DNA of 64,000 bases from Acidobacteriaceae bacterium (GTDB lineage Bacteria; Acidobacteriota; Terriglobia; Terriglobales; Acidobacteriaceae), in contig PLCS01000008.1 in the NCBI GenBank assembly GCA_003134855.1, positions 579,421-643,420 on the forward strand, read 5' to 3'. Below, in pieces: positions 1 to 64,000 of the stretch (the stretch's first letter is position 1; each line of letters begins with the position of its first letter). The translations under genes and the position numbers were made by a program. The notes below the pieces were generated by a model. That model was not told the DNA's origin. It did not search any database and saw nothing but the letters and a program-made list of their open reading frames with translations.

Positions 1-262
1 CCGGCGCTACCTGTTCTTGCAGCGACCGGCAATCTTGAGCCAAGCAGGAGATACACACCAAACCAACAGGCAAAATGCTCTAGTCCGTCTTCCACGGCTG
101 GAGGAGCGGGCGATTTTTACTTCCCTAACCAGAACGCATCGCTATAAAGCCGCCGGATGGAAGGGTTCCCACTGCAAGTGACCGTGGTCACCGATTCAAA
201 CCGGCCCGGAGCCGTAAAAGATAGATAGACACCGAGCCGGACGCGCCAGAATCTTTGTGCGT

Positions 263-282
263 CCCGTTCCGTGAACGGGAGG
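263..282 (+). promoter_or_regulatory. Hairpin overlapping the hoxE ribosome binding site
   Basis: CCCGTTC (263-269) and GAACGGG (273-279) are a perfect 7-bp inverted repeat with a 3-nt loop. The right arm supplies the first G residues of the Shine-Dalgarno sequence GGGAGG (277-282) that lies 4 nt before the GTG start of hoxE. If the hairpin forms in the mRNA, it would partly hide the ribosome binding site of the first gene of the operon. The repeat is seen directly; a regulatory role is inference. Confidence 0.45.
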
Positions 283-286
283 ATTC

Positions 287-784
287 GTGCCTGCATTCAC
301 ACCGCCGCCGCTGCCCAGCGACGATAAACGATGGAAGATCGTGAACGGCACTATGCGCAAGAATGGCTTTGCCCGTCATGCGCTGATTGAAACGCTGCAC
401 ACGGTGCAATCCGCCTTCGGCTACCTGGACGACGATTCGATTCGCTTTGTGGCCCTCTCGCTGCGCGTGCCGCTGAGCCAGGCCTACGGTGTGGTGACGT
501 TTTACCACTACTTCAGCCTGAAGCCGCCGGGCAAGCACACCATGACCATCTGCGCCGGCACGGCCTGCTACATCAAGGGCGCCGACAAGCTGATCGCCGC
601 GGCGGAAAAGCGCCTGGGGGTTGCTCGTGGGCAGACCACTTCGGACGGCCAGATCAGCCTGATGACGGCCCGCTGCGTGGGCGCGTGCAGCCGCGCGCCG
701 GTGGTGCTGTGCGACGGCGCGGTGGCCGGCGAGATGGCCGCTGAGCCGATGCTCGAGCAGCTGGAAAGGTGGGCGGTGGAATGA
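287..784 (+). CDS. hoxE: NAD(P)-coupled [NiFe]-hydrogenase diaphorase subunit HoxE
   Basis: A 165-residue NuoE-like [2Fe-2S] protein. Four cysteines in the family pattern are visible: C89 and C94 (CAGTAC) and C130 and C134 (CVGAC). HoxE belongs to the diaphorase module of soluble bidirectional hydrogenases and is thought to pass electrons between HoxF/HoxU and further partners. The start is a GTG with GGGAGG 4 nt upstream. The first ATG would fall at residue 23 and remove part of the conserved N-terminal helix bundle. Its stop overlaps the next start (ATGA). It is the first gene of hoxEFUYHW. The presence of HoxE points to the five-subunit form found in cyanobacteria and other group 3d enzymes rather than the four-subunit HoxFUYH type. 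Confidence 0.93.
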   Translation: MPAFTPPPLPSDDKRWKIVNGTMRKNGFARHALIETLHTVQSAFGYLDDDSIRFVALSLRVPLSQAYGVVTFYHYFSLKPPGKHTMTICAGTACYIKGADKLIAAAEKRLGVARGQTTSDGQISLMTARCVGACSRAPVVLCDGAVAGEMAAEPMLEQLERWAVE

Positions 785-2433
785 CGATCGAAGAGCTCGA
801 GCAGGTTGCCAAAAGCGTCTGCCAGGAGAACGATAAATACGATTTTGAAGTGAATGTCTGCATGGACCTGGCCTGCATGAGCCAGGGCGCGGACCGTTTG
901 CGGGATGCGCTGGAAAAGGCTGCCGGAGCATCGGGAAAGAACATCCTGGTGCGCCGCACCGGCTGCATGGGCCCGTGCTCCAGCGGTCCGCTGGTTCGCG
1001 TGGACCCCGAGGAGCACCTGTATCACCATGTGAAGGCCGACAATGCCGACGCGATTGTGGCCAGCCTGGGCGGCCCGCCCGTCCCTGAACTGCAATGCGA
1101 CCTGAACGATCACTTTGACCGGCAGGTGCGGGTGGTGCTGGAGAATGCCGGCCACATCGATCCGGAGAAGATTGACGATTACATTGGCCGCGACGGCTAC
1201 AAGGCTCTGCTGACCGCGCTGACCGAGATGACGCCCAACGGCGTGATTCATCGCATCACCGAAAGCGGCCTGCGGGGGCGTGGCGGCGGCGGCTATCCCA
1301 CCGGACTGAAATGGGGAACGGTGGCCAAGGCCTCGGGCGAGTTGAAATACGTGGTCTGCAACGGCGACGAGGGCGACCCCGGCGCATTCATGGACCGCAG
1401 CGTCATGGAAGGCGATCCGCATCGCGTCATCGAAGGCATGGCCATCGCCGCCTACGCGGTGGGCGCAAGCAAGGGCTTCATTTATGTCCGGGCCGAGTAT
1501 CCGGTGGCCGTCTCCCGGCTGACGACCGCGATCCGCGAGGCGCGGCGGCGGGGATTGCTGGGCAACGGCATCTGCAACACGCCCTTCAACTTCGACGTGG
1601 AGATTCGCCTCGGCGCCGGAGCCTTTGTCTGCGGCGAAGAGACCGCGCTGCTCGCCTCCATCGAAGGCAAGCGCGGCACGCCCAGGCCGCGGCCTCCCTA
1701 CCCGGCGGTCAGCGGCCTCTTCGGCAAGCCCACGCTCATCAACAACGTGGAGACCTTCGCCAACATTGCGCCCATCGTGCGCAACGGCGGCAAGTGGTTC
1801 GCCAACATGGGATCGGAGCGGAGCAAGGGCACCAAGGTCTTCGCGCTGACCGGCAAAATCGCCAACACCGGACTAGTGGAAGTGCCGATGGGCATCAAGC
1901 TGCGCGAGATCATCGAGGTGATTGGCGGCGGCGTGCCGGATGGGCATCAGTTCAAAGCGGTGCAGACGGGCGGTCCTTCCGGCGGCTGCATACCGGCCGA
2001 GATGCTGGACCTGGGCGTCAGCTACGACGCGCTGATGGCGGTCGGCTCGATCATGGGATCGGGCGGCATGATCGTGATGGACGACACCTCCTGCATGGTG
2101 AACGTGGCCAAGTTCTTCGTCGAGTTCTGCATGACCGAATCCTGCGGCAAGTGCATTCCCTGCCGCGCGGGCACGGCGCAGATGTTCACGCTGCTGACCC
2201 GCATCTGCGATGGCAAGGGAACCATGGACGATCTGGACCTGCTGATCAGCCTGTGCGAGACCATCAAGGAAACCAGCCTTTGCGGACTGGGCATGACGGC
2301 GCCCAATCCGGTGCTGAGTACGATCAAGTACTTCCGCAACGAGTACATCGAGCACATTGTGCATAAGCGCTGTCCGGCCGGCGTCTGCAATATCGAAGCG
2401 CCCGCTGCTGTTTCCGCGGAGGTGTTGGCATAA
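781..2433 (+). CDS. hoxF: Hydrogenase diaphorase flavoprotein subunit HoxF
   Basis: A 550-residue NuoF homologue that binds FMN and NAD(H) and oxidises or reduces NAD in the bidirectional hydrogenase. Residues about 1-110 form a thioredoxin-like [2Fe-2S] domain (C27, C32, C62, C66). The Rossmann-like FMN/NAD part follows, with the glycine-rich [13 protein letters not shown] motif, CGEETALL, and a C-terminal [4Fe-4S] site in [13 protein letters not shown]. The ATG at 781 was chosen because it overlaps the hoxE stop by 4 nt (ATGA). A GTG 12 nt upstream in the same frame is possible but less likely. hoxU begins 8 nt downstream, so the genes are almost certainly co-transcribed. Confidence 0.95.
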
Positions 2434-2441
2434 GCGAAACC

Positions 2442-3143
2442 ATGGGCGTCAAAACTCTCATCATCGACGGCCAGGAGCTGAGCGCGCGCGCCGGGCAGAC
2501 CATCCTGGAAGTGGCGCGGGAGAATGACATCAACATTCCCACGCTCTGCCATCTGGAGGGCCTGAGCAATGTGGGCGCCTGCCGCCTCTGCCTGGTGGAG
2601 ATCAAGGGCAGCAACAAACTGCTGCCCGCCTGCGTCGCCAATATCCATGAAGGCATGGAGGTCGTCACCAACTCCGAGCGGCTCAAGAAACACCGCCGCG
2701 TGATTCTGGAGTTGCTCTTCGCCGAGCGCAATCACATCTGCGCGGTCTGCGTCTCCAACGGCCACTGCGAGTTGCAGGCGCTGGCGCAGGAGCAGGGCCT
2801 GACCCACATCAACCTGCCCTATCGCAACCCCGCGCTGACCGTGGATGCCTCGCACGAGCGCTTCACCGTGGACCACAACCGCTGCATCCTGTGCATGCGC
2901 TGCGTGCGGGCCTGCGCGGAGATTGAAGGCGCGCACATCTGGGATGTGATGGGCCGCGGCATCGACTCCATCGTCATCACCGATCTGCACGAAGAGTGGG
3001 GAAGCTCGGCTTGCACCCGCTGCGGGAAGTGCGTGCAATGCTGTCCCACCGGAGCACTCTTCGACAAGAGCAAGATCGGCTCCGATCACCCCAAGTATCC
3101 GGATTTTCTGCCTTACCTGAACCTCATGAGGGAAGCGCGATGA
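2442..3143 (+). CDS. hoxU: Hydrogenase diaphorase iron-sulfur subunit HoxU
   Basis: A 233-residue homologue of the N-terminal part of NuoG. It carries a plant-type [2Fe-2S] domain ([15 protein letters not shown], then a further Cys), the HxxxCxxC-type site ([12 protein letters not shown]), and two ferredoxin-like [4Fe-4S] sites ([11 protein letters not shown] and [14 protein letters not shown]). It wires electrons from the HoxYH hydrogenase module to HoxF. The ATG start is 8 nt after the hoxF stop, and the stop overlaps the hoxY start (ATGA). Length and cluster pattern are those of a complete HoxU. Confidence 0.95.
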
Positions 3144-3673
3144 GCAAATTGAAAGTGGCAACAGTGTGGCTGGACGGTTGTTCCGGCTGTCATATGTCTT
3201 TTCTCGACATGGACGAGCGGCTCCTCAAGCTGGCGGAGCTGATCGACATTGTCTACAGTCCCATCGTGGACGCCAAGGTCTTTCCCGACGAGGTGGACAT
3301 CGCCCTGGTCGAGGGCGCGGTAGCCTCGGTGGACGACGAAGCCAAGATCAAGAAGGTGCGCGCCCACTCCAAAATGCTGATCGCGATGGGCGATTGCGCC
3401 GTGGCCGGCAACGTGCCCTCAATGCGCAATCCTATTGGCCCCGAGAAGATTCTCGACCGGGCGTATATCGAGAACGCCAGCGCGCAGCAGCAGATTCCCT
3501 GCGTGGTGGTGCCCAAGCTGCTCAAAATCGTCCGCCCCATCCACGAGTTCGTCACAGTGGACGTCTTTTTGCCCGGCTGCCCGCCCTCGGCCGACACCTT
3601 TTACACCGCGTTGACCGCGCTGGTCACCGGTGCGCCGCTGGATATTTCAGCCCTTACCCGTTTTGGAGCTTGA
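3140..3673 (+). CDS. hoxY: [NiFe]-hydrogenase small subunit HoxY
   Basis: A 177-residue small subunit of a group 3d hydrogenase. The proximal [4Fe-4S] cluster ligands are visible as C14 and C17 (DGCSGCH), a Cys in MGDCAVAGN, and a Cys in LPGCPPSAD. It lacks the Tat signal and the extra C-terminal cluster region of membrane-bound uptake hydrogenases, so it should be cytoplasmic. The ATG overlaps the hoxU stop by 4 nt. The same frame is open further upstream, but that part lies inside hoxU. hoxH starts 3 nt after its stop. Confidence 0.95.
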
Positions 3674-3676
3674 GTC

Positions 3677-5098
3677 ATGACCCAGACCATCACCATCGAT
3701 CCAGTCACGCGCCTTGAAGGCCACGGCAAAATCACTATCATGCTCGACAGCCAGGGCCAGGTGGAGGACGCACACTTCCACGTCACCCAGGTGCGCGGCT
3801 TTGAGAAGTTCTCTGAAGGACGGCCGTTTTACGAGATGCCCAGCCTGATGGCGCGCATCTGCGGCATCTGCCCGGTCTCGCACCTGCTGGCCTCGGCCAA
3901 GGCCTGCGAGGCCATCATGGCGGTGCGCATTCCGCATACCGCCGCGCAACTGCGGCGCATGTTGAATATGGCCCAGATGGTGCAGTCGCACGCGCTGAGC
4001 TTCTTCCATCTCTCCTCGCCTGATCTGTTGCTGGGCATGGAGTCGGACCCCCGCACGCGCAACATCTTCGGCGTTGCGGCCGCGCGGCCCGACCTGGGAC
4101 TGGCGGGAATCGGCCTGCGCCGCTTCGGCCAGCACATTATTGAGCTGCTGGGCAGCAAGCGCATCCATACCGGCTGGGTGGTTCCGGGCGGCGTCACCGA
4201 GCCGCTCAGCGCCGCTCACCGCGACGAGATTCTGTCCATGCTGCCCGAGGCCTTCGCCAACGTCAAGCTGGCGCTCACCGCCTACAAGCAGATCGCCGAC
4301 AGCTTCAAGCAGGAGATCGAGGTCTTCGCCAACTTCCCGTCCAATTATCTGGGCCTGATCAACGAGGACGAGTCCATCGAGTTCACTGACGGCGCGCTGC
4401 GGCTGATCGATCCCACAGGCACGATCATCGAGGACGGCATGACCGCCCATCGCTTCACCGAAGTGATCGGCGAGGCGGTCGAGAACTACAGCTACACCAA
4501 GTTCGTCTACTACAAGCCGCTCGGCTATCCCCAGGGCAGCTATCGCGTCGGCCCGCTGCCGCGGCTGAACATCGTCAAATCCATGGGAACGCCGCAGGCC
4601 GATGCGGAGCTGGCCTTCTTCAAGCAGATGAGCGCCGGACCCATCGAGAGCTCCTTCCACTATCATCATGCGCGGCTGGTCGAGGCGCTTTACGGCGTCG
4701 AGAATATCGAACGCATCCTCGCCGATCCGCTCATCCTCGACAAGCACGTGCGCGCCACGGCCGGCGTCAATCGCTTGGAAGGCGCGGGCCAGATCGAAGC
4801 GCCGCGCGGCACGCTCAACCACCACTACAAGGTGGACGAGAACGGCAAGATCACATGGGCCAACCTGGTCGTCGCTACCGGCCACAACAATAAAGCGATG
4901 AACTTGGGCGTTCTGCAGTCGGCCAAGGCTTACGTCAAGGACGGCAAGTTCACCCCGGGCGCGCTCAACCGCGTCGAGGCTGTGATCCGCGCCTTCGATC
5001 CTTGCCTCAGTTGCTCCACGCACGCCTTCGGGCAGATGCCTCTGGTGATGACGCTGGTCAATGCCGACGGCGAGGTCGTGGACCAGCTCATCCGCTAA
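3677..5098 (+). CDS. hoxH: [NiFe]-hydrogenase large subunit HoxH
   Basis: A 473-residue catalytic subunit that binds the NiFe(CN)2CO centre and carries out reversible H2 oxidation. The N-terminal nickel motif RICGICPVSH (C62, C65) and the C-terminal motif DPCLSCSTH (C443, C446, H449) are intact. The 24 residues after H449 match the removable C-terminal peptide of immature large subunits, so the protein needs an endopeptidase, and a candidate (hoxW) follows directly. The start codon ATG at 3677 is 3 nt after hoxY. The hyp genes needed to build the metal centre are not in this window and must lie elsewhere. Confidence 0.96.
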   Translation: MTQTITIDPVTRLEGHGKITIMLDSQGQVEDAHFHVTQVRGFEKFSEGRPFYEMPSLMARICGICPVSHLLASAKACEAIMAVRIPHTAAQLRRMLNMAQMVQSHALSFFHLSSPDLLLGMESDPRTRNIFGVAAARPDLGLAGIGLRRFGQHIIELLGSKRIHTGWVVPGGVTEPLSAAHRDEILSMLPEAFANVKLALTAYKQIADSFKQEIEVFANFPSNYLGLINEDESIEFTDGALRLIDPTGTIIEDGMTAHRFTEVIGEAVENYSYTKFVYYKPLGYPQGSYRVGPLPRLNIVKSMGTPQADAELAFFKQMSAGPIESSFHYHHARLVEALYGVENIERILADPLILDKHVRATAGVNRLEGAGQIEAPRGTLNHHYKVDENGKITWANLVVATGHNNKAMNLGVLQSAKAYVKDGKFTPGALNRVEAVIRAFDPCLSCSTHAFGQMPLVMTLVNADGEVVDQLIR

Positions 5099-5107
5099 AC
5101 TGAAACC

Positions 5108-5602
5108 ATGAGTTCGACCCAAGCCCGATGCCTCATTCTCGCCTGCGGCAACACAATGCGCGGAGATGACGGCGTCGGGATTTGGCTTGCCGAGTGGGCG
5201 GAGCGGCGCTTCGCAGACCAGCCCGGCGTGCGCATCATCGCCGACCATCAATGGACTCCCGAATTGGCCGAGGACGTTGCTCGCGCTCAATCGGTTCTAT
5301 TTATCGATTGCTCTCTCGATACGGCCCCCGGAACAGTCCATCTGAAGCCCGTGGAGCCAGCCGCCGCGGGGCAGGGAATCAACACCCATCATCAGAACGC
5401 GGCGGAGCTGCTCGCGCTGGCCAACGAACTCTACCATTCCCTGCCGAGCAATCCGCAATTGCTGACCATCGGCGCAGGCTCAACCGAGTTGGGCGAAGCC
5501 TTCAGCGTCGCAGTGTCTGCCGCGCTCCCCGATGCCTGCCGCCTGATCGAAGAGACGGTTGTACAACTGCTCAGCGCTCCGCCACCAAATCCAGCAAACT
5601 GA
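5108..5602 (+). CDS. hoxW: Hydrogenase maturation endopeptidase HoxW
   Basis: A 164-residue member of the HycI/HybD/HoxW nickel-dependent maturation proteases, which cut the C-terminal tail from the large subunit after metal insertion. The N-terminal LACGNTMRGDDGVG motif contains the first metal ligand (Asp of the DDGVG part), and HHQNAAELL corresponds to the conserved His-containing region. It begins 9 nt after hoxH, consistent with dedicated processing of HoxH. Its last 32 nt overlap the 3' end of the convergent aroA gene. Confidence 0.9.
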   Translation: MSSTQARCLILACGNTMRGDDGVGIWLAEWAERRFADQPGVRIIADHQWTPELAEDVARAQSVLFIDCSLDTAPGTVHLKPVEPAAAGQGINTHHQNAAELLALANELYHSLPSNPQLLTIGAGSTELGEAFSVAVSAALPDACRLIEETVVQLLSAPPPNPAN

Positions 5603-6872
5603 AGAACTCGGGAAAGCTGATGGCGACCGAGTCCGCGCCTTGAATCCGCGTCTCGCCCTCGGCGCGCAACGCGGCCACGCTGAAGGCCATGGCGATGCGG
5701 TGATCGCCGCCGGAGTCAATCGCCGCGCCGTGCAGCCTTTGGCCGCCGGGCACATCCAGGCCGTCGTCGAACTCCTCAACCTCGGCACCCATCGCGCGCA
5801 GATTCCTGACCACCAGCGCGATCCGGTCCGATTCTTTTACGCGCAGCTCACGCGCGTCGCGGATGCGGAGGCCGCCGCTGGTGAACGGTCCAATCGCCGC
5901 CAGCGCGGGCAGCTCGTCGATCAGTTGCGCGGCCAGCGCGCCGCTGATGGCGGTCGAGCCGAGCCCCTCTGGCGGAGCCGTGATCTGCACCGTACCCACC
6001 AGCTCGGAGTTCTTCTCCTCCAGATTCAGAACTGAAATACGTGCGCCCAGAGCGGTCAGCACGTCCAGCAGCGCGGCGCGCGTGGGGTTCAGGCCGAGCG
6101 AGTCCAGCACTAGGCTGGAGCCGGGAAACAAGGCCGCGGCGCAAAGAAAGAACGCCGCCGAAGAAATGTCGCCGGGAACGGCAGCGTCGATAGCACGCAG
6201 TCGCTGCGGCCCCTGTATCGACACCGAGTCCAGCGTGCGCTCGACCTTCGCGCCGAAGGCCCGCAAAGCCAGCTCGCTGTGGTCCCGTGTGCGCACCGCC
6301 TCGCGCACCGTGGTTGTACCCGCCGTCTGCAATCCGGCCAGCAGAATGCAGGTCTTCACCTGCGCGCTGGGCACCGGCGTGGTGTAGTCGATGGCGTGCA
6401 ACGCGCAGCCTTCGATGGTCAGCGGCGCATGGCCTTCGGTGAGCGCGAGCCGTGCGCCCATCGCTTCAAGCGGCTTGCGAATCCGCTCCATCGGACGGCG
6501 CGAGAGCGAGTCGTCGCCCACCAGCGTGAAGCGTCCCTGCTGCGGCGCCAGCAGGCCGCTGATCATGCGCATCGTCGAGCCGGAGTTGCCGCAGTCGAGC
6601 GGCTGGTCGCACGGCGTTACGCGCCCGCCCACGCCCGCGACTTCCACCGAGCCGTCTTCAAGGCGGCGCACCTTCGCGCCCAACGCCTCCATGCAGGCGA
6701 GGGTCGAGGCGCAATCGGCCCCGGTAGAAAAATTCGTAAAGCGCGACGTGCCTTCGGCAAAGGCCGCCAGCATTCCGTAACGGTGGCTGATGGATTTGTC
6801 GCCGGGCAGGCGCAGGCTGCCGTAAATATTCTTTGCCGGACGGATGATGCGTTCTTCTGTCGGAGTGTGCAA
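5571..6872 (-). CDS. aroA: 3-phosphoshikimate 1-carboxyvinyltransferase (EPSP synthase)
   Basis: A 433-residue enzyme of the shikimate pathway that joins phosphoenolpyruvate to shikimate-3-phosphate. Signature stretches are LPGDKSISHR near residue 23, CGNSGSTMR near residue 95, and LRVKESDRI in the C-terminal half. Length is normal for the family. It is convergent with hoxW (32-nt overlap of 3' ends) and divergent from the next gene, so it is a single-gene unit here. The start ATG immediately precedes the conserved N-terminal strand. Confidence 0.95.
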   Translation of the reverse strand: MHTPTEERIIRPAKNIYGSLRLPGDKSISHRYGMLAAFAEGTSRFTNFSTGADCASTLACMEALGAKVRRLEDGSVEVAGVGGRVTPCDQPLDCGNSGSTMRMISGLLAPQQGRFTLVGDDSLSRRPMERIRKPLEAMGARLALTEGHAPLTIEGCALHAIDYTTPVPSAQVKTCILLAGLQTAGTTTVREAVRTRDHSELALRAFGAKVERTLDSVSIQGPQRLRAIDAAVPGDISSAAFFLCAAALFPGSSLVLDSLGLNPTRAALLDVLTALGARISVLNLEEKNSELVGTVQITAPPEGLGSTAISGALAAQLIDELPALAAIGPFTSGGLRIRDARELRVKESDRIALVVRNLRAMGAEVEEFDDGLDVPGGQRLHGAAIDSGGDHRIAMAFSVAALRAEGETRIQGADSVAISFPEFFSLLDLVAER

Positions 6873-7099
6873 GGCGGCTCCCGGAATGGTCTCTCTTCAA
6901 GTCTAACCAACGGGAGAGCGGGGCGGGCAAAGGACGCAAAGGAAAGGCGTCCGGTAGTATACTGACGCGGAGCGGGAAAGCGGAAGGCACATCCAACGGA
7001 AATCAATATCGCCGTGCCAGCGCCCATGAGCGAACGCCAGCATCCCCTTGCTGGACAAGGCGCGGGAGAGCCGGCAAAGTGGGGTCGGGAGTCTACGGG

Positions 7100-9958
7100 A
7101 TGAACAGGAATATCTTTGTATTTACAACGGCGGGCATTCTTCTCGCGGCCGGCCTTCTTGCGGGACGGGGCATCATCGGTGTGAGCGCGCAGAACGAGCC
7201 GGCTCGCATCACCATCGACTATCCCCTCGAAGGTTCCCTCTTCCCGCCCGACATGGCCCCTCCCACCTTCCAGTGGCGCGACACAGCGCCCAACGCGAAC
7301 TCCTGGCAGATTGAAATCTCCTTTGCGGACGGCGCCGCGCCCCTCCTGGTCTCGTCGAAGGGCGAGCTGATGCGCATCGGCGCAATCGACCCGCGCGCCG
7401 TTGCCGACACCAACAAGCCGCCCGAACTGACCCCCGAGCAGGCCGCCGCGCACACCTACAAACCCGACGTGGCGACATGGACCGCGATCCGCCAGCACGC
7501 GGTCTCCGCAGCCGCCACTATCACCATCCGCGGTTTTGCGACTGGCGCGGTTCCGGTCTCCAGCGGCAGCATGAAGCTGAGCATCTCGACCGACCCGGTC
7601 GGCGCTCCCATCTTCTACCGCGACGTGCCGCTGATGCCCTCGGAGACGGAAAAGGGATTCATCAAGCCGCTGGCCTCGAGCGCTATTCCGCTGATCGAGT
7701 GGCGCATGCGCAATGTGGCGGATACGGGAAGCCATATCGTGATGACCGACCTTCATTCCTGCGCCAACTGCCACTCCTTCGCCGCCAACGGCAAGACCCT
7801 GGGCCTCGATCTGGATGGTCCGCAGAACGACAAGGGGCTATACACGCTTGTCCCGGTCTCCAGGCAGATGACGATTCGCAATCAGGATGTGATCTCTTGG
7901 TCCTCATTCCCTACGGAATCGGGCAGCCCGGTCCGCGTCGGCTTCATGTCCCAGGTCTCGCCCGATGGCCGCTATGTGGTCACCACCATCCGGCCGCCGG
8001 GAACCAAGAGCTCGTCGTTCTACTACGTGGCCAACTTCAAGGACTATCGATTCCTGCAAGTTTTTTACCCCACCCGCGGCATTTTGGCCTGGTATGACCG
8101 CGAGACCAAAAAGTTCCAGCCGTTGCCCGGCGCCGACGATCCCCGTTTTGTGCAGGCCAGCGCCGTCTGGAGCCCTGACGGCAAGTACCTGGTCTTCGTT
8201 CGCGCCGAGGCCAGGGAGCCATTCCCCGCCGACGGCAAGATGGCCGCCTATGCCAACGACCCGGCGGAGGTTCCGATTCAGTACGACCTCTACCGCATTC
8301 CCTTCAATCACGGCCTGGGAGGCAAGCCCGAACCCATCGTGGGCGCCTCGCAGAATGGCATGAGCAACAGCTTCGCCAAGATCTCGCCCGACGGCAAGTG
8401 GATGGTCTTCGTCCAGGCTCACAACGGCCAGTTGATGCGCCCCGACAGCAGGCTCTACATCGTTCCGGCCGCGGGCGGCGAGGCACGGCGTCTGACCTGC
8501 AACACGGCGCTGATGAACTCCTGGCATAGCTTCTCGCCCAACGGACGCTGGCTGGTCTTTTCCTCCAAGAGCCGTTCGCCCTACACGCAAATGTTCCTCA
8601 CGCACATCGACGCCGAGGGCAATGACACGCCCGCCATCCTGATCGAGAACTCCACCGCAGCCAATCGCGCCGTGAACATTCCGGAGTTCGTCAACATGGA
8701 CCCCAGCGGCATCGAACACATCGCCACGCCGGCGGTGGATTTTTATAAGCAATACGATGTGGCCGCGGAGCTGGCCAAGAAAGGCCAGCTCGCCGCCGCG
8801 CTGCCGGAGTGGGCCAAAGCCATCGCCATGAGCCCGGAGGACGCCCGCGCCCGCAACAACTACGGCCAGACGCTGGCCAAGGCGGGCAAGACCACGGACG
8901 CCATCGCCCAGCTCCAGAAGGCCGTTCTGATCAAGTCCCATTACCCTGAGGCGCACAACAATCTGGGCATCGCGCTGGCCGGCGCGGGCCGTTCCAGTGA
9001 TGCCATCGATCATTACCGCCAGGCGCTGGAGGACAATCCCGGCTATGCCGAGGCGCGCAACAATCTGGGCCGCGCGCTGCTCGAAGAACACCGTCTGCCC
9101 GAAGCCATTGAGCAGCTCCAGGAAGCCATCGACATCAATCCCGAGTATGCCGAGGCGCACAACAACCTGGGCTACGCGCTGGCCTCCCAGGGCCGCCTCG
9201 ACGAGGCCGTGCAGCACTATCGCCAGGCCATCGAGAGCGATCCAAAATACGCCCACGCCTACGACAACCTCGGCCAGACGCTGGCCATGCAGGGCAATCT
9301 CGACGAAGCCATTGCGGATTTCAGCAAGGCGGCCGAACTGGACCCCGCCTACGCCTCCGCGGAGGGCAACCTGGGTCATGCGCTGCTCTCCAAGGACCAT
9401 CCGGATGAGGCTATTCCGCACCTGCGGAAGGCAGTCGAACTTGCGCCGAAGAGCGCGGAATTCAGCAATTACCTGGGGCAAGCCCTGGGCGAAAAGGGCC
9501 AGACAGACGACGCGATTGTGCAATTCGAGCGGACCTTGCAGCTATCGCCCAACATGGTCGAGGCGCACTATTACCTGGGCGTGGCACTGGTGACGAAGGG
9601 ACGGCGCACCGAGGGCCTTGCGCACTGGCGGCAGGCGCTACGCAAAGAGCCGGACAATGTGCAGGTACTGAATGAAACCGCCTGGGTGCTGGCAACCGCG
9701 CCGGAGGCGGCTCTGCGCAACGGAAGCGAGGCCGTCTCTCTGGCTGAACACGCCGCGCAGCTCACCTCGGTGCGCGAGCCGGTGGTGCTGGGCACGCTGG
9801 CCGCAGCCTATGCTGAAACCGGCCGCTACGACCAGGCCATCGAGACGGAGCAGCGCGCCGCCGACCTGGCCGCTCGCCAAGGCAACGCGCCGCTGGCCGC
9901 AAGCCTCAAGCAGCGCCTCGCCCTCTTCGAGCGGAAGACTCCCATCCGCCAGCAATAA
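7100..9958 (+). CDS. Exported PD40 beta-propeller/TPR protein with a CxxCH site
   Basis: A 952-residue protein of unknown function. An N-terminal hydrophobic segment (FVFTTAGILLAAGLLAG) ends near an AQN site and looks like a signal peptide. Residues 221-225 are CANCH, a c-type haem attachment motif, followed by a TolB-like PD40 propeller region with repeated SPDGKW/SPNGRW-type motifs (about 280-540). From about residue 560 to 920 there are roughly ten tandem TPR repeats (AEAHNNLGxALAxxG type). The ATG at 7100 was preferred over an upstream GTG (7079) because it directly precedes the signal sequence. The single CxxCH suggests a periplasmic redox or scaffold protein, but no substrate can be named. 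It is divergent from aroA, with 227 nt between them. Confidence 0.85.
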   Translation: MNRNIFVFTTAGILLAAGLLAGRGIIGVSAQNEPARITIDYPLEGSLFPPDMAPPTFQWRDTAPNANSWQIEISFADGAAPLLVSSKGELMRIGAIDPRAVADTNKPPELTPEQAAAHTYKPDVATWTAIRQHAVSAAATITIRGFATGAVPVSSGSMKLSISTDPVGAPIFYRDVPLMPSETEKGFIKPLASSAIPLIEWRMRNVADTGSHIVMTDLHSCANCHSFAANGKTLGLDLDGPQNDKGLYTLVPVSRQMTIRNQDVISWSSFPTESGSPVRVGFMSQVSPDGRYVVTTIRPPGTKSSSFYYVANFKDYRFLQVFYPTRGILAWYDRETKKFQPLPGADDPRFVQASAVWSPDGKYLVFVRAEAREPFPADGKMAAYANDPAEVPIQYDLYRIPFNHGLGGKPEPIVGASQNGMSNSFAKISPDGKWMVFVQAHNGQLMRPDSRLYIVPAAGGEARRLTCNTALMNSWHSFSPNGRWLVFSSKSRSPYTQMFLTHIDAEGNDTPAILIENSTAANRAVNIPEFVNMDPSGIEHIATPAVDFYKQYDVAAELAKKGQLAAALPEWAKAIAMSPEDARARNNYGQTLAKAGKTTDAIAQLQKAVLIKSHYPEAHNNLGIALAGAGRSSDAIDHYRQALEDNPGYAEARNNLGRALLEEHRLPEAIEQLQEAIDINPEYAEAHNNLGYALASQGRLDEAVQHYRQAIESDPKYAHAYDNLGQTLAMQGNLDEAIADFSKAAELDPAYASAEGNLGHALLSKDHPDEAIPHLRKAVELAPKSAEFSNYLGQALGEKGQTDDAIVQFERTLQLSPNMVEAHYYLGVALVTKGRRTEGLAHWRQALRKEPDNVQVLNETAWVLATAPEAALRNGSEAVSLAEHAAQLTSVREPVVLGTLAAAYAETGRYDQAIETEQRAADLAARQGNAPLAASLKQRLALFERKTPIRQQ

Positions 9959-10017
9959 TTCAGCGGCTGCGGACCAGAAATAAGGACATTTTTATTGAGA
10001 ATGTAAGGTCCGGGTAC

Positions 10018-10057
10018 CCCACCCTCGCCGCGTCTTTGTCTTTGCGCCTAGGGTGGG
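10018..10057. repeat. Inverted repeat between convergent genes
   Basis: CCCACCCT (10018-10025) pairs with AGGGTGGG (10050-10057) across a 24-nt loop, in the 146-nt gap between two converging genes. No U-run follows on either side, so it is not a clear intrinsic terminator. The GGGTACCCCACCCT flavour resembles short interspersed GC-rich repeats that I associate with acidobacterial genomes; only one copy was noticed here. Confidence 0.35.
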
Positions 10058-10104
10058 AAACCTCAAACCAATTTTGGGACGGACCAACAGGAACCAGTCA
10101 CCCG

Positions 10105-10896
10105 CTACTTCTTTTCCGCCTCCAGCCTGGGCGGGGCCGTTAAGCCCAGCTTGTTGAAGAGCGTCATCATCTCCAACGGCAGCGGGAAGATGATGGTGGT
10201 GTTCTTCTCGACGCCGATCTCGGTGAGTGTTTGCAAGTAGCGCAACTGCAAGGTCATCGGCTGCGTGGCCATCAGCGTGGCGGCGTCCACCAGCTTCTGG
10301 GCGGCGTTGAATTCGCCTTCTGCGTGGATGATCTTCGAGCGCTTTTCGCGTTCCGCCTCGGCCTGCTTGGCCATGGCGCGCTGCATCTGATCGGGCAGGT
10401 CCACCTGCTTGACTTCCACCGAGATGACCTTCACGCCGAAGGGTTCGGTGCGCTGGTCCATGATGGACTGGATGCGCACGTTCAGCTTGTCGCGATGGCT
10501 GAGCAGCTCGTCCAGTTCGACTTCGCCCAGCACCGTGCGCAGCGTAGTTTGCGCCAGCTGCGAGGTCTGATAGACGTAGTTGGCCACCTTGATGGCGGCG
10601 TCGTTGGGGTTGACCACATAGAGCGTGACCACCGCGTTCACCTTGATGGTGACGTTGTCGCGGGTGATCACGTCCTGGGGCGGAACTTCGAGCACGTCCT
10701 GGCGCAGCGAGATGCGCACCATCTGTTGGATTGGCTTGAAGACAAAGATGATGCCCGGCCCGTAGGGCTGTGGCGAGACGCGGCCCAATGTGAAGATCAC
10801 TCCGCGCTCGTACTCGCGGAGAATCTTGATGCAGTTGAGCACGTAAAGGACGAGGATGGCGCAAACGATCAGCAGCGCGGTAAAGAAATCAGGCAT
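10105..10896 (-). CDS. Slipin/stomatin-like SPFH-domain membrane protein
   Basis: A 263-residue SPFH (prohibitin/stomatin) protein. An N-terminal membrane segment (FFTALLIVCAILVLYVLNCI) is followed by the SPFH core (REYERGVIFTLGR, PPQDVITRDNVTIKVNAVV) and an Ala/Glu-rich coiled coil (QAEAEREKRSKIIHAEGE) that supports oligomers. The ATG at 10896 has GAGGAG 6 nt upstream. An in-frame ATG 36 nt earlier lacks this. It lies 41 nt downstream of an nfeD gene on the same strand; slipin-NfeD is a classic pair in which the NfeD protease acts with or on the slipin partner in membrane quality control. Confidence 0.92.
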   Translation of the reverse strand: MPDFFTALLIVCAILVLYVLNCIKILREYERGVIFTLGRVSPQPYGPGIIFVFKPIQQMVRISLRQDVLEVPPQDVITRDNVTIKVNAVVTLYVVNPNDAAIKVANYVYQTSQLAQTTLRTVLGEVELDELLSHRDKLNVRIQSIMDQRTEPFGVKVISVEVKQVDLPDQMQRAMAKQAEAEREKRSKIIHAEGEFNAAQKLVDAATLMATQPMTLQLRYLQTLTEIGVEKNTTIIFPLPLEMMTLFNKLGLTAPPRLEAEKK

Positions 10897-10937
10897 TGGA
10901 ATCTCCTCACTTACGACCGAATTGTACTCCAATTGGG

Positions 10938-12257
10938 TTAACTTCCGATTCTTCCTGGTATTTGCGGCGCGGCCGGCTCCACGTGCAGCAGGTAGTTTTC
11001 CAGGCCCACGACGCGCAACGCCGCCCCGGCGGCCACGGGTTCGCTGGCCACGGCGCGCCAGATTTCACCCTCGACCAGCACATGGCCTTCGGGGTTGATC
11101 GGTTCCATCGCCGAGGCCAGCCTGCCCACCAGCGCCGACGGGCCAAGGCGGGATTTCGTGCGCCGTGCGCGCCAAGCGAGCCCGACCAGCAAGACTGTGA
11201 TAGCTCCAAACGTGGCGCTGACCGCAAAGGCGACCCAGGGGCTGACAGCCATCTCCGGGATCGGCGCGGCCACCAGCGTCAATAAACCGAAGGTCAGGCA
11301 GACGATCCCGGCGATGGCCAGCGCGCCATGGCCGCCGAACTTGGCCTCCAGCAGCAGCAGCACCAGCGCCGCGATCAGCAGCAGAACCGAGGTGAAACGG
11401 ATCGGCAGAAGGTCGAGCGCGAAAATCGCCAGCAGCAGCATCAGCGTGCCCAGCGCGCCGGGAACGATGGTGCCGGGCGTGTTGAACTCCAGATAGATCA
11501 GCAGCGCGCCGCAGACCCCGAAGAGCAGCGCGATGTTGGGATTGACCAGCCAGCCGAGCAGTTCTTCGCGCAGCGTGGGCTTGAAGTCTTCAATGCGCGC
11601 GCCGGCCAGGTGGAGCGTGAGTTTCGTTCCGTCCATGCGCGTGATCTCGCGGCCATCAAGCGCCTTGAGCAGCTCCCAGTCGTTGGCGGCGGTCAGGTCG
11701 ATCAGGTGCAGGTCCAGCGCCTCTTGTGCGGTGTAAGAGTGCGACGAGCGGACGGCGGCCTCGGCGGCCTCGGCGTTCCTGTTGCGTTTTGTCACGTAGG
11801 AGCGCAGGAAGGCTTCGGCGTCGTTTTCGATCTTCTGCATCATTGTAGTATCAGGCTGGGGACCAATCTCGATCACCGGATGTGCCGCTCCGGCGTTGGT
11901 GCCGGGGGCCATGGCGGCAATGTCGGCGGATTCCAGCAGGAAGAAGCCGGCTGAACCAGCGCGCGCGCCCGCCGGAGCCACATAGACGATGACCGGAACC
12001 TTCGAGGAGAGGATCGCGCCGGCCATGGTGCGCGTTGAGTCGAGCAGCCCGCCGGGCGTGTCCAGCTCAATCAACAGCGCACGCGCGCCGTCGGCGTTCG
12101 CTCTCTGGATGGCCCGGTCGAGTTCGCCCTGCGTCACCGGCTGGATGGTGTCGGCGAGGACAAACTTGTCGACTTGTGGCTGCTGGGCGCGGGCCGGGGC
12201 GGACAGCACGAAAATGGTGGCCAGAACAGTTGCTATCCAATAGATGCGACGAATCAT
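10938..12257 (-). CDS. NfeD-family membrane-bound serine protease (long form)
   Basis: A 439-residue long-form NfeD. A signal peptide (ATVLATIFVLSAPARAQ) precedes a ClpP-like Ser-Lys protease domain (LLIELDTPGGLLDSTRTM, with the ARAGSAGFF region carrying the likely nucleophilic Ser). Four to five transmembrane helices (about 235-345) and a C-terminal OB-fold NfeD domain (LVGRLASAMEPINPEGHVLVEGEIW) follow. The start ATG has AAGGAG at ideal distance. It is transcribed ahead of the slipin gene. Family members cleave stomatin-type partners; the real substrate here is inferred from the pairing. Confidence 0.92.
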   Translation of the reverse strand: MIRRIYWIATVLATIFVLSAPARAQQPQVDKFVLADTIQPVTQGELDRAIQRANADGARALLIELDTPGGLLDSTRTMAGAILSSKVPVIVYVAPAGARAGSAGFFLLESADIAAMAPGTNAGAAHPVIEIGPQPDTTMMQKIENDAEAFLRSYVTKRNRNAEAAEAAVRSSHSYTAQEALDLHLIDLTAANDWELLKALDGREITRMDGTKLTLHLAGARIEDFKPTLREELLGWLVNPNIALLFGVCGALLIYLEFNTPGTIVPGALGTLMLLLAIFALDLLPIRFTSVLLLIAALVLLLLEAKFGGHGALAIAGIVCLTFGLLTLVAAPIPEMAVSPWVAFAVSATFGAITVLLVGLAWRARRTKSRLGPSALVGRLASAMEPINPEGHVLVEGEIWRAVASEPVAAGAALRVVGLENYLLHVEPAAPQIPGRIGS

Positions 12258-12304
12258 GGCTTACTCCTTTCACGTTCAAATCTAACCTGTAATCTGTAGA
12301 AGTT

Positions 12305-12787
12305 TCATCCTCCATACGAAATTATGCATAATATAATCACCACAATGAAGCACAGCAGCACGAATACTAATGACACTTTAGCGCCAACCCGGATGGTTCT
12401 ATTTACAGGCCCTATGTTTTTACGGGCGAGGACCAAACTTGCTGGTAATAATACAAAACTGGAAATAAAGTAGATTGGAATGACGAGGATCAATAAATTG
12501 ATACCCCAGATTCTTGAATATGAAAATATCCAATATATAGATACATCTAGTAAACCCAAACAAACAAAAGCAGAAAAGGTATAAAGTGCTATTGGGATAT
12601 TCCAGCGCCCATTAGTGGGTCTCGCGCGGATGACTTGAATCCATGCTAATACCGTAAAGAGACAGCCGGAAAGAACCGACATACTGCTATAGAATGGCGC
12701 AGACAGTATTGAAACTGCATCGAATATTTTGAAAATCGTTGACAAAATCCACATAAGGCAATTCATCATCCTCAATATTACCGTCAA
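12305..12787 (-). CDS. Orphan multi-spanning membrane protein, AT-rich
   Basis: A putative 160-residue protein without recognised family. Four or five hydrophobic stretches are visible (for example LLILVIPIYFISSFVLLPASLVL and VSLVFVLLCFIVVIILCII), so it is an integral membrane protein. The whole reading frame is clearly AT-rich and uses A/T-ending codons, unlike its GC-rich neighbours, which suggests recent acquisition. The listed start is TTG at 12787, 3 nt after the stop of the upstream TPR gene. In-frame ATGs at codons 7 and 8, the latter with a GAGG just upstream, are good alternatives. Confidence 0.55.
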   Translation of the reverse strand: MTVILRMMNCLMWILSTIFKIFDAVSILSAPFYSSMSVLSGCLFTVLAWIQVIRARPTNGRWNIPIALYTFSAFVCLGLLDVSIYWIFSYSRIWGINLLILVIPIYFISSFVLLPASLVLARKNIGPVNRTIRVGAKVSLVFVLLCFIVVIILCIISYGG

Positions 12788-12790
12788 CTT

Positions 12791-14497
12791 CTACTTCTTC
12801 ATCCCGTCCTTGGCCTCAATCTGCTTGCGCAGTTCCAGCGCCGCCTTGTCCTGCGGATCAATTTGCAGGGCCGCGGTCAAGTGCTGTTGCGCTTCGTAGA
12901 AATGGTTGGCCGCAATCTCCAGGCGCACCATGACCAGGTACGCATCGACCGAGGGCATCAGTTCCAGCGAGGTAACGGCTTCCTTGCGGGCAGCCTTGGC
13001 GTCGCCGCTGCGCTCGTGAACCTCGGCGAGGCCGGCGTGGATCGCGGCGGACTTGGGGTCTACGGCCACGGCGGCCTGATAGAGCCGTTCGGCTTCCAGC
13101 AGCAAGCCGTGATCCAGGTACTCATGCGCCTGGGCGGAGAGCTTTTGCGCCCGCTCTCGCGGCGCAAGCTGGTCCAGGCGCGAAGCATCCACCTGCTCGA
13201 CCATGATAGCGGCCTGATGGAAGGCTACAGCGTCAAAGCCGCGCTCGATGCGCTCCAGCGGGTCGGCTTTGGCGTCCTCGTCCAAGCCTCCCGCCTCGAC
13301 CGGCGCGACCGCTGCGAGCTGGGCGGCCGGGGCCGTTCCCGGCTTGGCAGGGACGAGCTTCGCCGTCGCAGGCTTCTCTGGCTTTGTCCAGGCTCTCTGC
13401 ACCGCCCTGGCCTCACTGTCATTGGGATGCAACCGCAGGCACTGGGCCAGCTCGGTCAGGGCTTCGGCTTTGTCGCCGTGGCGCTGGAGGCTGACGGCCA
13501 GGTTGAAGTGGTAGTCGGCCTCGTTGGGGTCGGCGCCCATCGCCTGGCGGAAGAGCGGAATGCCGTCCTTGGCCTGGCGGGCAAGCGCCACGCCTTCATT
13601 ATTCAGAACCTCGGCGAGCGGCAGCAAGCGAGCCACGCCCGCAAAGGCCTCCTGGGCATGGGGGTAGTCGCCGGAGAAGAACAGCGAGAGGCCACGGTAG
13701 AAGCCGGCCTCAAGAGCGTCGGCGTCGTTGCCCCCCACCTTGGCGAAGGCCGCAGCCGCCTGCTCGTACTGCTTGCCGGCATACTCCTCGCGGCCCAGCG
13801 CCATCCAAGCCGGCGAGAACTCCGGGCTGAGCGCGACCGATTGATTCAGCCGGCGCAGACGCTCCGGCTGGTCGGGCTCGGTGATGCCGCGAATGTACTG
13901 CTCGAAGGCGTCCAGGCGTAGACCGGAATCGGCGGCCACAAAGGTTTCTTCAGAGGCTTTGAAGCCGGGATCGAGCTGCCGGGTCAGCTTCCAGGCCAGC
14001 GAATCGAAGACCGCGACCAGCGAGCGCATCTCGCCGCGGGCGGTGACCGCCTCGCTCATGCGCAGATGGGGCACATCCACCAGTTGCGCCTCGGCCACAA
14101 TGCCGGCGCCGTCGGTCACGTAGCTGCCCACAATGATCGAATCGGCATCCAGGGTTTCAGCCAGCTTGAGCGAGGTGGCGCGCGAGGGGTGAAAGCCCTG
14201 CGGCAGCCCCAGGTGATCCAAAGCATACCGGCGGTCGGCGCGGCTCATGGGACTGAAGCCCGCCGCCGCCAGACGGCTGGTCAGTATCTCCGCCGAGGCC
14301 TCGCGAATCCACTCCAGGCTGGGCTGGCCGGTGCGGTTGTCAAAAGGCAGCACCAGCAGGATGCGGCCGCCCACGGCGCGGCCAGCCTCCGTGGAGGCCT
14401 GAGCGCGCGCAGGAACCGCTATGGAGAGGAACAGCACAAGTGCCACTCCCAACAGCCGCCGAACCCGGCCTGAACGAGATGAAAAAAATGGTTGCAC
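12791..14497 (-). CDS. Exported TPR protein with a FlgO/CsgG-like N-terminal domain
   Basis: A 568-residue protein. It starts with GTG and has a basic N-terminus plus hydrophobic signal segment (LLGVALVLFLSIAVPARAQA). Residues about 43-180 (ILLVLPFDNRTGQPSLEWI, then LDADSIIVGSYV) resemble the TolB/FlgO/CsgG-like fold that builds envelope assemblies. The remainder holds TPR-like helical repeats (about 200-350 and 440-560) separated by a Pro/Ala/Lys-rich linker (about 365-400). Function is unknown; a periplasmic scaffold role is inference. A TATAAT box lies only 9 nt upstream of the GTG. Confidence 0.8.
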   Translation of the reverse strand: MQPFFSSRSGRVRRLLGVALVLFLSIAVPARAQASTEAGRAVGGRILLVLPFDNRTGQPSLEWIREASAEILTSRLAAAGFSPMSRADRRYALDHLGLPQGFHPSRATSLKLAETLDADSIIVGSYVTDGAGIVAEAQLVDVPHLRMSEAVTARGEMRSLVAVFDSLAWKLTRQLDPGFKASEETFVAADSGLRLDAFEQYIRGITEPDQPERLRRLNQSVALSPEFSPAWMALGREEYAGKQYEQAAAAFAKVGGNDADALEAGFYRGLSLFFSGDYPHAQEAFAGVARLLPLAEVLNNEGVALARQAKDGIPLFRQAMGADPNEADYHFNLAVSLQRHGDKAEALTELAQCLRLHPNDSEARAVQRAWTKPEKPATAKLVPAKPGTAPAAQLAAVAPVEAGGLDEDAKADPLERIERGFDAVAFHQAAIMVEQVDASRLDQLAPRERAQKLSAQAHEYLDHGLLLEAERLYQAAVAVDPKSAAIHAGLAEVHERSGDAKAARKEAVTSLELMPSVDAYLVMVRLEIAANHFYEAQQHLTAALQIDPQDKAALELRKQIEAKDGMKK

Positions 14498-14506
14498 GAC
14501 ACGCTG

Positions 14507-14512
14507 ATTATA
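14507..14512 (-). promoter_or_regulatory. Possible -10 box immediately upstream of the TPR gene
   Basis: The minus strand reads TATAAT here, ending 9 nt before the GTG start at 14497. No good -35 box is visible. If real, transcription would begin at or next to the start codon, giving a leaderless mRNA, which fits the absence of a Shine-Dalgarno sequence. Confidence 0.35.
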
Positions 14513-14851
14513 GGCCGTCGGCCCGCGAGCGACCGGTTGAGGGGGCGAGGAGCAGAGCAGAGGGGCAGAGCATTGTGCAGAATTGGGTTACAGGAAATTA
14601 GAAAACTCTAACAATAGACTGAAAAACTCCGCTCTAAGTCTTCGAATTGGAACTCCCCATGGGGATTGCAATAATTTAGACCAAAGTAACCTTTCGTCCC
14701 CTTCACTCTTGACGATTCCATATCCAGGCGGCTCATCGCACAACCGCCCTGCAAACGGTCCGTTCAAGCACTCATTCGCTGCACATGGTACGGACTCTTT
14801 GGCTGGGAATGGCGTGAGAAAGTCAGTTTCACTCGGCAGAGGTGGTTGCAA
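14513..14851. other. Intergenic region between divergent surface-protein genes
   Basis: About 340 nt separate the TPR gene (-) and the IPT/TIG gene (+). It is less GC-rich than the genes. Apart from the possible -10 box and the GAGGTGG ribosome binding site near 14838-14845 for the downstream ATG, I see no hairpin, repeat or gene in it. Confidence 0.5.
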
Positions 14852-17800
14852 ATGCAAAGCGCGCGTTCGTTCTTCCGTCGGTCGATTGTGGCCTTTTCGG
14901 TAATCCTGGCATTGGCATGGATGCCGGCAGTGTTGGCTGCAGCTCCCTCGATCGGCAGTCTGAGTCCGGCTAAGGCAGTAGCCGGCAGCGCGGCCTTCAC
15001 GCTGACCATCACCGGAACGAACTTCACCGCCGCCTTGAGCGCAACCTGGGGCACAACCGCACTGGCTACAACCTACGAGAGTGAAACGGAGATCACCGCG
15101 TCCGTCCCTGACACCCTGGTTGCCAGCGCCGATACGATTTGCGTCACGGTCAGCACGGACGGTGACGCCTCCTCCTGCGCAACCTTTACCATCAATCCGC
15201 CGCCGGCCGCGATCCTCGGCCTGAGTCCGGCTTCGGCAGTTGCGCCCGTAGTTGCTCACGCCATCAATCCGTCTGCTCCCCCGCCTGCGGTCACCAGTGT
15301 GACTCCGGCTACGGGCTCCACAGGCGGCGCTCTCCTCACGCCGCCCATCAGCGGCACGATTCCTTCCCCAAGCGCTTCTCCCCTGGCTGCTTCATCCTCA
15401 TCCGCTCCTCTTCCATCCACGAATTCGAACTTGTCTTCCGATTCGCTCACGGCGACCTTCGTAGGCGCCTCCAAGCCCGCCTTTGCGTTCTCCGTCAATC
15501 CCCCGCCCACCATCGCCAGCCTGAGTTCCACTTCGACGGTGGCCACAGGTGCAACTTTCACGCTGACCATCAATGGAACCAATTATCTTCCCGGAGCAGG
15601 AGTGACAGTGGTGAGGTGGAGCTATACTGCGCTGACGACAACCTACGTGAGTTCCACTCAACTGACGGCAGTGATTCCCGCCAGCCTGATTGCCAAACCT
15701 GTCACGGCAAGCATCTCGGTCATCTCTGCCGGCGGAACCTCATCCGGCATCCCCTTTACCGTGAACCCGGCGCCGCCAATCATCACTGCCATTGGTATGA
15801 CTCAAGTTCCCGCAGGCTTTGGCGCCTTCACGCTGAACATCTACGGAACTAACTTCACCTCGCCAATGGTCGCGAATTTTGGAGCTACGCCACTGACCGC
15901 GACCCTCGTGGGGAGCGCCACGCTCCCGGTTACAATCCCTGCCAGCCTGGTTGCAACCGCCGGCAAGGTGAGCGTGACGGTTACGACCGCGGGGGGAACA
16001 TCAGCTCCGGTCACCTTCACCGTTACACAGCCGCCACCGACGATCACTAGCGTGAGTCCAGCTTTGGTAGCTGCCGGCGGCGCTGCCTTCACACTGACGG
16101 TCAATGGAAGCAACTTCATTTTGGGCATGAACACCAGGTGGGGAACGACCTGGGTAGGCGCAAACGTCATCAGTTCCACGCAGTTGTGGGTGACCATCCC
16201 GGCCAGCCTGATTGCCACAGCCGGCACGGCCGGCGTTCAAGTCTACGTCTCCGGCGGTCCCGGCTACTCGAATTCGGCCAGCATCACCATCAATCCGGCG
16301 CCTCCAACCCTTACCAGCCTGAGTCCCTCTTCAGTCACTGCCGGCGGCGCCGGGTTCATGTTGACCATGAATGGCTCGGTCTATACCACGACCTCGACCG
16401 TTCTGTGGGGCACAACTCCTCTGGACACGATCTACGTAAGCCCAACGCAACTGAGGGCTTCTGTACCAGCCTCTCTGATCGAGTTTGCCGGCACGGGCAG
16501 CGTCAAGGTCACCACCGCGGCGGGAACATCGGCTCCGGCCACCTTCACCATCAATGCGGCGCTGCCAGCCATCAGCGGCCTCACACCTGGTGTGGCCACC
16601 GCGGGCAGCGCCGGGTTCACGCTCACCATCAACGGAGCGTACTTTACTTCGCCCACTACCTCGAAATGGGGATCGACCAACTTGACGACAGCCTACGTAA
16701 GCTCGACACAACTGACGGCCGTGGTTCCCGCCAGCCTGGTCGCCAGCGCCGGCACGGCCAGCGTCACGGTCACCACTGCGGTAGGCACATCGCCTCCAGC
16801 CGCCTTCGCCATCTATCCGACGCCCAGAATCACCACCACCACGCTGCCCTCCGGAACCGCCGGCAACGCCTACTCCGGGCCGATCAATGTCACGGGCGGC
16901 GCGCCTGGATACACCTGGACGGTCACGGGCCTGCCGAACAGCTTGTCCTATTTCAATACCAGCGACAGCACGTTGACCATCACCGGAACGCCCGCCTCGC
17001 CGGGCGCCATCACCTTCCAAGTCTCGGTGCAAGATACCGTCGGCGCTACCGCCGGCCCGGTCACCCTCACCATCAACGTCGCCGCAGGCCCGAGCGGGGC
17101 CAACGATAGCAGCCTCAACGGCAGCTATCTCTGCCTGCTCCAGGGTTCCATCGACGATGACGACAGCCGCTGGGCCACCGTGGCCAGCTTCCATGCCGAC
17201 GGCCAGGGGCACTTCAACGACGGCATCTTCGACACCAATAGCTATGACGTCGGCTCGGCCTCCGGCATCATGACCGGCAGCTACAGCATCGGCTCCGACA
17301 TGAACGGCCTTGCATCCACCCACACGATTCTGACCAATAACGCTGCGGGAATCCAGACGTTGCAGTGGGCGCTTGCGCTCGCCAGCGCCGCGCAACCGGC
17401 GCAGAACTTCCGCATGGTCGAAGTCGATGACCTGGGCACATTGCCCTCCGGTCAGCAAGCCACAGCCAATTGCTATTTAGCCACGGCCAGCGCCTTTGCC
17501 GCCAGCACCATCAGCGGCTCGAGCTTTGTCTTTGGCCTCGACGGCGAGAACAACAGCAGCAACCCCAAGGCGACGGTGGGCCTCTTCAGCGCCTCCGGCG
17601 GCCAGATCACCGGCGGCAATCTCGACACGTCGCTGGGCGGCAGCACAGCCGTCCAGACCACTGCCTTCACCGGGAGCTACACCGCGCCGGACCCCGCCAC
17701 GGGCCGCTTCACCATCGCCCTCAAAGGCGCCGGCACATCCACCGGCTACACCGTTTACATCATCGACGCCAGCCGCATGTTCATCCTCGATAACACCTCG

Positions 17801-18538
17801 GATGACGGTGAGCAAGCCGGCAACATGCGCACGCAGCAGCAAGCCTCAACCACCGGCGCGACCGTCAGCGGTCCATTCGTTTTCTACCTGCGCGGAGCCG
17901 AATTCAACTCGAGCGGCGGCACACCGTCGGGCTTTTACTCCAATCTCTTTCAAGGCACGGGCGACGGCGAGGGCAACCTGACGATCAACCAGAGCTACAC
18001 CAACAATGCTGGCGCCTACACAGCCGGGCAATCGAACGGCGCCCCGACCGCACTCACCTTTGACTCCAGCAACCCCGGCCGCGCCACCTTCACCTCGGCC
18101 AGCGGCACAACCTATCTTTACTTCTTCAACACCAACAGCGCTGTTGAAATGAGCGTGGGGGGCAACGGCTCGCTGGATTCCGGCTGGATGGAGCCGCAGA
18201 CGCAGACCGTTTTCACCGGCGCGGCTCTGGCCGGCAATTACCTCTTCGGCGAGTTGCCACTGTTGAGCGTGGAGCCGACCGGTTACGTGGGCGAGTACAA
18301 CCTGACCGGCAGCGGCGCGATCTCCGGCGCTGTCACCAGTGCGAGTCAGGGCGTGCTCTCCTGGGATCAATCGCTGAGCGCGACCTACGCTTGGGACGCA
18401 ACGGCTCCCGGCACGGGAACCTTCCTGATCGCCAACGGCGCTGAGGGAGCGGCAAGCTGCGCGGTGATCAGTGTGACAAAGTTCGTCTGCGCCGCGCAGG
18501 CCGATCCATCGCCGAGCGTCCAGGTCATGCAGAAATAA
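14852..18538 (+). CDS. Large exported IPT/TIG-repeat surface protein
   Basis: A 1228-residue secreted protein. A signal peptide (IVAFSVILALAWMPAVLAA) is followed by about seven to eight IPT/TIG-type Ig-like repeats of 80-90 residues. Each opens with IxSLSPxxxxAG and carries FTLTINGxNF, a TTxV/YVSSTQLTAxVPASLVA strand, and VTVTTAGGTS. One He_PIG/putative Ig module follows (LPSGTAGNAYSGPINVTGG). The C-terminal 470 residues contain a duplicated module with LNGSYLCLLQG- and GNYLFGEL-like motifs that I know from acidobacterial secreted proteins. An unusual Ser/Pro-rich stretch interrupts the second repeat (about 160-195). ATG at 14852 was chosen over TTG at 14846 because GAGGTGG is correctly spaced only for the ATG. 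Likely adhesive or matrix role; no enzyme motif seen. Confidence 0.85.
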   Translation: MQSARSFFRRSIVAFSVILALAWMPAVLAAAPSIGSLSPAKAVAGSAAFTLTITGTNFTAALSATWGTTALATTYESETEITASVPDTLVASADTICVTVSTDGDASSCATFTINPPPAAILGLSPASAVAPVVAHAINPSAPPPAVTSVTPATGSTGGALLTPPISGTIPSPSASPLAASSSSAPLPSTNSNLSSDSLTATFVGASKPAFAFSVNPPPTIASLSSTSTVATGATFTLTINGTNYLPGAGVTVVRWSYTALTTTYVSSTQLTAVIPASLIAKPVTASISVISAGGTSSGIPFTVNPAPPIITAIGMTQVPAGFGAFTLNIYGTNFTSPMVANFGATPLTATLVGSATLPVTIPASLVATAGKVSVTVTTAGGTSAPVTFTVTQPPPTITSVSPALVAAGGAAFTLTVNGSNFILGMNTRWGTTWVGANVISSTQLWVTIPASLIATAGTAGVQVYVSGGPGYSNSASITINPAPPTLTSLSPSSVTAGGAGFMLTMNGSVYTTTSTVLWGTTPLDTIYVSPTQLRASVPASLIEFAGTGSVKVTTAAGTSAPATFTINAALPAISGLTPGVATAGSAGFTLTINGAYFTSPTTSKWGSTNLTTAYVSSTQLTAVVPASLVASAGTASVTVTTAVGTSPPAAFAIYPTPRITTTTLPSGTAGNAYSGPINVTGGAPGYTWTVTGLPNSLSYFNTSDSTLTITGTPASPGAITFQVSVQDTVGATAGPVTLTINVAAGPSGANDSSLNGSYLCLLQGSIDDDDSRWATVASFHADGQGHFNDGIFDTNSYDVGSASGIMTGSYSIGSDMNGLASTHTILTNNAAGIQTLQWALALASAAQPAQNFRMVEVDDLGTLPSGQQATANCYLATASAFAASTISGSSFVFGLDGENNSSNPKATVGLFSASGGQITGGNLDTSLGGSTAVQTTAFTGSYTAPDPATGRFTIALKGAGTSTGYTVYIIDASRMFILDNTSDDGEQAGNMRTQQQASTTGATVSGPFVFYLRGAEFNSSGGTPSGFYSNLFQGTGDGEGNLTINQSYTNNAGAYTAGQSNGAPTALTFDSSNPGRATFTSASGTTYLYFFNTNSAVEMSVGGNGSLDSGWMEPQTQTVFTGAALAGNYLFGELPLLSVEPTGYVGEYNLTGSGAISGAVTSASQGVLSWDQSLSATYAWDATAPGTGTFLIANGAEGAASCAVISVTKFVCAAQADPSPSVQVMQK

Positions 18539-18551
18539 TCAGCCGAACGCC

Positions 18552-18595
18552 GCAAATCAGGCCCCGTCTGCCAAAGGACGGGGCTTATGATTTGC
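18552..18595. terminator. Bidirectional terminator-like hairpin
   Basis: A two-part stem lies between converging genes. GCAAATCA (18552-18559) pairs with TGATTTGC (18588-18595) around an inner perfect stem, GCCCCGTC (18561-18568) with GACGGGGC (18577-18584). There is only a short T-containing stretch after the inner stem, so termination strength is uncertain, but placement and symmetry fit a shared terminator. Confidence 0.65.
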
Positions 18596-18634
18596 CTCCC
18601 TGCTCTATGGTTCCTCTTTGCCTGTCCGGTGCTG

Positions 18635-20311
18635 TCAATGCAGCCGAAGATCGTTCCCAGCCTCCGCCCGCGCGTCAAACTGGCGGCTAAACCGGATCAG
18701 CGCGATCCACTGCCCGTGGTCTTCCTGCTTCCAGACCAGCGAGCCGTGGAGTTCGAGGGCGATCTCTTCGGGCTTCAGGTCGTGGTGGAGGCCGAAGTAG
18801 CGTTCGTCCATCGCCTTGCTCGCCTGCCCTAGCGTGAAGAGGGCGGAAGAGGGATCGGCTTTGGTGCTGAAGACCAGCGCGGCGGAGAATTTCTCCGGCT
18901 CCTGGGCGGCGCGGGCGATCTGGGCGGCAGAGAAGTCCTCGATGGGAGCCACTGCGAAGGGCTGCTTCAGGTAGCCAAGCTCGGGGCGGGTCATCTCGTC
19001 GGTGACCGGCCAGGCGGAGAGCACCGTTGCGCCGGGGTAGCGCTCTTCAAGTTGGGCGATGCCGGCCTGGTGGAGGCGGATCACGCGCGCGTAGTCCAGG
19101 TTGTCTTCCGGAGCAAAGCCATAGGGCGGATTGATGAAGATACCCAGCACGAAGGCCCCGGCGCAGAAGGCGGCCAGCCCCTGCCACCAAGGCACGCGGC
19201 GATAAAAGGTGGAGACGGCCACCAGCAGCACCAGCGGGTACATCGGCAGCAGGTAGCGCGTCAGCAGCGCTCCGCCCAGGAAGCTGAAGAGCAGCGCGTT
19301 CACCAGCAGCAGAAGAAGAATGCGGCGCAGCGCGTCAGGGGCGATGCCGGGGCGAGCTTGACCGGCAGCATCAACTCCGTCGGCCGTTCCCTGTTCCCTG
19401 ATCCCTGATCCTTGTTCCCTGTCTCCCCGCGGCTCCAGCAGCAGCGCGGCCAGGGTCATCAGCACCGGAACAAAGAGGTTCATGTGCGCGGTCAGATGGA
19501 GAAGGCGGTGGCCGAAGGCGGCCAGGAAGCGCAGCGGCTCCAGGTTGGCCTGGGCGTTATAGCGCAGGAACTCGGGATTGCCGAAGAGAAAGCCGGTCTT
19601 CCAGCGGTGGTAGGCGAACCAGGCGGCCAGGGGGAGAACGCAACCGGCAAGCCACGCGGCCTCGCGCCGCAGCCGGATGTGGGCCATTCCGGGGGCGCGG
19701 TAGCTCTCAAAGAGGCTGACGGCGGCCAGGGCGACCGGGATGACGATGGCCGTCTCCTTGCAGAGTGCGGCGGCGGCGAACCACAGAGCGGCGGCCCAGG
19801 GTTTGCGGTGCAGCACGCGATCCTGTGCCGGCAGCGCGCAGGCCAGCCCCCACAGTGTGCAGGCGGCGGCGAAGATGTCGGCGTGGGCCAGCGAGCTTTG
19901 TGCGAACCAGACGGGGTAGAGCGCGGTGAGCGCCACGGTCCACAAGGCGACGGCTGCGACGCCCACCAGGCGCATGGCCAGCCGGCCGACCGCCGTAAGA
20001 CCGAGCGCTGCTACGGCCAGCACGGCCAGACGCGTGACCATCGGGCAATAGCCGAAGAGCTTCCAAGCGAGCGCGAGATAAATGCTGGGCAGCGGCGGAT
20101 GGGCGTTGGTGAGCGTACTGACGGGGATCAGCGAGCCGGTGCGGAAGAAGTCCCAGGCCGCGGGAATATAGTAGCCGGCCTCGTCCCAGTAGTAGGGCAG
20201 CTTGAGCAGGGTCAGGTGGCTCAAGCCGAGCGCCGCGAAGATCGCCGGGAAGATCATCCAGGCGGGCAGCGGTGCATTCAGCCGTAGCGTGATGAATCTT
20301 CTCCAGCGCAA
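18635..20311 (-). CDS. GT39-type polyprenyl-phosphate-dependent glycosyltransferase
   Basis: A 558-residue integral membrane protein with about ten or more hydrophobic helices and the ArnT/PMT-like N-terminal periplasmic loop motif YYWDEAGYYIPAAWDFF, whose Asp-Glu pair is the expected catalytic/metal site of GT-C fold enzymes. Such proteins move a sugar from a lipid-phosphate carrier to a lipid or protein on the outer face of the inner membrane; donor and acceptor cannot be read from sequence. The start is a TTG with GGGGAG 8 nt upstream; the next Met (residue 19) lies inside the first helix. The gene sits 12 nt after the DUF3467 gene. Confidence 0.82.
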   Translation of the reverse strand: MRWRRFITLRLNAPLPAWMIFPAIFAALGLSHLTLLKLPYYWDEAGYYIPAAWDFFRTGSLIPVSTLTNAHPPLPSIYLALAWKLFGYCPMVTRLAVLAVAALGLTAVGRLAMRLVGVAAVALWTVALTALYPVWFAQSSLAHADIFAAACTLWGLACALPAQDRVLHRKPWAAALWFAAAALCKETAIVIPVALAAVSLFESYRAPGMAHIRLRREAAWLAGCVLPLAAWFAYHRWKTGFLFGNPEFLRYNAQANLEPLRFLAAFGHRLLHLTAHMNLFVPVLMTLAALLLEPRGDREQGSGIREQGTADGVDAAGQARPGIAPDALRRILLLLLVNALLFSFLGGALLTRYLLPMYPLVLLVAVSTFYRRVPWWQGLAAFCAGAFVLGIFINPPYGFAPEDNLDYARVIRLHQAGIAQLEERYPGATVLSAWPVTDEMTRPELGYLKQPFAVAPIEDFSAAQIARAAQEPEKFSAALVFSTKADPSSALFTLGQASKAMDERYFGLHHDLKPEEIALELHGSLVWKQEDHGQWIALIRFSRQFDARAEAGNDLRLH

Positions 20312-20323
20312 GCGGTCGCTCCC

Positions 20324-20629
20324 CTAGTTGATCGGCCCCATCGGAAAGCTGTGGCTCTGCGGCTCCAGGTTGAGCGCGCCGAAGGCATGTTCGTACTGGG
20401 CCAGGTTCTGCCCCAGCATATTCCACAGGGCTTTGGCCTGCTGCGGGCTGATGTAGATGGCCTGATGGTTGCGGATGGTGATCTGGTCGGGAGCTTCGCT
20501 GGAGGCCAGGCCGAAGACCAGTTGGAAGTCCCAAACGCTGACGCGAACCTGCACGCTGTTGGCGTACGACTCGCGGTAGTCGGGGGTTTGGACGAGGGTC
20601 ATTTGCGGCTGCTGCGCGGAAGGACTCAT
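20324..20629 (-). CDS. DUF3467 protein
   Basis: A 101-residue protein matching the DUF3467 pattern: YANSVQVRVSVWDFQLVFG near the N-terminus and an AIYISPQQAKALWNMLGQNLAQYE helix. The family has no known biochemical role. It lacks membrane segments and precedes the GT39 gene by 12 nt on the same strand, so the two are probably co-transcribed. Confidence 0.8.
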   Translation of the reverse strand: MSPSAQQPQMTLVQTPDYRESYANSVQVRVSVWDFQLVFGLASSEAPDQITIRNHQAIYISPQQAKALWNMLGQNLAQYEHAFGALNLEPQSHSFPMGPIN

Positions 20630-20736
20630 AGTCCTTCCAGATTACCCCGTTTGGGCCGGGGATGGCGCGGATAGCGCGAATTCGAAGCCGCTTTGGCCGC
20701 TCGCTTGTCCGCCTCCATGGTAAATTGACAAGGGAT

Positions 20737-20821
20737 GCGAAAGTGGCGGAATTGGCAGACGCACCAGACTTAGGATCTGGCGGAGCAATCCATGGGGGTT
20801 CGAGTCCCCCCTTTCGCACCA
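20737..20821 (+). tRNA. tRNA-Leu (anticodon TAG)
   Basis: An 85-nt class II tRNA. The acceptor stem GCGAAAG/CTTTCGC, discriminator A and encoded CCA are present. The anticodon stem CCAGA/TCTGG encloses loop CTTAGGA, giving anticodon TAG. A long variable arm and the GGTTCGAGTCC T-arm are visible. Confidence 0.97.
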
Positions 20822-21267
20822 ATAACTTACGGATATTTGCGAAATTGCCATTTTCGACTGTGCCTAATTTGCGCCCGCCCAAGAAAACTGTGCCTACTGG
20901 TTTGCTGGTGAGGGTTCCGGCAATGCCGCGCGTTCCACTTGCAGGAATGCCCGCTCTATCGGGTCTGCGTGGGGGTGTATCCGGTGTGTTGATGCGCCTC
21001 GTACCTTTTCCACGTCCAGTGACGCAAGCTATAGCGGTTCTCCAATTGCTGTACACCGAAACCACGCCGCAGAGTGGCTTTTTCCTCAAGAAAAAGCCAC
21101 CTTCGATAGAATCAGTAAGGACATATGTATTGGAGAACCGCTCTAAGACAATCCCCTTCAGCACTGTCTGACTGCGCGGCAGATGTCCAATAGAGCACAG
21201 CTTTTGCTTTCTTAACTAGAGGAGAATTGGATTCCAGCCGCTGTTCTGATTAGGCGAGGAGACCATT
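20822..21267. other. Intergenic region downstream of tRNA-Leu
   Basis: About 446 nt without a convincing gene. An open frame runs through the tRNA and this region, but its codons look random. The notable content is the nested palindrome at 21033-21142 and the GAGGAG ribosome binding site just ahead of the stress protein gene. Confidence 0.6.
21033..21142. repeat. MITE-like nested inverted-repeat element
   Basis: Outer arms AGCGGTTCTCCAAT (21033-21046) and ATTGGAGAACCGCT (21129-21142) are perfect 14-bp inverted repeats 110 bp end to end. Inside is a second perfect palindrome, GTGGCTTTTTC (21074-21084) with GAAAAAGCCAC (21090-21100). No coding potential is seen. Size and terminal symmetry suggest a non-autonomous miniature element or a structured RNA. 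No flanking target duplication is obvious. Confidence 0.5.
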
Positions 21268-21780
21268 ATGCCTGAAGTTCGCGCATTCCCTTCCATCCCC
21301 ACGAAGATCCTGTTGCCTATCGACTTTAGCTCCTCATCCCAGACGGCCTTGGAGATGGCTGCTGACCTTGCTCAGCACTTCCATGCCGAACTCTGCCTTG
21401 TAAAAGTCATTCCGTTTTTCCCTACTACCACACTCCCTGACCTGATTCCGGAAACTGAATATATCCAGGAAGCGAGAACATTTGCCGAGCGGCATCTGGA
21501 GAAGTGCCATGCTGCCCTTACTGCCAGAGGAATCAAGGCGAGTTCCAGCGTCGAAGTTGGCAATGACATTGCCGGAAACATCATGGAAGTAATTGACCGC
21601 GAGCATATCGACCTGGTGGTGATCTCGACGCACGGCATCTCCGGCTGGCATCCACTGATCTTCGGCTCGATTGCCGAGAAAGTCGTCAAGCTCGTGCAAT
21701 GCCCTCTTTTGCTCCTTCGCTCAGCCAAGCCTGAGAGTGGCGCGAAGAATCCATCGGGGCGTGCTTCGGAATGGTGGTAG
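21268..21780 (+). CDS. Universal stress protein (UspA family)
   Basis: A 170-residue protein with a single Usp domain: KILLPIDFSSSSQTALEMA at the N-terminus and the nucleotide-binding-type loop STHGISGWHPLIFGSIAEKVVK near the C-terminus. GAGGAG lies 7 nt before the ATG. The proton-ATPase gene starts within its last codons, so the two are likely translated together; coupling a stress sensor to a proton pump is inferred from this arrangement. Confidence 0.92.
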   Translation: MPEVRAFPSIPTKILLPIDFSSSSQTALEMAADLAQHFHAELCLVKVIPFFPTTTLPDLIPETEYIQEARTFAERHLEKCHAALTARGIKASSSVEVGNDIAGNIMEVIDREHIDLVVISTHGISGWHPLIFGSIAEKVVKLVQCPLLLLRSAKPESGAKNPSGRASEWW

Positions 21781-24161
21781 AGAAGGTAACGGGACAGGCG
21801 CCAATCATGAGTACTCATGACGTTGCCGCCTCCGCGGCACCGAATCAGGAGATTGCCTCGACAGGTCTAACCAGCGATGAGGCGCGCGCCCGTCTTGAAA
21901 AGGACGGCCCCAATGCAATGCCGGATACATCGGCGCATCCACTGCGCAATGCGTTGGCCAAATTCTGGGCGCCTGTTCCATGGTTGCTTGAAGCTTCGAT
22001 TGTGCTTGAGCTTGTGCTGCATAAGTATTACGAGGCTGCTGTCATCGCGGCTTTACTGGTTTTCAATGCGGCGCTTGCCTACTTTCAGGAGAGTCGCGCA
22101 CAGGCTACCCTGGCGGCCCTGAAGTCGCGTCTCGCCCTCAACGCCTCAGTCCAGCGCGATGGCGCATGGAAGACTGTGCCGGCGGCGGAACTGGTATGTG
22201 GCGATCAGGTGAAGCTGTCGCTGGGCGGCGTGGTCGCCGCCGATGTGCATCTGACCAGTGGTTCGGTTGAACTCGATCAGTCCATGCTCACCGGCGAATC
22301 CCTGCCCATTGATGCCGGTCCAGGTGTTGACACTTATGCGGGGGCTCTCGTCAAACGCGGTGAAGCAACGGCTGTGGTAATGGCTACCGGCACCCGAACC
22401 AAATTCGGCCGCACGGCTGAACTCGTCCGCACTGCGCACGTGGTAAGCACACAGCAGAAGGCTGTGCTCAAGATCGTGCGGAACCTGGCGATCTTCAATG
22501 GCGTTTTGATTCTGGCCATGGGCGCATATGCCTATACCCATGCGATGCCGTGGAGCGAGATGATTCCTCTCTTGCTCACATCGGTCCTCGCGGCCATCCC
22601 GGTTGCGTTGCCTGCAACATTCACCCTTGCCGCCGCGGTTGGAGCTCGCTCTCTGGCCAAGCTGGGCGTGCTGCCAACACGGCTTTCTGCCGTGGACGAG
22701 GCAGCTTCGATCGAGGTTTTGTGCTCGGATAAAACCGGAACTCTAACCCTCAATGCGCTTTCAGTAACCAGTGTTCGCCCCTTGCCAGGTTTCGACGAAG
22801 CCCACGTTCTCGGGTTGGCAGCTCTCGCCAGTTCCGAGGGCGGCCAAGACTCTGTCGATAAGGCGATTCGCGATGCCGCCTCGAAAAAGCCGGCGCATGA
22901 CCTGCCAAAACTGGCGACGTTTGTGCCGTTTGACCCGGCCAAGAAGACATCGGAGGCTACCGCAACAGATGCACAGGGGGCCGCAGAGCGCATCATCAAG
23001 GGAGCGTTCACCGCAGTCGTAGCCCTCACGGCTCCATCGCCCGCCGCGGCTGCGATAGTTGACGAACTTGAGAAGCAAGGCTTCAGGGTTCTGGCGGTAG
23101 CCGCGGGGCCTGCGGCTTCACTTCAGCTTATCGGCCTGATCGCCCTCAGCGATCCGCCGCGGTCGGATTCGAGTTCTCTCATCTCGGAGTTGCATACCCT
23201 CGGTGTGGCCACGGTCATGGTAACGGGAGACGCTCCGGTCACTGCGGCAATCGTCGCTCACGACGTTGGATTGAACGGCGCTGTTTGCCCGCCCGGAAAG
23301 ATTCCCGATGCCGTCAAGCCGGAGGATTTCGCGGTATTCGCGAGCATTCTTCCAGAAGGCAAGTATGACCTCGTCAAGGCATTCCAGAAGAGCGGGCATG
23401 CGGTGGGAATGTGCGGCGACGGCGCCAATGACGCACCTGCGCTCCGTCAGGCGCAGATCGGCATTGCCGTATCGACCGCTACCGATGTAGCGAAATCTGC
23501 AGCTGGTGTTGTGCTGACTGAAGCAGGCCTGGGTGGCATCGTGGCCGCAGTGAAAGAGGGCAGGATCACATTTCAGCGCATCCTCACCTACACGCTGAAC
23601 TCGGTAATGAAGAAGATATTGCAGGTGCTGCTGTTGGCGGTCGGTCTGGTCATGACCGGACAGGCTGTCCTGACTCCCATGCTCATGGTTATTGTGATGA
23701 TCACCGGAGACTTCCTCGCTATGTCGCTCACCACGGACAGGGTGAGGCCATCGAAGACACCGAACTCCTGGCAAATCGGCGGGATTACGATCGCGGGAGT
23801 TATTCTTGGAATCTGCTTCCTTGCGTTCTCCACGGCAATCCTGGCGGTGGGCAAATTTCAGTTGCATCTCGGCATCGAAGCTCTGCAAACCCTCTCCGTG
23901 GTCGGCATTGTGTTTGGGAGCCAGGCCACGACGTATGTCATTCGTGGGCGCCAGCATATGTGGGGCTTGCGGCCCAGCACTTGGCTCGTGCTTTCTTCCG
24001 TTGCCGACATTCTTATTATCTCAACGCTCGCGGCGCTGGGAATCGCCATGGCGCCATTGCCCATCGCGGTCATCGCTGGAGAGTTTGCAGCAGCAATCGC
24101 ATTCGGCTTGGTCCTGGACATGGTGAAGATTCCCGTCTTTGCCCGTCTCAAAATCGCCTGA
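21771..24161 (+). CDS. P-type (P3A-like) plasma-membrane proton ATPase
   Basis: A 796-residue P-type ATPase. Visible hallmarks are the LDQSMLTGES actuator motif, PVALPATFTLA membrane motif, the phosphorylation site SDKTGTLT (Asp about residue 320), and the hinge GDGANDAPALRQAQIGIAV. There is no N-terminal metal-binding domain or CPC motif, and PVALP plus overall length fit the P3A proton-pump class (fungal/plant Pma1-like) rather than heavy-metal pumps. The upstream ATG overlaps the usp stop by 10 nt but has a poor ribosome binding site. An ATG at 21807 is an equal candidate and would remove 12 residues. Probable role is proton extrusion and acid tolerance. Confidence 0.9.
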   Translation: MVVEKVTGQAPIMSTHDVAASAAPNQEIASTGLTSDEARARLEKDGPNAMPDTSAHPLRNALAKFWAPVPWLLEASIVLELVLHKYYEAAVIAALLVFNAALAYFQESRAQATLAALKSRLALNASVQRDGAWKTVPAAELVCGDQVKLSLGGVVAADVHLTSGSVELDQSMLTGESLPIDAGPGVDTYAGALVKRGEATAVVMATGTRTKFGRTAELVRTAHVVSTQQKAVLKIVRNLAIFNGVLILAMGAYAYTHAMPWSEMIPLLLTSVLAAIPVALPATFTLAAAVGARSLAKLGVLPTRLSAVDEAASIEVLCSDKTGTLTLNALSVTSVRPLPGFDEAHVLGLAALASSEGGQDSVDKAIRDAASKKPAHDLPKLATFVPFDPAKKTSEATATDAQGAAERIIKGAFTAVVALTAPSPAAAAIVDELEKQGFRVLAVAAGPAASLQLIGLIALSDPPRSDSSSLISELHTLGVATVMVTGDAPVTAAIVAHDVGLNGAVCPPGKIPDAVKPEDFAVFASILPEGKYDLVKAFQKSGHAVGMCGDGANDAPALRQAQIGIAVSTATDVAKSAAGVVLTEAGLGGIVAAVKEGRITFQRILTYTLNSVMKKILQVLLLAVGLVMTGQAVLTPMLMVIVMITGDFLAMSLTTDRVRPSKTPNSWQIGGITIAGVILGICFLAFSTAILAVGKFQLHLGIEALQTLSVVGIVFGSQATTYVIRGRQHMWGLRPSTWLVLSSVADILIISTLAALGIAMAPLPIAVIAGEFAAAIAFGLVLDMVKIPVFARLKIA

Positions 24162-24223
24162 GTATTCATGAGAGTTGGCGGAAGTTGGTGCTCCTGTTGC
24201 CACGGAACAGAGGCCTTCGCAAT

Positions 24224-25747
24224 CTAACGCTGAATCGCGGTCTCTGCCTTTGAAGGCTTCTCTGTAACCTGTTGAGGCGCAGGCAACTGCGACCGGTCCC
24301 AACCGCCGCCCAAAGCTTCAATCAGTTGCACCGAAGCCGCCATCTCCTGCACCTGTAGAGTCGTCAGGGACTGCTGATTGGCGAGCAGTGTGGTTTGCGC
24401 TATGACCACGTCGATGTAAGGATCAATGCCGTTTTTGTAACGCCCCAGCTCCAGCCGCAGAAAAGTTTGCGAGGAATCGACAGCTTCTTGTTGCTGCCGG
24501 ATTTGCTGCGACAGAATGCGAACCTCCGCGAGCGCGTCTTCCACCTGCTGGAATGCGGTAAGCACGGATTGGCGATAAGCGGCGACGTTCGCATTGTACG
24601 TTGCGATGTATTGATTTACGGTGGCGCGGCGCAGGCCGCCATCATAGACGGTCTCAGAAATTGATGGGCCGACAGACCAGAAGCGGCTGGGCCAATCCAG
24701 GAGATTCTTGAGGGCTGAGCTTTCCATGCCGCCGGTGGCCGAGAGAGTCAATGCCGGGTAATAAGCTGCATAAGCAACCCCGATATGCGCATTGGCCGCA
24801 GCCATATTCCGCTCCGCGGCGGCGATGTCCGGGCGGCGTTCGAGCAGTTCGGACGGAACTCCAATAGGTATTGCCGGAGGGGCGCTCGTTGTGGGTTCCA
24901 CCGGGATAGAGAACGTTGACGCAGGCTTGCCAACAAGCATGGCAATCGCATGTTCATACTGTGCTCGCGCAATCCCGATATTGATTGCCGCTGATTGCGC
25001 GCTCTCCAGCGTTGTCTGCGCTTCAACAAGGGATATCTGATCGTCAACGCCGGTGTCATAGCGAGTCTTTGCAATTTCAAGAGCCTTCTTGTCGGCTTCC
25101 ACCGTGTCGTTGAGGAGCTTTTGCAGCGCATCCTGGCCGCGAATCTCAAAAAAGTATTCGGCGAGGCTCGCTTGTTCCGTGAGGCGTTCATTCTCAAGGT
25201 CGGCCGCGCTCAGTTGTGCTTGGTATTGGCTGGCGCGCACCGCATTGCGGACTTTGTCCCAAAGATCGGGTTCCCATGAAACAACGCCCGGAATAGAAAA
25301 CACCTGAGATTGTTTACCGCCTGTTGTGCCGGTGCTGGACGCGGATCCAACATTGGAAGATGACCGCGATCGAGTGTACGAGCCGCCAACGCCGACCGTG
25401 GGAAAATACTGCGAGCGCGCCTCACGCACCAGGGCGCGCGCTTCCATGAAGTTCTCGAATGCCTGACGGATATTCTGGTTGTCGATATTCAGTTGATCTT
25501 CGAGCGCATTCAACTCCGGTTCATTGTAGATCTCCCACCACTTGCCGCGAAGAGCCGCGTCCTGTGGCTGCGCGACCGTCCATCCACCGGATTCCTTGAA
25601 TTCAGTTGGAGACTCCTTGAAGGCCGCTGGCGCCGTAATCGCGGGCGGAAGATACCTGGGTCCTACGTTGCATCCAGCCAGCAAAGCGCAGAACACCGCG
25701 ACAGAAAGTCCATCAAATTTCCGGGATCGCACGGTCGACTTTTTCAT
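24224..25747 (-). CDS. RND efflux outer-membrane lipoprotein (NodT/OprM family)
   Basis: A 507-residue outer-membrane channel. A lipoprotein signal (VAVFCALLAGCNVGPRYLPP) with the lipobox Cys near residue 26 precedes two outer-membrane efflux (TolC-like) coiled-coil domains. Examples are WEIYNEPELNALEDQL and LLERRPDIAAAERNMAAANAHIGVA, the latter the standard NodT motif. The ATG at 25747 is preceded by GGAG at 8 nt; the frame is open upstream but runs into the pump gene. It is the last gene of the four-gene RND operon. Confidence 0.93.
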   Translation of the reverse strand: MKKSTVRSRKFDGLSVAVFCALLAGCNVGPRYLPPAITAPAAFKESPTEFKESGGWTVAQPQDAALRGKWWEIYNEPELNALEDQLNIDNQNIRQAFENFMEARALVREARSQYFPTVGVGGSYTRSRSSSNVGSASSTGTTGGKQSQVFSIPGVVSWEPDLWDKVRNAVRASQYQAQLSAADLENERLTEQASLAEYFFEIRGQDALQKLLNDTVEADKKALEIAKTRYDTGVDDQISLVEAQTTLESAQSAAINIGIARAQYEHAIAMLVGKPASTFSIPVEPTTSAPPAIPIGVPSELLERRPDIAAAERNMAAANAHIGVAYAAYYPALTLSATGGMESSALKNLLDWPSRFWSVGPSISETVYDGGLRRATVNQYIATYNANVAAYRQSVLTAFQQVEDALAEVRILSQQIRQQQEAVDSSQTFLRLELGRYKNGIDPYIDVVIAQTTLLANQQSLTTLQVQEMAASVQLIEALGGGWDRSQLPAPQQVTEKPSKAETAIQR

Positions 25748-25764
25748 CGTGAACACTCCATAAG

Positions 25765-28700
25765 CTAGGATGCCTCCGCGGTTCTGTTGGGGAGGGTCGC
25801 CGGTTGTTTGCCGCGAAACCAAAGGCGCGCCCAATCGAAGAGAATATAAACAACGGGCGTCGTGTAGAGAGTCAGCATCTGGCTGACGATCAGTCCGCCT
25901 ACGATCGTGATTCCGAGCGGGCGCCTCAGCTCGGAGCCGGTCCCGGTGCCGAAGGCCAGCGGCAACGCTCCAAACAGCGCGGCCATCGTTGTCATCAGGA
26001 TGGGGCGAAAGCGAAGCTGGCAAGCTTCAAAGATGGCTTCGGTCGTGGATTTGCCGTGTTCGCGCTCCGCCACCAGCGCAAAGTCAATCATCATGATCGC
26101 GTTCTTTTTCACAATGCCTATGAGCAGGATGATGCCGATGATCGAGATCACGTTGAGGTCAACCTTGAAGAGCATGAGCGCGAGCATGGCCCCCACGCTC
26201 GCCGACGGTAAAGTGGAAATGATGGTGAGAGGATGCACCAGGCTCTCATACAAAATGCCGAGAACAATGTAGACCGCGAGCAATGCCGTGCCGATGAGAA
26301 GAGGCTCGCTGTTCAGCGAAGTTTGATACGCCGCTGCCGTTCCGGCAAAGAAGCCGCGCACGGTTTGCGGCATATTCAGCCGTTGCTCCATCTGGGAAAC
26401 CAGGCGGGTGGCATCGCTCAATGACATATCCGTCGCAAGATTGAACGACACCGTTACGGATGGAAAGGAACTGGTGTGATTGATGACCAGAGGCGTCGTG
26501 CTCGCGTGCGCTGTGCTGACCGTGGAGAGCGGAACGATGCCGCTGCCCGAGGTATGGAGGTAGATGTTCTTCAAGCCATCGGGACTCTGCCAGTACTGCG
26601 GTGCTACCTCCAACACAACGTAATACTGATTCAACTGTGTGTAAATGATGGAGACTTGCGACTGCCCGAAGGCGCTGTAGAGGGACTGGTCCAAAGATTG
26701 GGGAGTGATGCCAAGCCTTGCCGCAGTGGGGCGATCATAGCTGAGTGACTCTTGCAGGCCGCTGTTCTGAGCATCGCTGCTTACATCCTGGAAGCCGGGA
26801 ATCTTCTGCATCCCTGTTAGCAAAACGGGCCCCCAGTGCGAGAGATCCTGCACATTGTCCGACTGAATGGTGTATTGATACATGGCATTGCTCGATCGCC
26901 CTCCAATGCGCAGATCCTGCGCAGCCTGGAGGAAAGCCGATGCAACTGGAAGCCGGTTCAACTTCGGCCGCAGGCGGCTGATAACATCCGCCGCGGAGAT
27001 TTTCCGCTCATTCAGCGGCTTCAGCGCTATATACATGAAGCCCCCGTTCGTTGAGCCACCGCCGCCCGTGTACGCAATCACGTTGGAGACGGCCGGATCG
27101 GCCTTGATCACATTCTCCAGTTGCAATACCGAGTTGTTCATCACCGCAAACGAAGCGTCCTGTGGCCCTCGCGCGCTGCCTGTGATGGCTCCCGTATCCT
27201 GCTGCGGGAAAAAACCCTTCGGGATAATTTCGATGAGATAAAAATTCAACGCAATGGTGAGGATCAGGAGAGCGAATATAGGCCATGGATGCTTCAACAC
27301 CCATGTCAGAGAGCGGCTGTAAGTGGAGAGCATCCACGTAAATCCACGCTCAGTGACCCGATACGCGCTGCCGTGCTTGATGGTTCTCTCGTCCTTAAGC
27401 AGATAGGCGCACATCATGGGAGTGGTGGTCAGCGAGATCAGCATCGAAACAAGGATGGCCGTCGACAGCGTGATCGCGAACTCGCGGAACAACCGGCCGA
27501 CGATGCCGGCCATGAGCAGGATGGGAATAAACACCGCAATCAGCGACATGCTGATCGACAAAATGGTGAACCCGATCTCCCTGGAACCTTGAAATGCGGC
27601 CTTCATGGGCGGCATGCCCGCTTCACGAAGGCGTGAAATGTTTTCCATCACCACAATGGCATCGTCGACGACGAAACCCGTCGAGATGGTCAGCGCCATC
27701 AGCGAGAGGTTGTCGATGCTGAAGCCGAACAGGTACATGACGGCGAAGGTGCCGATGAGCGACGCGGGAACAGCTACGGTGGGAATGAGTGTGGCGCGCC
27801 AGTTGCGCAGAAAGGCGAAAACGACAAGAATCACCAGGATGACCGAGAGGATGAGCGTTTTCTCCACATCGCTGACAGATGCGCGGATGGTTGTGGTGCG
27901 GTCCAGAACAACGGTGGTCTTGATGCCTTGCGGAATGGACGCTTGAATCGATGGCAATTCAGCTTTGACACGATCGACGGTGTCGATGATGTTGGCGCCC
28001 GGCTGGCGGAAGATCATGATGGTGATGGACGGTGTGCCGTTCAGGTATCCCGCGGTGCGAATGTTCTGCGCTCCGTTGGATACGTCGGCCACATCAGCGA
28101 GCCTGACCGCGGCTCCTTTGTTGTAGCCGACAATGAGCGACTTGAATTGGTCGGCGCGGGAGATCTGGTCGTTGGTGATGATGTCCGCGGTCGTGGTTCC
28201 GTCGGAGAGTTGGCCGGTGGGCTGGTGAGCATTCTGCTGGCTCAGTACGGACTGAATATTCGGGATGGTAAGACCGTGGCTGTTGAGCAGTGTAGGATTC
28301 ACTTCCACACGCACGGAAGGACCGGCGCCTCCGCCGACCGACACCTGTCCAACACCCGCGATCTGCGAGAGTTTCTGCGCAATGACCGACGACGCCTCGT
28401 CATACAGCGTCGGCTTGTCGTACTTATCCGATGTGAGGCCCAAAATCAGAATCGGCGCGTCCGCGGGATTCACCTTGCGATACGTCGGGTTGGCCGGCAG
28501 GTTTGCCGGCAGGTAAGTGCGCGCCGCGTTGATCGCCGCCTCCACGTCTCGCGCGGCGCCGTCGATGTCGCGGCTTAGATCGAACTGGAGAGTGATCGAG
28601 GTGCTGCCAAGCGAGCTCGATGAGGTCATCTCAGTCACGCCGGCGATGTGGCTGAACTGGCGTTCCAGCGGAGTTGCGATCGAAGAGGCGGTAATGTCTG

Positions 28701-28866
28701 GGCTTGCGCCGGGCAAGCCGGCCGAAACCGAGATCGTCGGGAAATCCACTTGTGGCAATGGGGAAACAGGAAGAACATTGAAGGCGATGGCCCCCACAAG
28801 CGTGATGCCCGCCGTCAACAGGGTGGTGGCCACGGGCCGGCGGATGAAGGGGGCGGAGATATTCAT
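25765..28866 (-). CDS. RND multidrug efflux pump, MdtC-like
   Basis: A 1033-residue HAE1-type RND transporter, complete with twelve expected membrane helices. N-terminal [14 protein letters not shown], the helix-4 region with the DD pair ([18 protein letters not shown]), and C-terminal [28 protein letters not shown] are all present. The start ATG overlaps the stop of the preceding pump gene by 4 nt. Two different RND subunits in tandem behind one adaptor is the MdtABC pattern, where the two pumps form a mixed trimer. Confidence 0.94.
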
Positions 28867-31800
28867 GCTTCCTCCGCCGGGATCGGTTCATCGCCGCCTT
28901 CGACACTCTTCGGCGCGCGAGAGAAGCGATGGCCGAGATTATCGAAAAAGATGTAAATGACAGGTGTTGTGTAGAGCGTGAGCACCTGGCTCAGCAGCAG
29001 TCCGCCAACCATGGCAATGCCTAGAGGACGCCGCAGCTCCGAGCCCATCCCTTGACCGAGAGCCAGCGGAAGGCCCGCCAGCAGCGCCGCCATGGTCGTC
29101 ATCATGATAGGGCGGAAGCGCAGCAGGCAAGCGTCGTAAATCGCGTCGGTCGCGTTTTTACCGTGCTCGCGTTCTCCTTCCATCGCGAAGTCGACCATCA
29201 TGATTCCGTTCTTCTTGACAATGCCGATCAGCAGGATGATGCCGATGATCGCGACGACGCTGAGGTCCTGCTTGAAAAGGATGAGGGCCAGCAATGCGCC
29301 CACGCCCGCGGACGGCAGCGTGGAGAGAATGGTGATGGGGTGAATGAAGCTCTCGTACAATACTCCGAGCACAATATAAACCGCTGCCAGCGCGGCCAGA
29401 ATCAGCAAGCCCTCATTGGAGAGCGAACCCTGAAATGAGGCCGCGGTCCCCTGAAATCCATACTGGACGCTGACCGGCATGTTCAGATCCTTTTGCGCCT
29501 TTTCGATGGCCGTGATTGCGCCTCCCAGCGCGGCGTTGGGAGCAAGATTGAACGACACGGTCACGGCCGGGAACTGTCCCTGGTGATTGATCGAGAGCTG
29601 CTCCGCGACTTTCTCAATGTGAGTGAACGCACTGAGCGGTACTGCATTGGAACGCAAGGTCGTCGCGGCTGCATTCGCAGTTGAAGAAGTGCTGCTGGCG
29701 CCCACTCCGGACGTAATGGCATTCGTGGGCGCGCTGAGGGCTGCCGAGGAAGGAGTGTAGGCCACAGCGGTCGTGGTTGCATTCGAACCGGCGGACGAGG
29801 ATCCTGAGGAAGCATAAGACGACGAAGCACCCGGACCGCTGCCGCCCGCGGAAGTGTTGGTCTGGATATACAGGTCCTGGAGTTTGCCGGGGCTTTGCTG
29901 ATCGCTTGGAGCAGTTTCAAGAATCACGTGATACTGATTCAACTGCGTGTACATGGTGCTGATCTGCCGCTGTCCATAAGCGTCATATAGAGTGCTGTCG
30001 ATGGTGGAGGGCGCAATGCCAAGCCGCGATGCGCTGACGCGATCGATGACCAGCGATACCGCCAGCCCCCCGGTTTGCTGGTCCGTCGCTACATCGGCAA
30101 GCTGAGGCAATTGCTTCATCTTGTCAACAAGCCGGCCAGTCCACAAGTTCAACTCGTTCGCGTCTGGGTCTTCCAGCGTGTATTGATACTGGGTGCGGCT
30201 CACCCGGTCGTCCACGGTAATATCCTGCACCGGCTCCATGAAGAGCTCGATGCCCTCGACCGGCTTGAGGCTCGTTTGCAGCCTGCGAATCACGTCGGAG
30301 GCGCTCAGTTTGCGCACGCCGATCGGCTTCAGGTTGATGGACATTCGTCCGCTGTTCAAAGTGGTATTGGTCCCATCCGCGCCGATAAAGGAAGATAAAC
30401 TCTCGACCGCTGGGTCTTGAAGGATGATGGCTGCCAGTTGCTGCTGCTTCTGCTCCATGGCCGCAAAGGAAATCGTTGCCGGCGCCTGCGAGATGCCCTG
30501 AATCTCGCCTGTATCCTGTACAGGAAAGAATCCCTTGGGGATCACGATGTAGAGCACAATCGTCAGCACCAGCGTGGCTGCGGCCACCAGCAGCGTGATG
30601 GTCTGATACCCCAGCACAAACTTCAGCGTGCGCCCGTAAAACGCGATCATGTTCTCGAATACACGTTCGGATGCTTTGTAGAAACGGCCCTGCTCTTCCT
30701 TGGGAGTGTGGCGCAAAATGCGTGCGCACATCATGGGCGTCAGCGTGAGCGAGACAACGGCCGAGAGGATGATGGTGACGGCCAGGGTGACCGCGAATTC
30801 GCGAAAGAGGCGGCCCACAACATCGCCCATGAAGAGAAGCGGAATCAGCACCGCGATCAGCGAGACGGTGAGAGAAATAATCGTAAAGCCGATCTGTTCC
30901 GCGCCCTTCATCGCCGCCTGCATGGGCGAGTCCCCGGCCTCGAGATAGCGCGTAATGTTCTCGATCATCACGATCGCATCATCGACCACAAACCCCGTGG
31001 AGATGGTGAGCGCCATCAGGGAAAGATTGTCCAGACTATAACCCAGCGCATACATGGCGCCGAAGGTTCCCACCAATGAAACCGGCACGGCAATACTGGG
31101 AATGATGGTGGCGTAAACGTTGCGCAGAAACAGAAAGATCACCATCACCACCAGCGCAACGGTCAGCATTAACTCGAACTCGACGTCGGAGACGGAGGCG
31201 TTGATAGCTGTGGTGAGATCGGTGAGCGGAGTAACCTTGATGGATGCCGGCAGGTTTACCTCTAGCTGGGGCAGGATCGCCTTGATGGCCTTCACCACGC
31301 TGATGGTATTGGCGCCGGGCTGCCTTTGAATGTTGAGGATGACCGCCGGCGTCTCGTTCATCCACGCTGCCTGCTTGTTGTTCTCGATGCCGTCCACCAC
31401 CTGCGCAACACTGCTGAGCATGATGGGCGCGCCGTTGCGGTAGGCAATTACGACCTTGCGATAATCGTCGCTGGTCACCAGCTGATCGTTGGCGTTGATC
31501 TGATAATCCTGATGAGGTCCGTCGAAGTTTCCCTTGGCGGCATTGACGCTGGTCTGCGTGAGCGCCGTGCGCAGGTCTTCAAGGTTGAGTCCATAGGACG
31601 ACAGCGCAGTCGGATTGGCCTGAATGCGCACCGCCGGCTTTTGCCCGCCGCTGATACTCACCAGGCCCACCCCGCTCAACTGCGAGAGCTTGGGAGCAAG
31701 CCGCGTATCCACCATATCCTCAACCTGCGAGAGCGGAATCGAGTCGGACGTGATGGCCAGCGTCAGCACGGGAGCATCCGCCGGATTGGTCTTGCTATAA

Positions 31801-32183
31801 ACAGGAGGCGAGGGAAGGCTCGACGGAAGAAAGCTCTGCGCGGCGTTAATCGAGGACTGAACCTCTTCTTCGGCGATGTCGATGTTGAGGCTGAGAGCGA
31901 ACTGCAACACAATCACAGACGATCCGCCGGAGCTGGTCGATGTCATCTGGCTCAGCCCCTGGAGTTGGCCGAACTGACGTTCTAGGGGAGCAGTGACCGT
32001 TGTGGCCATCACGTCCGGGCTGGCGCCTGGATAGAAAGTCAGCACCTGGATGGTCGGGTAATCAACCTCAGGCAAGGCGGAAACCGGCAGTTGCGTATAT
32101 GCAACAATACCCACCAATAGGATTGCCGCCATCAGCAGCGACGTGGCTACAGGGCGCTGGATGAAAGGCCCGGATGGACTCAC
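28863..32183 (-). CDS. RND multidrug efflux pump, MdtB-like, with a Ser/Ala-rich insert
   Basis: A 1106-residue RND transporter. N-terminal [32 protein letters not shown] in helix 4, and the C-terminal GSELRRPLG stretch are intact. Its start is a GTG (GTGA overlap with the adaptor stop). It is about 70 residues longer than its partner because of a low-complexity Ser/Ala/Thr/Gly insertion (about residues 775-840) between the LYIQTN strand and the conserved VPLSAF motif. In AcrB-type pumps that region is periplasmic and close to the channel-docking part. With the downstream pump it should form an MdtBC-type heterotrimer. Confidence 0.93.
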
Positions 32184-33424
32184 GGAGTCTTGCCCTCAGC
32201 GGGATTGGCCGGAGGCGTCTGCTTCGGCACGACGACTTTACTCCCGGCCTGCAACTTGTCGAAGCTGCTGGTCGCCATGACCTCGCCGGGATTGATTCCC
32301 GTGACCGAAGTCATGCCGCCTTCGGCAACGCCCGTCTTGATATTGCGCACGCTCGTTACACCATTCGTGATCACATAGAGGAACGCAACTTGTCCGTTGT
32401 GCTGGACGGCGGCAGTGGGAACCAGCGTGACCCCGTCGAGCGTATTGACCAGCAACCTTGTGTTCACAAACTGGTTCGGGAAGAGTGCGCCGTTCTTGTT
32501 ATCGAATTGGGCACGCAATTTGACCGTTCCCGTCGTGGTGTCGATTTGGTTGTTGATGGTGAACAACTTGCCCGACGCTATCTTGGCGGTCTGCGCGCGA
32601 TCCCACGCATCGACGGGCAGCGTATGCAGCTTCCGCATCCGCGCCTGCACTTGCCCAAGGCTGTCTTCCGCCATCGTGAAGATCACAGTAGTGGGCTGCA
32701 TCTGCGTGATCACCACCAGCACAGTGGATGCGTTTGCCTGCACCACGTTCCCTGGGTCCACCAGGCGAAGGCCTGTCTGGCCGGCAATCGGCGCGGTGAT
32801 GTGGCAGTAGCTGAGTTGGACCTGATCGTAATTCACGGTGCCTTGATCGTTCTTCACCATGCCCTGGTCCTGCAATACAAGCTTTTCCTGGTCGTCCAGC
32901 ACCTGCTTGGAGATGCCGTTGCCGGCCCACGCGGTGCGATAACGGTCCAGGTCCATCTGCGCTTGCGCCAGAACGTTGTTGTCGCGCTCCAGCGTGCCCT
33001 CAGCCTGAAGCAACTGCGCCTGATAAGGCCGCGGATCGATGTCGATCAGCGCATCCCCTTTTTGTACGAACTGCCCCTCGCTGTAATGCACAGCGGTCAA
33101 AACTCCACTGGCTTGCGCCAAAATGGAGGCGGTATAGACCGGAGTGACCGTGCCGATTGCATCGAGGTAGATGCCAATGCTGCCCTTCGCGGCCGTGGAG
33201 ACAGTGGCCGTGACGGATGGTTTCACGGCCGCCAGCGCACTCTTGGCAGCCGCTGCCTTGGCTTCGTTCTTGTGGATGACCACGAAGACGATCACGGCCA
33301 GAAGCAGCAGAAGCAGCATGCTCGTCCACAGGATCCAGCGCTTCCGATACCACGGAACCGGCGGGGAGAGCTGATGAGCCGCGCCAATGTGCTGATCACC
33401 CCATTCGTCTTCGATCTCAGACAT
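32180..33424 (-). CDS. RND efflux periplasmic adaptor, MdtA-like
   Basis: A 414-residue membrane fusion protein. A cytoplasmic N-terminus, one membrane anchor ([22 protein letters not shown], about 32-52), a lipoyl-like half motif ([22 protein letters not shown]), an alpha-hairpin ([20 protein letters not shown]), and C-terminal beta-barrel domains are visible. It lacks a lipobox and is anchored by the helix. The ATG at 33424 has GGAG upstream. It is the first gene of the efflux operon and overlaps the next start by 4 nt (GTGA). Confidence 0.93.
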
Positions 33425-33594
33425 GCAGGACTCCGCGCCTACGCACCGTTGGCAAAGTGCTGCTCGCAGAATCGCTGAATTCCGGGGCGATTGTATGCTC
33501 TGTATTGCTCAGTTTTGGAGCGCATACAGGATGGAGGTTCGGAGCCTGCTGTGGGTGTTTCAGTGGGGGAATGTATGGAATCTTCAATGGAATC

Positions 33595-33669
33595 TGGAGC
33601 GGGAGACCGGGATCGAACCGGCGACATTCAGCTTGGGAAGCTGACGTTCTGCCACTGAACTACTCCCGC
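33595..33669 (-). tRNA. tRNA-Gly (anticodon CCC)
   Basis: A complete 75-nt tRNA. Acceptor GCGGGAG/CTCCCGC, D stem GTTC/GAAC, anticodon stem TCAGC/GCTGA with loop TTCCCAA (anticodon CCC), T stem GCCGG/CCGGT, discriminator T and encoded CCA. No good promoter is visible just upstream of its 5' end (33670 onward), in contrast to the partial copy at 62793-62829. Confidence 0.96.
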
Positions 33670-33777
33670 AACCTATTTGCTTACATCAACTTGCATCATT
33701 GCAGAGAACTTGCTGACACCATAAAACACCATGGTTGAAGGAATGGCTACATCTTCAACACCGGGGAGGGTGGCGAG

Positions 33778-34147
33778 ATGAAAGTCAATCGTGAGCGGTA
33801 TCAGCATGGCAGCGTCCGTAAGGTTCCCCGTTCCCAAGGGTTTGCTTGAGAATTCAGATTCTATATTACGGCCCCGGACGGCAAACGTAAACTCAAGGTC
33901 CAGACATTCGACTCAGCGAAGTACCCAACGGAGCGGGGGAGCGGGATGTCCGCAAGGCCGTAGAAGGCCAGCTCTCCGCGCTCAACGCCGGGACGCTCGG
34001 GGGCAAGGTTGCCGCTACGCTCGGGACCATCATTGACCGCTACAAGACGGATGAATTCCCGCCCTTCGCTACTCCACAAAGACCACCAATAAGAGCCTCA
34101 TTGGCCTCCACATCCGCCCGAAGTGGCAGGACGTGACCGTCACCGCA
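33778..34147 (+). pseudogene. Tyrosine-recombinase (phage-type integrase) remnant
   Basis: The start ATG with GGGAGGGTGG upstream encodes MKVNRERYQHGSVRKV and then hits TGA after 23 codons. In other frames the sequence continues with FRFYITAPDGKRKLK, VRKAVEGQLSALNAGTL, then LGTIIDRYKTDEFP and STKTTNKSLIGLHIRPKW. Joined, these resemble the N-terminal arm-binding and core-binding domains of XerC/lambda-type integrases (short SGS-like basic start, KAVEGQ helix, TIIDRY). At least three frameshifts are needed, and the catalytic domain is gone. It sits 109 nt from the 5' end of tRNA-Gly. Confidence 0.65.
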
Positions 34148-34150
34148 TTC

Positions 34151-34240
34151 GTGCGCAGCGCCCCGACCGGCGCATCCAACCGGCGCGCTTGGTTTCTCTA
34201 TGAATTCCTCACCGGGAGGGTAGCGGAGGACCGTGCTGAC
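34151..34240 (+). pseudogene. Possible Fic-family protein fragment
   Basis: The plus strand encodes VRSAPTGASNRRAWFLYEFLTGR, which resembles the N-terminal region of a class of Fic proteins (RRAWFLYEWLTGR). It is joined directly to the integrase remnant and is cut off by the LuxR gene on the other strand. It is too short to be sure. Confidence 0.3.
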
Positions 34241-34267
34241 TTCTCTGTTTGCGAGAAGTTCGCCCCC

Positions 34268-35035
34268 TCAACCTTCTATCGTACCCGTCACTCTATCGTC
34301 ACCCGCTGCCGCGCCGCCGAGAGTTTCAATGTCCGGCTCGTCATTTTGTACGTCTTCAATCTGCAATCGCCTGGAGCTGCTGACGGCATACAAAACCAGC
34401 TCGACGCGCGACGAGACGCCCAGTTTGTCGAAGATATGAAACAAGTAGTTTTTTACCGTGTGTTCGCTGAGACCAAGCTGACTGGCTATCTCTCGATTTT
34501 GCAAGCCCTCGGCCAGGAGACGAACAACGTCTTCCTCTCGCTTGGTCAACAACCGCAATCCATCGGCGTTCACAACCTTCATTGGCGCGAGCCGGGAGAA
34601 CGCCTCCATCACATCGGAAAGTTCTTTGCTGTCAGCCCAGATTTGTCCTGCATGAACCCGATCCACGCATCGGCAAAGAGACTTGAAGGTAGACTGCGAA
34701 GGCCGAAAGACTCCTCTGGCACCGGCCCGAAAAGCGTCCACAACCAGATTACTTTCAGGGCCGTTGAGCAAGACGACCAACTTCAATTCAGGGAAGTTCT
34801 CATGCAGTTGCCGCAACACACTGAGGCCACTCAGCGGTCCGTCCGCCAGGGTCGTGCTGACCAAAGCGACATCCAAATTCGCTGACTCCGCAGCTTCGAG
34901 CGCCTCTTGAGCGGTGGTTGCTTTAGCCACCACGCGAAGGCTCTGTCTCCGATTCAGCGCTGCCGCGAGCAGTTCACCGACCATCATGTCGGCAGTCGCA
35001 ATGAGAATCGATACGACCCGTTGCTTATTAGGCAT
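34268..35035 (-). CDS. LuxR/NarL-type regulator with a degenerate receiver domain
   Basis: A 255-residue DNA-binding protein. Residues 1-125 have the receiver fold, but the acidic pair expected near residue 15 reads T-A (LIATADMMV), and the phospho-acceptor position is Ser60 (DVALVST) instead of Asp. It is therefore probably not switched by phosphorylation. The C-terminal HTH (about 165-220: LTKREEDVVRLLAEGLQNREIASQLGLSEHTVKNYL) is canonical and intact. It faces away from the polysaccharide genes, separated by about 1 kb of non-coding DNA, and is a plausible local regulator of the locus. Confidence 0.88.
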   Translation of the reverse strand: MPNKQRVVSILIATADMMVGELLAAALNRRQSLRVVAKATTAQEALEAAESANLDVALVSTTLADGPLSGLSVLRQLHENFPELKLVVLLNGPESNLVVDAFRAGARGVFRPSQSTFKSLCRCVDRVHAGQIWADSKELSDVMEAFSRLAPMKVVNADGLRLLTKREEDVVRLLAEGLQNREIASQLGLSEHTVKNYLFHIFDKLGVSSRVELVLYAVSSSRRLQIEDVQNDEPDIETLGGAAAGDDRVTGTIEG

Positions 35036-36014
35036 ACCTTACTGATCTCCAGGGATAAACAAAATGCAAGTCAAACAATATCCGCATAACGCCATCTCAT
35101 GCCTCGTGGATCGGCGAAGCCGGCGGGGGACTCATCATTGAATGTGAGCCGTATCGATAATGCGGACGCCATCACACTCGCACAAACACTCTGCTCGACG
35201 CGAACTCTTTCACTGGACCTGCACGATCACCTCTCGCGCGAATGCTTCCACGCACAGAAACTGTTCCTGGCAGAAGGTATATTAATGCTGTTTACCCAGA
35301 ATCTGCTCTACAAGGGAACCCCAAATCTCAAGATTGGGACATTAGCAGCTTTTACCCTGACACATAAAATATACACTATTGTGACGACTAACCTATGAAT
35401 TTACTTTTCGTCACGCTCAATTGTGTTGGCCACCTCACAAGTGCGATTTTTCCTAAGAGAGCGTGATCGTGCTGCGCAAATGCTTGCTGGCCGGAAACTG
35501 GTCACACGACAGGCGCGCGAAGCAATCAATATGGGTATGTGAGCCTTGGAAAACACCAACTTCAGGCATTGACTAGCGGAGCAACGCAAGCTCCTGGTCT
35601 CGAACTACCCGAAGCACAGGCCGGGATGCGGATCGAGGCCATCCATGCGCGGCTCTTGTCCCTGTAAACAATAAACGAATCGTCGATTCACAGCTTCGAC
35701 GCCGGCAGAGAAAATTGTCTGACAGAACGGATGTCCTGGGTCCGCTTCGCCCGACGAAAACGTTCCAAAATAAGAGATTATGAGGAAATTCGTCTCTAGG
35801 CAATATGAGAAGAATTTCTCTGGTAATTATCCAGTCCAAACGACTCATTCCCCTCCCCCATGGAGCTGACAGGCGCAACGCAATATTTCTCTGGCGTTTG
35901 GCAGCACAACCGAGAAAGACCGCTCTGGGTGTTTTGGTCTCTTGTGGGAGCTCATCTCCGCCGCGTAGATTGGAATTGTTCAATGAACCCAACAGAAAGC
36001 AGGACCAGGCTGGG
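35036..36014. other. Long non-coding stretch ahead of the polysaccharide locus
   Basis: Nearly 1 kb without a convincing gene. Short open frames exist on both strands (for example 35423-35542, encoding 39 residues, RFFLRERDRAAQMLAGRKL), but none has a good ribosome binding site or family match. It is AT-richer than average around 35330-35460. It may hold the promoter or leader of the locus; I cannot point to a specific box. Confidence 0.5.
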
Positions 36015-36401
36015 ATGCACACAACCAACACATCCACTCAGACCATCGAGTTGCGAAAAGGCAACCGCTACCGGCTTAACGCTCTGGTGCAATTCTTGTG
36101 GGCTTCTCAACATGGAACAACCTACAGCGGGAAGGGCGTCACTCGAGACATCAATGCATCGGGTGTCTACGTTCTGGCCAAGGTTTTTCCGCCTGTTGGG
36201 TCACGAGTTCAGATGGAGATTTCGCTTCCCAAGTTGACGGATGCAGGTCATGGAATGCACCTGAATGGCGAGGGCGTTGTGGTTCGCGTGGACTCTCACG
36301 GCGGCGCCAGGGAAGATGGTTTCGCCGCTGAAGTGCAGTTCTATCCGGAAACAACGGAGGTGTTTCTGTCGCAACTACATTGTTCAGGCCGAGTTGCCTG
36401 A
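36015..36401 (+). CDS. PilZ-domain protein
   Basis: A 128-residue protein made almost entirely of one PilZ domain. RKGNRYRLNA supplies the RxxxR part and TRDINASGVYV the [D/N]xSxxG-like part of the c-di-GMP site; here the second motif reads DINASG. The start ATG at 36015 lies after GACCAGGCTGGG. The frame extends upstream to 35805, but that part has no family similarity. PilZ proteins near exopolysaccharide genes usually link c-di-GMP level to polymer production, which is the inferred role. Confidence 0.75.
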   Translation: MHTTNTSTQTIELRKGNRYRLNALVQFLWASQHGTTYSGKGVTRDINASGVYVLAKVFPPVGSRVQMEISLPKLTDAGHGMHLNGEGVVVRVDSHGGAREDGFAAEVQFYPETTEVFLSQLHCSGRVA

Positions 36402-36479
36402 AGCGAAGTTTTGCCTTGGCGCGGGTTGTCAGACGCGTCTTCACGTTAAACCAGTCTTCACTCGAAACACCTGTGGAAA

Positions 36480-37106
36480 ATGAACCTTCCGAGTAAGGAT
36501 AGCGAAGCTTTGTCTGAAATGTGCGAGCAAGCCATAGCCGCTGGAAATCCCGGATTGTTGTGCGATGCAGAGGATTCTACGCCACAGTGGTTCGCGGCAT
36601 CCACGACACCGCGCCATGAAAAGCATGTTTCAAAACTGCTCGTAGAGCGCCAGATAGAGGCGTTCTTGCCGCTTTACCGATCGGCCAAACAATGGAAGAA
36701 GAGCCGACCAGTCGTTCTTGAACTGCCCCTGTTCCCCACGTATGTCTTTGTTCGCATCGCACGGCAGGCGCGTGGCGCAGTCTTAAGCTTGCCGGGAGTG
36801 CATTCGATCGTAGGATCGTCGAAAGATCCATGGCCCATTCCCGACTGTGAGATCGAGGCTTTGCGTCGCGGCCTGCAGATGCACAAGGTTGAGCCGCACC
36901 CCTACCTGAAAGTGGGCGAACGGGTGCGGATCAAGACTGGACTGATGGCAGGAGTGCAAGGCATATTAGTCCGCAAGAAAAGTGAATTCCGCGTGGTTCT
37001 TACCCTTGACGCGATCATGCGGAGTGTGGCAGTGGAAGTGGATGCCGATGACCTGGAACTGATTGACAGCCAAGCCGAGAGTTCTTCAAATCCATGGTCA
37101 ACTTGA
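36480..37106 (+). CDS. UpxY/RfaH-like NusG paralogue
   Basis: A 208-residue specialised NusG. The NGN domain starts at about residue 36 (WFAASTTPRHEKHVSKLL) and includes PLFPTYVFVRI and LSLPGVHSIVG. A KOW motif follows (VGERVRIKTGLMAGVQGIL). The N-terminal 35 residues are an unconserved extension. Paralogues of this type sit at the head of long capsule or exopolysaccharide operons and promote read-through transcription. Position just before the Wzz/Wza genes supports that role here. Confidence 0.87.
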   Translation: MNLPSKDSEALSEMCEQAIAAGNPGLLCDAEDSTPQWFAASTTPRHEKHVSKLLVERQIEAFLPLYRSAKQWKKSRPVVLELPLFPTYVFVRIARQARGAVLSLPGVHSIVGSSKDPWPIPDCEIEALRRGLQMHKVEPHPYLKVGERVRIKTGLMAGVQGILVRKKSEFRVVLTLDAIMRSVAVEVDADDLELIDSQAESSSNPWST

Positions 37107-37306
37107 GTCTTAGCGGGAGATTTTACCAGATTGTCGTGTGACTAGATCCTCACTCTGAGAAAGGTCTGAATTTGCGAGACCAACTCTCATTGTATGACGC
37201 GCAGCGAAAGCTGAACCTCCCGTGGAGCTGAAAGTCGACTGATAGAACTCTTTGCGCGGAACAGCCTGCCAGACGCAAGTCGAATATTGAAAGCGAGGTT
37301 GAGTCC

Positions 37307-39559
37307 TTGGAATCCCGTCAAGCGAATGAACTGAACATACGCGATTTGCTTAATATCTTCCGGAAGAGGCGCCGTGTGGTTTATGGCACGGTGTTGGCGC
37401 TGGGGATTTTGGGCGCAGTCTACTGTGCTGTAAGCACACGCCGCTACGAGGCGACCGGCACGGTTCAAATACAGAAGGAGAGTTCGGGCGGGCTGGATAT
37501 GGACAGCCTGATGAGCACCGCCGTTGGTGCAACCGATCCTCTTGAAGCAACCGTCATCATACAAACCCAGGCCAACATCTTACAATCCGATACGCTGGCG
37601 CTGCGCACTATAGAGAACCTGCACCTGGAGGAATCGCAGGATTTCCGGCCGCACATGAGCTGGAGTCCAGTAGGATGGCTGTTTGGCCTGTTTTCTCCAA
37701 AGGGTGTTCCTGACGCGCCAGGATTGCGGCTGGAAGATGCCCCGCAACGGCGCCTCAGTGCATTGAATGTTTTTAGCAAGAATCTGACAGTCAAGCCTGT
37801 CTCCGGCACACAGCTGCTTGAGATTGATTATCTGAATCCCGATCCCGAACTTGCAGCAGCCGTGGTCAACGATCTCACGCAAGGGCTGATAGATTACACC
37901 TTTCAGACGCGATACAATGCTACCAATCAAGCATCCACCTGGCTGACCGGGCAGTTGACAGAGTTGCGCAAGGAGAGCGAGGTGCTGCAGACGAAGGTTG
38001 CGGATATGCAGCGTCAATCAGGCGTCTACAGCCTGGGCACAGTCGATGCTCAAGGACGCGATCAGGCATACTCTGGCGTGTTGGATAGATTGCAGCAGCA
38101 AACTACAGCACTCTCGCTGGCACAACAGAATCGAATTCTGAAGGGGGCGGTCGCGCAGGCGGCGGACACGGGAAACGCTGAGATGCTTTCTGGGCTGGCT
38201 GGCAGCCCGACGGCCGGAGGCGAATCCATGAGCAATGCGCTGGCGCTCATTCAATCCTTGCGCCAGCAGGAAGCCACGCAGCAGGCGGTTGTGCGGGAAG
38301 CGGAGGTCAAGTACGGCACAGCTTATCCCAAGTTGGCTGAGATGCGCGCAAACCTCGAAGGGGTGCGGCACTCGATCCAAGATGAAGTGCATCGCATGAA
38401 GGAACGCGCCGATAGCGACTACAGCGTTGCGAAGCAAGCGGAAGCCAACACGCAGGTCCAATATGACCAGGCAAAGCAGGAAGCCAACAAACTGAACGAC
38501 AAGGCCATTGAATACCTGATCGTACGCCAGGAGGCGGAAGAAAGCCGCTTGCTCTATGAGGATCTGCTGAAGCGATTAAAGGAGGCGGGTGTTCTCGCGG
38601 GATTGAAATCCTCGAATATCACCGTGGTCGATCCAGGCCGTGTGCCAGCCAGCCCGAAGAAGCCAAACGTGCCGCTTTACATGATGGCTGCACTCGCCGG
38701 CGGCTTCTTCCTGGGCTGTTTAGGCGCTATACTCGTGGATACGCTGGACAGCAAGATCCGTAGCATAAATGAAGTCGTGGAATTGACGGGGCAAACCCTC
38801 ATGGGCGCAACGCCATTCGTAGACGAGTTAGCGCGTCAACCAGCAACTCAAGGGCAAGTCCAACTGGCAACTTTGGTTGATCCGCACTCGACATTCAGCG
38901 AGGCCATGCGCTCTGTACGAACCGCAGTTCTATTGACACGTGGCGGAGATCATTCCCGTGTAATTTTGGTTACAAGTTCGATACCCAAGGAAGGCAAGTC
39001 CTTTATCAGCGCCAATCTGGCTGTGGTATTGGCGCAAGCGAACCGTAGAGTGTTGCTGGTGGATACCGATATGCGCCGCGGAAAGCTGCGCAGCCTTTTG
39101 CATATGCCTGCTGCGACGGGGCTGAGTGAGTTGTTGGCGCAGGAACAGCAAGAGCCTCAGATTAGCTCGATCAGCGGCCTTCCCAGCCTCGACATTTTGC
39201 ACTCGGGCGCGCGACCGCCTGATCCTTCAGAACTGTTGGACTCGAAGATTCAACACTGGATAAATGTCTGGCGCGAGAAGTATGACTTTATCGTGTTGGA
39301 TGGGCCGCCCTTGCTCCCTGTTACCGACGGCCTGATATTGCATCCCATGGCGGATATTACGCTGCTGCTAGCGCGAAACGGGCTGACGGAGCGTGCCCAG
39401 TTGCAGCGCAGCTATCGCCAGTTAACCGAGGCCAGCAAGCATTTCGTCGGCGTGATCGTGAACGGCCTGCGCCCAGAAGATGAGAACTACTATGGCTACT
39501 ATGGTTACCGCAAGTATTCCTATCATTACGGGGAGGATGGCGATGCGAAATCTAAGTAA
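37307..39559 (+). CDS. Wzz-type chain-length regulator fused to a BY-kinase
   Basis: A 750-residue polysaccharide co-polymerase with tyrosine autokinase. The N-terminal Wzz domain has a first membrane helix (VVYGTVLALGILGAVYCAV), a long periplasmic coiled coil (about 170-440), and a second helix (LYMMAALAGGFFLGCLGAIL). The cytoplasmic kinase has Walker A SSIPKEGKSF (K564), Walker A' LLVDTDMRRGK, and a Tyr-rich tail (YYGYYGYRKYSYHYG) that is the autophosphorylation cluster. The start is TTG with GCGAGG 9 nt upstream; it corresponds to the expected N-terminus. Controls polymer length and export cycles with Wza, whose gene overlaps its end by 17 nt. Confidence 0.93.
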   Translation: MESRQANELNIRDLLNIFRKRRRVVYGTVLALGILGAVYCAVSTRRYEATGTVQIQKESSGGLDMDSLMSTAVGATDPLEATVIIQTQANILQSDTLALRTIENLHLEESQDFRPHMSWSPVGWLFGLFSPKGVPDAPGLRLEDAPQRRLSALNVFSKNLTVKPVSGTQLLEIDYLNPDPELAAAVVNDLTQGLIDYTFQTRYNATNQASTWLTGQLTELRKESEVLQTKVADMQRQSGVYSLGTVDAQGRDQAYSGVLDRLQQQTTALSLAQQNRILKGAVAQAADTGNAEMLSGLAGSPTAGGESMSNALALIQSLRQQEATQQAVVREAEVKYGTAYPKLAEMRANLEGVRHSIQDEVHRMKERADSDYSVAKQAEANTQVQYDQAKQEANKLNDKAIEYLIVRQEAEESRLLYEDLLKRLKEAGVLAGLKSSNITVVDPGRVPASPKKPNVPLYMMAALAGGFFLGCLGAILVDTLDSKIRSINEVVELTGQTLMGATPFVDELARQPATQGQVQLATLVDPHSTFSEAMRSVRTAVLLTRGGDHSRVILVTSSIPKEGKSFISANLAVVLAQANRRVLLVDTDMRRGKLRSLLHMPAATGLSELLAQEQQEPQISSISGLPSLDILHSGARPPDPSELLDSKIQHWINVWREKYDFIVLDGPPLLPVTDGLILHPMADITLLLARNGLTERAQLQRSYRQLTEASKHFVGVIVNGLRPEDENYYGYYGYRKYSYHYGEDGDAKSK

Positions 39560-40424
39560 ATGGGCTCTGCTCTCTCTGCTGTTGGCTCCCGGATTGGCGG
39601 CACAAACCAAGGAAAGCCTGCTGATAGGGCCGGGAGATCAATTGCATGTGAAGGTGTTTGACTCGCCGGAGCTGGAAGAGAGCGCGCGCGTTACGGATGG
39701 GGGCGAACTTCCTTTGCTTCTGGGAGGCAGCGTGAAAGTCGCTACCTTGACGCCGGCGCAAGCGGCCAATGCCATCGAAGACGTGCTCTTGCGCGGGAAT
39801 TTCCTCAAGAACCCGCGCGTGCTGGTAACGGTTGAGCAATATGCGACGCAAAGCGTTTCGGTTCTCGGTGAGGTGAAGACTCCAGGCGCCTACCCCATTG
39901 GCACGCCGCGTTCCATTCTGCAGGTGCTGACGCTGGCCGGCGGCCTGAACGAATTGGCTGATCGCAAGGTGTTGATCGAGCGTCATGGAACGCAAGAAAA
40001 GATTCCCTACTTCCTCTCCAACATATCGGCAACGGCGCTGGACACGGCGGTGAAGGTCAATCCAGGCGACACAGTTCTCGTTCCCAGGGCGGGCGTCGTG
40101 TACGCTCTGGGCGATGTTGCGCACCCAGGCGGCTTCACCATGACCAACAACGAAGGCCGGATCAGCGCGCTGGAACTGGTCTCGCGCGCCGGAGGTATAA
40201 GTCCCTCAGCGGGTCCATCCCATGCAAGACTGATCCGCAAGTCCGGAGATGGTTACGTGGAGATTCCGCTTTCGTTGAACAAGATGGAGAAAGGGGAGCA
40301 GGCGGATATCCAACTGCAAGCGGACGACATTATCTATGTGCCCTTCAGTTATCTGCACAATGCTGCGGTCAATTCGGCTGGCATCGTAGAGGCAGCTGCG
40401 GCAGCGGCCGTCTACAGATTTTGA
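39543..40424 (+). CDS. Polysaccharide export protein, Wza family
   Basis: A 293-residue exported protein. A signal peptide (WALLSLLLAPGLAAQ) precedes the Poly_export domain (IGPGDQLHVKVFDSPELE) and SLBB beta-grasp domains (VSVLGEVKTPGAYP; VYALGDVAHPGGF). No lipobox Cys is seen, so it may be a short, non-lipidated Wza relative. The start at 39543 has GGAGG 6 nt upstream, inside the end of the kinase gene. Forms or helps form the outer-membrane exit for the polymer made by the genes downstream. Confidence 0.9.
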   Translation: MRNLSKWALLSLLLAPGLAAQTKESLLIGPGDQLHVKVFDSPELEESARVTDGGELPLLLGGSVKVATLTPAQAANAIEDVLLRGNFLKNPRVLVTVEQYATQSVSVLGEVKTPGAYPIGTPRSILQVLTLAGGLNELADRKVLIERHGTQEKIPYFLSNISATALDTAVKVNPGDTVLVPRAGVVYALGDVAHPGGFTMTNNEGRISALELVSRAGGISPSAGPSHARLIRKSGDGYVEIPLSLNKMEKGEQADIQLQADDIIYVPFSYLHNAAVNSAGIVEAAAAAAVYRF

Positions 40425-40546
40425 AGCCGCTGTGTTGAGCAATGCCACCGCGACCGCCGGTCGTAGCCGCCTGGAAGTTATCTTCTGCCAACGCAAGGTA
40501 AGCCCAATTGCCCTGAATGGGGCGCCGATTCGCGTAGCGGTTTCGT

Positions 40547-42022
40547 ATGATTGCCGCTCAGGAAGAAAGTTGCAGCGTGAACAAACTGTCAGCCCTTCGG
40601 GAGCGATTTTGGCGTGCGAGTCATGTCGTCCGGCTTCGTCCGTTCGATGTCTCCACCCCGCAGGGCCGCTCTGACGAGCGCTATCGCAGAATTGCGCTCA
40701 CTACGCTCACGTCAGTCGCCGCCAAGTGCGCGGGCGTGTTGTCGTTTCTTATATCGGTTCCACTGACCATCCACTACCTCGGCGCGGAGCGTTATGGGAT
40801 GTGGATGGCCATTTCCTCTTTGGTCTGGATGCTCGCATCGGCAGACTTCGGCATCGGCTACGGTTTGATGAACATGATGTCCGAAAGCTACGGCAAAGAG
40901 GACTGGGACGCTGCCGCGCGTTATGTGAGCAGCGGGTTCTACTCGCTTTTGACTGTTGCATCATTGATCCTTGCCTGCGCCTTTCTGGTTTATCCGCACG
41001 TCCAATGGCAACGGTGGTTCAATGTGGCTTCACCGGTGGCCGTGCACGAAGCTGGGCCGACTTTGCTGGTGCTGATCGTCTGCATTGCCGCTATTATTCC
41101 ACTCAGCGTGACTCAGAAAGTGCAGTCCGGCTTTCAGCAGGGATATATCGCAAATTTATGGGCAATTCTTGGATCATGCATGGGCTTGATCGGCGTTCTT
41201 GTTTGCATCTGGGGGCGCGTTGGTTTGCCTTGGCTGGTGCTGGCGGTCGCGGGGGCCCCAGCGCTCGCCGCGCTGTTCAATACCGGATACACCTTTCTCT
41301 TCCAAATGTCTTGGTTGCGGCCGCGTCTCTCCCTGGTGCGCTCGCAAAGCACGAAGCGCCTGCTCGGACTTGGGCTGCTGTTCTTCGTCTTTCAGTTGGC
41401 TCAGGTCGTGGGCTTTCAGTCGGACAACATGGTGCTTGCGCACATACTGGGGGCAAGCAAGGTGCCCGTTTACGCGGTGACTTCGCGCATGTTCTATGTC
41501 GTCGGAATGTTGATGGGCTTTGTGATCGCTCCATTATGGCCGGCGTATGGAGAGGCTTTTGCGCGCGGGGACATTGCCTGGCTGAAGCGTACACTGTCCC
41601 GATCCATCGTATTGATGCTGGCGATTTGCATCCCTGCAAACATAGGCTTGGTCCTTGCGGGAAAGTGGTTGCTGAGGTTGTGGGTCGGTCCACAGATTGC
41701 GCCTTCCTACACTTTACTCCTGGGAATCGGACTTTCCCAGACGCTTATGGCGATGGTGTCCCCGCTATCGGCCTTTCTCAATGGCCTCAATGTGCTTGGG
41801 AAACAAGCCATTTTTGCTTCTTTGATGGCCGTAACCAATATCAGCACCTCCATCTACCTCACGCGGCGCATCGGCGTGCCGGGCGTCATTTATGGAAGTG
41901 TCATCGCGGAATCGCTCTTCTTCTTGCTTCCATTCGCACTGCTGGTTCGCCACACGCTTAGAAACCTGCCTAATATGCTACAGGGAGCCGCACCGCTTGC
42001 TGCAACCATTGCCAATGAGTAA
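40547..42022 (+). CDS. Wzx-like polysaccharide flippase
   Basis: A 491-residue membrane protein of the MOP/oligosaccharide-flippase group with about twelve to fourteen helices. The first conserved region reads LTTLTSVAAKCAGVLSFLISVPLTIHYLGAERYGMW, typical of RfbX-like proteins. It would move lipid-linked repeat units across the inner membrane. The ribosome binding site is weak. The following acyltransferase gene overlaps its stop by 8 nt. Confidence 0.88.
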   Translation: MIAAQEESCSVNKLSALRERFWRASHVVRLRPFDVSTPQGRSDERYRRIALTTLTSVAAKCAGVLSFLISVPLTIHYLGAERYGMWMAISSLVWMLASADFGIGYGLMNMMSESYGKEDWDAAARYVSSGFYSLLTVASLILACAFLVYPHVQWQRWFNVASPVAVHEAGPTLLVLIVCIAAIIPLSVTQKVQSGFQQGYIANLWAILGSCMGLIGVLVCIWGRVGLPWLVLAVAGAPALAALFNTGYTFLFQMSWLRPRLSLVRSQSTKRLLGLGLLFFVFQLAQVVGFQSDNMVLAHILGASKVPVYAVTSRMFYVVGMLMGFVIAPLWPAYGEAFARGDIAWLKRTLSRSIVLMLAICIPANIGLVLAGKWLLRLWVGPQIAPSYTLLLGIGLSQTLMAMVSPLSAFLNGLNVLGKQAIFASLMAVTNISTSIYLTRRIGVPGVIYGSVIAESLFFLLPFALLVRHTLRNLPNMLQGAAPLAATIANE

Positions 42023-42761
42023 AATCATTCGATTTATAGCTCGCAATCCGGTGACAGAGTACCTACGGTACCTTGCCGATCTGGTGATTTATTCTGCCAG
42101 GTATGACGACTTCCATCAAGGGTATCTGTCAAAAGTGCGCCGTTGTGTACTGGAAGCTCATGTCCGCGTTGGTGAGTGCGCACTCGTCGTCGATTCCAGG
42201 ATAGGAAGTTACAGCTATATAGGCCACAACTGCGTAGTTCATAGAACCGAATTAGGTCGTTTTTGCTCAATCGCTCAAGGATGCCGGATTGGACTCAGCA
42301 AGCACCCTAGCCGCGGCTTTGTGAGCACTCACCCGGCATTCTTCGATGCCTCCGGGGATTTGCCCTGGTCATTCGTTGATCAGAAACTTTTCGAAGGATA
42401 TGGCCGGGTTACCATCGGCAACGATGTATGGATTGGCACTAATGTTTTGATCGCCGATGGGGTCTCAATCGGCAATGGCGCCATTATTGGTGCGGGCGCG
42501 GTTGTCGTCAAATCGGTCCCGGATTATGCGGTATACGGCGGTGTGCCCGCACGGTTGCTGCGATACCGTTTCGAGCCCTCTGAAATCGCATGGTTGAACT
42601 CTTTCCGCTGGTGGGACAAGGACGAACAATGGCTTCGCGCTCACGCCGAGTCCTTTCAGGACATTCAAGCGTTGATGCGCGTAAGTGGCAAGGCCCTTGA
42701 CCCTGAATTTGGCGCTCCGCCAACGGCCAATTTCGAAGGCGGCCAGGAAGGGTGTTCTTAG
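42015..42761 (+). CDS. Hexapeptide-repeat acyltransferase
   Basis: A 248-residue left-handed beta-helix transferase of the CatB/xenobiotic-acetyltransferase type. Hexapeptide runs are seen at RIGSYSYIGHNCVVHRTEL and at VTIGNDVWIGTNVLIADGVSIGNGAIIGAGAVV, ending in the standard PDYAVYGGVPARLLRYRF clamp. It should acetylate or otherwise acylate a sugar of the repeat unit. The ATG overlaps the flippase stop by 8 nt. Confidence 0.88.
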   Translation: MSKIIRFIARNPVTEYLRYLADLVIYSARYDDFHQGYLSKVRRCVLEAHVRVGECALVVDSRIGSYSYIGHNCVVHRTELGRFCSIAQGCRIGLSKHPSRGFVSTHPAFFDASGDLPWSFVDQKLFEGYGRVTIGNDVWIGTNVLIADGVSIGNGAIIGAGAVVVKSVPDYAVYGGVPARLLRYRFEPSEIAWLNSFRWWDKDEQWLRAHAESFQDIQALMRVSGKALDPEFGAPPTANFEGGQEGCS

Positions 42762-44089
42762 TTTCCATGGATACAACTTTCTTCAATACCGTCGCACCCA
42801 CGCATGAGTTGTCGCCTCGAACAATGTCCCGAGGCGCTGATAACTCGTCGGGCCGGCCCTTCGATTATCTGTGGATGGTTGCATTACTATGGATATCCGG
42901 CAATCCACTCTTTGGCGCCAAGCCGGTGATGCAGCCGCTGGTCGCCATCCTGGCTTTCTTGCTGCTGGCTCTGATGCTTGCCAAGCGGGTGGTGTTTTCC
43001 AAGCGTGATCTGTGGATCTTCGGCAGCTTCGGCATAATCATCGTGATCCAGGTGGCCGGGATGGAGTCCATAGGGCTGCTCAGCGTGTTGGGATTCTTCG
43101 CGAAGCTCATGATCGCCTTCGCCGCGGTGCGGCTGATTCGGAATTTCGCCAGAGTTTATGTGGATGTAATGTTCTGGACGGCGATGATCAGCTTCCCCTT
43201 CTTTGCGCTGATGATCGCAACGCAGGGAAGAATCGCCGACATGATTGCGCCACTTTCCATCAATGTGCCCGATCCCTACTTTCTGGTTCACTATTTTGCT
43301 TCCGGGCACTCTCTTCAGAATAACTCCTACTTTTGGGAACCGGGCGTATATGCCGGGTACCTTCTGCTGGCGCTGGCCTATCTTGGCGCCATCAAGGAGC
43401 ATTACAGTTTCAGGCGATACCGGTTCATTGTATTCGTGCTGCTGGCCGCGGTGGCTACCACCCAGTCCACCGGAGGATACTTGGTGGCGCCCTTAGCGAT
43501 GATCTTTCACGGCAAAGCCATAGGGAAGAACATGGTGTTCCGCGCTGTGCTTGTCCTGGCCGCAACCGTGGGCTTAATCTTTCTTTTTACGAGCGCGGAT
43601 TTTCTGGGAAATAAGATCCGCGATCAGAATCAGGGAGTTCAGGGGAAAGGAAGAGGATGGCAACTTACCCGCCTGGGATCGATGATCTATGATTTCCGTT
43701 TGATCCGGCAGCGTCCGCTTTTTGGCTGGGGACCTGACCCCGATCTCCAGAACGGAGTCGTGGATCGGAGCGTACAGGTGAAGGAGGGAAACGGTCTTTC
43801 CAATTATACGTCTCACTTCGGGTTCTTCGGGATGGCGCTGTTTTTGGCGGCTGCCTGGATAGGGTTTCGAAATATCTTTGGCGGAAAAGGGTGGCTTGCC
43901 ACCCTGGCGCTAATCATCGCCGTGGTTATGCTCAATGACGAATGTTTTTTGAGCTTTCCCGTCTATATGAGCTTGATGTTCCTGCGAGGGCCCACTGAAA
44001 GATCCGTCGGCTTATCGGTTGGCGTCGGGCATGCGCCTGACGGCCAGCCGCCGCCAGCAATTCCTGGCCCGCTGAATTCAGCTGCTTGA
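42752..44089 (+). CDS. O-antigen polymerase/ligase-like membrane protein (Wzy candidate)
   Basis: A 445-residue protein with about ten to twelve hydrophobic helices and one large loop (about 280-345) containing GRGWQLTRLGSM and RPLFGWGPDPD. These are similar to the periplasmic loop of Wzy/WaaL proteins, which polymerise or transfer lipid-linked glycans. It is the only polymerase candidate in the locus. The GTG at 42752 overlaps the previous gene by 10 nt with AGGAAGG almost touching it; the ATG at 42767 is an alternative. Confidence 0.82.
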   Translation: MFLVSMDTTFFNTVAPTHELSPRTMSRGADNSSGRPFDYLWMVALLWISGNPLFGAKPVMQPLVAILAFLLLALMLAKRVVFSKRDLWIFGSFGIIIVIQVAGMESIGLLSVLGFFAKLMIAFAAVRLIRNFARVYVDVMFWTAMISFPFFALMIATQGRIADMIAPLSINVPDPYFLVHYFASGHSLQNNSYFWEPGVYAGYLLLALAYLGAIKEHYSFRRYRFIVFVLLAAVATTQSTGGYLVAPLAMIFHGKAIGKNMVFRAVLVLAATVGLIFLFTSADFLGNKIRDQNQGVQGKGRGWQLTRLGSMIYDFRLIRQRPLFGWGPDPDLQNGVVDRSVQVKEGNGLSNYTSHFGFFGMALFLAAAWIGFRNIFGGKGWLATLALIIAVVMLNDECFLSFPVYMSLMFLRGPTERSVGLSVGVGHAPDGQPPPAIPGPLNSAA

Positions 44090-44188
44090 TGGGATGGCAA
44101 AGGGCGATGCTCATGGCGCCGACATGTAAGATGAGCCGATTCATAACGGCTCTATTGTTGATGGGACACACCGGAATCGAGGACGCAT

Positions 44189-44665
44189 ATGGTGCGCAAC
44201 AGGATACCTTCAATTAGTGTCATAACAAAGCCTTTTGGAAGAATGCGATACTTTAGGTCTATGGCAGGGTGGCTTCTAAGAGGGATAAAGCTATGGTATT
44301 TGCGCTCTTCGGGAGTCACGATTGGCCAGCACACATTTGTGAGCTTCGGAGCAAAAATTGACGTAGGGCGCGGTCGAGTCTTTATAGGTAATAACTGCGT
44401 TATTACCTATGGTTGCATAATATTGTCGCATGATCACGCTGCTACGGATTTGCTCCGAACCGTGGATTCAGAAAACCCCATCACTTATATTGAGGATGGC
44501 GTATTCATTGGTATGAACTCTATTATCTTACCGGGCCGTACCATAGGGAGAAATGCTATCATTGGGGCCGGCTCAGTCGTTACGCACGACATTCCGGCCG
44601 GAGTGGTCGCGGCCGGAAACCCCGCCAGGATTATTCGATCGGTTGTTAGCCAAGTAAGTGGCTGA
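44189..44665 (+). CDS. WbbJ-like hexapeptide acyltransferase
   Basis: A 158-residue transferase with hexapeptide repeats (VFIGNNCVITYGCIILSHD; VFIGMNSIILPGRTIGRNAIIGAGSVV) and the ending PAGVVAAGNPARIIR typical of sugar O-acetyltransferases. It is the second acyltransferase in the locus, 99 nt after the polymerase gene. The codon usage is AT-richer than in the preceding genes. Confidence 0.86.
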   Translation: MVRNRIPSISVITKPFGRMRYFRSMAGWLLRGIKLWYLRSSGVTIGQHTFVSFGAKIDVGRGRVFIGNNCVITYGCIILSHDHAATDLLRTVDSENPITYIEDGVFIGMNSIILPGRTIGRNAIIGAGSVVTHDIPAGVVAAGNPARIIRSVVSQVSG

Positions 44666-44813
44666 TATAGATCGGGTCCGATGCAGTAGAACTCCATGCA
44701 CATCCCATCCGCTTTCTTTGCGCTTAAGCGGGGGTCTTAAGGGTTTCACCGGTTGGAAGTCTCAGGGGTCGTGCCCAGTGCGACGCTCGTTCAACCAACA
44801 AGAAAGGAAGAAG

Positions 44814-45482
44814 ATGCTGAGGACCATTTGCAGAAACGTAATCCTCTCAATCCTTCCGCGACACCTGTCGGATCGACTGCTTGCATTCAAACAGCATTTG
44901 TGGTGGAAGCTGCGTGCCAGAAAAACGCATCTGATCTATAACGATGACTATCGGTCGAGATCATGGCTCATCGATCCTCTTATTAATCTGTTCGGCAATA
45001 CTACAATCGGCGCGCTAAGTGTCCTGGAATATGGCTGTAGCGGCGCTAATAATTTGCGGTTGATGCGGGAGACCTTGCCGTTTTCGGTGTCTTACTCAGG
45101 TGTTGACATTCAGCCGGAAGCGATCGCATTCGCGCGAAGAGAATTTCCTTCGGACACCTTTTACGTTTGTGATGAACGCAAGCTTCCGCAGTTGGCCCCG
45201 AAACTCGGGCATTTCGACGTGTTTCTTGCTTCCGCAGTTTTACGCTACATCACAGAGGCTGAGGTGGAGATGTTACTCAAATGCGCAAGAATGCTTGCCG
45301 ATAATATCATTGTTTATGATTACTTAAGTTGTATGTCGTTACCAGATGGCGTTAACAATGGAGTGTTCCATCATCCTTACAGAAAGTTATGCCGAAATGC
45401 GGGCCTTGAGATCGTCCGAATATGTGAGGCGGGGAGTGAAGGGAAAGATTGCGGCTATTTCATCGCACGTGGTCAAGGCTGA
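44814..45482 (+). CDS. Class I SAM-dependent methyltransferase
   Basis: A 222-residue methyltransferase. SAM motif I is VLEYGCSGANNLRLM, followed by YSGVDIQPEAIAFAR (motif II acidic residue) and FDVFLASAVLRYI (motif IV). The ATG at 44814 has AAGGAAGAAG directly upstream, although the frame is open to 44658. Likely methylates a sugar or lipid-linked intermediate; substrate unknown. Confidence 0.83.
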   Translation: MLRTICRNVILSILPRHLSDRLLAFKQHLWWKLRARKTHLIYNDDYRSRSWLIDPLINLFGNTTIGALSVLEYGCSGANNLRLMRETLPFSVSYSGVDIQPEAIAFARREFPSDTFYVCDERKLPQLAPKLGHFDVFLASAVLRYITEAEVEMLLKCARMLADNIIVYDYLSCMSLPDGVNNGVFHHPYRKLCRNAGLEIVRICEAGSEGKDCGYFIARGQG

Positions 45483-45615
45483 TGCGAAATCCTCGACAGG
45501 AGCAATCTTGGGCTTTCAAGTGACACCGGTTGAACCTGGCTCGGCGGATGCAGCCATGTAGTCGGTTGACAGGGCCGGATGATAAGAATCGCCAGTTTTG
45601 TGGCGAAGGTGAAGA

Positions 45616-45640
45616 CCCTGCGGCTCCGTGAGCCGCAGGG
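45616..45640. repeat. Strong GC-rich hairpin upstream of the epimerase gene
   Basis: CCCTGCGGCTC (45616-45626) and GAGCCGCAGGG (45630-45640) form a perfect 11-bp stem with a 3-nt loop in the 193-nt gap before the epimerase gene. There is no following T-run. It could be an attenuator, an mRNA-stability hairpin or a dispersed palindromic repeat. Confidence 0.5.
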
Positions 45641-45675
45641 GGTCTGTGGGAGCGGCGGCGGAGGCGCCTGATTGC

Positions 45676-46824
45676 ATGAGCAGGATACTGATAACAGGCG
45701 GTCTCGGATTTATCGGAATGCAAGTTGCGAAGCTGCTTGCCGAGCAGAGAAGGCGCATACTGCTCTTCGACAACTTGAGCCCGCAGATTCATGGGGCCGT
45801 TCCCGATCTGTCTTCGATGTTGCTGCTGAAGAGCGCCGATGTCGAGGTATTTCGAGGGGACGTGCGCAATGCGGCGGACTGGGCGGCTGTACTGGGAGAT
45901 GTCGAATGCGTGATCCATCTCGCGGCGGAGACAGGCACCGCACAATCGATGTACGAAATCTCCCGCTATACCGGCACTAATGTCAGCGGCACCGCCGCGC
46001 TACTCGACTACCTGGCCAATCATAAGCACCAAGTTTCCAAGATTATTCTGGCCTCGTCCCGGTCGATCTACGGGGAGGGAGCATATAGTTGCGGGCGGTG
46101 TGGAGTTGTTTATCCATGGATGCGCAGCGCGGAGTCGTTGCGCTCGGCGATTTGGCAGCCCCAATGCCCGTCGTGTGGAGGCGAAATCAAGGCAGTCGCG
46201 ACCCCAGAGGGCGCGAAAACGCAACCGGCGTCGATCTATGCGGCCACGAAACTGGCGCAAGAGGATCTGGTCCGGGTTGCGTCAAAAGCGCTTGGAATTG
46301 CAGCCGTCATCTTCCGATTCCAAAATGTGTATGGCGAAGGGCAGTCGCTGAAGAACCCGTACACAGGCATCCTGTCGATCTTCTCCAACCAGATTCGGGC
46401 TGGCAAGACAGTAAACCTCTACGAAGACGGGCAGGAAAGCAGAGATTTTGTTCACGTCTCCGACGTTGCGCGCGCGGTGGCTCTTGCAGTGGCCTGCAAT
46501 GGAGCCGACGGGAGTACGTTGAATGTTGGTTACGGAAAGCCCACGACCGTCGAGTGCATTGCCCGCCTATTAGGAGAGCGATTTGGCAGCGCAATAGAAC
46601 CCATCGTATCAGGTCAGTACCGGCTGGGCGACATTCGCCACGGGTATGCGGATATCACTGCCATCCGCAGGATGCTAGGGTTCGCTCCTGAGATTTCTCT
46701 GGAGCAAGGCTTGGCCCGCTTTGTCGATTGGGTGATGCAACAGCCAGCCGAGCCCGACCGTCTCGATGTCGCAACTCGCGAGCTGGTTTCACGCGACCTT
46801 ATGCCGAGTCCCATTACAGCCTGA
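45676..46824 (+). CDS. NAD-dependent sugar epimerase/dehydratase with a zinc-ribbon-like insert
   Basis: A 382-residue extended SDR enzyme. The NAD motif is GGLGFIG near the N-terminus, and the catalytic pair is Y188-xxx-K192 (SIYAATK). Between the substrate-facing SRSIYGEG strand and the YxxxK, four cysteines (C139, C142, C164, C167) in CGRC and CPSC pairs form an insertion that I recognise from a subgroup often called dTDP-L-rhamnose 4-epimerases. ATG 45676 starts right at the Rossmann strand; a GTG 48 nt upstream is possible. Exact sugar is uncertain. Confidence 0.85.
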   Translation: MSRILITGGLGFIGMQVAKLLAEQRRRILLFDNLSPQIHGAVPDLSSMLLLKSADVEVFRGDVRNAADWAAVLGDVECVIHLAAETGTAQSMYEISRYTGTNVSGTAALLDYLANHKHQVSKIILASSRSIYGEGAYSCGRCGVVYPWMRSAESLRSAIWQPQCPSCGGEIKAVATPEGAKTQPASIYAATKLAQEDLVRVASKALGIAAVIFRFQNVYGEGQSLKNPYTGILSIFSNQIRAGKTVNLYEDGQESRDFVHVSDVARAVALAVACNGADGSTLNVGYGKPTTVECIARLLGERFGSAIEPIVSGQYRLGDIRHGYADITAIRRMLGFAPEISLEQGLARFVDWVMQQPAEPDRLDVATRELVSRDLMPSPITA

Positions 46825-46841
46825 TCAATCAAGGAGATGTT

Positions 46842-47732
46842 GTGATTCAACCCGAGTCCATTGCCGTGGTGTTGCCTGTGCATAGCCGCAAGCATCTGAC
46901 TCTGGCATGTCTGCGGTCGTTGTCCAAGCAGAATGTTCGCGGCTTTCAGATTATCGTCGTGGATTCCGGCTCGACGGATGGGACGGCCGATGCGGTCGAG
47001 ATGGAGTTTCCCGGCGTGACAGTTTTGAGGCACGGCAATCTCTGGTGGACTGGGGCAACGAACAAAGGGGTAGAACGCGCACTCGCAGACCGCGCCATGT
47101 ACGTCCTAACCATCAACGATGACCTGGAGTTCGCGGAGAACTATCTGGAGGCGATGATACGCGCAGCAGAAGGTCACCCTCTGGCTCTCATGGGTTCTTA
47201 CGCATTTGACTTCGATACCAGGCAACCTGTTTATTGCGGTGAGCGGATGAACTGGATATCGGCCAAGCCTCGCCTGCTTTTGGATAGGATTCCGCCGGAA
47301 CAGCGTCATGGGCTGTTGAGCGTATCCTATTATTCAGCGCGCGGTTTGTGGTTGCCGGCCGAGGTATTCTCACGGATAGGCCTGTTTGATGAAAAACATC
47401 TTCCGCACTATACGGCGGATCAGGAGTTTACAGCGCGAGCAGCGGGTTCGGGCTTTGAGATGTATGTGAATTGCGACGCGATCCTGTTCAACCGCCAGGA
47501 ACAGTCTGGCAAGCTTGAGTTGAGGGTACAATATAGCTGGGAGAACTATCGAAAGCACCTGTTCGGCATCCAGGGCGGCGGAAATCTCAGGAACTTTACC
47601 ATTTTCGCATTCCGGCACTCCCCGCGGCAGTACTTGCCGCTGTTCTGGAGCATTGGGTTGCTGAGGCGCGTAGGCGGCTATCTTCGCGACTGGGCATTCA
47701 GCAAAGTAGCGCGACCGCTTGCCGCCAAATAG
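46842..47732 (+). CDS. GT2-family glycosyltransferase
   Basis: A 296-residue GT-A glycosyltransferase resembling rhamnosyltransferases. Nucleotide-binding motif VVLPVHSRKHLTLACLRSL, VDSGSTDGT, and the metal-binding DxD equivalent NDD (LTINDDLEF) are visible, with a later LPHYTADQEFTARA acceptor region. The GTG at 46842 has AAGGAG 5 nt upstream. The frame is open into the epimerase gene, but that part is out of family. Adds a sugar to the lipid-linked repeat unit. Confidence 0.88.
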   Translation: MIQPESIAVVLPVHSRKHLTLACLRSLSKQNVRGFQIIVVDSGSTDGTADAVEMEFPGVTVLRHGNLWWTGATNKGVERALADRAMYVLTINDDLEFAENYLEAMIRAAEGHPLALMGSYAFDFDTRQPVYCGERMNWISAKPRLLLDRIPPEQRHGLLSVSYYSARGLWLPAEVFSRIGLFDEKHLPHYTADQEFTARAAGSGFEMYVNCDAILFNRQEQSGKLELRVQYSWENYRKHLFGIQGGGNLRNFTIFAFRHSPRQYLPLFWSIGLLRRVGGYLRDWAFSKVARPLAAK

Positions 47733-47922
47733 GCGAGCCATTTGTTGAAGTAACGGCTCACAGAAGCTCATTCGCTCAAGAACATCCTTTGCAAACCGCT
47801 ACGGGTGGCAGAAGCTACGCTTTCCTTTTGCGGTGTTAGTACGAGGGCTTCAAACTCCTAGACAAACTGAATCTGCCATCTCGGTTTAGCTTATCGCTTC
47901 GTAACGAAACACGGGTGACGTG

Positions 47923-48717
47923 ATGACCGCCGCTATGCGGGTAGTACCTGACCGGAAGATAGTTATTAACGCCGATGATTTCGGATTTTCCGGGCCAGTG
48001 AACCGGGCGATTATGCAGGCTTTTGAGCGAGGCCTGATATCGAGCACGACGCTGATGGTCAATATGCCAGGCTTTGAAGAAGCATGCGAGTTGGCGCATC
48101 GTCATGATCTTCAAGGGAAGATCGGACTGCACCTGAACCTGACGGCGGGCAGGCCGCTTACCTCGGCGATTGCTTCCAGCATGCGCTTTTGCGACGCGGA
48201 AGGCTGTTGGCGTCCGCGCCACCGAGTTCTTAAGTTGAACCATGAAGAAGACCGTGCCCTCGAGACTGAAATCGCAGCGCAAATCGATGCATGCCAGCGC
48301 CGCGGAATCACGCCCACGCATCTGGATTCACACCATCACATGCACACTGAATGGGGCGTGTCCACCGTTGTGATCCGTGTCGCGCGGCTGTACAAGATTC
48401 CAGGCATTCGCCTGGCGATCAATTGTGGCGAAGGGCGGAGAGGGATCTCAAAGCTTCACCACAATTTCGCGCGCTGTTACTGGCTATTGCACAACGCGCG
48501 TCTTCGGTCTTACGGGTTGGCCAGGACTCGGTACTTTGGCGGTGTTGCAGACGTGGGGCGGGTGGTAGAGAAGACGAGTGCGGATATTGAAGTTATGGTC
48601 CACCCTTCGCTGAATTCGCAGGGGCAATTGGTGGATTCCGATGGCCACGATTTGGAATCTCACATTCGAGCGCTCGGTCTTCCGGCGAAAGTACTGGAAA
48701 GTTATGCAGGATTGTAA
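47923..48717 (+). CDS. YdjC/ChbG-family carbohydrate deacetylase
   Basis: A 264-residue protein with the metal-binding NADDFG motif (about residue 17) and HLDSHHHMH (about residue 127) of the YdjC family. These enzymes remove acetyl groups from diacetylchitobiose-like or hopanoid-linked sugars. In this setting it may deacetylate an N-acetylhexosamine of the repeat unit or its lipid-linked precursor. GTG at 47920 or ATG at 47935 are alternative starts. Confidence 0.86.
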   Translation: MTAAMRVVPDRKIVINADDFGFSGPVNRAIMQAFERGLISSTTLMVNMPGFEEACELAHRHDLQGKIGLHLNLTAGRPLTSAIASSMRFCDAEGCWRPRHRVLKLNHEEDRALETEIAAQIDACQRRGITPTHLDSHHHMHTEWGVSTVVIRVARLYKIPGIRLAINCGEGRRGISKLHHNFARCYWLLHNARLRSYGLARTRYFGGVADVGRVVEKTSADIEVMVHPSLNSQGQLVDSDGHDLESHIRALGLPAKVLESYAGL

Positions 48718-48823
48718 GGTACTCTAAACAGAAAGAAATGGGAGATCATGTGACGGCTGTCCTTCATGGAAGTCCACAGGGAGATATAATTCCTTGAAAG
48801 CAATTCAGAAGGGTTGCGCCTGA

Positions 48824-49951
48824 ATGGCAAGAGTCGTGATCATTCAGTCGCACCTGAAACATTATCGCCTGCCCTTTTTCACGCTGCTCCATAGCCGTCT
48901 GCTGCATGAAGGCATTGAGTTACGCGTCGTGTATGGGAAGACGAATGCAGAGCACTTGGCGAGGAAAGATAATGCAGAAGTAATGGACGAATGGGCACAC
49001 AAGGTCCGTACCATGTGGTTCTGCGAACGCTTTGTTTATCACGCGGCATGGCGTGAGATTGGCTCTGCCGACTTAGTGATTGTTGGTAATGAGAACAAGT
49101 ACCTTCTAAACTGGCCGCTTCTGGTGTTGTCCGCCATGAAACTCAAGCGGGTGGCATTCTGGGGCAAGGGGTCGAACGTCCTCCCTGAAGGAAAGGGGTT
49201 GGCTGAGCGCCTCCGCTTCAGGACTTGCAATTCAGTGGACTGGTGGTTTGCATATACCGATCAGGCGGCTTTGCACCTGCGCAACTGCGGGGTGACCTGT
49301 GGCGTATCCTCCGTGCAAAACGCAGTGGACACATCGGAGATTCGCGGACACATTCGCGAGTTCACTGCCGAAGATGAGCGCACCGGCCGCGCGGATATGA
49401 AGTTGGGAGGCGGTGTGGTGGGGATCTATTGCGGCAATCTTAGTCCCAACAAGAACCTGGACTTTCTTGTTGATGCCGCGCGAATCGTGCATGTCGCCAT
49501 CCCCGGATTCAAGTTGGCTATCGTGGGTACCGGCCCGCTACAGTCCTGGGTGGAAGATGTGGCCACCAGAGAACGGTGGATTCGGTATCTAGGGCCGCTG
49601 TTCGGACGGCGAAAATCTTTAGCTTTGGCCTGCGCGGATATCTTCATGCTACCTGGAAGCGTGGGACTTGCTATCCTTGACGGATTTGCCGCCGGGTTAC
49701 CGATGCTGACTACCGAGCGGCACACACACGGCCCGGAACTGGATTACATGGTCCAAGGAGTGAATGGGTTGATCACTAAGCTAGATGTGCGGCAGTATGC
49801 GAGCGCGGTGATCGGCTTACTGCGGGACCGGTGTGCGCTGCAGGCGATGAGGACTGCGGCAAATGCGTCCGCCGAACACTATTCGATAGAAAACATGGTA
49901 GAAAGATTTGCGCAAGGCATCATTGCTTGTCTTAGCCGTAAGCCGTCGTAA
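48824..49951 (+). CDS. GT4-family glycosyltransferase
   Basis: A 375-residue GT-B enzyme. The N-terminal IQSHLKHYRLPFFTLLH motif resembles GT4 transferases that act on polysaccharide intermediates. The C-terminal domain has GIYCGNLSPNKNLDFLVDA and MLPGSVGLAILDGFAAGLPMLTT; the usual E-x7-E is not obvious, with the acidic residue before GLA missing. AGAAGG lies about 11 nt before the ATG. Confidence 0.83.
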   Translation: MARVVIIQSHLKHYRLPFFTLLHSRLLHEGIELRVVYGKTNAEHLARKDNAEVMDEWAHKVRTMWFCERFVYHAAWREIGSADLVIVGNENKYLLNWPLLVLSAMKLKRVAFWGKGSNVLPEGKGLAERLRFRTCNSVDWWFAYTDQAALHLRNCGVTCGVSSVQNAVDTSEIRGHIREFTAEDERTGRADMKLGGGVVGIYCGNLSPNKNLDFLVDAARIVHVAIPGFKLAIVGTGPLQSWVEDVATRERWIRYLGPLFGRRKSLALACADIFMLPGSVGLAILDGFAAGLPMLTTERHTHGPELDYMVQGVNGLITKLDVRQYASAVIGLLRDRCALQAMRTAANASAEHYSIENMVERFAQGIIACLSRKPS

Positions 49952-50004
49952 TGTCGGAGTGATTCTCGCCAACTGCGTCGCAGAAATCGAGTCCCGCAGA
50001 AAGT

Positions 50005-50271
50005 ATGCAGTGGTTCGCTAATGTGTTGACGGGAATGGTGATAAACATACTCCGCGAAGACCAATGGACACCCGAGACCTACAAGCCTCTGGTGGCACTC
50101 GGTCACACCTAGGATTTCATGAGTCCGGATACGCTCTATCAGTTTCTGGGCTTCCTTACCAAGAATGAAATCCGCGTCACGACGTTTAGAGGCGCTTACC
50201 TCCGTCTGCTGGCCGGAGCTTCTGCTATCGTGTGCTGTCCATCGTCCAAATGTTCTCCGGAGGCAAAGTGA
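50005..50271 (+). pseudogene. Polysaccharide deacetylase C-terminal remnant with in-frame TAG
   Basis: One frame reads LREDQWTPETYKPLVALGHT, then a TAG (50110-50112), then DFMSPDTLYQFLGFLTKNEIRV and TTFRGAYLRLL. This matches the last helices and strands of NodB-like polysaccharide deacetylases. The stop and the missing catalytic half make it non-functional. Its TGA overlaps the GTG of the next small frame (GTGA), preserving the old operon junction. Confidence 0.6.
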
Positions 50272-50408
50272 GTCTGATTTTCTATATCTCGCCGGCAGAG
50301 CCGGAGGTTTTTCCGGTTGCTAATCATGTGGGTGATAGCCTTTGGTACAAGGCGCAGTATCTTCAACGAGGGCATGAGTGTCGCGTCTTTGCGAGTCTGC
50401 ATGCCTGA
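50268..50408 (+). pseudogene. Truncated glycosyltransferase N-terminal fragment
   Basis: A 46-codon frame starting GTG with GGAGG 5 nt upstream encodes SLIFYISPAEPEVFP, then SLWYKAQYLQRGHECRVFAS, then a stop. The YLQRGHEVxVFxS pattern is the first strand-helix-strand of a GT4 glycosyltransferase; the rest is missing. The strong start signal indicates a once-expressed gene. Confidence 0.5.
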
Positions 50409-50433
50409 TGGTCAAGAAACAGTGGGGTGAGGA

Positions 50434-51399
50434 ATGGAATCTGTAGGATGTGCTTTTTGCGGAAGAATGAGCGACGAAATTGCCATTGTTGAAAACGGCT
50501 ACAGCGGGCGCAGGTGTGTCCAATGCGGCATAATCTGGATCTCTCCGAGACCTAGCCCGAGTGAGATTAGCGAGCTATACAGTGATAGCCATGCCGCCAT
50601 ATATGCGGATGCTCAGCTACACTTTGAGCAATTCAAAAGAATGGAAGCGCGCGAAGCACTAAGAGCCGTCAAAAGGTACAAAGAGAAGGGGGACCTTCTT
50701 GAATTAGGCGCTGGCGGCGGCGCCTTCCTGGCTGAAGCTCGGAATGCTGGTTTTTCGCCATATGCAATAGAGCTGAACCCTGTCGAAGCAGGATGGATAA
50801 AGTGCAACTTAAACATTCCATGCGAATCGGCAGCATTAAGTACTCGGACGCACGGCGGCAGGAAGTTTGACGTTATATATCATCGAGATGTGTTGAGTCA
50901 TTTGAATGACCCTGTTGAAACATTCTCACTTGTAAACCTATCATTAAAAGATGATGGTATAGTGGTTTTTGAGACGGGTAATATTGCCGATGTTAATCAG
51001 AAGTTCTTTCCATTGTTTGCACAATTTCTGTATCCTGACCATCTGTATTTCTTTGGAGAGAAGTCCTTAAGATTGCTGCTGGAGCGCACAGGCTTTGAAT
51101 GCCTGGATATCAAGAGAAGATCGATTGCGCTGCCCTTGCTGGTTAGAAAGTTGTTATGGAAAGTCAAAGACCACCTGAAAGACTCAGATGCGCTGCCCTC
51201 AGCGAAGGCAGCGACCACGCTCAATGACCGCGCAACAAGGAAAAGTAGCATGAAACGTAAGCTAAGATTGCTTTATAGATATGCATACTACTATCTTGGG
51301 AAGCTTGGGAAACCGCTCGCCAGAAAGGGATGGCCGTTGGAGTTTTTAGTTGTTGCAAGGAAGAAACCGAGTGGTAAGCCGTCCGGCGAAACGAAGTAG
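50434..51399 (+). CDS. Class I SAM-dependent methyltransferase with an N-terminal zinc-binding motif
   Basis: A 321-residue methyltransferase. N-terminal CAFCG and CVQCG pairs (about residues 6-9 and 28-31) form a small zinc ribbon. The SAM domain has LLELGAGGGAFLAEAR, AIELNPVEA and FDVIYHRDVLSHLNDP. The basic C-terminus (about 240-321) is unconserved. Codon usage is AT-richer than in the flanking genes, suggesting separate ancestry. Sugar C-methyltransferases often have such zinc motifs, so a sugar substrate is a reasonable guess. Confidence 0.84.
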   Translation: MESVGCAFCGRMSDEIAIVENGYSGRRCVQCGIIWISPRPSPSEISELYSDSHAAIYADAQLHFEQFKRMEAREALRAVKRYKEKGDLLELGAGGGAFLAEARNAGFSPYAIELNPVEAGWIKCNLNIPCESAALSTRTHGGRKFDVIYHRDVLSHLNDPVETFSLVNLSLKDDGIVVFETGNIADVNQKFFPLFAQFLYPDHLYFFGEKSLRLLLERTGFECLDIKRRSIALPLLVRKLLWKVKDHLKDSDALPSAKAATTLNDRATRKSSMKRKLRLLYRYAYYYLGKLGKPLARKGWPLEFLVVARKKPSGKPSGETK

Positions 51400-51491
51400 A
51401 AAAGCCAGGAGGCATCCTCGTAGTAACCCAGAACACTATCGAAATATTTGGCGAACTTAGAATGGCATTTTGCGGCCAGCAATACTGAGAG

Positions 51492-52658
51492 ATGAATCTT
51501 CCTATGCCGAAGAAACAGTACCGAATCATGAACATTGTGGGCGCGCGCCCGAACATGGTCAAGATGGCGCCGCTTATTCGCGCCATGCAGCAAATCCCCG
51601 AATTTCTGCCCATGTTAGTGCACACTGGCCAGCATTACGACTATCTGATGTCCCAAGTCTTTTTTGACCAGCTTGGGATGCCTGCGCCTGATTACAATCT
51701 TGAAGTCGGGTCCGGTTCCCAGCATGCCCAGACGGCCGAGATTATTCGGCGGTTTGGTGAGTTATTGCAGCAGGAGCGGCCTGACATGGTGGTCGTAGTC
51801 GGGGATGTTAACTCGACGTTTGCCTGCTCCCTCGTCGCAGTAAAAGAAGGGATACCCCTGGCGCACGTCGAGGCAGGGCTGCGCAGTGGGGACCGCACCA
51901 TGCCAGAAGAGATAAACCGTGTATTGACCGACTCGATCGCTGATCTGCTGTTCACGACAGAAGAAAGCGGGAGCCAGAACCTGATTCGGGAAGGAATCTC
52001 CCCAGAGAAGGTCTTCTTCGTTGGCAATACCATGATTGACTCGCTGGTTCACTCGATTGACGCAGCCAGAGCGTCAGCTCTAGTGGGAAAGCTTGCGCTG
52101 ACGCGGCGAGGATTTGGCGTGCTGACCTTGCACCGGCCCGCGACCGTAGATCATCCTGAGAAGCTCCGCGCCGTTCTGGCGGCGATTGCAGAGATTTCGA
52201 AGCGGCTACCAATCTTGTTTCCCGTGCACCCGCGCACTCAGGGAAAGCTTGCCGCAGCGGGCATTGAGAATTTGAACTCCTGGAATGGCGAGAGCTCGCT
52301 CCCCGGAAAAGGCATATGGATGATGGGTCCGGTGGGGTATCTGGACTTTCTTGGCCTTGTGGACAGCGCAGCCTTTGTCATCACCGACTCTGGAGGCATT
52401 CAGGAGGAATCTACTTTCATGGGGGTTCCGTGTCTCACCTTCCGTGATAATACCGAGCGGCCCGCGACCATCGAATATGGGACGAACCGCCTTGTTGGGA
52501 CCGACCCGGAATCCCTAGTCAAAAATGCTGACGACCTGCTCTCCCGCGCGGGGCAGGGTTCAAATGACAATCTTAAGGTGCCTCCGTTATGGGACGGTCA
52601 TGCTGCGGAGAGGATCGTCGAGATACTTCATCGTTACTTGCAGCAGCATGCGGAATAG
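51492..52658 (+). CDS. wecB: UDP-N-acetylglucosamine 2-epimerase (non-hydrolysing)
   Basis: A 388-residue enzyme converting UDP-GlcNAc to UDP-ManNAc. Recognisable blocks are IVGARPNMVKMAPLIRAM, GDVNSTFACSLVA, HVEAGLRSGDRTMPEEINR and TDSGGIQEESTFMGVP. Length is normal. An ATG 12 nt downstream (51504) could also start the protein. Together with the dehydrogenase at 60408 and the GT26 enzyme at 54667 it forms a complete UDP-ManNAcA synthesis-and-transfer set. Confidence 0.95.
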   Translation: MNLPMPKKQYRIMNIVGARPNMVKMAPLIRAMQQIPEFLPMLVHTGQHYDYLMSQVFFDQLGMPAPDYNLEVGSGSQHAQTAEIIRRFGELLQQERPDMVVVVGDVNSTFACSLVAVKEGIPLAHVEAGLRSGDRTMPEEINRVLTDSIADLLFTTEESGSQNLIREGISPEKVFFVGNTMIDSLVHSIDAARASALVGKLALTRRGFGVLTLHRPATVDHPEKLRAVLAAIAEISKRLPILFPVHPRTQGKLAAAGIENLNSWNGESSLPGKGIWMMGPVGYLDFLGLVDSAAFVITDSGGIQEESTFMGVPCLTFRDNTERPATIEYGTNRLVGTDPESLVKNADDLLSRAGQGSNDNLKVPPLWDGHAAERIVEILHRYLQQHAE

Positions 52659-53064
52659 TCGATTGACTCGATTGGCAGACTGCCAAGAGCAAATGAGCCT
52701 TCGCACTGTCGCTCTTCCCGCCAAAGTAATGGCCGACCACTCTGTTAGCTCTTGCTAGGATGGCGTGACACAGGTTGCGGCGCGTTTACTATGATGGGCC
52801 CGGTGATTCCAATTAAACGAGACTTTGACTCGATTCGACGCCCAGAGAAGTTGTCATTGAGGTAGCAGCCTATGCTCTCTTGGAGTGGCGAGGGGAGAGA
52901 GCATTATCGCTCTCGAAGCCAGAATTTGCTTTAAGAACATTTCCGCAGGGTCATCCAGCGATTCTCGCTGCTCATCACTGAGCAGTTTCTAGCGCTCCTT
53001 CAGGGCAGAAGTCTAACAAGCTGCCCGCCTTGTATGTAGATGTGTGGTTTGACCGAACCTATTC
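52659..53064. other. Non-coding stretch after wecB
   Basis: About 400 nt with stops in all frames and no family-like peptide. A short palindromic piece, GCTCTCTTGGAG...GGGAGAGAGC, lies near 52873-52902. It is probably decayed DNA between wecB and the pseudogene that follows. Confidence 0.4.
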
Positions 53065-53104
53065 ATGAACGACGCTCTTGACGTTTTGGGAGAGGAAGGC
53101 AACA

Positions 53105-53322
53105 ATGATTCGTATGGCAGTAGTTGGGCTGGGAAAGATGGGTCTGTTTTCGCCTCAGGTGCAATTCCTCCCCAAGAAGCTATCGAGTGGGTATGCTCTC
53201 AGCCGAATATTGAGTCGATCGTCTTCGGCGCCTCAAGCAGATTCAACATTCACTCTACAAAGCAGTTGGTGGACAAGTACTGGCATCAGGAAGCCTTCGC
53301 GTCGAGTGCAGTTACGGGTTAG
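53105..53322 (+). pseudogene. Chimeric remnant: Gfo/Idh/MocA start joined to an aldo/keto reductase tail
   Basis: An ATG with AGAGGAAGGC upstream opens MIRMAVVGLGKMGL, the dinucleotide-binding start of a Gfo/Idh/MocA oxidoreductase. Within about 45 nt the meaningful frame changes, and the sequence reads IPPQEAIEWVCSQPNIESI, then VFGASSRFNIHSTKQLVDKYW, the C-terminal helix region of an aldo/keto reductase, ending at TAG 53320-53322. A deletion has fused the ends of two former genes out of frame. Confidence 0.6.
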
Positions 53323-53420
53323 ATGGGTTGCCGAAAGCCATGCTCGTCAGTTGGCGTGCCTAACAGCAGGGCAGAACATGTCTCCTGAAGTGCCTATGTA
53401 TGTTGATTGAGGTAAGGTAG

Positions 53421-54677
53421 ATGAAGTCTAATATGCGAACCAAGAGTTTGGAAGCGGGCTTGTCCGTTACTATGAACTCAGCGCTAGCGAGGCTGGAATC
53501 ATGGCTCTTGGAAAGCGGTTTCAAAGGCCATGATCCGTTCGATGCTCTGTGCAGCCCCATTCTTCGCCGGCTCATGTTCAACAGCCGGTGGTTGGGCGTG
53601 GTGTGGGTGCAACTTCTTCGCCGTTCGCCGGTGAATTTTCGATATTTATTTCGCGTGTCTCCTGGCTACAACCCCAAGGGCATGGGCCTGTTTCTTGCTG
53701 CCTATATAAGACGGTACCGCACCACAGGCGATCTTGAAGATAGGAAGCACATAGATCAATTTGCCGATTGGCTACGGCTGAACCGCTGCGCGGGTTTTCA
53801 GGAGGCTTGCTGGGGATATAACTTCGATTGGCCGAACCGCTCGTTCTTCGCTCCAGCCGGTACGCCGACCATCGTAAACACTGTGTTTATCGCACACGCC
53901 TTGCTCGATCGATTTGAATTGCTGGACACTGCCGAGGATCTCGAAACCGCGCGCAGCGCGTGTGATTTTCTTCTTCATCGCCTGGTTAGCATCGAGGACT
54001 CCACCGGCGCGTGCTTTAACTATACGCCATTTGATAGGCGGTACGTGCATAATGCCAATATGCTTGGCGCCTCGTTGCTGGCTCGCATGAGCCGGATCAC
54101 GGGTGAGAAGCACTTGCAAACCCGCTCGCGCAGCGCCGCCTCATTCACGGTGGCCCGGCAGCGCAGCGATGGGTCTTGGCCGTACGGAATAGCCGGCTCT
54201 GACGGTTGGGTTGACAACTTTCACACCGGCTTTGTGCTGGTGTCGTTATTGGAATATATACGGTATTCGCAAGATACAGAGTTTGAAGAGAACCTGGATC
54301 GTGGATACCACTACTGGAAGTCAGAGTTGTTTACAGCGGACAGACTGCCAAAGTATTACTCTAATAAAGTTTACCCGATTGACATACATTCGGTCGCACA
54401 GGGAATACTGACATTCCTGGCCTTCTCAGATCGCGATCAGGAGGCGAATTCTCGCGCGTGTGATCTTGCTGGTTGGGGGGCAGCAAATATGCAGGATGAG
54501 AAGGGATACTTTCATTATCAAATCGGGCGCCATCTTCGGAACCGGATTCCCTACATACGGTGGGCGCAGGCGTGGATGTTCCGTGCTTTGGCAGAGTGTT
54601 GTCTTGTAGAAAGGGAGCGGTCATGTCCGAAGCCTGACGCAGGAGATGCAGGGGAGAGTTGCGATTATGCGCGTTGA
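53421..54677 (+). CDS. Alpha/alpha-toroid (six-hairpin-like) protein of the polysaccharide locus
   Basis: A 418-residue soluble protein. Repeated helical hairpins with GWGYNFDW-like (CWGYNFDWPNRSFF), GTPTIVNTVFIAHALLD, DGSWPYGI and VDNFHTGFVLVSLLEYI stretches give an alpha/alpha-toroid pattern as in glycoside hydrolases, lyases and prenyl cyclases. Homologues are sometimes labelled delta-aminolevulinic acid dehydratase, which is surely wrong given the fold. It overlaps the WecG gene by 11 nt, so a role in glycan modification is inferred; no catalytic residue can be assigned. Confidence 0.75.
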   Translation: MKSNMRTKSLEAGLSVTMNSALARLESWLLESGFKGHDPFDALCSPILRRLMFNSRWLGVVWVQLLRRSPVNFRYLFRVSPGYNPKGMGLFLAAYIRRYRTTGDLEDRKHIDQFADWLRLNRCAGFQEACWGYNFDWPNRSFFAPAGTPTIVNTVFIAHALLDRFELLDTAEDLETARSACDFLLHRLVSIEDSTGACFNYTPFDRRYVHNANMLGASLLARMSRITGEKHLQTRSRSAASFTVARQRSDGSWPYGIAGSDGWVDNFHTGFVLVSLLEYIRYSQDTEFEENLDRGYHYWKSELFTADRLPKYYSNKVYPIDIHSVAQGILTFLAFSDRDQEANSRACDLAGWGAANMQDEKGYFHYQIGRHLRNRIPYIRWAQAWMFRALAECCLVERERSCPKPDAGDAGESCDYAR

Positions 54678-55413
54678 TTTTCTGGGATTTCCCGTCGATA
54701 GCCTGGATATGCGGGATGTGTTGCAGCGAGTTGACGGATTCATCTGCTCCGGCAAACGGCACCACATTATGGTATTTAACGCTAACAAGTTCTGGCTAAT
54801 GCGCCGCAAATCGCGCCTAGTCGAAATTGCACAGCAAGCGGACCTAATCCTCCCTGAAAGAGTCGTGGTGATGCTGTCTCGCTTCCTCAGGTCGCCGCTG
54901 AAGAGTGACGTGGCTGGCGTCGCTTTAGCAAACGAACTGCTGCCTTATTGCGAGAAGAAGGGCCACAGCATCTATTTTCTGGGCGCACGCTCAGAGGTGC
55001 TGGAGAGCCTCATGAACAAAGTCCGCCGCGAACACCCGGCCTTGAGGGTCGTAGGCTATCATCATGGGTACTTCCTTCAGGATGGCAACGAAGCAGTGTT
55101 GGAGGAGATCAAGGCGAGTAAGCCCGATGTGCTCTTGGTGGCTTTTGGGAGCCCACTTCAAGAGTACTGGATTCGCGATCACTTCGATGAAATAGGTGTT
55201 CCCGTTTCAATTGGAGTGGGAGGAAGTTTTGACGTGCTGGCCGGGCTCAAGAAGGACGCCCCACGATGGATTAGAAAGTCAGGATTTGAGTGGTTGTACC
55301 GGCTCATTCAGGATCCAAAGAGATATTGGAAACGATATTCAATCATCATTCCCTTTCTTTTGGTAACATTTCTCATCGAAGGTATCTTCGGTTTCGAGCG
55401 ACGTGCGCACTAA
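54667..55413 (+). CDS. WecG/TagA/CpsF-family (GT26) glycosyltransferase
   Basis: A 248-residue GT26 enzyme: FNANKFWLMRR near the start, YFLGARSEVLESL, PDVLLVAFGSPLQEYWI, and GVGGSFDVLAGLKKDAPRWIRKSGFEWLYRLIQDPKRYWKRY in pieces are the family signature. Members transfer ManNAc or ManNAcA to lipid-linked GlcNAc. With WecB and WecC nearby, UDP-ManNAcA is the likely donor. The ATG at 54667 has GGGGAG at 9-10 nt; one 21 nt upstream has its AGGAG touching the codon. A C-terminal hydrophobic tail may dock on the membrane. Confidence 0.92.
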   Translation: MRVDFLGFPVDSLDMRDVLQRVDGFICSGKRHHIMVFNANKFWLMRRKSRLVEIAQQADLILPERVVVMLSRFLRSPLKSDVAGVALANELLPYCEKKGHSIYFLGARSEVLESLMNKVRREHPALRVVGYHHGYFLQDGNEAVLEEIKASKPDVLLVAFGSPLQEYWIRDHFDEIGVPVSIGVGGSFDVLAGLKKDAPRWIRKSGFEWLYRLIQDPKRYWKRYSIIIPFLLVTFLIEGIFGFERRAH

Positions 55414-55488
55414 GAAGCCCCCGCGTCTGTGCGTAGGTCGCCGAACCAGCAACCGGGGACAGAGTCGGCAGTCATGCGGCATCTTATC

Positions 55489-55524
55489 AACTGACCCAAC
55501 GCACGTACGGTGGGTCAGTTTTCA
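55489..55524 (+). terminator. Intrinsic terminator at the end of the polysaccharide genes
   Basis: AACTGACCCA (55489-55498) and TGGGTCAGTT (55511-55520) form a perfect 10-bp stem with a 12-nt loop, followed by TTCATT on the plus strand. It lies 75 nt after the wecG-like gene and ends inside the last bases of the convergent beta-helix gene. Confidence 0.7.
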
Positions 55525-58500
55525 TTGGGCCTGCGTCAGGTTGATGCTTCCGCTGTGAAGGATATTAGTTACATTATCAAAGGTTTCATCGCTGTAAGTC
55601 GCTGATCCAGCCGAGCCAGAGGTGACATAGCGGCCGTAGTCATATGCGAATGCCAGGTTCTGCCAGGTGTTTCCCCGGAGCGTGAAATTCCTGGTGACGC
55701 TGGCTGATGCTTCTAATAGGAATCCAGTGCTGTGCGCCTGAGTGGTATACCCCAGCACTTCGTTGTTGTAGACCTTATTGTTCGCGACCTCCGATGTTCC
55801 GCTGTTGTCGGTTCTGAAAGTGATGGCAGCCGAGTTTGAATTGTCATTGGAGAACTGAATCACGTTGCCAAAGACGCGGTTGCGGTCCTCGGTAGCTTCA
55901 ACATTGGGCGCCGGCACTGCGCTGCCTTCAATGTTGATTGCGTACTGAGCGAAGCCATAGAATCGATTCTCTGCGACGGTGTTATCATTCGAATCATTGT
56001 CGAACCAGGCATCCTGAGTTACGTTCTGGCATCCGTAGCATTTGTTGGCTTCAAACAACATGCCGTGAGCGAACGGGAGTTCCCATCCTGCAAGCAGCGC
56101 ATTCCCGTTGGCATAACAACTGTTGTCGCGCACGGTAGCTCCCTGCTCCACGACCATGGAATAGCAAAACTCGATGGGAGTGTCCGCCCAGCATTGATTG
56201 CCTTCGATTACGTCGCCGTTGCCCCAGGTGAGGCCGCCGGTAATGGTGTTTTTATTGTAGCCGCCGCCGGTGATACAATTGCCGTTGGGTCCGGCTGAGT
56301 GGATGAGATTCCAGCCAACATGCCCGCCAATCGGGGCAACTCCAGCTACCGCCGGCCAATATTGGATCCCTGTGGTCTCGGTTCCGGCGCCCGCAACAGT
56401 AATGGAGTTATGGTCGATCTGGAAGCCTGTCATGACACCACTCAACAGGAGCGGTGTTGAGCCTGCCGTCACAGTATTCTCCACGAAAACAAAATGAGTC
56501 GTGTTCCACGCATGCACACAGAATGGGATGGAGCCACAAGTGATCGTATTACCCGTCAAACTGACACCGGAGCTGCTGGTGCTGGAAGATGCAATAACAA
56601 TCAGAGCGCTGATAAACCCGTTCTGATTCAGGTTGCAGCCACTCATCTTTGCGCCGTTTGCCGTGATGCGCAACAGGGCAACATTCGCACCAAGAAGAAG
56701 CTGGGCCCCCTGCTCGCAGCGCAAGGTTACATTGCTGTTGGCGAGTGTGATGCTTGCGGTCACGGTTTCTCTGTAGTTTGCGGGCAAGATGATGGTTGCG
56801 TTTGGTCCGCTCGCGACGAGTTGAGCGGCAAGCGTGCCTGCTGGCTGTGTGCCGCCCGGTAACTGAACCGTGGGGGCCAGTGAAGCCTGCCCACCGAGGT
56901 TCGCAAGCGCCCCGGCAGCAGTGGCCGCTCCGGTCCCACCGTTGGCCGCTGAAATAGGCATCGAAAGAGCGAGAGTCACATTTCCGATTGAGCCGCCGCC
57001 GGTCAGGCCGGCTCCCGCTACCACTCCGCTGATTGTTCCGCTGCCTCCGGTACTGCCGCCACTGGTCAGGGATGTGCCCGGAAACATTTGCCCCTGAGCA
57101 AAGGTAATCTGTCCATTCGGGGAGATCGAGAGTCCGGTCGACGCGGGTGCTGTCGTTCCTGCCCCGAAGAGCAGCTTAAGATTAGCCGTGGGGCTGACCG
57201 AGTCGTTCCCGGCGTTGACAGCCTGCCAAACAAAGTTCTGTGTCACGGCACTGCTGTTGACGCTTGAATAGCTGCTGGCTCCCAGTTGCAAAGGCGGGGA
57301 ATCGGCTCCCCGGTTGGCGGTAGCTGTGGAAGCTGGCAGGCTTACCGCGCCGCGCAAGGTGCTGGCGCCGTTCACGTCTAGCGGTGTGGCCGGCATGGTT
57401 GTGGCGATGCCGATGCTGCTTCCCGACAGCGGACCAGCCAATGTTTGTAGAGTTGTCTTCGTAGAGGAGATGCCGTCCAGGTTCGCCAGCGCCGCGGCAG
57501 GAGTGGCAGCGCCGGTTCCGCCGTTGGCCGTCGAGACAGGCCCGGAGAGAGCAAGCGTGACGTTTCCGCTGGAGCCGCCGCCGGTGAGGCCTGGGCCGGT
57601 TGTTATGCCGATGATGGTGCCGGCACCGGGAAAGGTTTGGCCCTGCGCAAAGGTGACTTGCCCGCTCGGAGCGATCGCGAGGCCGGTGGGTGCGGACGTT
57701 GCAGTTCCTGATCCGAAGAGCAGCGCCAAGTTGGCAGAGGGGCTGGTGGTGTTGTTGGCCGTGCTTTGCGCCTGCCAGACAAAATTCTGTGGCACGGCTG
57801 CATTGCTGGCGCTGGAATACGTGCTGGCGCCCAGTTGCAAGCCCGGCGAATTGACGCCGGCAGTCAGTGTGGCTGCCGCAGCAAGAAGGCTCACTGCTCC
57901 GCGCAAAGTGCTGGCTCCGTTCACATCCAATATGGTAGCAGGCGTGTTGGTGCCGATGCCGACATTTGTGCCGGATTCGGCGATCATCGAGTTGCCGAGA
58001 GTCGTCAACCCGATCCACAAAGGCAGAAAGCCGGAGGTTCCTGCTCCGGTGAATGCCGTCCCACCGCTGGACGACGTGGTAGTTCCGAGTATGGGCAACG
58101 GAGTTCTGACGATGGGCAGCGGATAAATCCCGTCGGACGACGAGGTTGCTTTGCTGGAGATAGCCTGGACCTGGCTGGCCAGGATGGACTGCAGGTCTTC
58201 TCGGGTCACGTAGTCGTTCGCCGCGCGCCCATCCAGGGTTTCGGCATCCATGGACTTGAAGGCATAAGGGACAGCCGCCAGCAGGCTCCGCGCGGGCGGC
58301 GTCGCATTGGCTGTTTCGTCAACTGCATCCCCGACGGAAGCAGCGTTCAGCTGCGCCTGGATCGGCCGAGCCTCAATCCACCGCGCCTCGCCAGCCCGAA
58401 AGAGCGTCTGCGAAAGCCCTTCCGCGCTCGTTGCCCCCAGCAGCACGGTATAGCGCCCATCGGTTCCTACCTTCACGGGCTGGGTCTCGCTCCATAGCGC

Positions 58501-58812
58501 AAGCCCCCCAGCCGGTTCCTGATAGAGCGCAAAGGACATCTCAACTGTCCTCCCAGTCGCCTCAGGTGCACTCCCCATCCAGCGGACGATGTTCACCGTC
58601 GAAGCCGAGCCGGCGACTGCGGAAGCATCCGTGTCAGCGCTCTGAGCGCCAGCGGGCAGAGCCATGGCAACAGCCAATATGGAGAACGACGCGCCGAGAG
58701 CCCAGAAGAATGTCGATTTCCATGCTGTGCGGTTGAACCGTAGCCATTTCTGGATCGGCTCGAAAGCTCCATTAAGGTTAATAAATGAGCGGATACCGAT
58801 AAATGTAGCCAT
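55522..58812 (-). CDS. Large exported protein: tail-fibre-like repeats plus parallel beta-helix
   Basis: A 1096-residue secreted protein. A long basic N-region and signal segment (about 35-57, ending PAGAQS) is followed by an Ig-like or collar domain (60-200, ending AVPYAFKSMDAETLDG, as in tail-fibre heads). Two imperfect repeats of about 170 residues follow (each: T-PAT-LDVNGASTLRGAVSL, QNFVWQA, SPNGQITFAQGQ). Between them are TANGGTGAATPAAALANL motifs typical of phage tail fibres. The last 420 residues form a right-handed beta-helix (NSNVTLRCEQGA, SNDNTVAENRFYGF). GGGGGAGG precedes the ATG by 6 nt. It may bind or cleave the surface polysaccharide; no catalytic site is certain. Confidence 0.82.
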   Translation of the reverse strand: MATFIGIRSFINLNGAFEPIQKWLRFNRTAWKSTFFWALGASFSILAVAMALPAGAQSADTDASAVAGSASTVNIVRWMGSAPEATGRTVEMSFALYQEPAGGLALWSETQPVKVGTDGRYTVLLGATSAEGLSQTLFRAGEARWIEARPIQAQLNAASVGDAVDETANATPPARSLLAAVPYAFKSMDAETLDGRAANDYVTREDLQSILASQVQAISSKATSSSDGIYPLPIVRTPLPILGTTTSSSGGTAFTGAGTSGFLPLWIGLTTLGNSMIAESGTNVGIGTNTPATILDVNGASTLRGAVSLLAAAATLTAGVNSPGLQLGASTYSSASNAAVPQNFVWQAQSTANNTTSPSANLALLFGSGTATSAPTGLAIAPSGQVTFAQGQTFPGAGTIIGITTGPGLTGGGSSGNVTLALSGPVSTANGGTGAATPAAALANLDGISSTKTTLQTLAGPLSGSSIGIATTMPATPLDVNGASTLRGAVSLPASTATANRGADSPPLQLGASSYSSVNSSAVTQNFVWQAVNAGNDSVSPTANLKLLFGAGTTAPASTGLSISPNGQITFAQGQMFPGTSLTSGGSTGGSGTISGVVAGAGLTGGGSIGNVTLALSMPISAANGGTGAATAAGALANLGGQASLAPTVQLPGGTQPAGTLAAQLVASGPNATIILPANYRETVTASITLANSNVTLRCEQGAQLLLGANVALLRITANGAKMSGCNLNQNGFISALIVIASSSTSSSGVSLTGNTITCGSIPFCVHAWNTTHFVFVENTVTAGSTPLLLSGVMTGFQIDHNSITVAGAGTETTGIQYWPAVAGVAPIGGHVGWNLIHSAGPNGNCITGGGYNKNTITGGLTWGNGDVIEGNQCWADTPIEFCYSMVVEQGATVRDNSCYANGNALLAGWELPFAHGMLFEANKCYGCQNVTQDAWFDNDSNDNTVAENRFYGFAQYAINIEGSAVPAPNVEATEDRNRVFGNVIQFSNDNSNSAAITFRTDNSGTSEVANNKVYNNEVLGYTTQAHSTGFLLEASASVTRNFTLRGNTWQNLAFAYDYGRYVTSGSAGSATYSDETFDNVTNILHSGSINLTQAQ

Positions 58813-59109
58813 TGTGAACCTCCCCCAACAAGGCAGGCCAGTGGAATCGTGCTGGGGCCTTTCATTCCTTGTCTACCTCTCATTCATCGGCTTGGTTGGC
58901 CATTTGCTGATGAGACGCTTCAAACCGAAGTAATATGGCCGTCCAGAATTAAGAATCTCTAATCTACCGGGAGTTCCCCCGGCTCTGACAGGGAGGCAGT
59001 CAGACTTTGAGAATTCCGGGAGTGTATCCCATGCTTTTGCTTTTGCGGCAGCCCATTGTTCAGCGAACTTCGTGTTGTTGCAGTTGTTTTTGCTTTTCAA
59101 CAGTTGCGA

Positions 59110-59391
59110 TCAGGCCCCTTTGAGGGGCCAGCAACCGTAAAGCCTCCGGCTCTGCCGGAGGATACTTACTTCCTGTTCATCAAACCTGCGCCACCATATA
59201 CTGACCGTTTGAATACAGGCATGCACTTCCGCGGCAATGGTGGTAGCGGTCAGCCCATCGGAAGCACGTAATACAATCCGCGCGCGCATCGAAAGAGCTT
59301 GAGCGGTCTTCCTTCTCCGCGTCCAGCCCTGCAACGTCGAGCGCTGCTCCTGGCTCAGTTTCAACTCCGGCAATCGGCGTCCTCTTCTCAT
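59110..59391 (-). pseudogene. IS630-type transposase N-terminal fragment
   Basis: The minus strand encodes RRGRRLPELKLSQEQRSTL and AQALSMRARIVLRASDGLT, then ATTIAAEVHACIQTVSIWWRRF, the HTH domain of IS630-family transposases. The frame loses family resemblance after about residue 75, and the DDE domain is absent. Two GC-rich hairpins (59113-59130 and 59143-59161) lie at its 3' end. Confidence 0.65.
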
Positions 59392-59460
59392 GACCTCGTT
59401 CCTGTCATGTTAGAAGCCTCTCGCTGAAATATGTTTAATGAATTAATGACTCAGGGCTCT

Positions 59461-60358
59461 AGAACCCGTCCGATAAATACCTGAGGACGGATTTCGCTTG
59501 TATTTTCAGGTTGATAGCGGTATAAAGGAGGTGGCGCTGGCGATGCTGCGAAACTACATATGCGGGCACGGGGCGAAGTGACGGATGCCGAATGGGTGAT
59601 TGTGGAGCCGTGGTTGCAGTTTCCGCGGCGGGCTGACGGGCGGGGTCGTCCGCCGGCAGAGACGCGGGCGGTGTTGAACGGGGTGCTGTGGATTCTGCGC
59701 ACCGGAGCACAGTGGCGGGAGTTGCCGGAGAAGTATCCGCCGTACCAGACCGTGCACGGGCGCTACCAACAGTGGGTTCGTTCCGGCCAGTTGGGGAAGG
59801 CGCTGCGCGCGTTGGCCGAGAAGTTGCGCGAGGAAGGCAAGCTGGAGCTGGAAGAAGACTTCATCGACGGCAGCTTCGCGGCGGCCAAAAAGGGGGCCTC
59901 GCGGTGGGAAAGACCAAGCGGGGCAAAGGGACAAAAATTATGGCCATCGCCGCGGGAAACAGCGTTCCTGTGGCTGTCACGATAGACTCGGCCTCGCCGC
60001 ACGAGTCCCAGCTCGTCGATGAAACGCTCTCGGCCAGTTTCCTCGACGAACTGGCGGCGCGGCTGATCGGCGACAAGGCGTACGATTCCGACCCGCTGGA
60101 CCGGCATTTGGAAGATGAGTATGGCATTGAGATGATCGCACCCAACCGGAAGAACCGCAGCCGGACGCAGGACGGCAGAAGATTGCGCCGTTACAAACGC
60201 CGCTGGGTCGTGGAGCGGCTATTCGCCTGGCTGCAATGGTTCCGCAGATTGGTTAGGCGCTACGAATTTCATGCCGAAAACTTCCTCGGCATGGTCCGCC
60301 TCGGCTGCATGAAGATCATGCTGAGGTTCCTATGATGCGTATTTATCGGACCAGTTCT
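59461..60358. mobile_element. IS5-family (IS427-like) insertion sequence, apparently intact
   Basis: Terminal inverted repeats AGAACCCGTCCGATAAATAC (59461-59480) and its near complement ending AGTTCT (60339-60358) match at 18 of 20 positions. They enclose about 0.9 kb with one two-frame transposase. A TA on each side could be the short target duplication common in this group. It is inserted about 50 nt upstream of the wecC start, so wecC may now depend on read-through from the element or on a promoter in its right end. Confidence 0.85.
59560..60335 (+). CDS. IS5-family transposase made by -1 frameshifting
   Basis: The first frame (59560-59985) carries VTDAEWVIVEPWL, WRELPEKYPPYQTVHGRYQQW and the first catalytic Asp in FIDGSF. 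The second frame (read up to 60335) carries AVGKTKRGKGTKIM, GDKAYDSD with the second Asp, and WVVERLFAWL with the Glu. At 59887-59896 the run CAAAAAGGGGG is a slippery site: a -1 slip joins AAAKK to GGLAVGKTK, restoring the normal family sequence. The two-frame design is usual in IS427-group elements, so this is not a mutation. Confidence 0.82.
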
Positions 60359-60407
60359 AATGCCTACAGCCGTACCTGAGGCATTTACCGATTGCGAGGA
60401 TAAGAAA

Positions 60408-61754
60408 ATGACAACCCCGGTCGCAACCCAGTTGATGACACTCAAGAATACGATTGGTTCCCGCGAAGCCCGCATTGGCATTGTCGGCATGGGCTATGTA
60501 GGCTTACCGCTTGCACTGCTGTTCAGCGAGGAGCGTTTCGCAATTACCGGCTTTGATATAGATGCCTTCAAGGTTGACACGCTGAATAGGGGCGGGTCAT
60601 ACATTGTTCGCATTCCAGGGAACGAGATCCAGTTAGCCCGGAAGAACGGGTTTCAGGCAACAGCGGACTATAGCAGGATCGGGCAGATGGACGTCGTCAT
60701 CATCTGCGTGCCGACGCCCCTGAACGAGCATCATGAGCCTGACCTTAGTTTCGTAACCGGCACTGTGAAAGCCATGGCGCCTTATCTACGGCAAGGACAG
60801 CTCATTATCCTCGAAAGCACCACCTATCCGGGCACTACGGAGGAGGTTGTTATCCCGCTGCTGGAACAGGGGAATCCTTCGGGACTGCGGGTAGCGCGCG
60901 ACGCTGTGAGTCCCGGGTTCTATGTTGCGTTCTCTCCCGAGCGTGAAGATCCAGGTAACGATACGGTCGCACGGCGCGATATCCCCAAGGTCGTGGGCGG
61001 TTGTGGACCGGTGGCGCAGGAGTTGGCGTCCGCTGTTTACGCGACAATCTTCAATCGCACGGTCCAGGTCTCATCGCCTGCCGTGGCGGAGATGACCAAG
61101 CTGCTTGAAAATATCTACCGCTGCGTCAACATCGCAATGGTCAACGAGCTAAAACAGCTCTGCATGCGCATGGGAATCGATCTGTGGGAGGTTATCGACG
61201 CAGCCAAGACGAAACCCTTCGGGTTCCATGCCTTTTATCCTGGACCTGGTCTTGGCGGCCACTGCATCCCCATTGATCCGTTCTATCTCTCGTGGAAGGC
61301 CAAGGAGTTCGATTTCCGAACGCGTTTCATTGAGTTGGCCGGCGAGATCAATGCCGACATGCCGTATTTCGTGGTCGAGAACGTAATAGAAGCCATGAGC
61401 CAACGCGGCAAGGCGCTCAAGGGCGCACGTGTGCTGGTCCTTGGGCTGGCTTACAAGCGCGATATTGACGACCTGCGCGAATCGCCTTCACTTACCATCA
61501 TCGAATTGCTGCAACAGCGCGGGGCGCTGGTTGAGTATAATGACCCGTTCTTTGCGACTGTCGGTAAGGGACGCAAATATGCGCTCAATATGAGCAGCAC
61601 GCCGCTGGAGAGTGTCCCTCTTTTTGATTGCGTGGTAATCGTGACGGATCACTCTCAATACGACTACGCGACGATCGTGGAGAATGCCAAACTCGTGGTG
61701 GATACGCGCAACGCGACCAAGGGAATCTCAGCTACGAATATTGTGCGGTGTTGA
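60408..61754 (+). CDS. wecC: UDP-N-acetyl-D-mannosamine dehydrogenase-type nucleotide-sugar dehydrogenase
   Basis: A 448-residue UDP-sugar 6-dehydrogenase. NAD motif GIVGMGYVGLPLA, catalytic Cys286 in GGHCIPIDPFYL, and LGLAYKRDIDDLRESPS are present. It is closest in pattern to WecC/WbpA-type enzymes that oxidise UDP-HexNAc. With wecB at 51492 this gives UDP-ManNAcA, but UDP-GlcNAc as substrate cannot be excluded. ATG 60408 has GCGAGGA upstream. The frame is open to an ATG at 60360 that touches the right end of the IS5 element. Confidence 0.9.
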   Translation: MTTPVATQLMTLKNTIGSREARIGIVGMGYVGLPLALLFSEERFAITGFDIDAFKVDTLNRGGSYIVRIPGNEIQLARKNGFQATADYSRIGQMDVVIICVPTPLNEHHEPDLSFVTGTVKAMAPYLRQGQLIILESTTYPGTTEEVVIPLLEQGNPSGLRVARDAVSPGFYVAFSPEREDPGNDTVARRDIPKVVGGCGPVAQELASAVYATIFNRTVQVSSPAVAEMTKLLENIYRCVNIAMVNELKQLCMRMGIDLWEVIDAAKTKPFGFHAFYPGPGLGGHCIPIDPFYLSWKAKEFDFRTRFIELAGEINADMPYFVVENVIEAMSQRGKALKGARVLVLGLAYKRDIDDLRESPSLTIIELLQQRGALVEYNDPFFATVGKGRKYALNMSSTPLESVPLFDCVVIVTDHSQYDYATIVENAKLVVDTRNATKGISATNIVRC

Positions 61755-61818
61755 CAGATGGTTCGAGATCGAGTTCCGGCCAATCAGCATAGTGCGGAGA
61801 GTCGACTCTTTGTGCCTG

Positions 61819-62166
61819 TCATGGCACCCATAGCGTTCTGCAACTTCCAACTGCGGAAGCCTGTGCTGGCGCGATGCTGCTGACGAATTGTACTGGACGT
61901 ACACGATTCACCACGGGCCGCGGCTGTGCAGGCTGCCGCTCCATTCCGCGGCGACGATTGCAATACTTGTCCAGAGCCACAACCGATAAACCATGCTGCG
62001 CACAAATGGCCTGCCGCGTAAAACCGCTCCGCCCAAACTCCAACACAAGACGATCAGCCTCAACACGGCTCCGGCGACGACGCCTACAACCCCACCTGAT
62101 TCTCTCATGCATACAATCCATCACAGACAAAACTCGATGAACAGATGTGGTTGTCAGCTGGAGCAC
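61819..62166 (-). pseudogene. IS66-type accessory (TnpA-like) fragment
   Basis: A minus-strand frame contains SRVEADRLVLEFGRSGFTR and QAICAQHGLSVVALDKYCNRR, the helix-turn-helix pattern of the small IS66 accessory protein. Flanking residues have no family resemblance, and no IS66 transposase follows. Confidence 0.5.
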
Positions 62167-62199
62167 GGTCTACTATGAGCCGCGCCCGAACTCAACCGA

Positions 62200-62345
62200 G
62201 GATCTTTGGCGGATGCGGCTGTTCTGTCGCTTCGATACCATCACCAAGGTTTATGCCGACGGCGGCTACACGGGTCCGCTGATCGGCTGGGCCAAAGAGA
62301 TGTTCGGCTACGCCCTGGAGATCGTAAAACGCAACGATCATTGCT
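62200..62345 (+). pseudogene. IS5-family transposase fragment, plus strand
   Basis: The plus strand encodes [22 protein letters not shown] and [11 protein letters not shown], the region around the second catalytic Asp of IS5-type transposases. It stops abruptly where homologous sequence continues on the opposite strand. Confidence 0.6.
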
Positions 62346-62451
62346 TCTGCCGAGGTGTGTCTCAATTCGTAGTCTTTGCTGAGACGGCGTGACCAGTTCA
62401 GCCATGCAAAGGTGCGTTCGACGATCCAGCGCTTGGGCAGAACCCGGAACA
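62345..62451 (-). pseudogene. IS5-family transposase C-terminal fragment, minus strand
   Basis: Read on the minus strand, this interval encodes [21 protein letters not shown] and [14 protein letters not shown], with the catalytic Glu of IVERTFAWL. It is exactly the part missing after the plus-strand fragment, but inverted. Just beyond it, the plus strand again reads [13 protein letters not shown], a typical IS5 transposase C-terminus. Confidence 0.6.
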
Positions 62452-62792
62452 GGTATTGATCTACATCGCCTTCGCGCCTATGCTCCTCAGGCGATTGCAG
62501 TAGTTTTTAGACAGATTCTTAGGTGTCATCCGCTGACGTTCACGATATGTCCTCGGAATTCCGAGAAAAATCAGCGGGTGAACGTCACATTTACGCGCAG
62601 CAGCATATCATGGTGTTGATTATGGTGTGGGAAATGGCCGTGGTGCTGATAATGGTGTGACGCTAAAACCAGCATGAATAAAGGGGAAACACCACTTTGA
62701 GGACCATTGTAAAAATTGTTCTTGACTCTCTAGGACTCGTTTAGGCTTCTTGGTGTTTCTGTAAGTAGTTAACAATACTATACTTATCTATT

Positions 62793-62829
62793 TTGGGAGG
62801 CTGACGTTCTGCCGCTGATCTACTCCCGC
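62793..62829 (-). tRNA. Partial tRNA-Gly(CCC): 5' half only
   Basis: The minus strand has GCGGGAGTAGATCAGCGGCA, then GAACGTCAGCCTCCCAA, that is, acceptor 5' strand, D arm and anticodon arm up to the loop (anticodon CCC). It matches the intact tRNA-Gly at 33633-33669 in 34 of 37 positions. One difference breaks a D-stem pair. The 3' half is absent, so it is not a functional tRNA. Confidence 0.8.
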
Positions 62830-62839
62830 TTCAGACAGA

Positions 62840-62845
62840 ATTATA
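62840..62845 (-). promoter_or_regulatory. -10 box of the truncated tRNA-Gly
   Basis: The minus strand reads TATAAT, ending 10 nt before the 5' end of the partial tRNA, ideal spacing for a tRNA promoter. A weak -35 (TTCGTC) is 17 nt further upstream. It suggests this copy once was the 5' part of an expressed tRNA gene. Confidence 0.5.
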
Positions 62846-62996
62846 CCTCGCGGAATTCACAGGACGAAATCTGGCTTGGTTATGCGGCGGATCACGACCG
62901 CCTCTTGAGGACATGGAGGCGTTGTAGGATCGCCGTGACCCGCTATCCGATCAGTAGCCTGCGGATAGTGCGCTTCGGCAGCGGCCACTCTTTAGA

Positions 62997-64000
62997 TCAG
63001 CCCGCATTCCCCAGCACCGACTCGTAATAGCGCACGTAATGCGGCACAACCAGCGACGAGCAGAAGCGCTTCTGCGCCGTCTTGCGCCCCGCCAGGCGCA
63101 TCGCTTCCAGGCGGTCGCGGTCCTTCAGCAGGCTGACCACTCCGGCGGCCATGGCCTCCACATCTCCCACTGGGTAGAGCAGTCCCGTCACGCCGTCGTC
63201 GATCAACTCGGGCACGCCGCCCACCCGCGTGGCAATCGACGGAACCTTGCAGGCCATCGCCTCCAGAGCCGCCAGGCCAAAGGACTCCAGCTCGCTGGGC
63301 ATCACCATCAGATCGGCCAGCGGCAACAGCTCGTTGACCCGCTCCTGCTTGCCGAGAAAGTGAACGCGACACTGGATTCCCAGGTCGTGCGCCAGCCACT
63401 CGGCGGCCGAGCGCTCCGGCCCGTCGCCCACCAGCACCAGTTGCGCGGGTAGCTCGCGCTGCACCTGGGCGAAGACCTTCACCACATCCACCACCCGCTT
63501 CACCGGCCTGAAGTTGGACAGATGCATCAGGATCGCCTCTTCCGGTTTGGCCAGGCGCAGCCGCGCCTTGGCCCGCGCGGCCTCATCCTTGATGGGCACA
63601 TACTCGTTGCAGTTGACGAAGTTGGGAATCACCTCGATGGGCCGCGTGATGCCGAAGTGCTTCAGCGTCTCCTCCTTCAGATAGCTGGAGATGCTGGTCA
63701 CTCCGTCGCTCTCCTGAATGGCGTAGCGAGTGATGGGCAGGTAGCCGCGGTCCATGCCCACCAGCGTGATGTCGGTGCCGTGCAGCGTGGTGACAAAGGG
63801 CAACCGCATCCCGCGCGAGGCCAGCATCTGCCGCGCCAGCAGCGCGCTCACCGAGTGCGGAATGGCATAATGCACGTGCAGCAGATCCAGCGAATACAGC
63901 TCGGCGATCTCGGCCATCCGCGAGGCCAGCGCCAGATCGTAGGGCGGGAACTCGAAGAGCGGGTAACTGGAGACAGGAACCTCGTGATAGAGGATGCCGT
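62997..64000 (-). CDS. bshA: N-acetyl-alpha-D-glucosaminyl L-malate synthase BshA (5' end outside window)
   Basis: A GT4 enzyme for the first step of bacillithiol synthesis, joining GlcNAc from UDP-GlcNAc to L-malate. The part visible before the first ATG (63998-63918) encodes [21 protein letters not shown], the conserved BshA N-terminus, so the gene continues past the window edge and the ATG at 63917 is internal. Further signatures are [41 protein letters not shown] and [18 protein letters not shown] with the E-x7-E pair. Codon usage is GC-rich and core-like, in contrast to the debris upstream. Confidence 0.93.

Follow-up and report, generated by a model that had tools for sequence, protein, structure and literature searches.

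An island that probably separated a tRNA-Gly(CCC) gene from its native promoter in an Acidobacteriaceae genome

Which promoter serves a tRNA gene once foreign DNA has come to lie between its coding sequence and the DNA that used to stand upstream of it? The question is raised by a 64,000-nt stretch of an Acidobacteriaceae genome (hereafter the window), in which an intact tRNA-Gly(CCC) gene and a partial copy of its 5′ half lie some 29 kb apart, and in which the better −10 box belongs to the partial copy. The answer that we consider highly probable as a whole is that a tyrosine-integrase island entered the anticodon region of the gene, that the native 5′ half was stranded together with its promoter, that the rebuilt tRNA would be transcribed from the element side, and that the integrase lineage involved may use this site from both sides.

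The displaced 5′ half and its −10 box

The features on which the comparison of the two junctions turns are these:

28863–33594, minus strand: chromosomal flank 3′ of the tRNA, with AcrB-type and HlyD-type genes (Pfam)
33595–33669, minus strand: intact tRNA-Gly(CCC) (ARAGORN), its 3′ end joined by the left flank as in the relative G071
33670–33715, minus strand: element DNA that now adjoins the intact tRNA on its 5′ side (integrase-proximal arm), the native upstream sequence lying from 62830 onward instead
62793–62829, minus strand: displaced native 5′ half of the tRNA, positions 1–37
62840–62845, minus strand: native −10 box TATAAT, left behind, also present upstream of the uninterrupted tRNA of the relative G009
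62830–64000: native chromosomal flank upstream of the tRNA, matched in G009:C287, with a group-1 glycosyltransferase gene at 62997–63917 on the minus strand (PF00534)

Read on the minus strand, the right junction consists of TATAAT (62845→62840), 10 nt and then GCGGGAGTAG... (62829→62793), just as the initial annotation had it when it reported a perfect box 10 nt upstream of the partial tRNA. The partial copy matches the tRNA at 34 of 37 positions (E=6e-11), the substitutions being T11A, T16C and T31C. TATAAT occurs six times in the window, three times on each strand, and by our own arithmetic a minus-strand TATAAT would fall by chance in a 5-nt slot preceding any given position with a probability of about 2e-4. 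Over the 6–45 nt upstream of the right copy it is the best hexamer (6/6), equalled in none of 100 shuffles; the −35 is poor (TCGTCC, 3/6, spacer 16). Since a strict two-box promoter scan gave no site at the intact copy and none at the right copy, the comparison was switched to the −10 position with shuffle controls, and the advantage of the right copy lies in its −10 box and does not amount to a full consensus promoter. As for the intact gene, its placement by ARAGORN makes 33670–33710 its upstream region. The same annotation had found no such perfect box there, and this stands: a hexamer search of the 6–45 nt upstream found no −10 better than 4/6, the best being AATGAT, 25 nt up, which was matched in 49 of 100 shuffles.

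Sixty relatives were searched with the tRNA for an uninterrupted copy. In G009, of the same genus, the tRNA-Gly gene is uninterrupted and 100% identical, and the sequence directly 5′ of it matches window positions 62830–64000 at 94% over 1171 nt, TATAAT included, with ggtataattctgtctgaa directly adjoining the gene on its 5′ side. As an empty-site comparison G009 is unoccupied on the 5′ side; its 3′ flank sits interrupted on another contig by an IS21-like transposase whose start lies at ~836–1100 of L126 (G009:C212), just 3′ of the expected tRNA. G071 has both flanks of the window, on two contigs with other DNA between: the left flank at 95% identity right up to the tRNA (part searched, 31400–33594), the right flank at 90% with a short run of N. 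Its displaced half comprises positions 1–34, with the promoter upstream as in the window. The upstream sequence of G009 and the flanks of G071 together show that the right copy preserves the native 5′ half along with its native promoter and that the DNA from 33670 onward is foreign. The view, already put forward in the initial annotation, that the gene's own promoter stayed behind at the right junction is well supported, by G009, by G071 and by the Granulicella locus described below. It follows from the same flanks that the intact gene would be a composite, its 3′ half chromosomal and its 5′ half supplied by the element.

It could be argued that the right copy is a decayed attachment-site copy within a second element and that its TATAAT arose by chance. 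The three substitutions in 37 would fit such a history, and tandem islands are common at this tRNA, with element-type sequence upstream of 9 of the 16 displaced 5′ halves in the genus survey below. However, the long match to DNA directly 5′ of an intact tRNA in G009 extends through the box itself, and we regard this account as most improbable.

Against the general pattern, the intact tRNA of G071 does have a TATAAT. Twenty-two nucleotides upstream of it resemble the native promoter with two differences, after which the sequences diverge (L124, G071:C200, 2604–2700); these 22 nt and the 34-nt half form a direct repeat of ~56 nt with the displaced copy on C205. No integrase was found in the stretch read upstream of this tRNA, where the translations read as kinase-like and response-regulator-like genes, and with such content we do not claim G071 as proof of an island-borne copy of the native promoter.

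A scan of contigs with the intact integrase of G018 (373 aa) gave six loci, one of them in Granulicella sp. L46 (L205; integrase 81% identical). There the integrase lies divergent and upstream of an intact tRNA-Gly(CCC) whose 110 nt of upstream sequence contain no TATAAT, and a displaced 5′ half 10 kb off on the same contig has TATAAT 10 nt upstream, with ccagcggtataatcagtcttctga before the half. The locus is an independent repeat of the arrangement in the window. Edaphobacter aggregans DSM 19364 shares its left end with the window type (84% over 421 nt), and TATAAT is absent from the 100 nt upstream of its displaced half. The far end is common to G021, G018 and G035, at 83–86% to the window's.

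The island beside the rebuilt gene

Between the two tRNA copies the DNA has 55% GC, compared with 61% and 64% in the flanks, and contains the following:

33716–33732: two ACACCAT repeats (ATGGTGT on the minus strand), left end, probable integrase arm sites
33778–34183, plus strand: tyrosine integrase remnant in three frames, divergent from the tRNA (tblastn with the G018 integrase)
36480–61754: cargo, an exopolysaccharide cluster (Pfam: NusG-domain protein, Wzz/kinase, Poly_export, MatE, Wzy_C, glycosyltransferase, WecG, epimerases, UDP-sugar dehydrogenase)
59560–59985: IS4/5-type transposase in the cargo region (Pfam)
62611–62629 and 62641–62659, plus strand: two direct repeats with ATGGTGT, right end, probable arm sites
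62748–62792, minus strand: far arm of the attachment site, adjoining the crossover (far-arm profile)

Comparison with the relatives indicates that the island recombined at the anticodon region of the tRNA-Gly(CCC) gene and pushed the native 5′ half, with the box 10 nt before it, to its own far end ~29 kb away. The sequence from 33670 onward is assigned to the element through an 84–85% match to the end of the G018 island; by the arm-motif test alone the window's upstream region fails, scoring 11/18 with 12% of shuffles as good. ACACCAT-like repeats stand at the equivalent place in G018, G035, Granulicella and E. aggregans. The integrase begins ~100 nt from the tRNA. Its remnant matches the G018 protein at 89%, 90% and 54% over residues 1–53, 52–92 and 92–141, and the C-terminal catalytic part was not found by tblastn with the G018 integrase, which is itself intact and has both PF00589 and PF14659. 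The integrase is also intact in Granulicella; only the broken remnant is present between the two tRNA copies of the window, and the island, of ~29 kb, is probably old and no longer mobile by its own integrase.

Three observations on the island's contents may be recorded here. The NusG-domain protein encoded at 36480–37106 (plus strand), early in the exopolysaccharide cluster, is possibly a specialised RfaH-like antiterminator. A 1096-aa open reading frame within the cluster (55522–58812, minus strand) has no Pfam match at 0.001 and may be a chance ORF. Finally, 62400–62590 is IS-like by eye, with the nested inverted repeats GTGAACGTCA and TGACGTTCAC adjoining the right end of the island.

The stranded native promoter may still be able to fire, through the decaying half-tRNA and into the end of the island. 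A rival reading would be that the island has co-opted it, so that integration is reported by a promoter swap that turns on the genes at that end. By geometry the stranded promoter does point into the element, and TATAAT is kept in the window, in G021, G071, G069 and G002, and in Granulicella. However, blastp (1e-5) among seven loci found no shared codirectional ORF of at least 70 aa within 2.6 kb of the far end (1.5 kb in Granulicella), and the sequence near the window's end has the IS-like look noted above. A conserved island gene as the target of this promoter was rejected on the lack of a shared ORF, and co-option in any form seems to us improbable.

Promoters and use of the gene across the genus

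What, then, would drive the rebuilt gene? The genus-wide survey covered 80 genomes, the window's own included, with two patterns allowing up to 3 mismatches. The matches comprised 53 full copies in 52 genomes, 19 cases of the 5′ part alone (two at a contig start and one, G034:C66, a diverged full copy) and 18 of the 3′ part alone (one at a contig start). Fetched and classified were 54 full copies, 16 displaced 5′ halves and 16 displaced 3′ halves, matches below 88% identity being dropped and the 3′-only matches G069:C80 and G099:C357 left out. After removal of three full loci with less than 45 nt upstream (L145, L146 and L149), TATAAT was present 6–45 nt upstream of 0 of the 24 full tRNAs that bear the arm motif of the element, compared with 8 of the 27 that do not (the window's locus counted among the latter), a hexamer of at least 5/6 was present in 3 of 24 compared with 15 of 27, and TATAAT preceded 5 of the 16 displaced 5′ halves (0 of 9 with the motif, 5 of 7 without), all with the qualification that the motif occupies the −10 place, so that motif and TATAAT exclude each other and the classes are not independent of the outcome. 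Since 9 of the 11 halves that lack TATAAT at 6–45 nt carry the element motif, an earlier island was probably already present at those sites. The arm motif itself, GTAAGTTATTGATTnTAAA (a consensus by eye), was considered as a promoter and rejected, because some genomes have it 3′ of the gene, mirrored in the same register, and because its scores are not above those of shuffles.

A two-box sigma-70 score was compared with that of shuffles for full loci with at least 120 nt upstream (two element-type loci, by our own count, were dropped as shorter). The element-type group of 25 consisted of 22 loci, the window's own locus, moved there by hand, and two isolates; it scored 7.52, against 7.36 in shuffles, and 4 of the 25 beat 90% of their shuffles. 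The other upstream regions scored 8.29 against 6.22, and 17 of 26 beat 90% of shuffles. Thus a sigma-70-like promoter above chance is not visible in the element DNA upstream of the tRNA across these 25 loci, and the islands appear to tend to replace a recognisable promoter with an unrecognised one. The initial annotation attributed expression of the intact tRNA to DNA that came with the element. Geometry leaves no other source if the gene is transcribed at all, and to this extent the claim stands; an identifiable promoter there, at least of the sigma-70 kind, does not emerge from the scores. We infer that the rebuilt tRNA would be transcribed from the short divergent region beside the integrase gene, through a promoter that does not follow the sigma-70 consensus.

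One alternative is that the rebuilt tRNA-Gly(CCC) is scarcely transcribed and dispensable, tRNA-Gly(UCC) being able to read GGG, so that loss of the promoter was tolerated and not repaired. The failure of element-type copies to show a promoter excess is what would be expected; moreover, a tRNA-like gene with a UCC anticodon loop can be read in the genome (L002), and 10 of 42 high-quality genomes gave no adjacent match of both tRNA halves. Such absences can be assembly gaps, however, and in G030 the one match and in G069 the 3′ match lie at a contig start. The gene also appears to be under constraint. Fifty of the 54 full copies, element-type ones included, are identical except for C or T at position 19; of the other four, two have one further compensated pair, one has two compensated pairs, and that of G073 has one change. 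This near identity argues that the gene is still used. Changes beyond the C/T site occur in 3 of the 16 displaced 5′ halves, the window's among them. On balance we think dispensability unlikely, and we prefer expression of the rebuilt tRNA from the element side. A separate observation concerns G103, a genome rated 100% complete, which has a displaced 5′ half (L190, G103:C52) and a displaced 3′ half (L203, G103:C19) and in which the two patterns found no intact copy.

Two-sided use of the anticodon loop and its place among known systems

Across the 80 genomes, insertions enter this tRNA at the 7-nt anticodon loop from its 5′ as well as its 3′ side. On a single contig and strand of G098 the intact tRNA stands between a displaced 5′ half, which comes first, and a displaced 3′ half, and the tRNA of G062 has a divergent integrase on its 5′ side and a codirectional one on its 3′ side. 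Displaced 5′ halves end at position 37 in 6 of 16 cases, at 33 in 6, at 34 in 3 and at 38 in 1; displaced 3′ halves start at position 31 in 7 of 16 and elsewhere in the remaining 9. The ends at 37 and the starts at 31 indicate positions 31–37, the anticodon loop, as the overlap, and the other ends and starts mean that not every island crosses over alike. A second family of 3′-side islands, at L046, L197, L200 and L203, is set apart from the clade studied here by its far arm, CCATGTTCTTTGTTTTCAATTGA, which adjoins the displaced 3′ half.

Compared with the 5′-side integrase of G018, the 3′-side integrase of G062 is 62% identical and that of G064, which reads in two pieces, 59%; the integrases of G018, Granulicella, G074, G062 and G064 form one clade of five (97/97). 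Since a tree that holds the three 5′-side integrases together is not rejected (AU p=0.124), we claim a mixed clade and no direction; in particular, nesting of the 3′-side integrases within the 5′-side ones is not claimed.

The arms were compared by profile. A near-arm profile built from 23 of 33 five-side arms (the main register) was run over 3′ sides at shifts 0 to 6 in one direction, and with a cut of 8, chosen on sight of the scores, it was exceeded at 7 of 68 in the exact mirror register, at 4 of 68 one base off and at 0 of 68 at shifts 2 to 6. A far-arm profile was built from seven 5′-type arms, among which that of E. aggregans is one base out of register and from which an eighth, that of G098, was left out. 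On 3′-type arms it was found in 3 of 16 (G062, G064 and G026), each better than all 2000 shuffles; G086 was borderline, 3 of 2000 shuffles scoring as well, and no match was seen in the remaining 12. The 5′-type junctions that end at 37 have TTGGGAAGCTGAC in 4 of 6 cases, the window and G098 having substitutions, and the 3′-type junctions that start at 31 have TTCCCAAGCTGAA in all seven. We read these two as the same half-site with the anticodon reversed, and some of the attachment arms mirror one another in register, with GGG or CCC as the overlap between them.

The anticodon stem-loop (TCAGC-TTCCCAA-GCTGA) is nearly palindromic, and this may let a single integrase lineage approach the site from either side and choose between them through the overlap. 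Carried further, the three base pairs of the anticodon within the overlap (GGG or CCC) would set the flip and so decide whether the tRNA keeps the host promoter or takes that of the island, and repeated rounds would build arrays with the native promoter ever further out; this we put forward as an evenly balanced proposal. A literature search, with most subscription papers outside it, found no account of a single integrase clade with mirrored attachment sites, and mirror-image use of one site by one clade looks new.

Islands with 5′ tRNA fragments are, by contrast, known but rare. The Islander paper (PMC4383910) counts 159 with 5′ fragments and 3760 with 3′ fragments, that is, 159 of 3919. The window belongs with the former by its layout, an intact tRNA with a codirectional 5′ fragment on its 5′ side, both on the minus strand, and what it shares with them is a fragment displaced upstream of a rebuilt gene; it differs in that the native promoter can be assigned to the displaced fragment through a relative whose 5′ side is unoccupied, and in that both polarities occur here at one tRNA in one genus. 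A study of Thaumarchaeota (PMC6563490) cites Zhao and Williams 2002 for 5′-distal recombination. According to the review PMC8371274, rebuilt bacterial tRNAs use the original promoter with very few exceptions, and in the pTN3-like elements, it says, expression of the rebuilt tRNA comes from the integrase promoter; those elements are archaeal, with a split (suicidal) integrase, whereas the integrase here lies close by and divergent, with a promoter that is not recognisable. Islands of the common polarity, which displace the 3′ half, cross over in the same loop and may even carry an integrase of the same clade (G062, G064), but they keep the native promoter on the rebuilt tRNA and the window's type removes it. 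In tRNA-dependent lysogeny (PMC10865867) a tyrosine integrase also acts on an attB within a tRNA gene; in that system the gene is left unrestored and a complete tRNA comes from the phage, whereas here the gene is rebuilt, and ARAGORN gives an intact tRNA-Gly at the junction.

From a utilitarian perspective, caution is recommended in annotation, in that the stranded promoter or the half-tRNA should not be taken for a functional small RNA. For the biology of the genus, the value of these loci is that they are natural promoter swaps at one tRNA, accompanied by a relative unoccupied on the 5′ side and by two named isolates, a setting in which tRNA expression after promoter loss and the polarity of integration may both be asked about directly.
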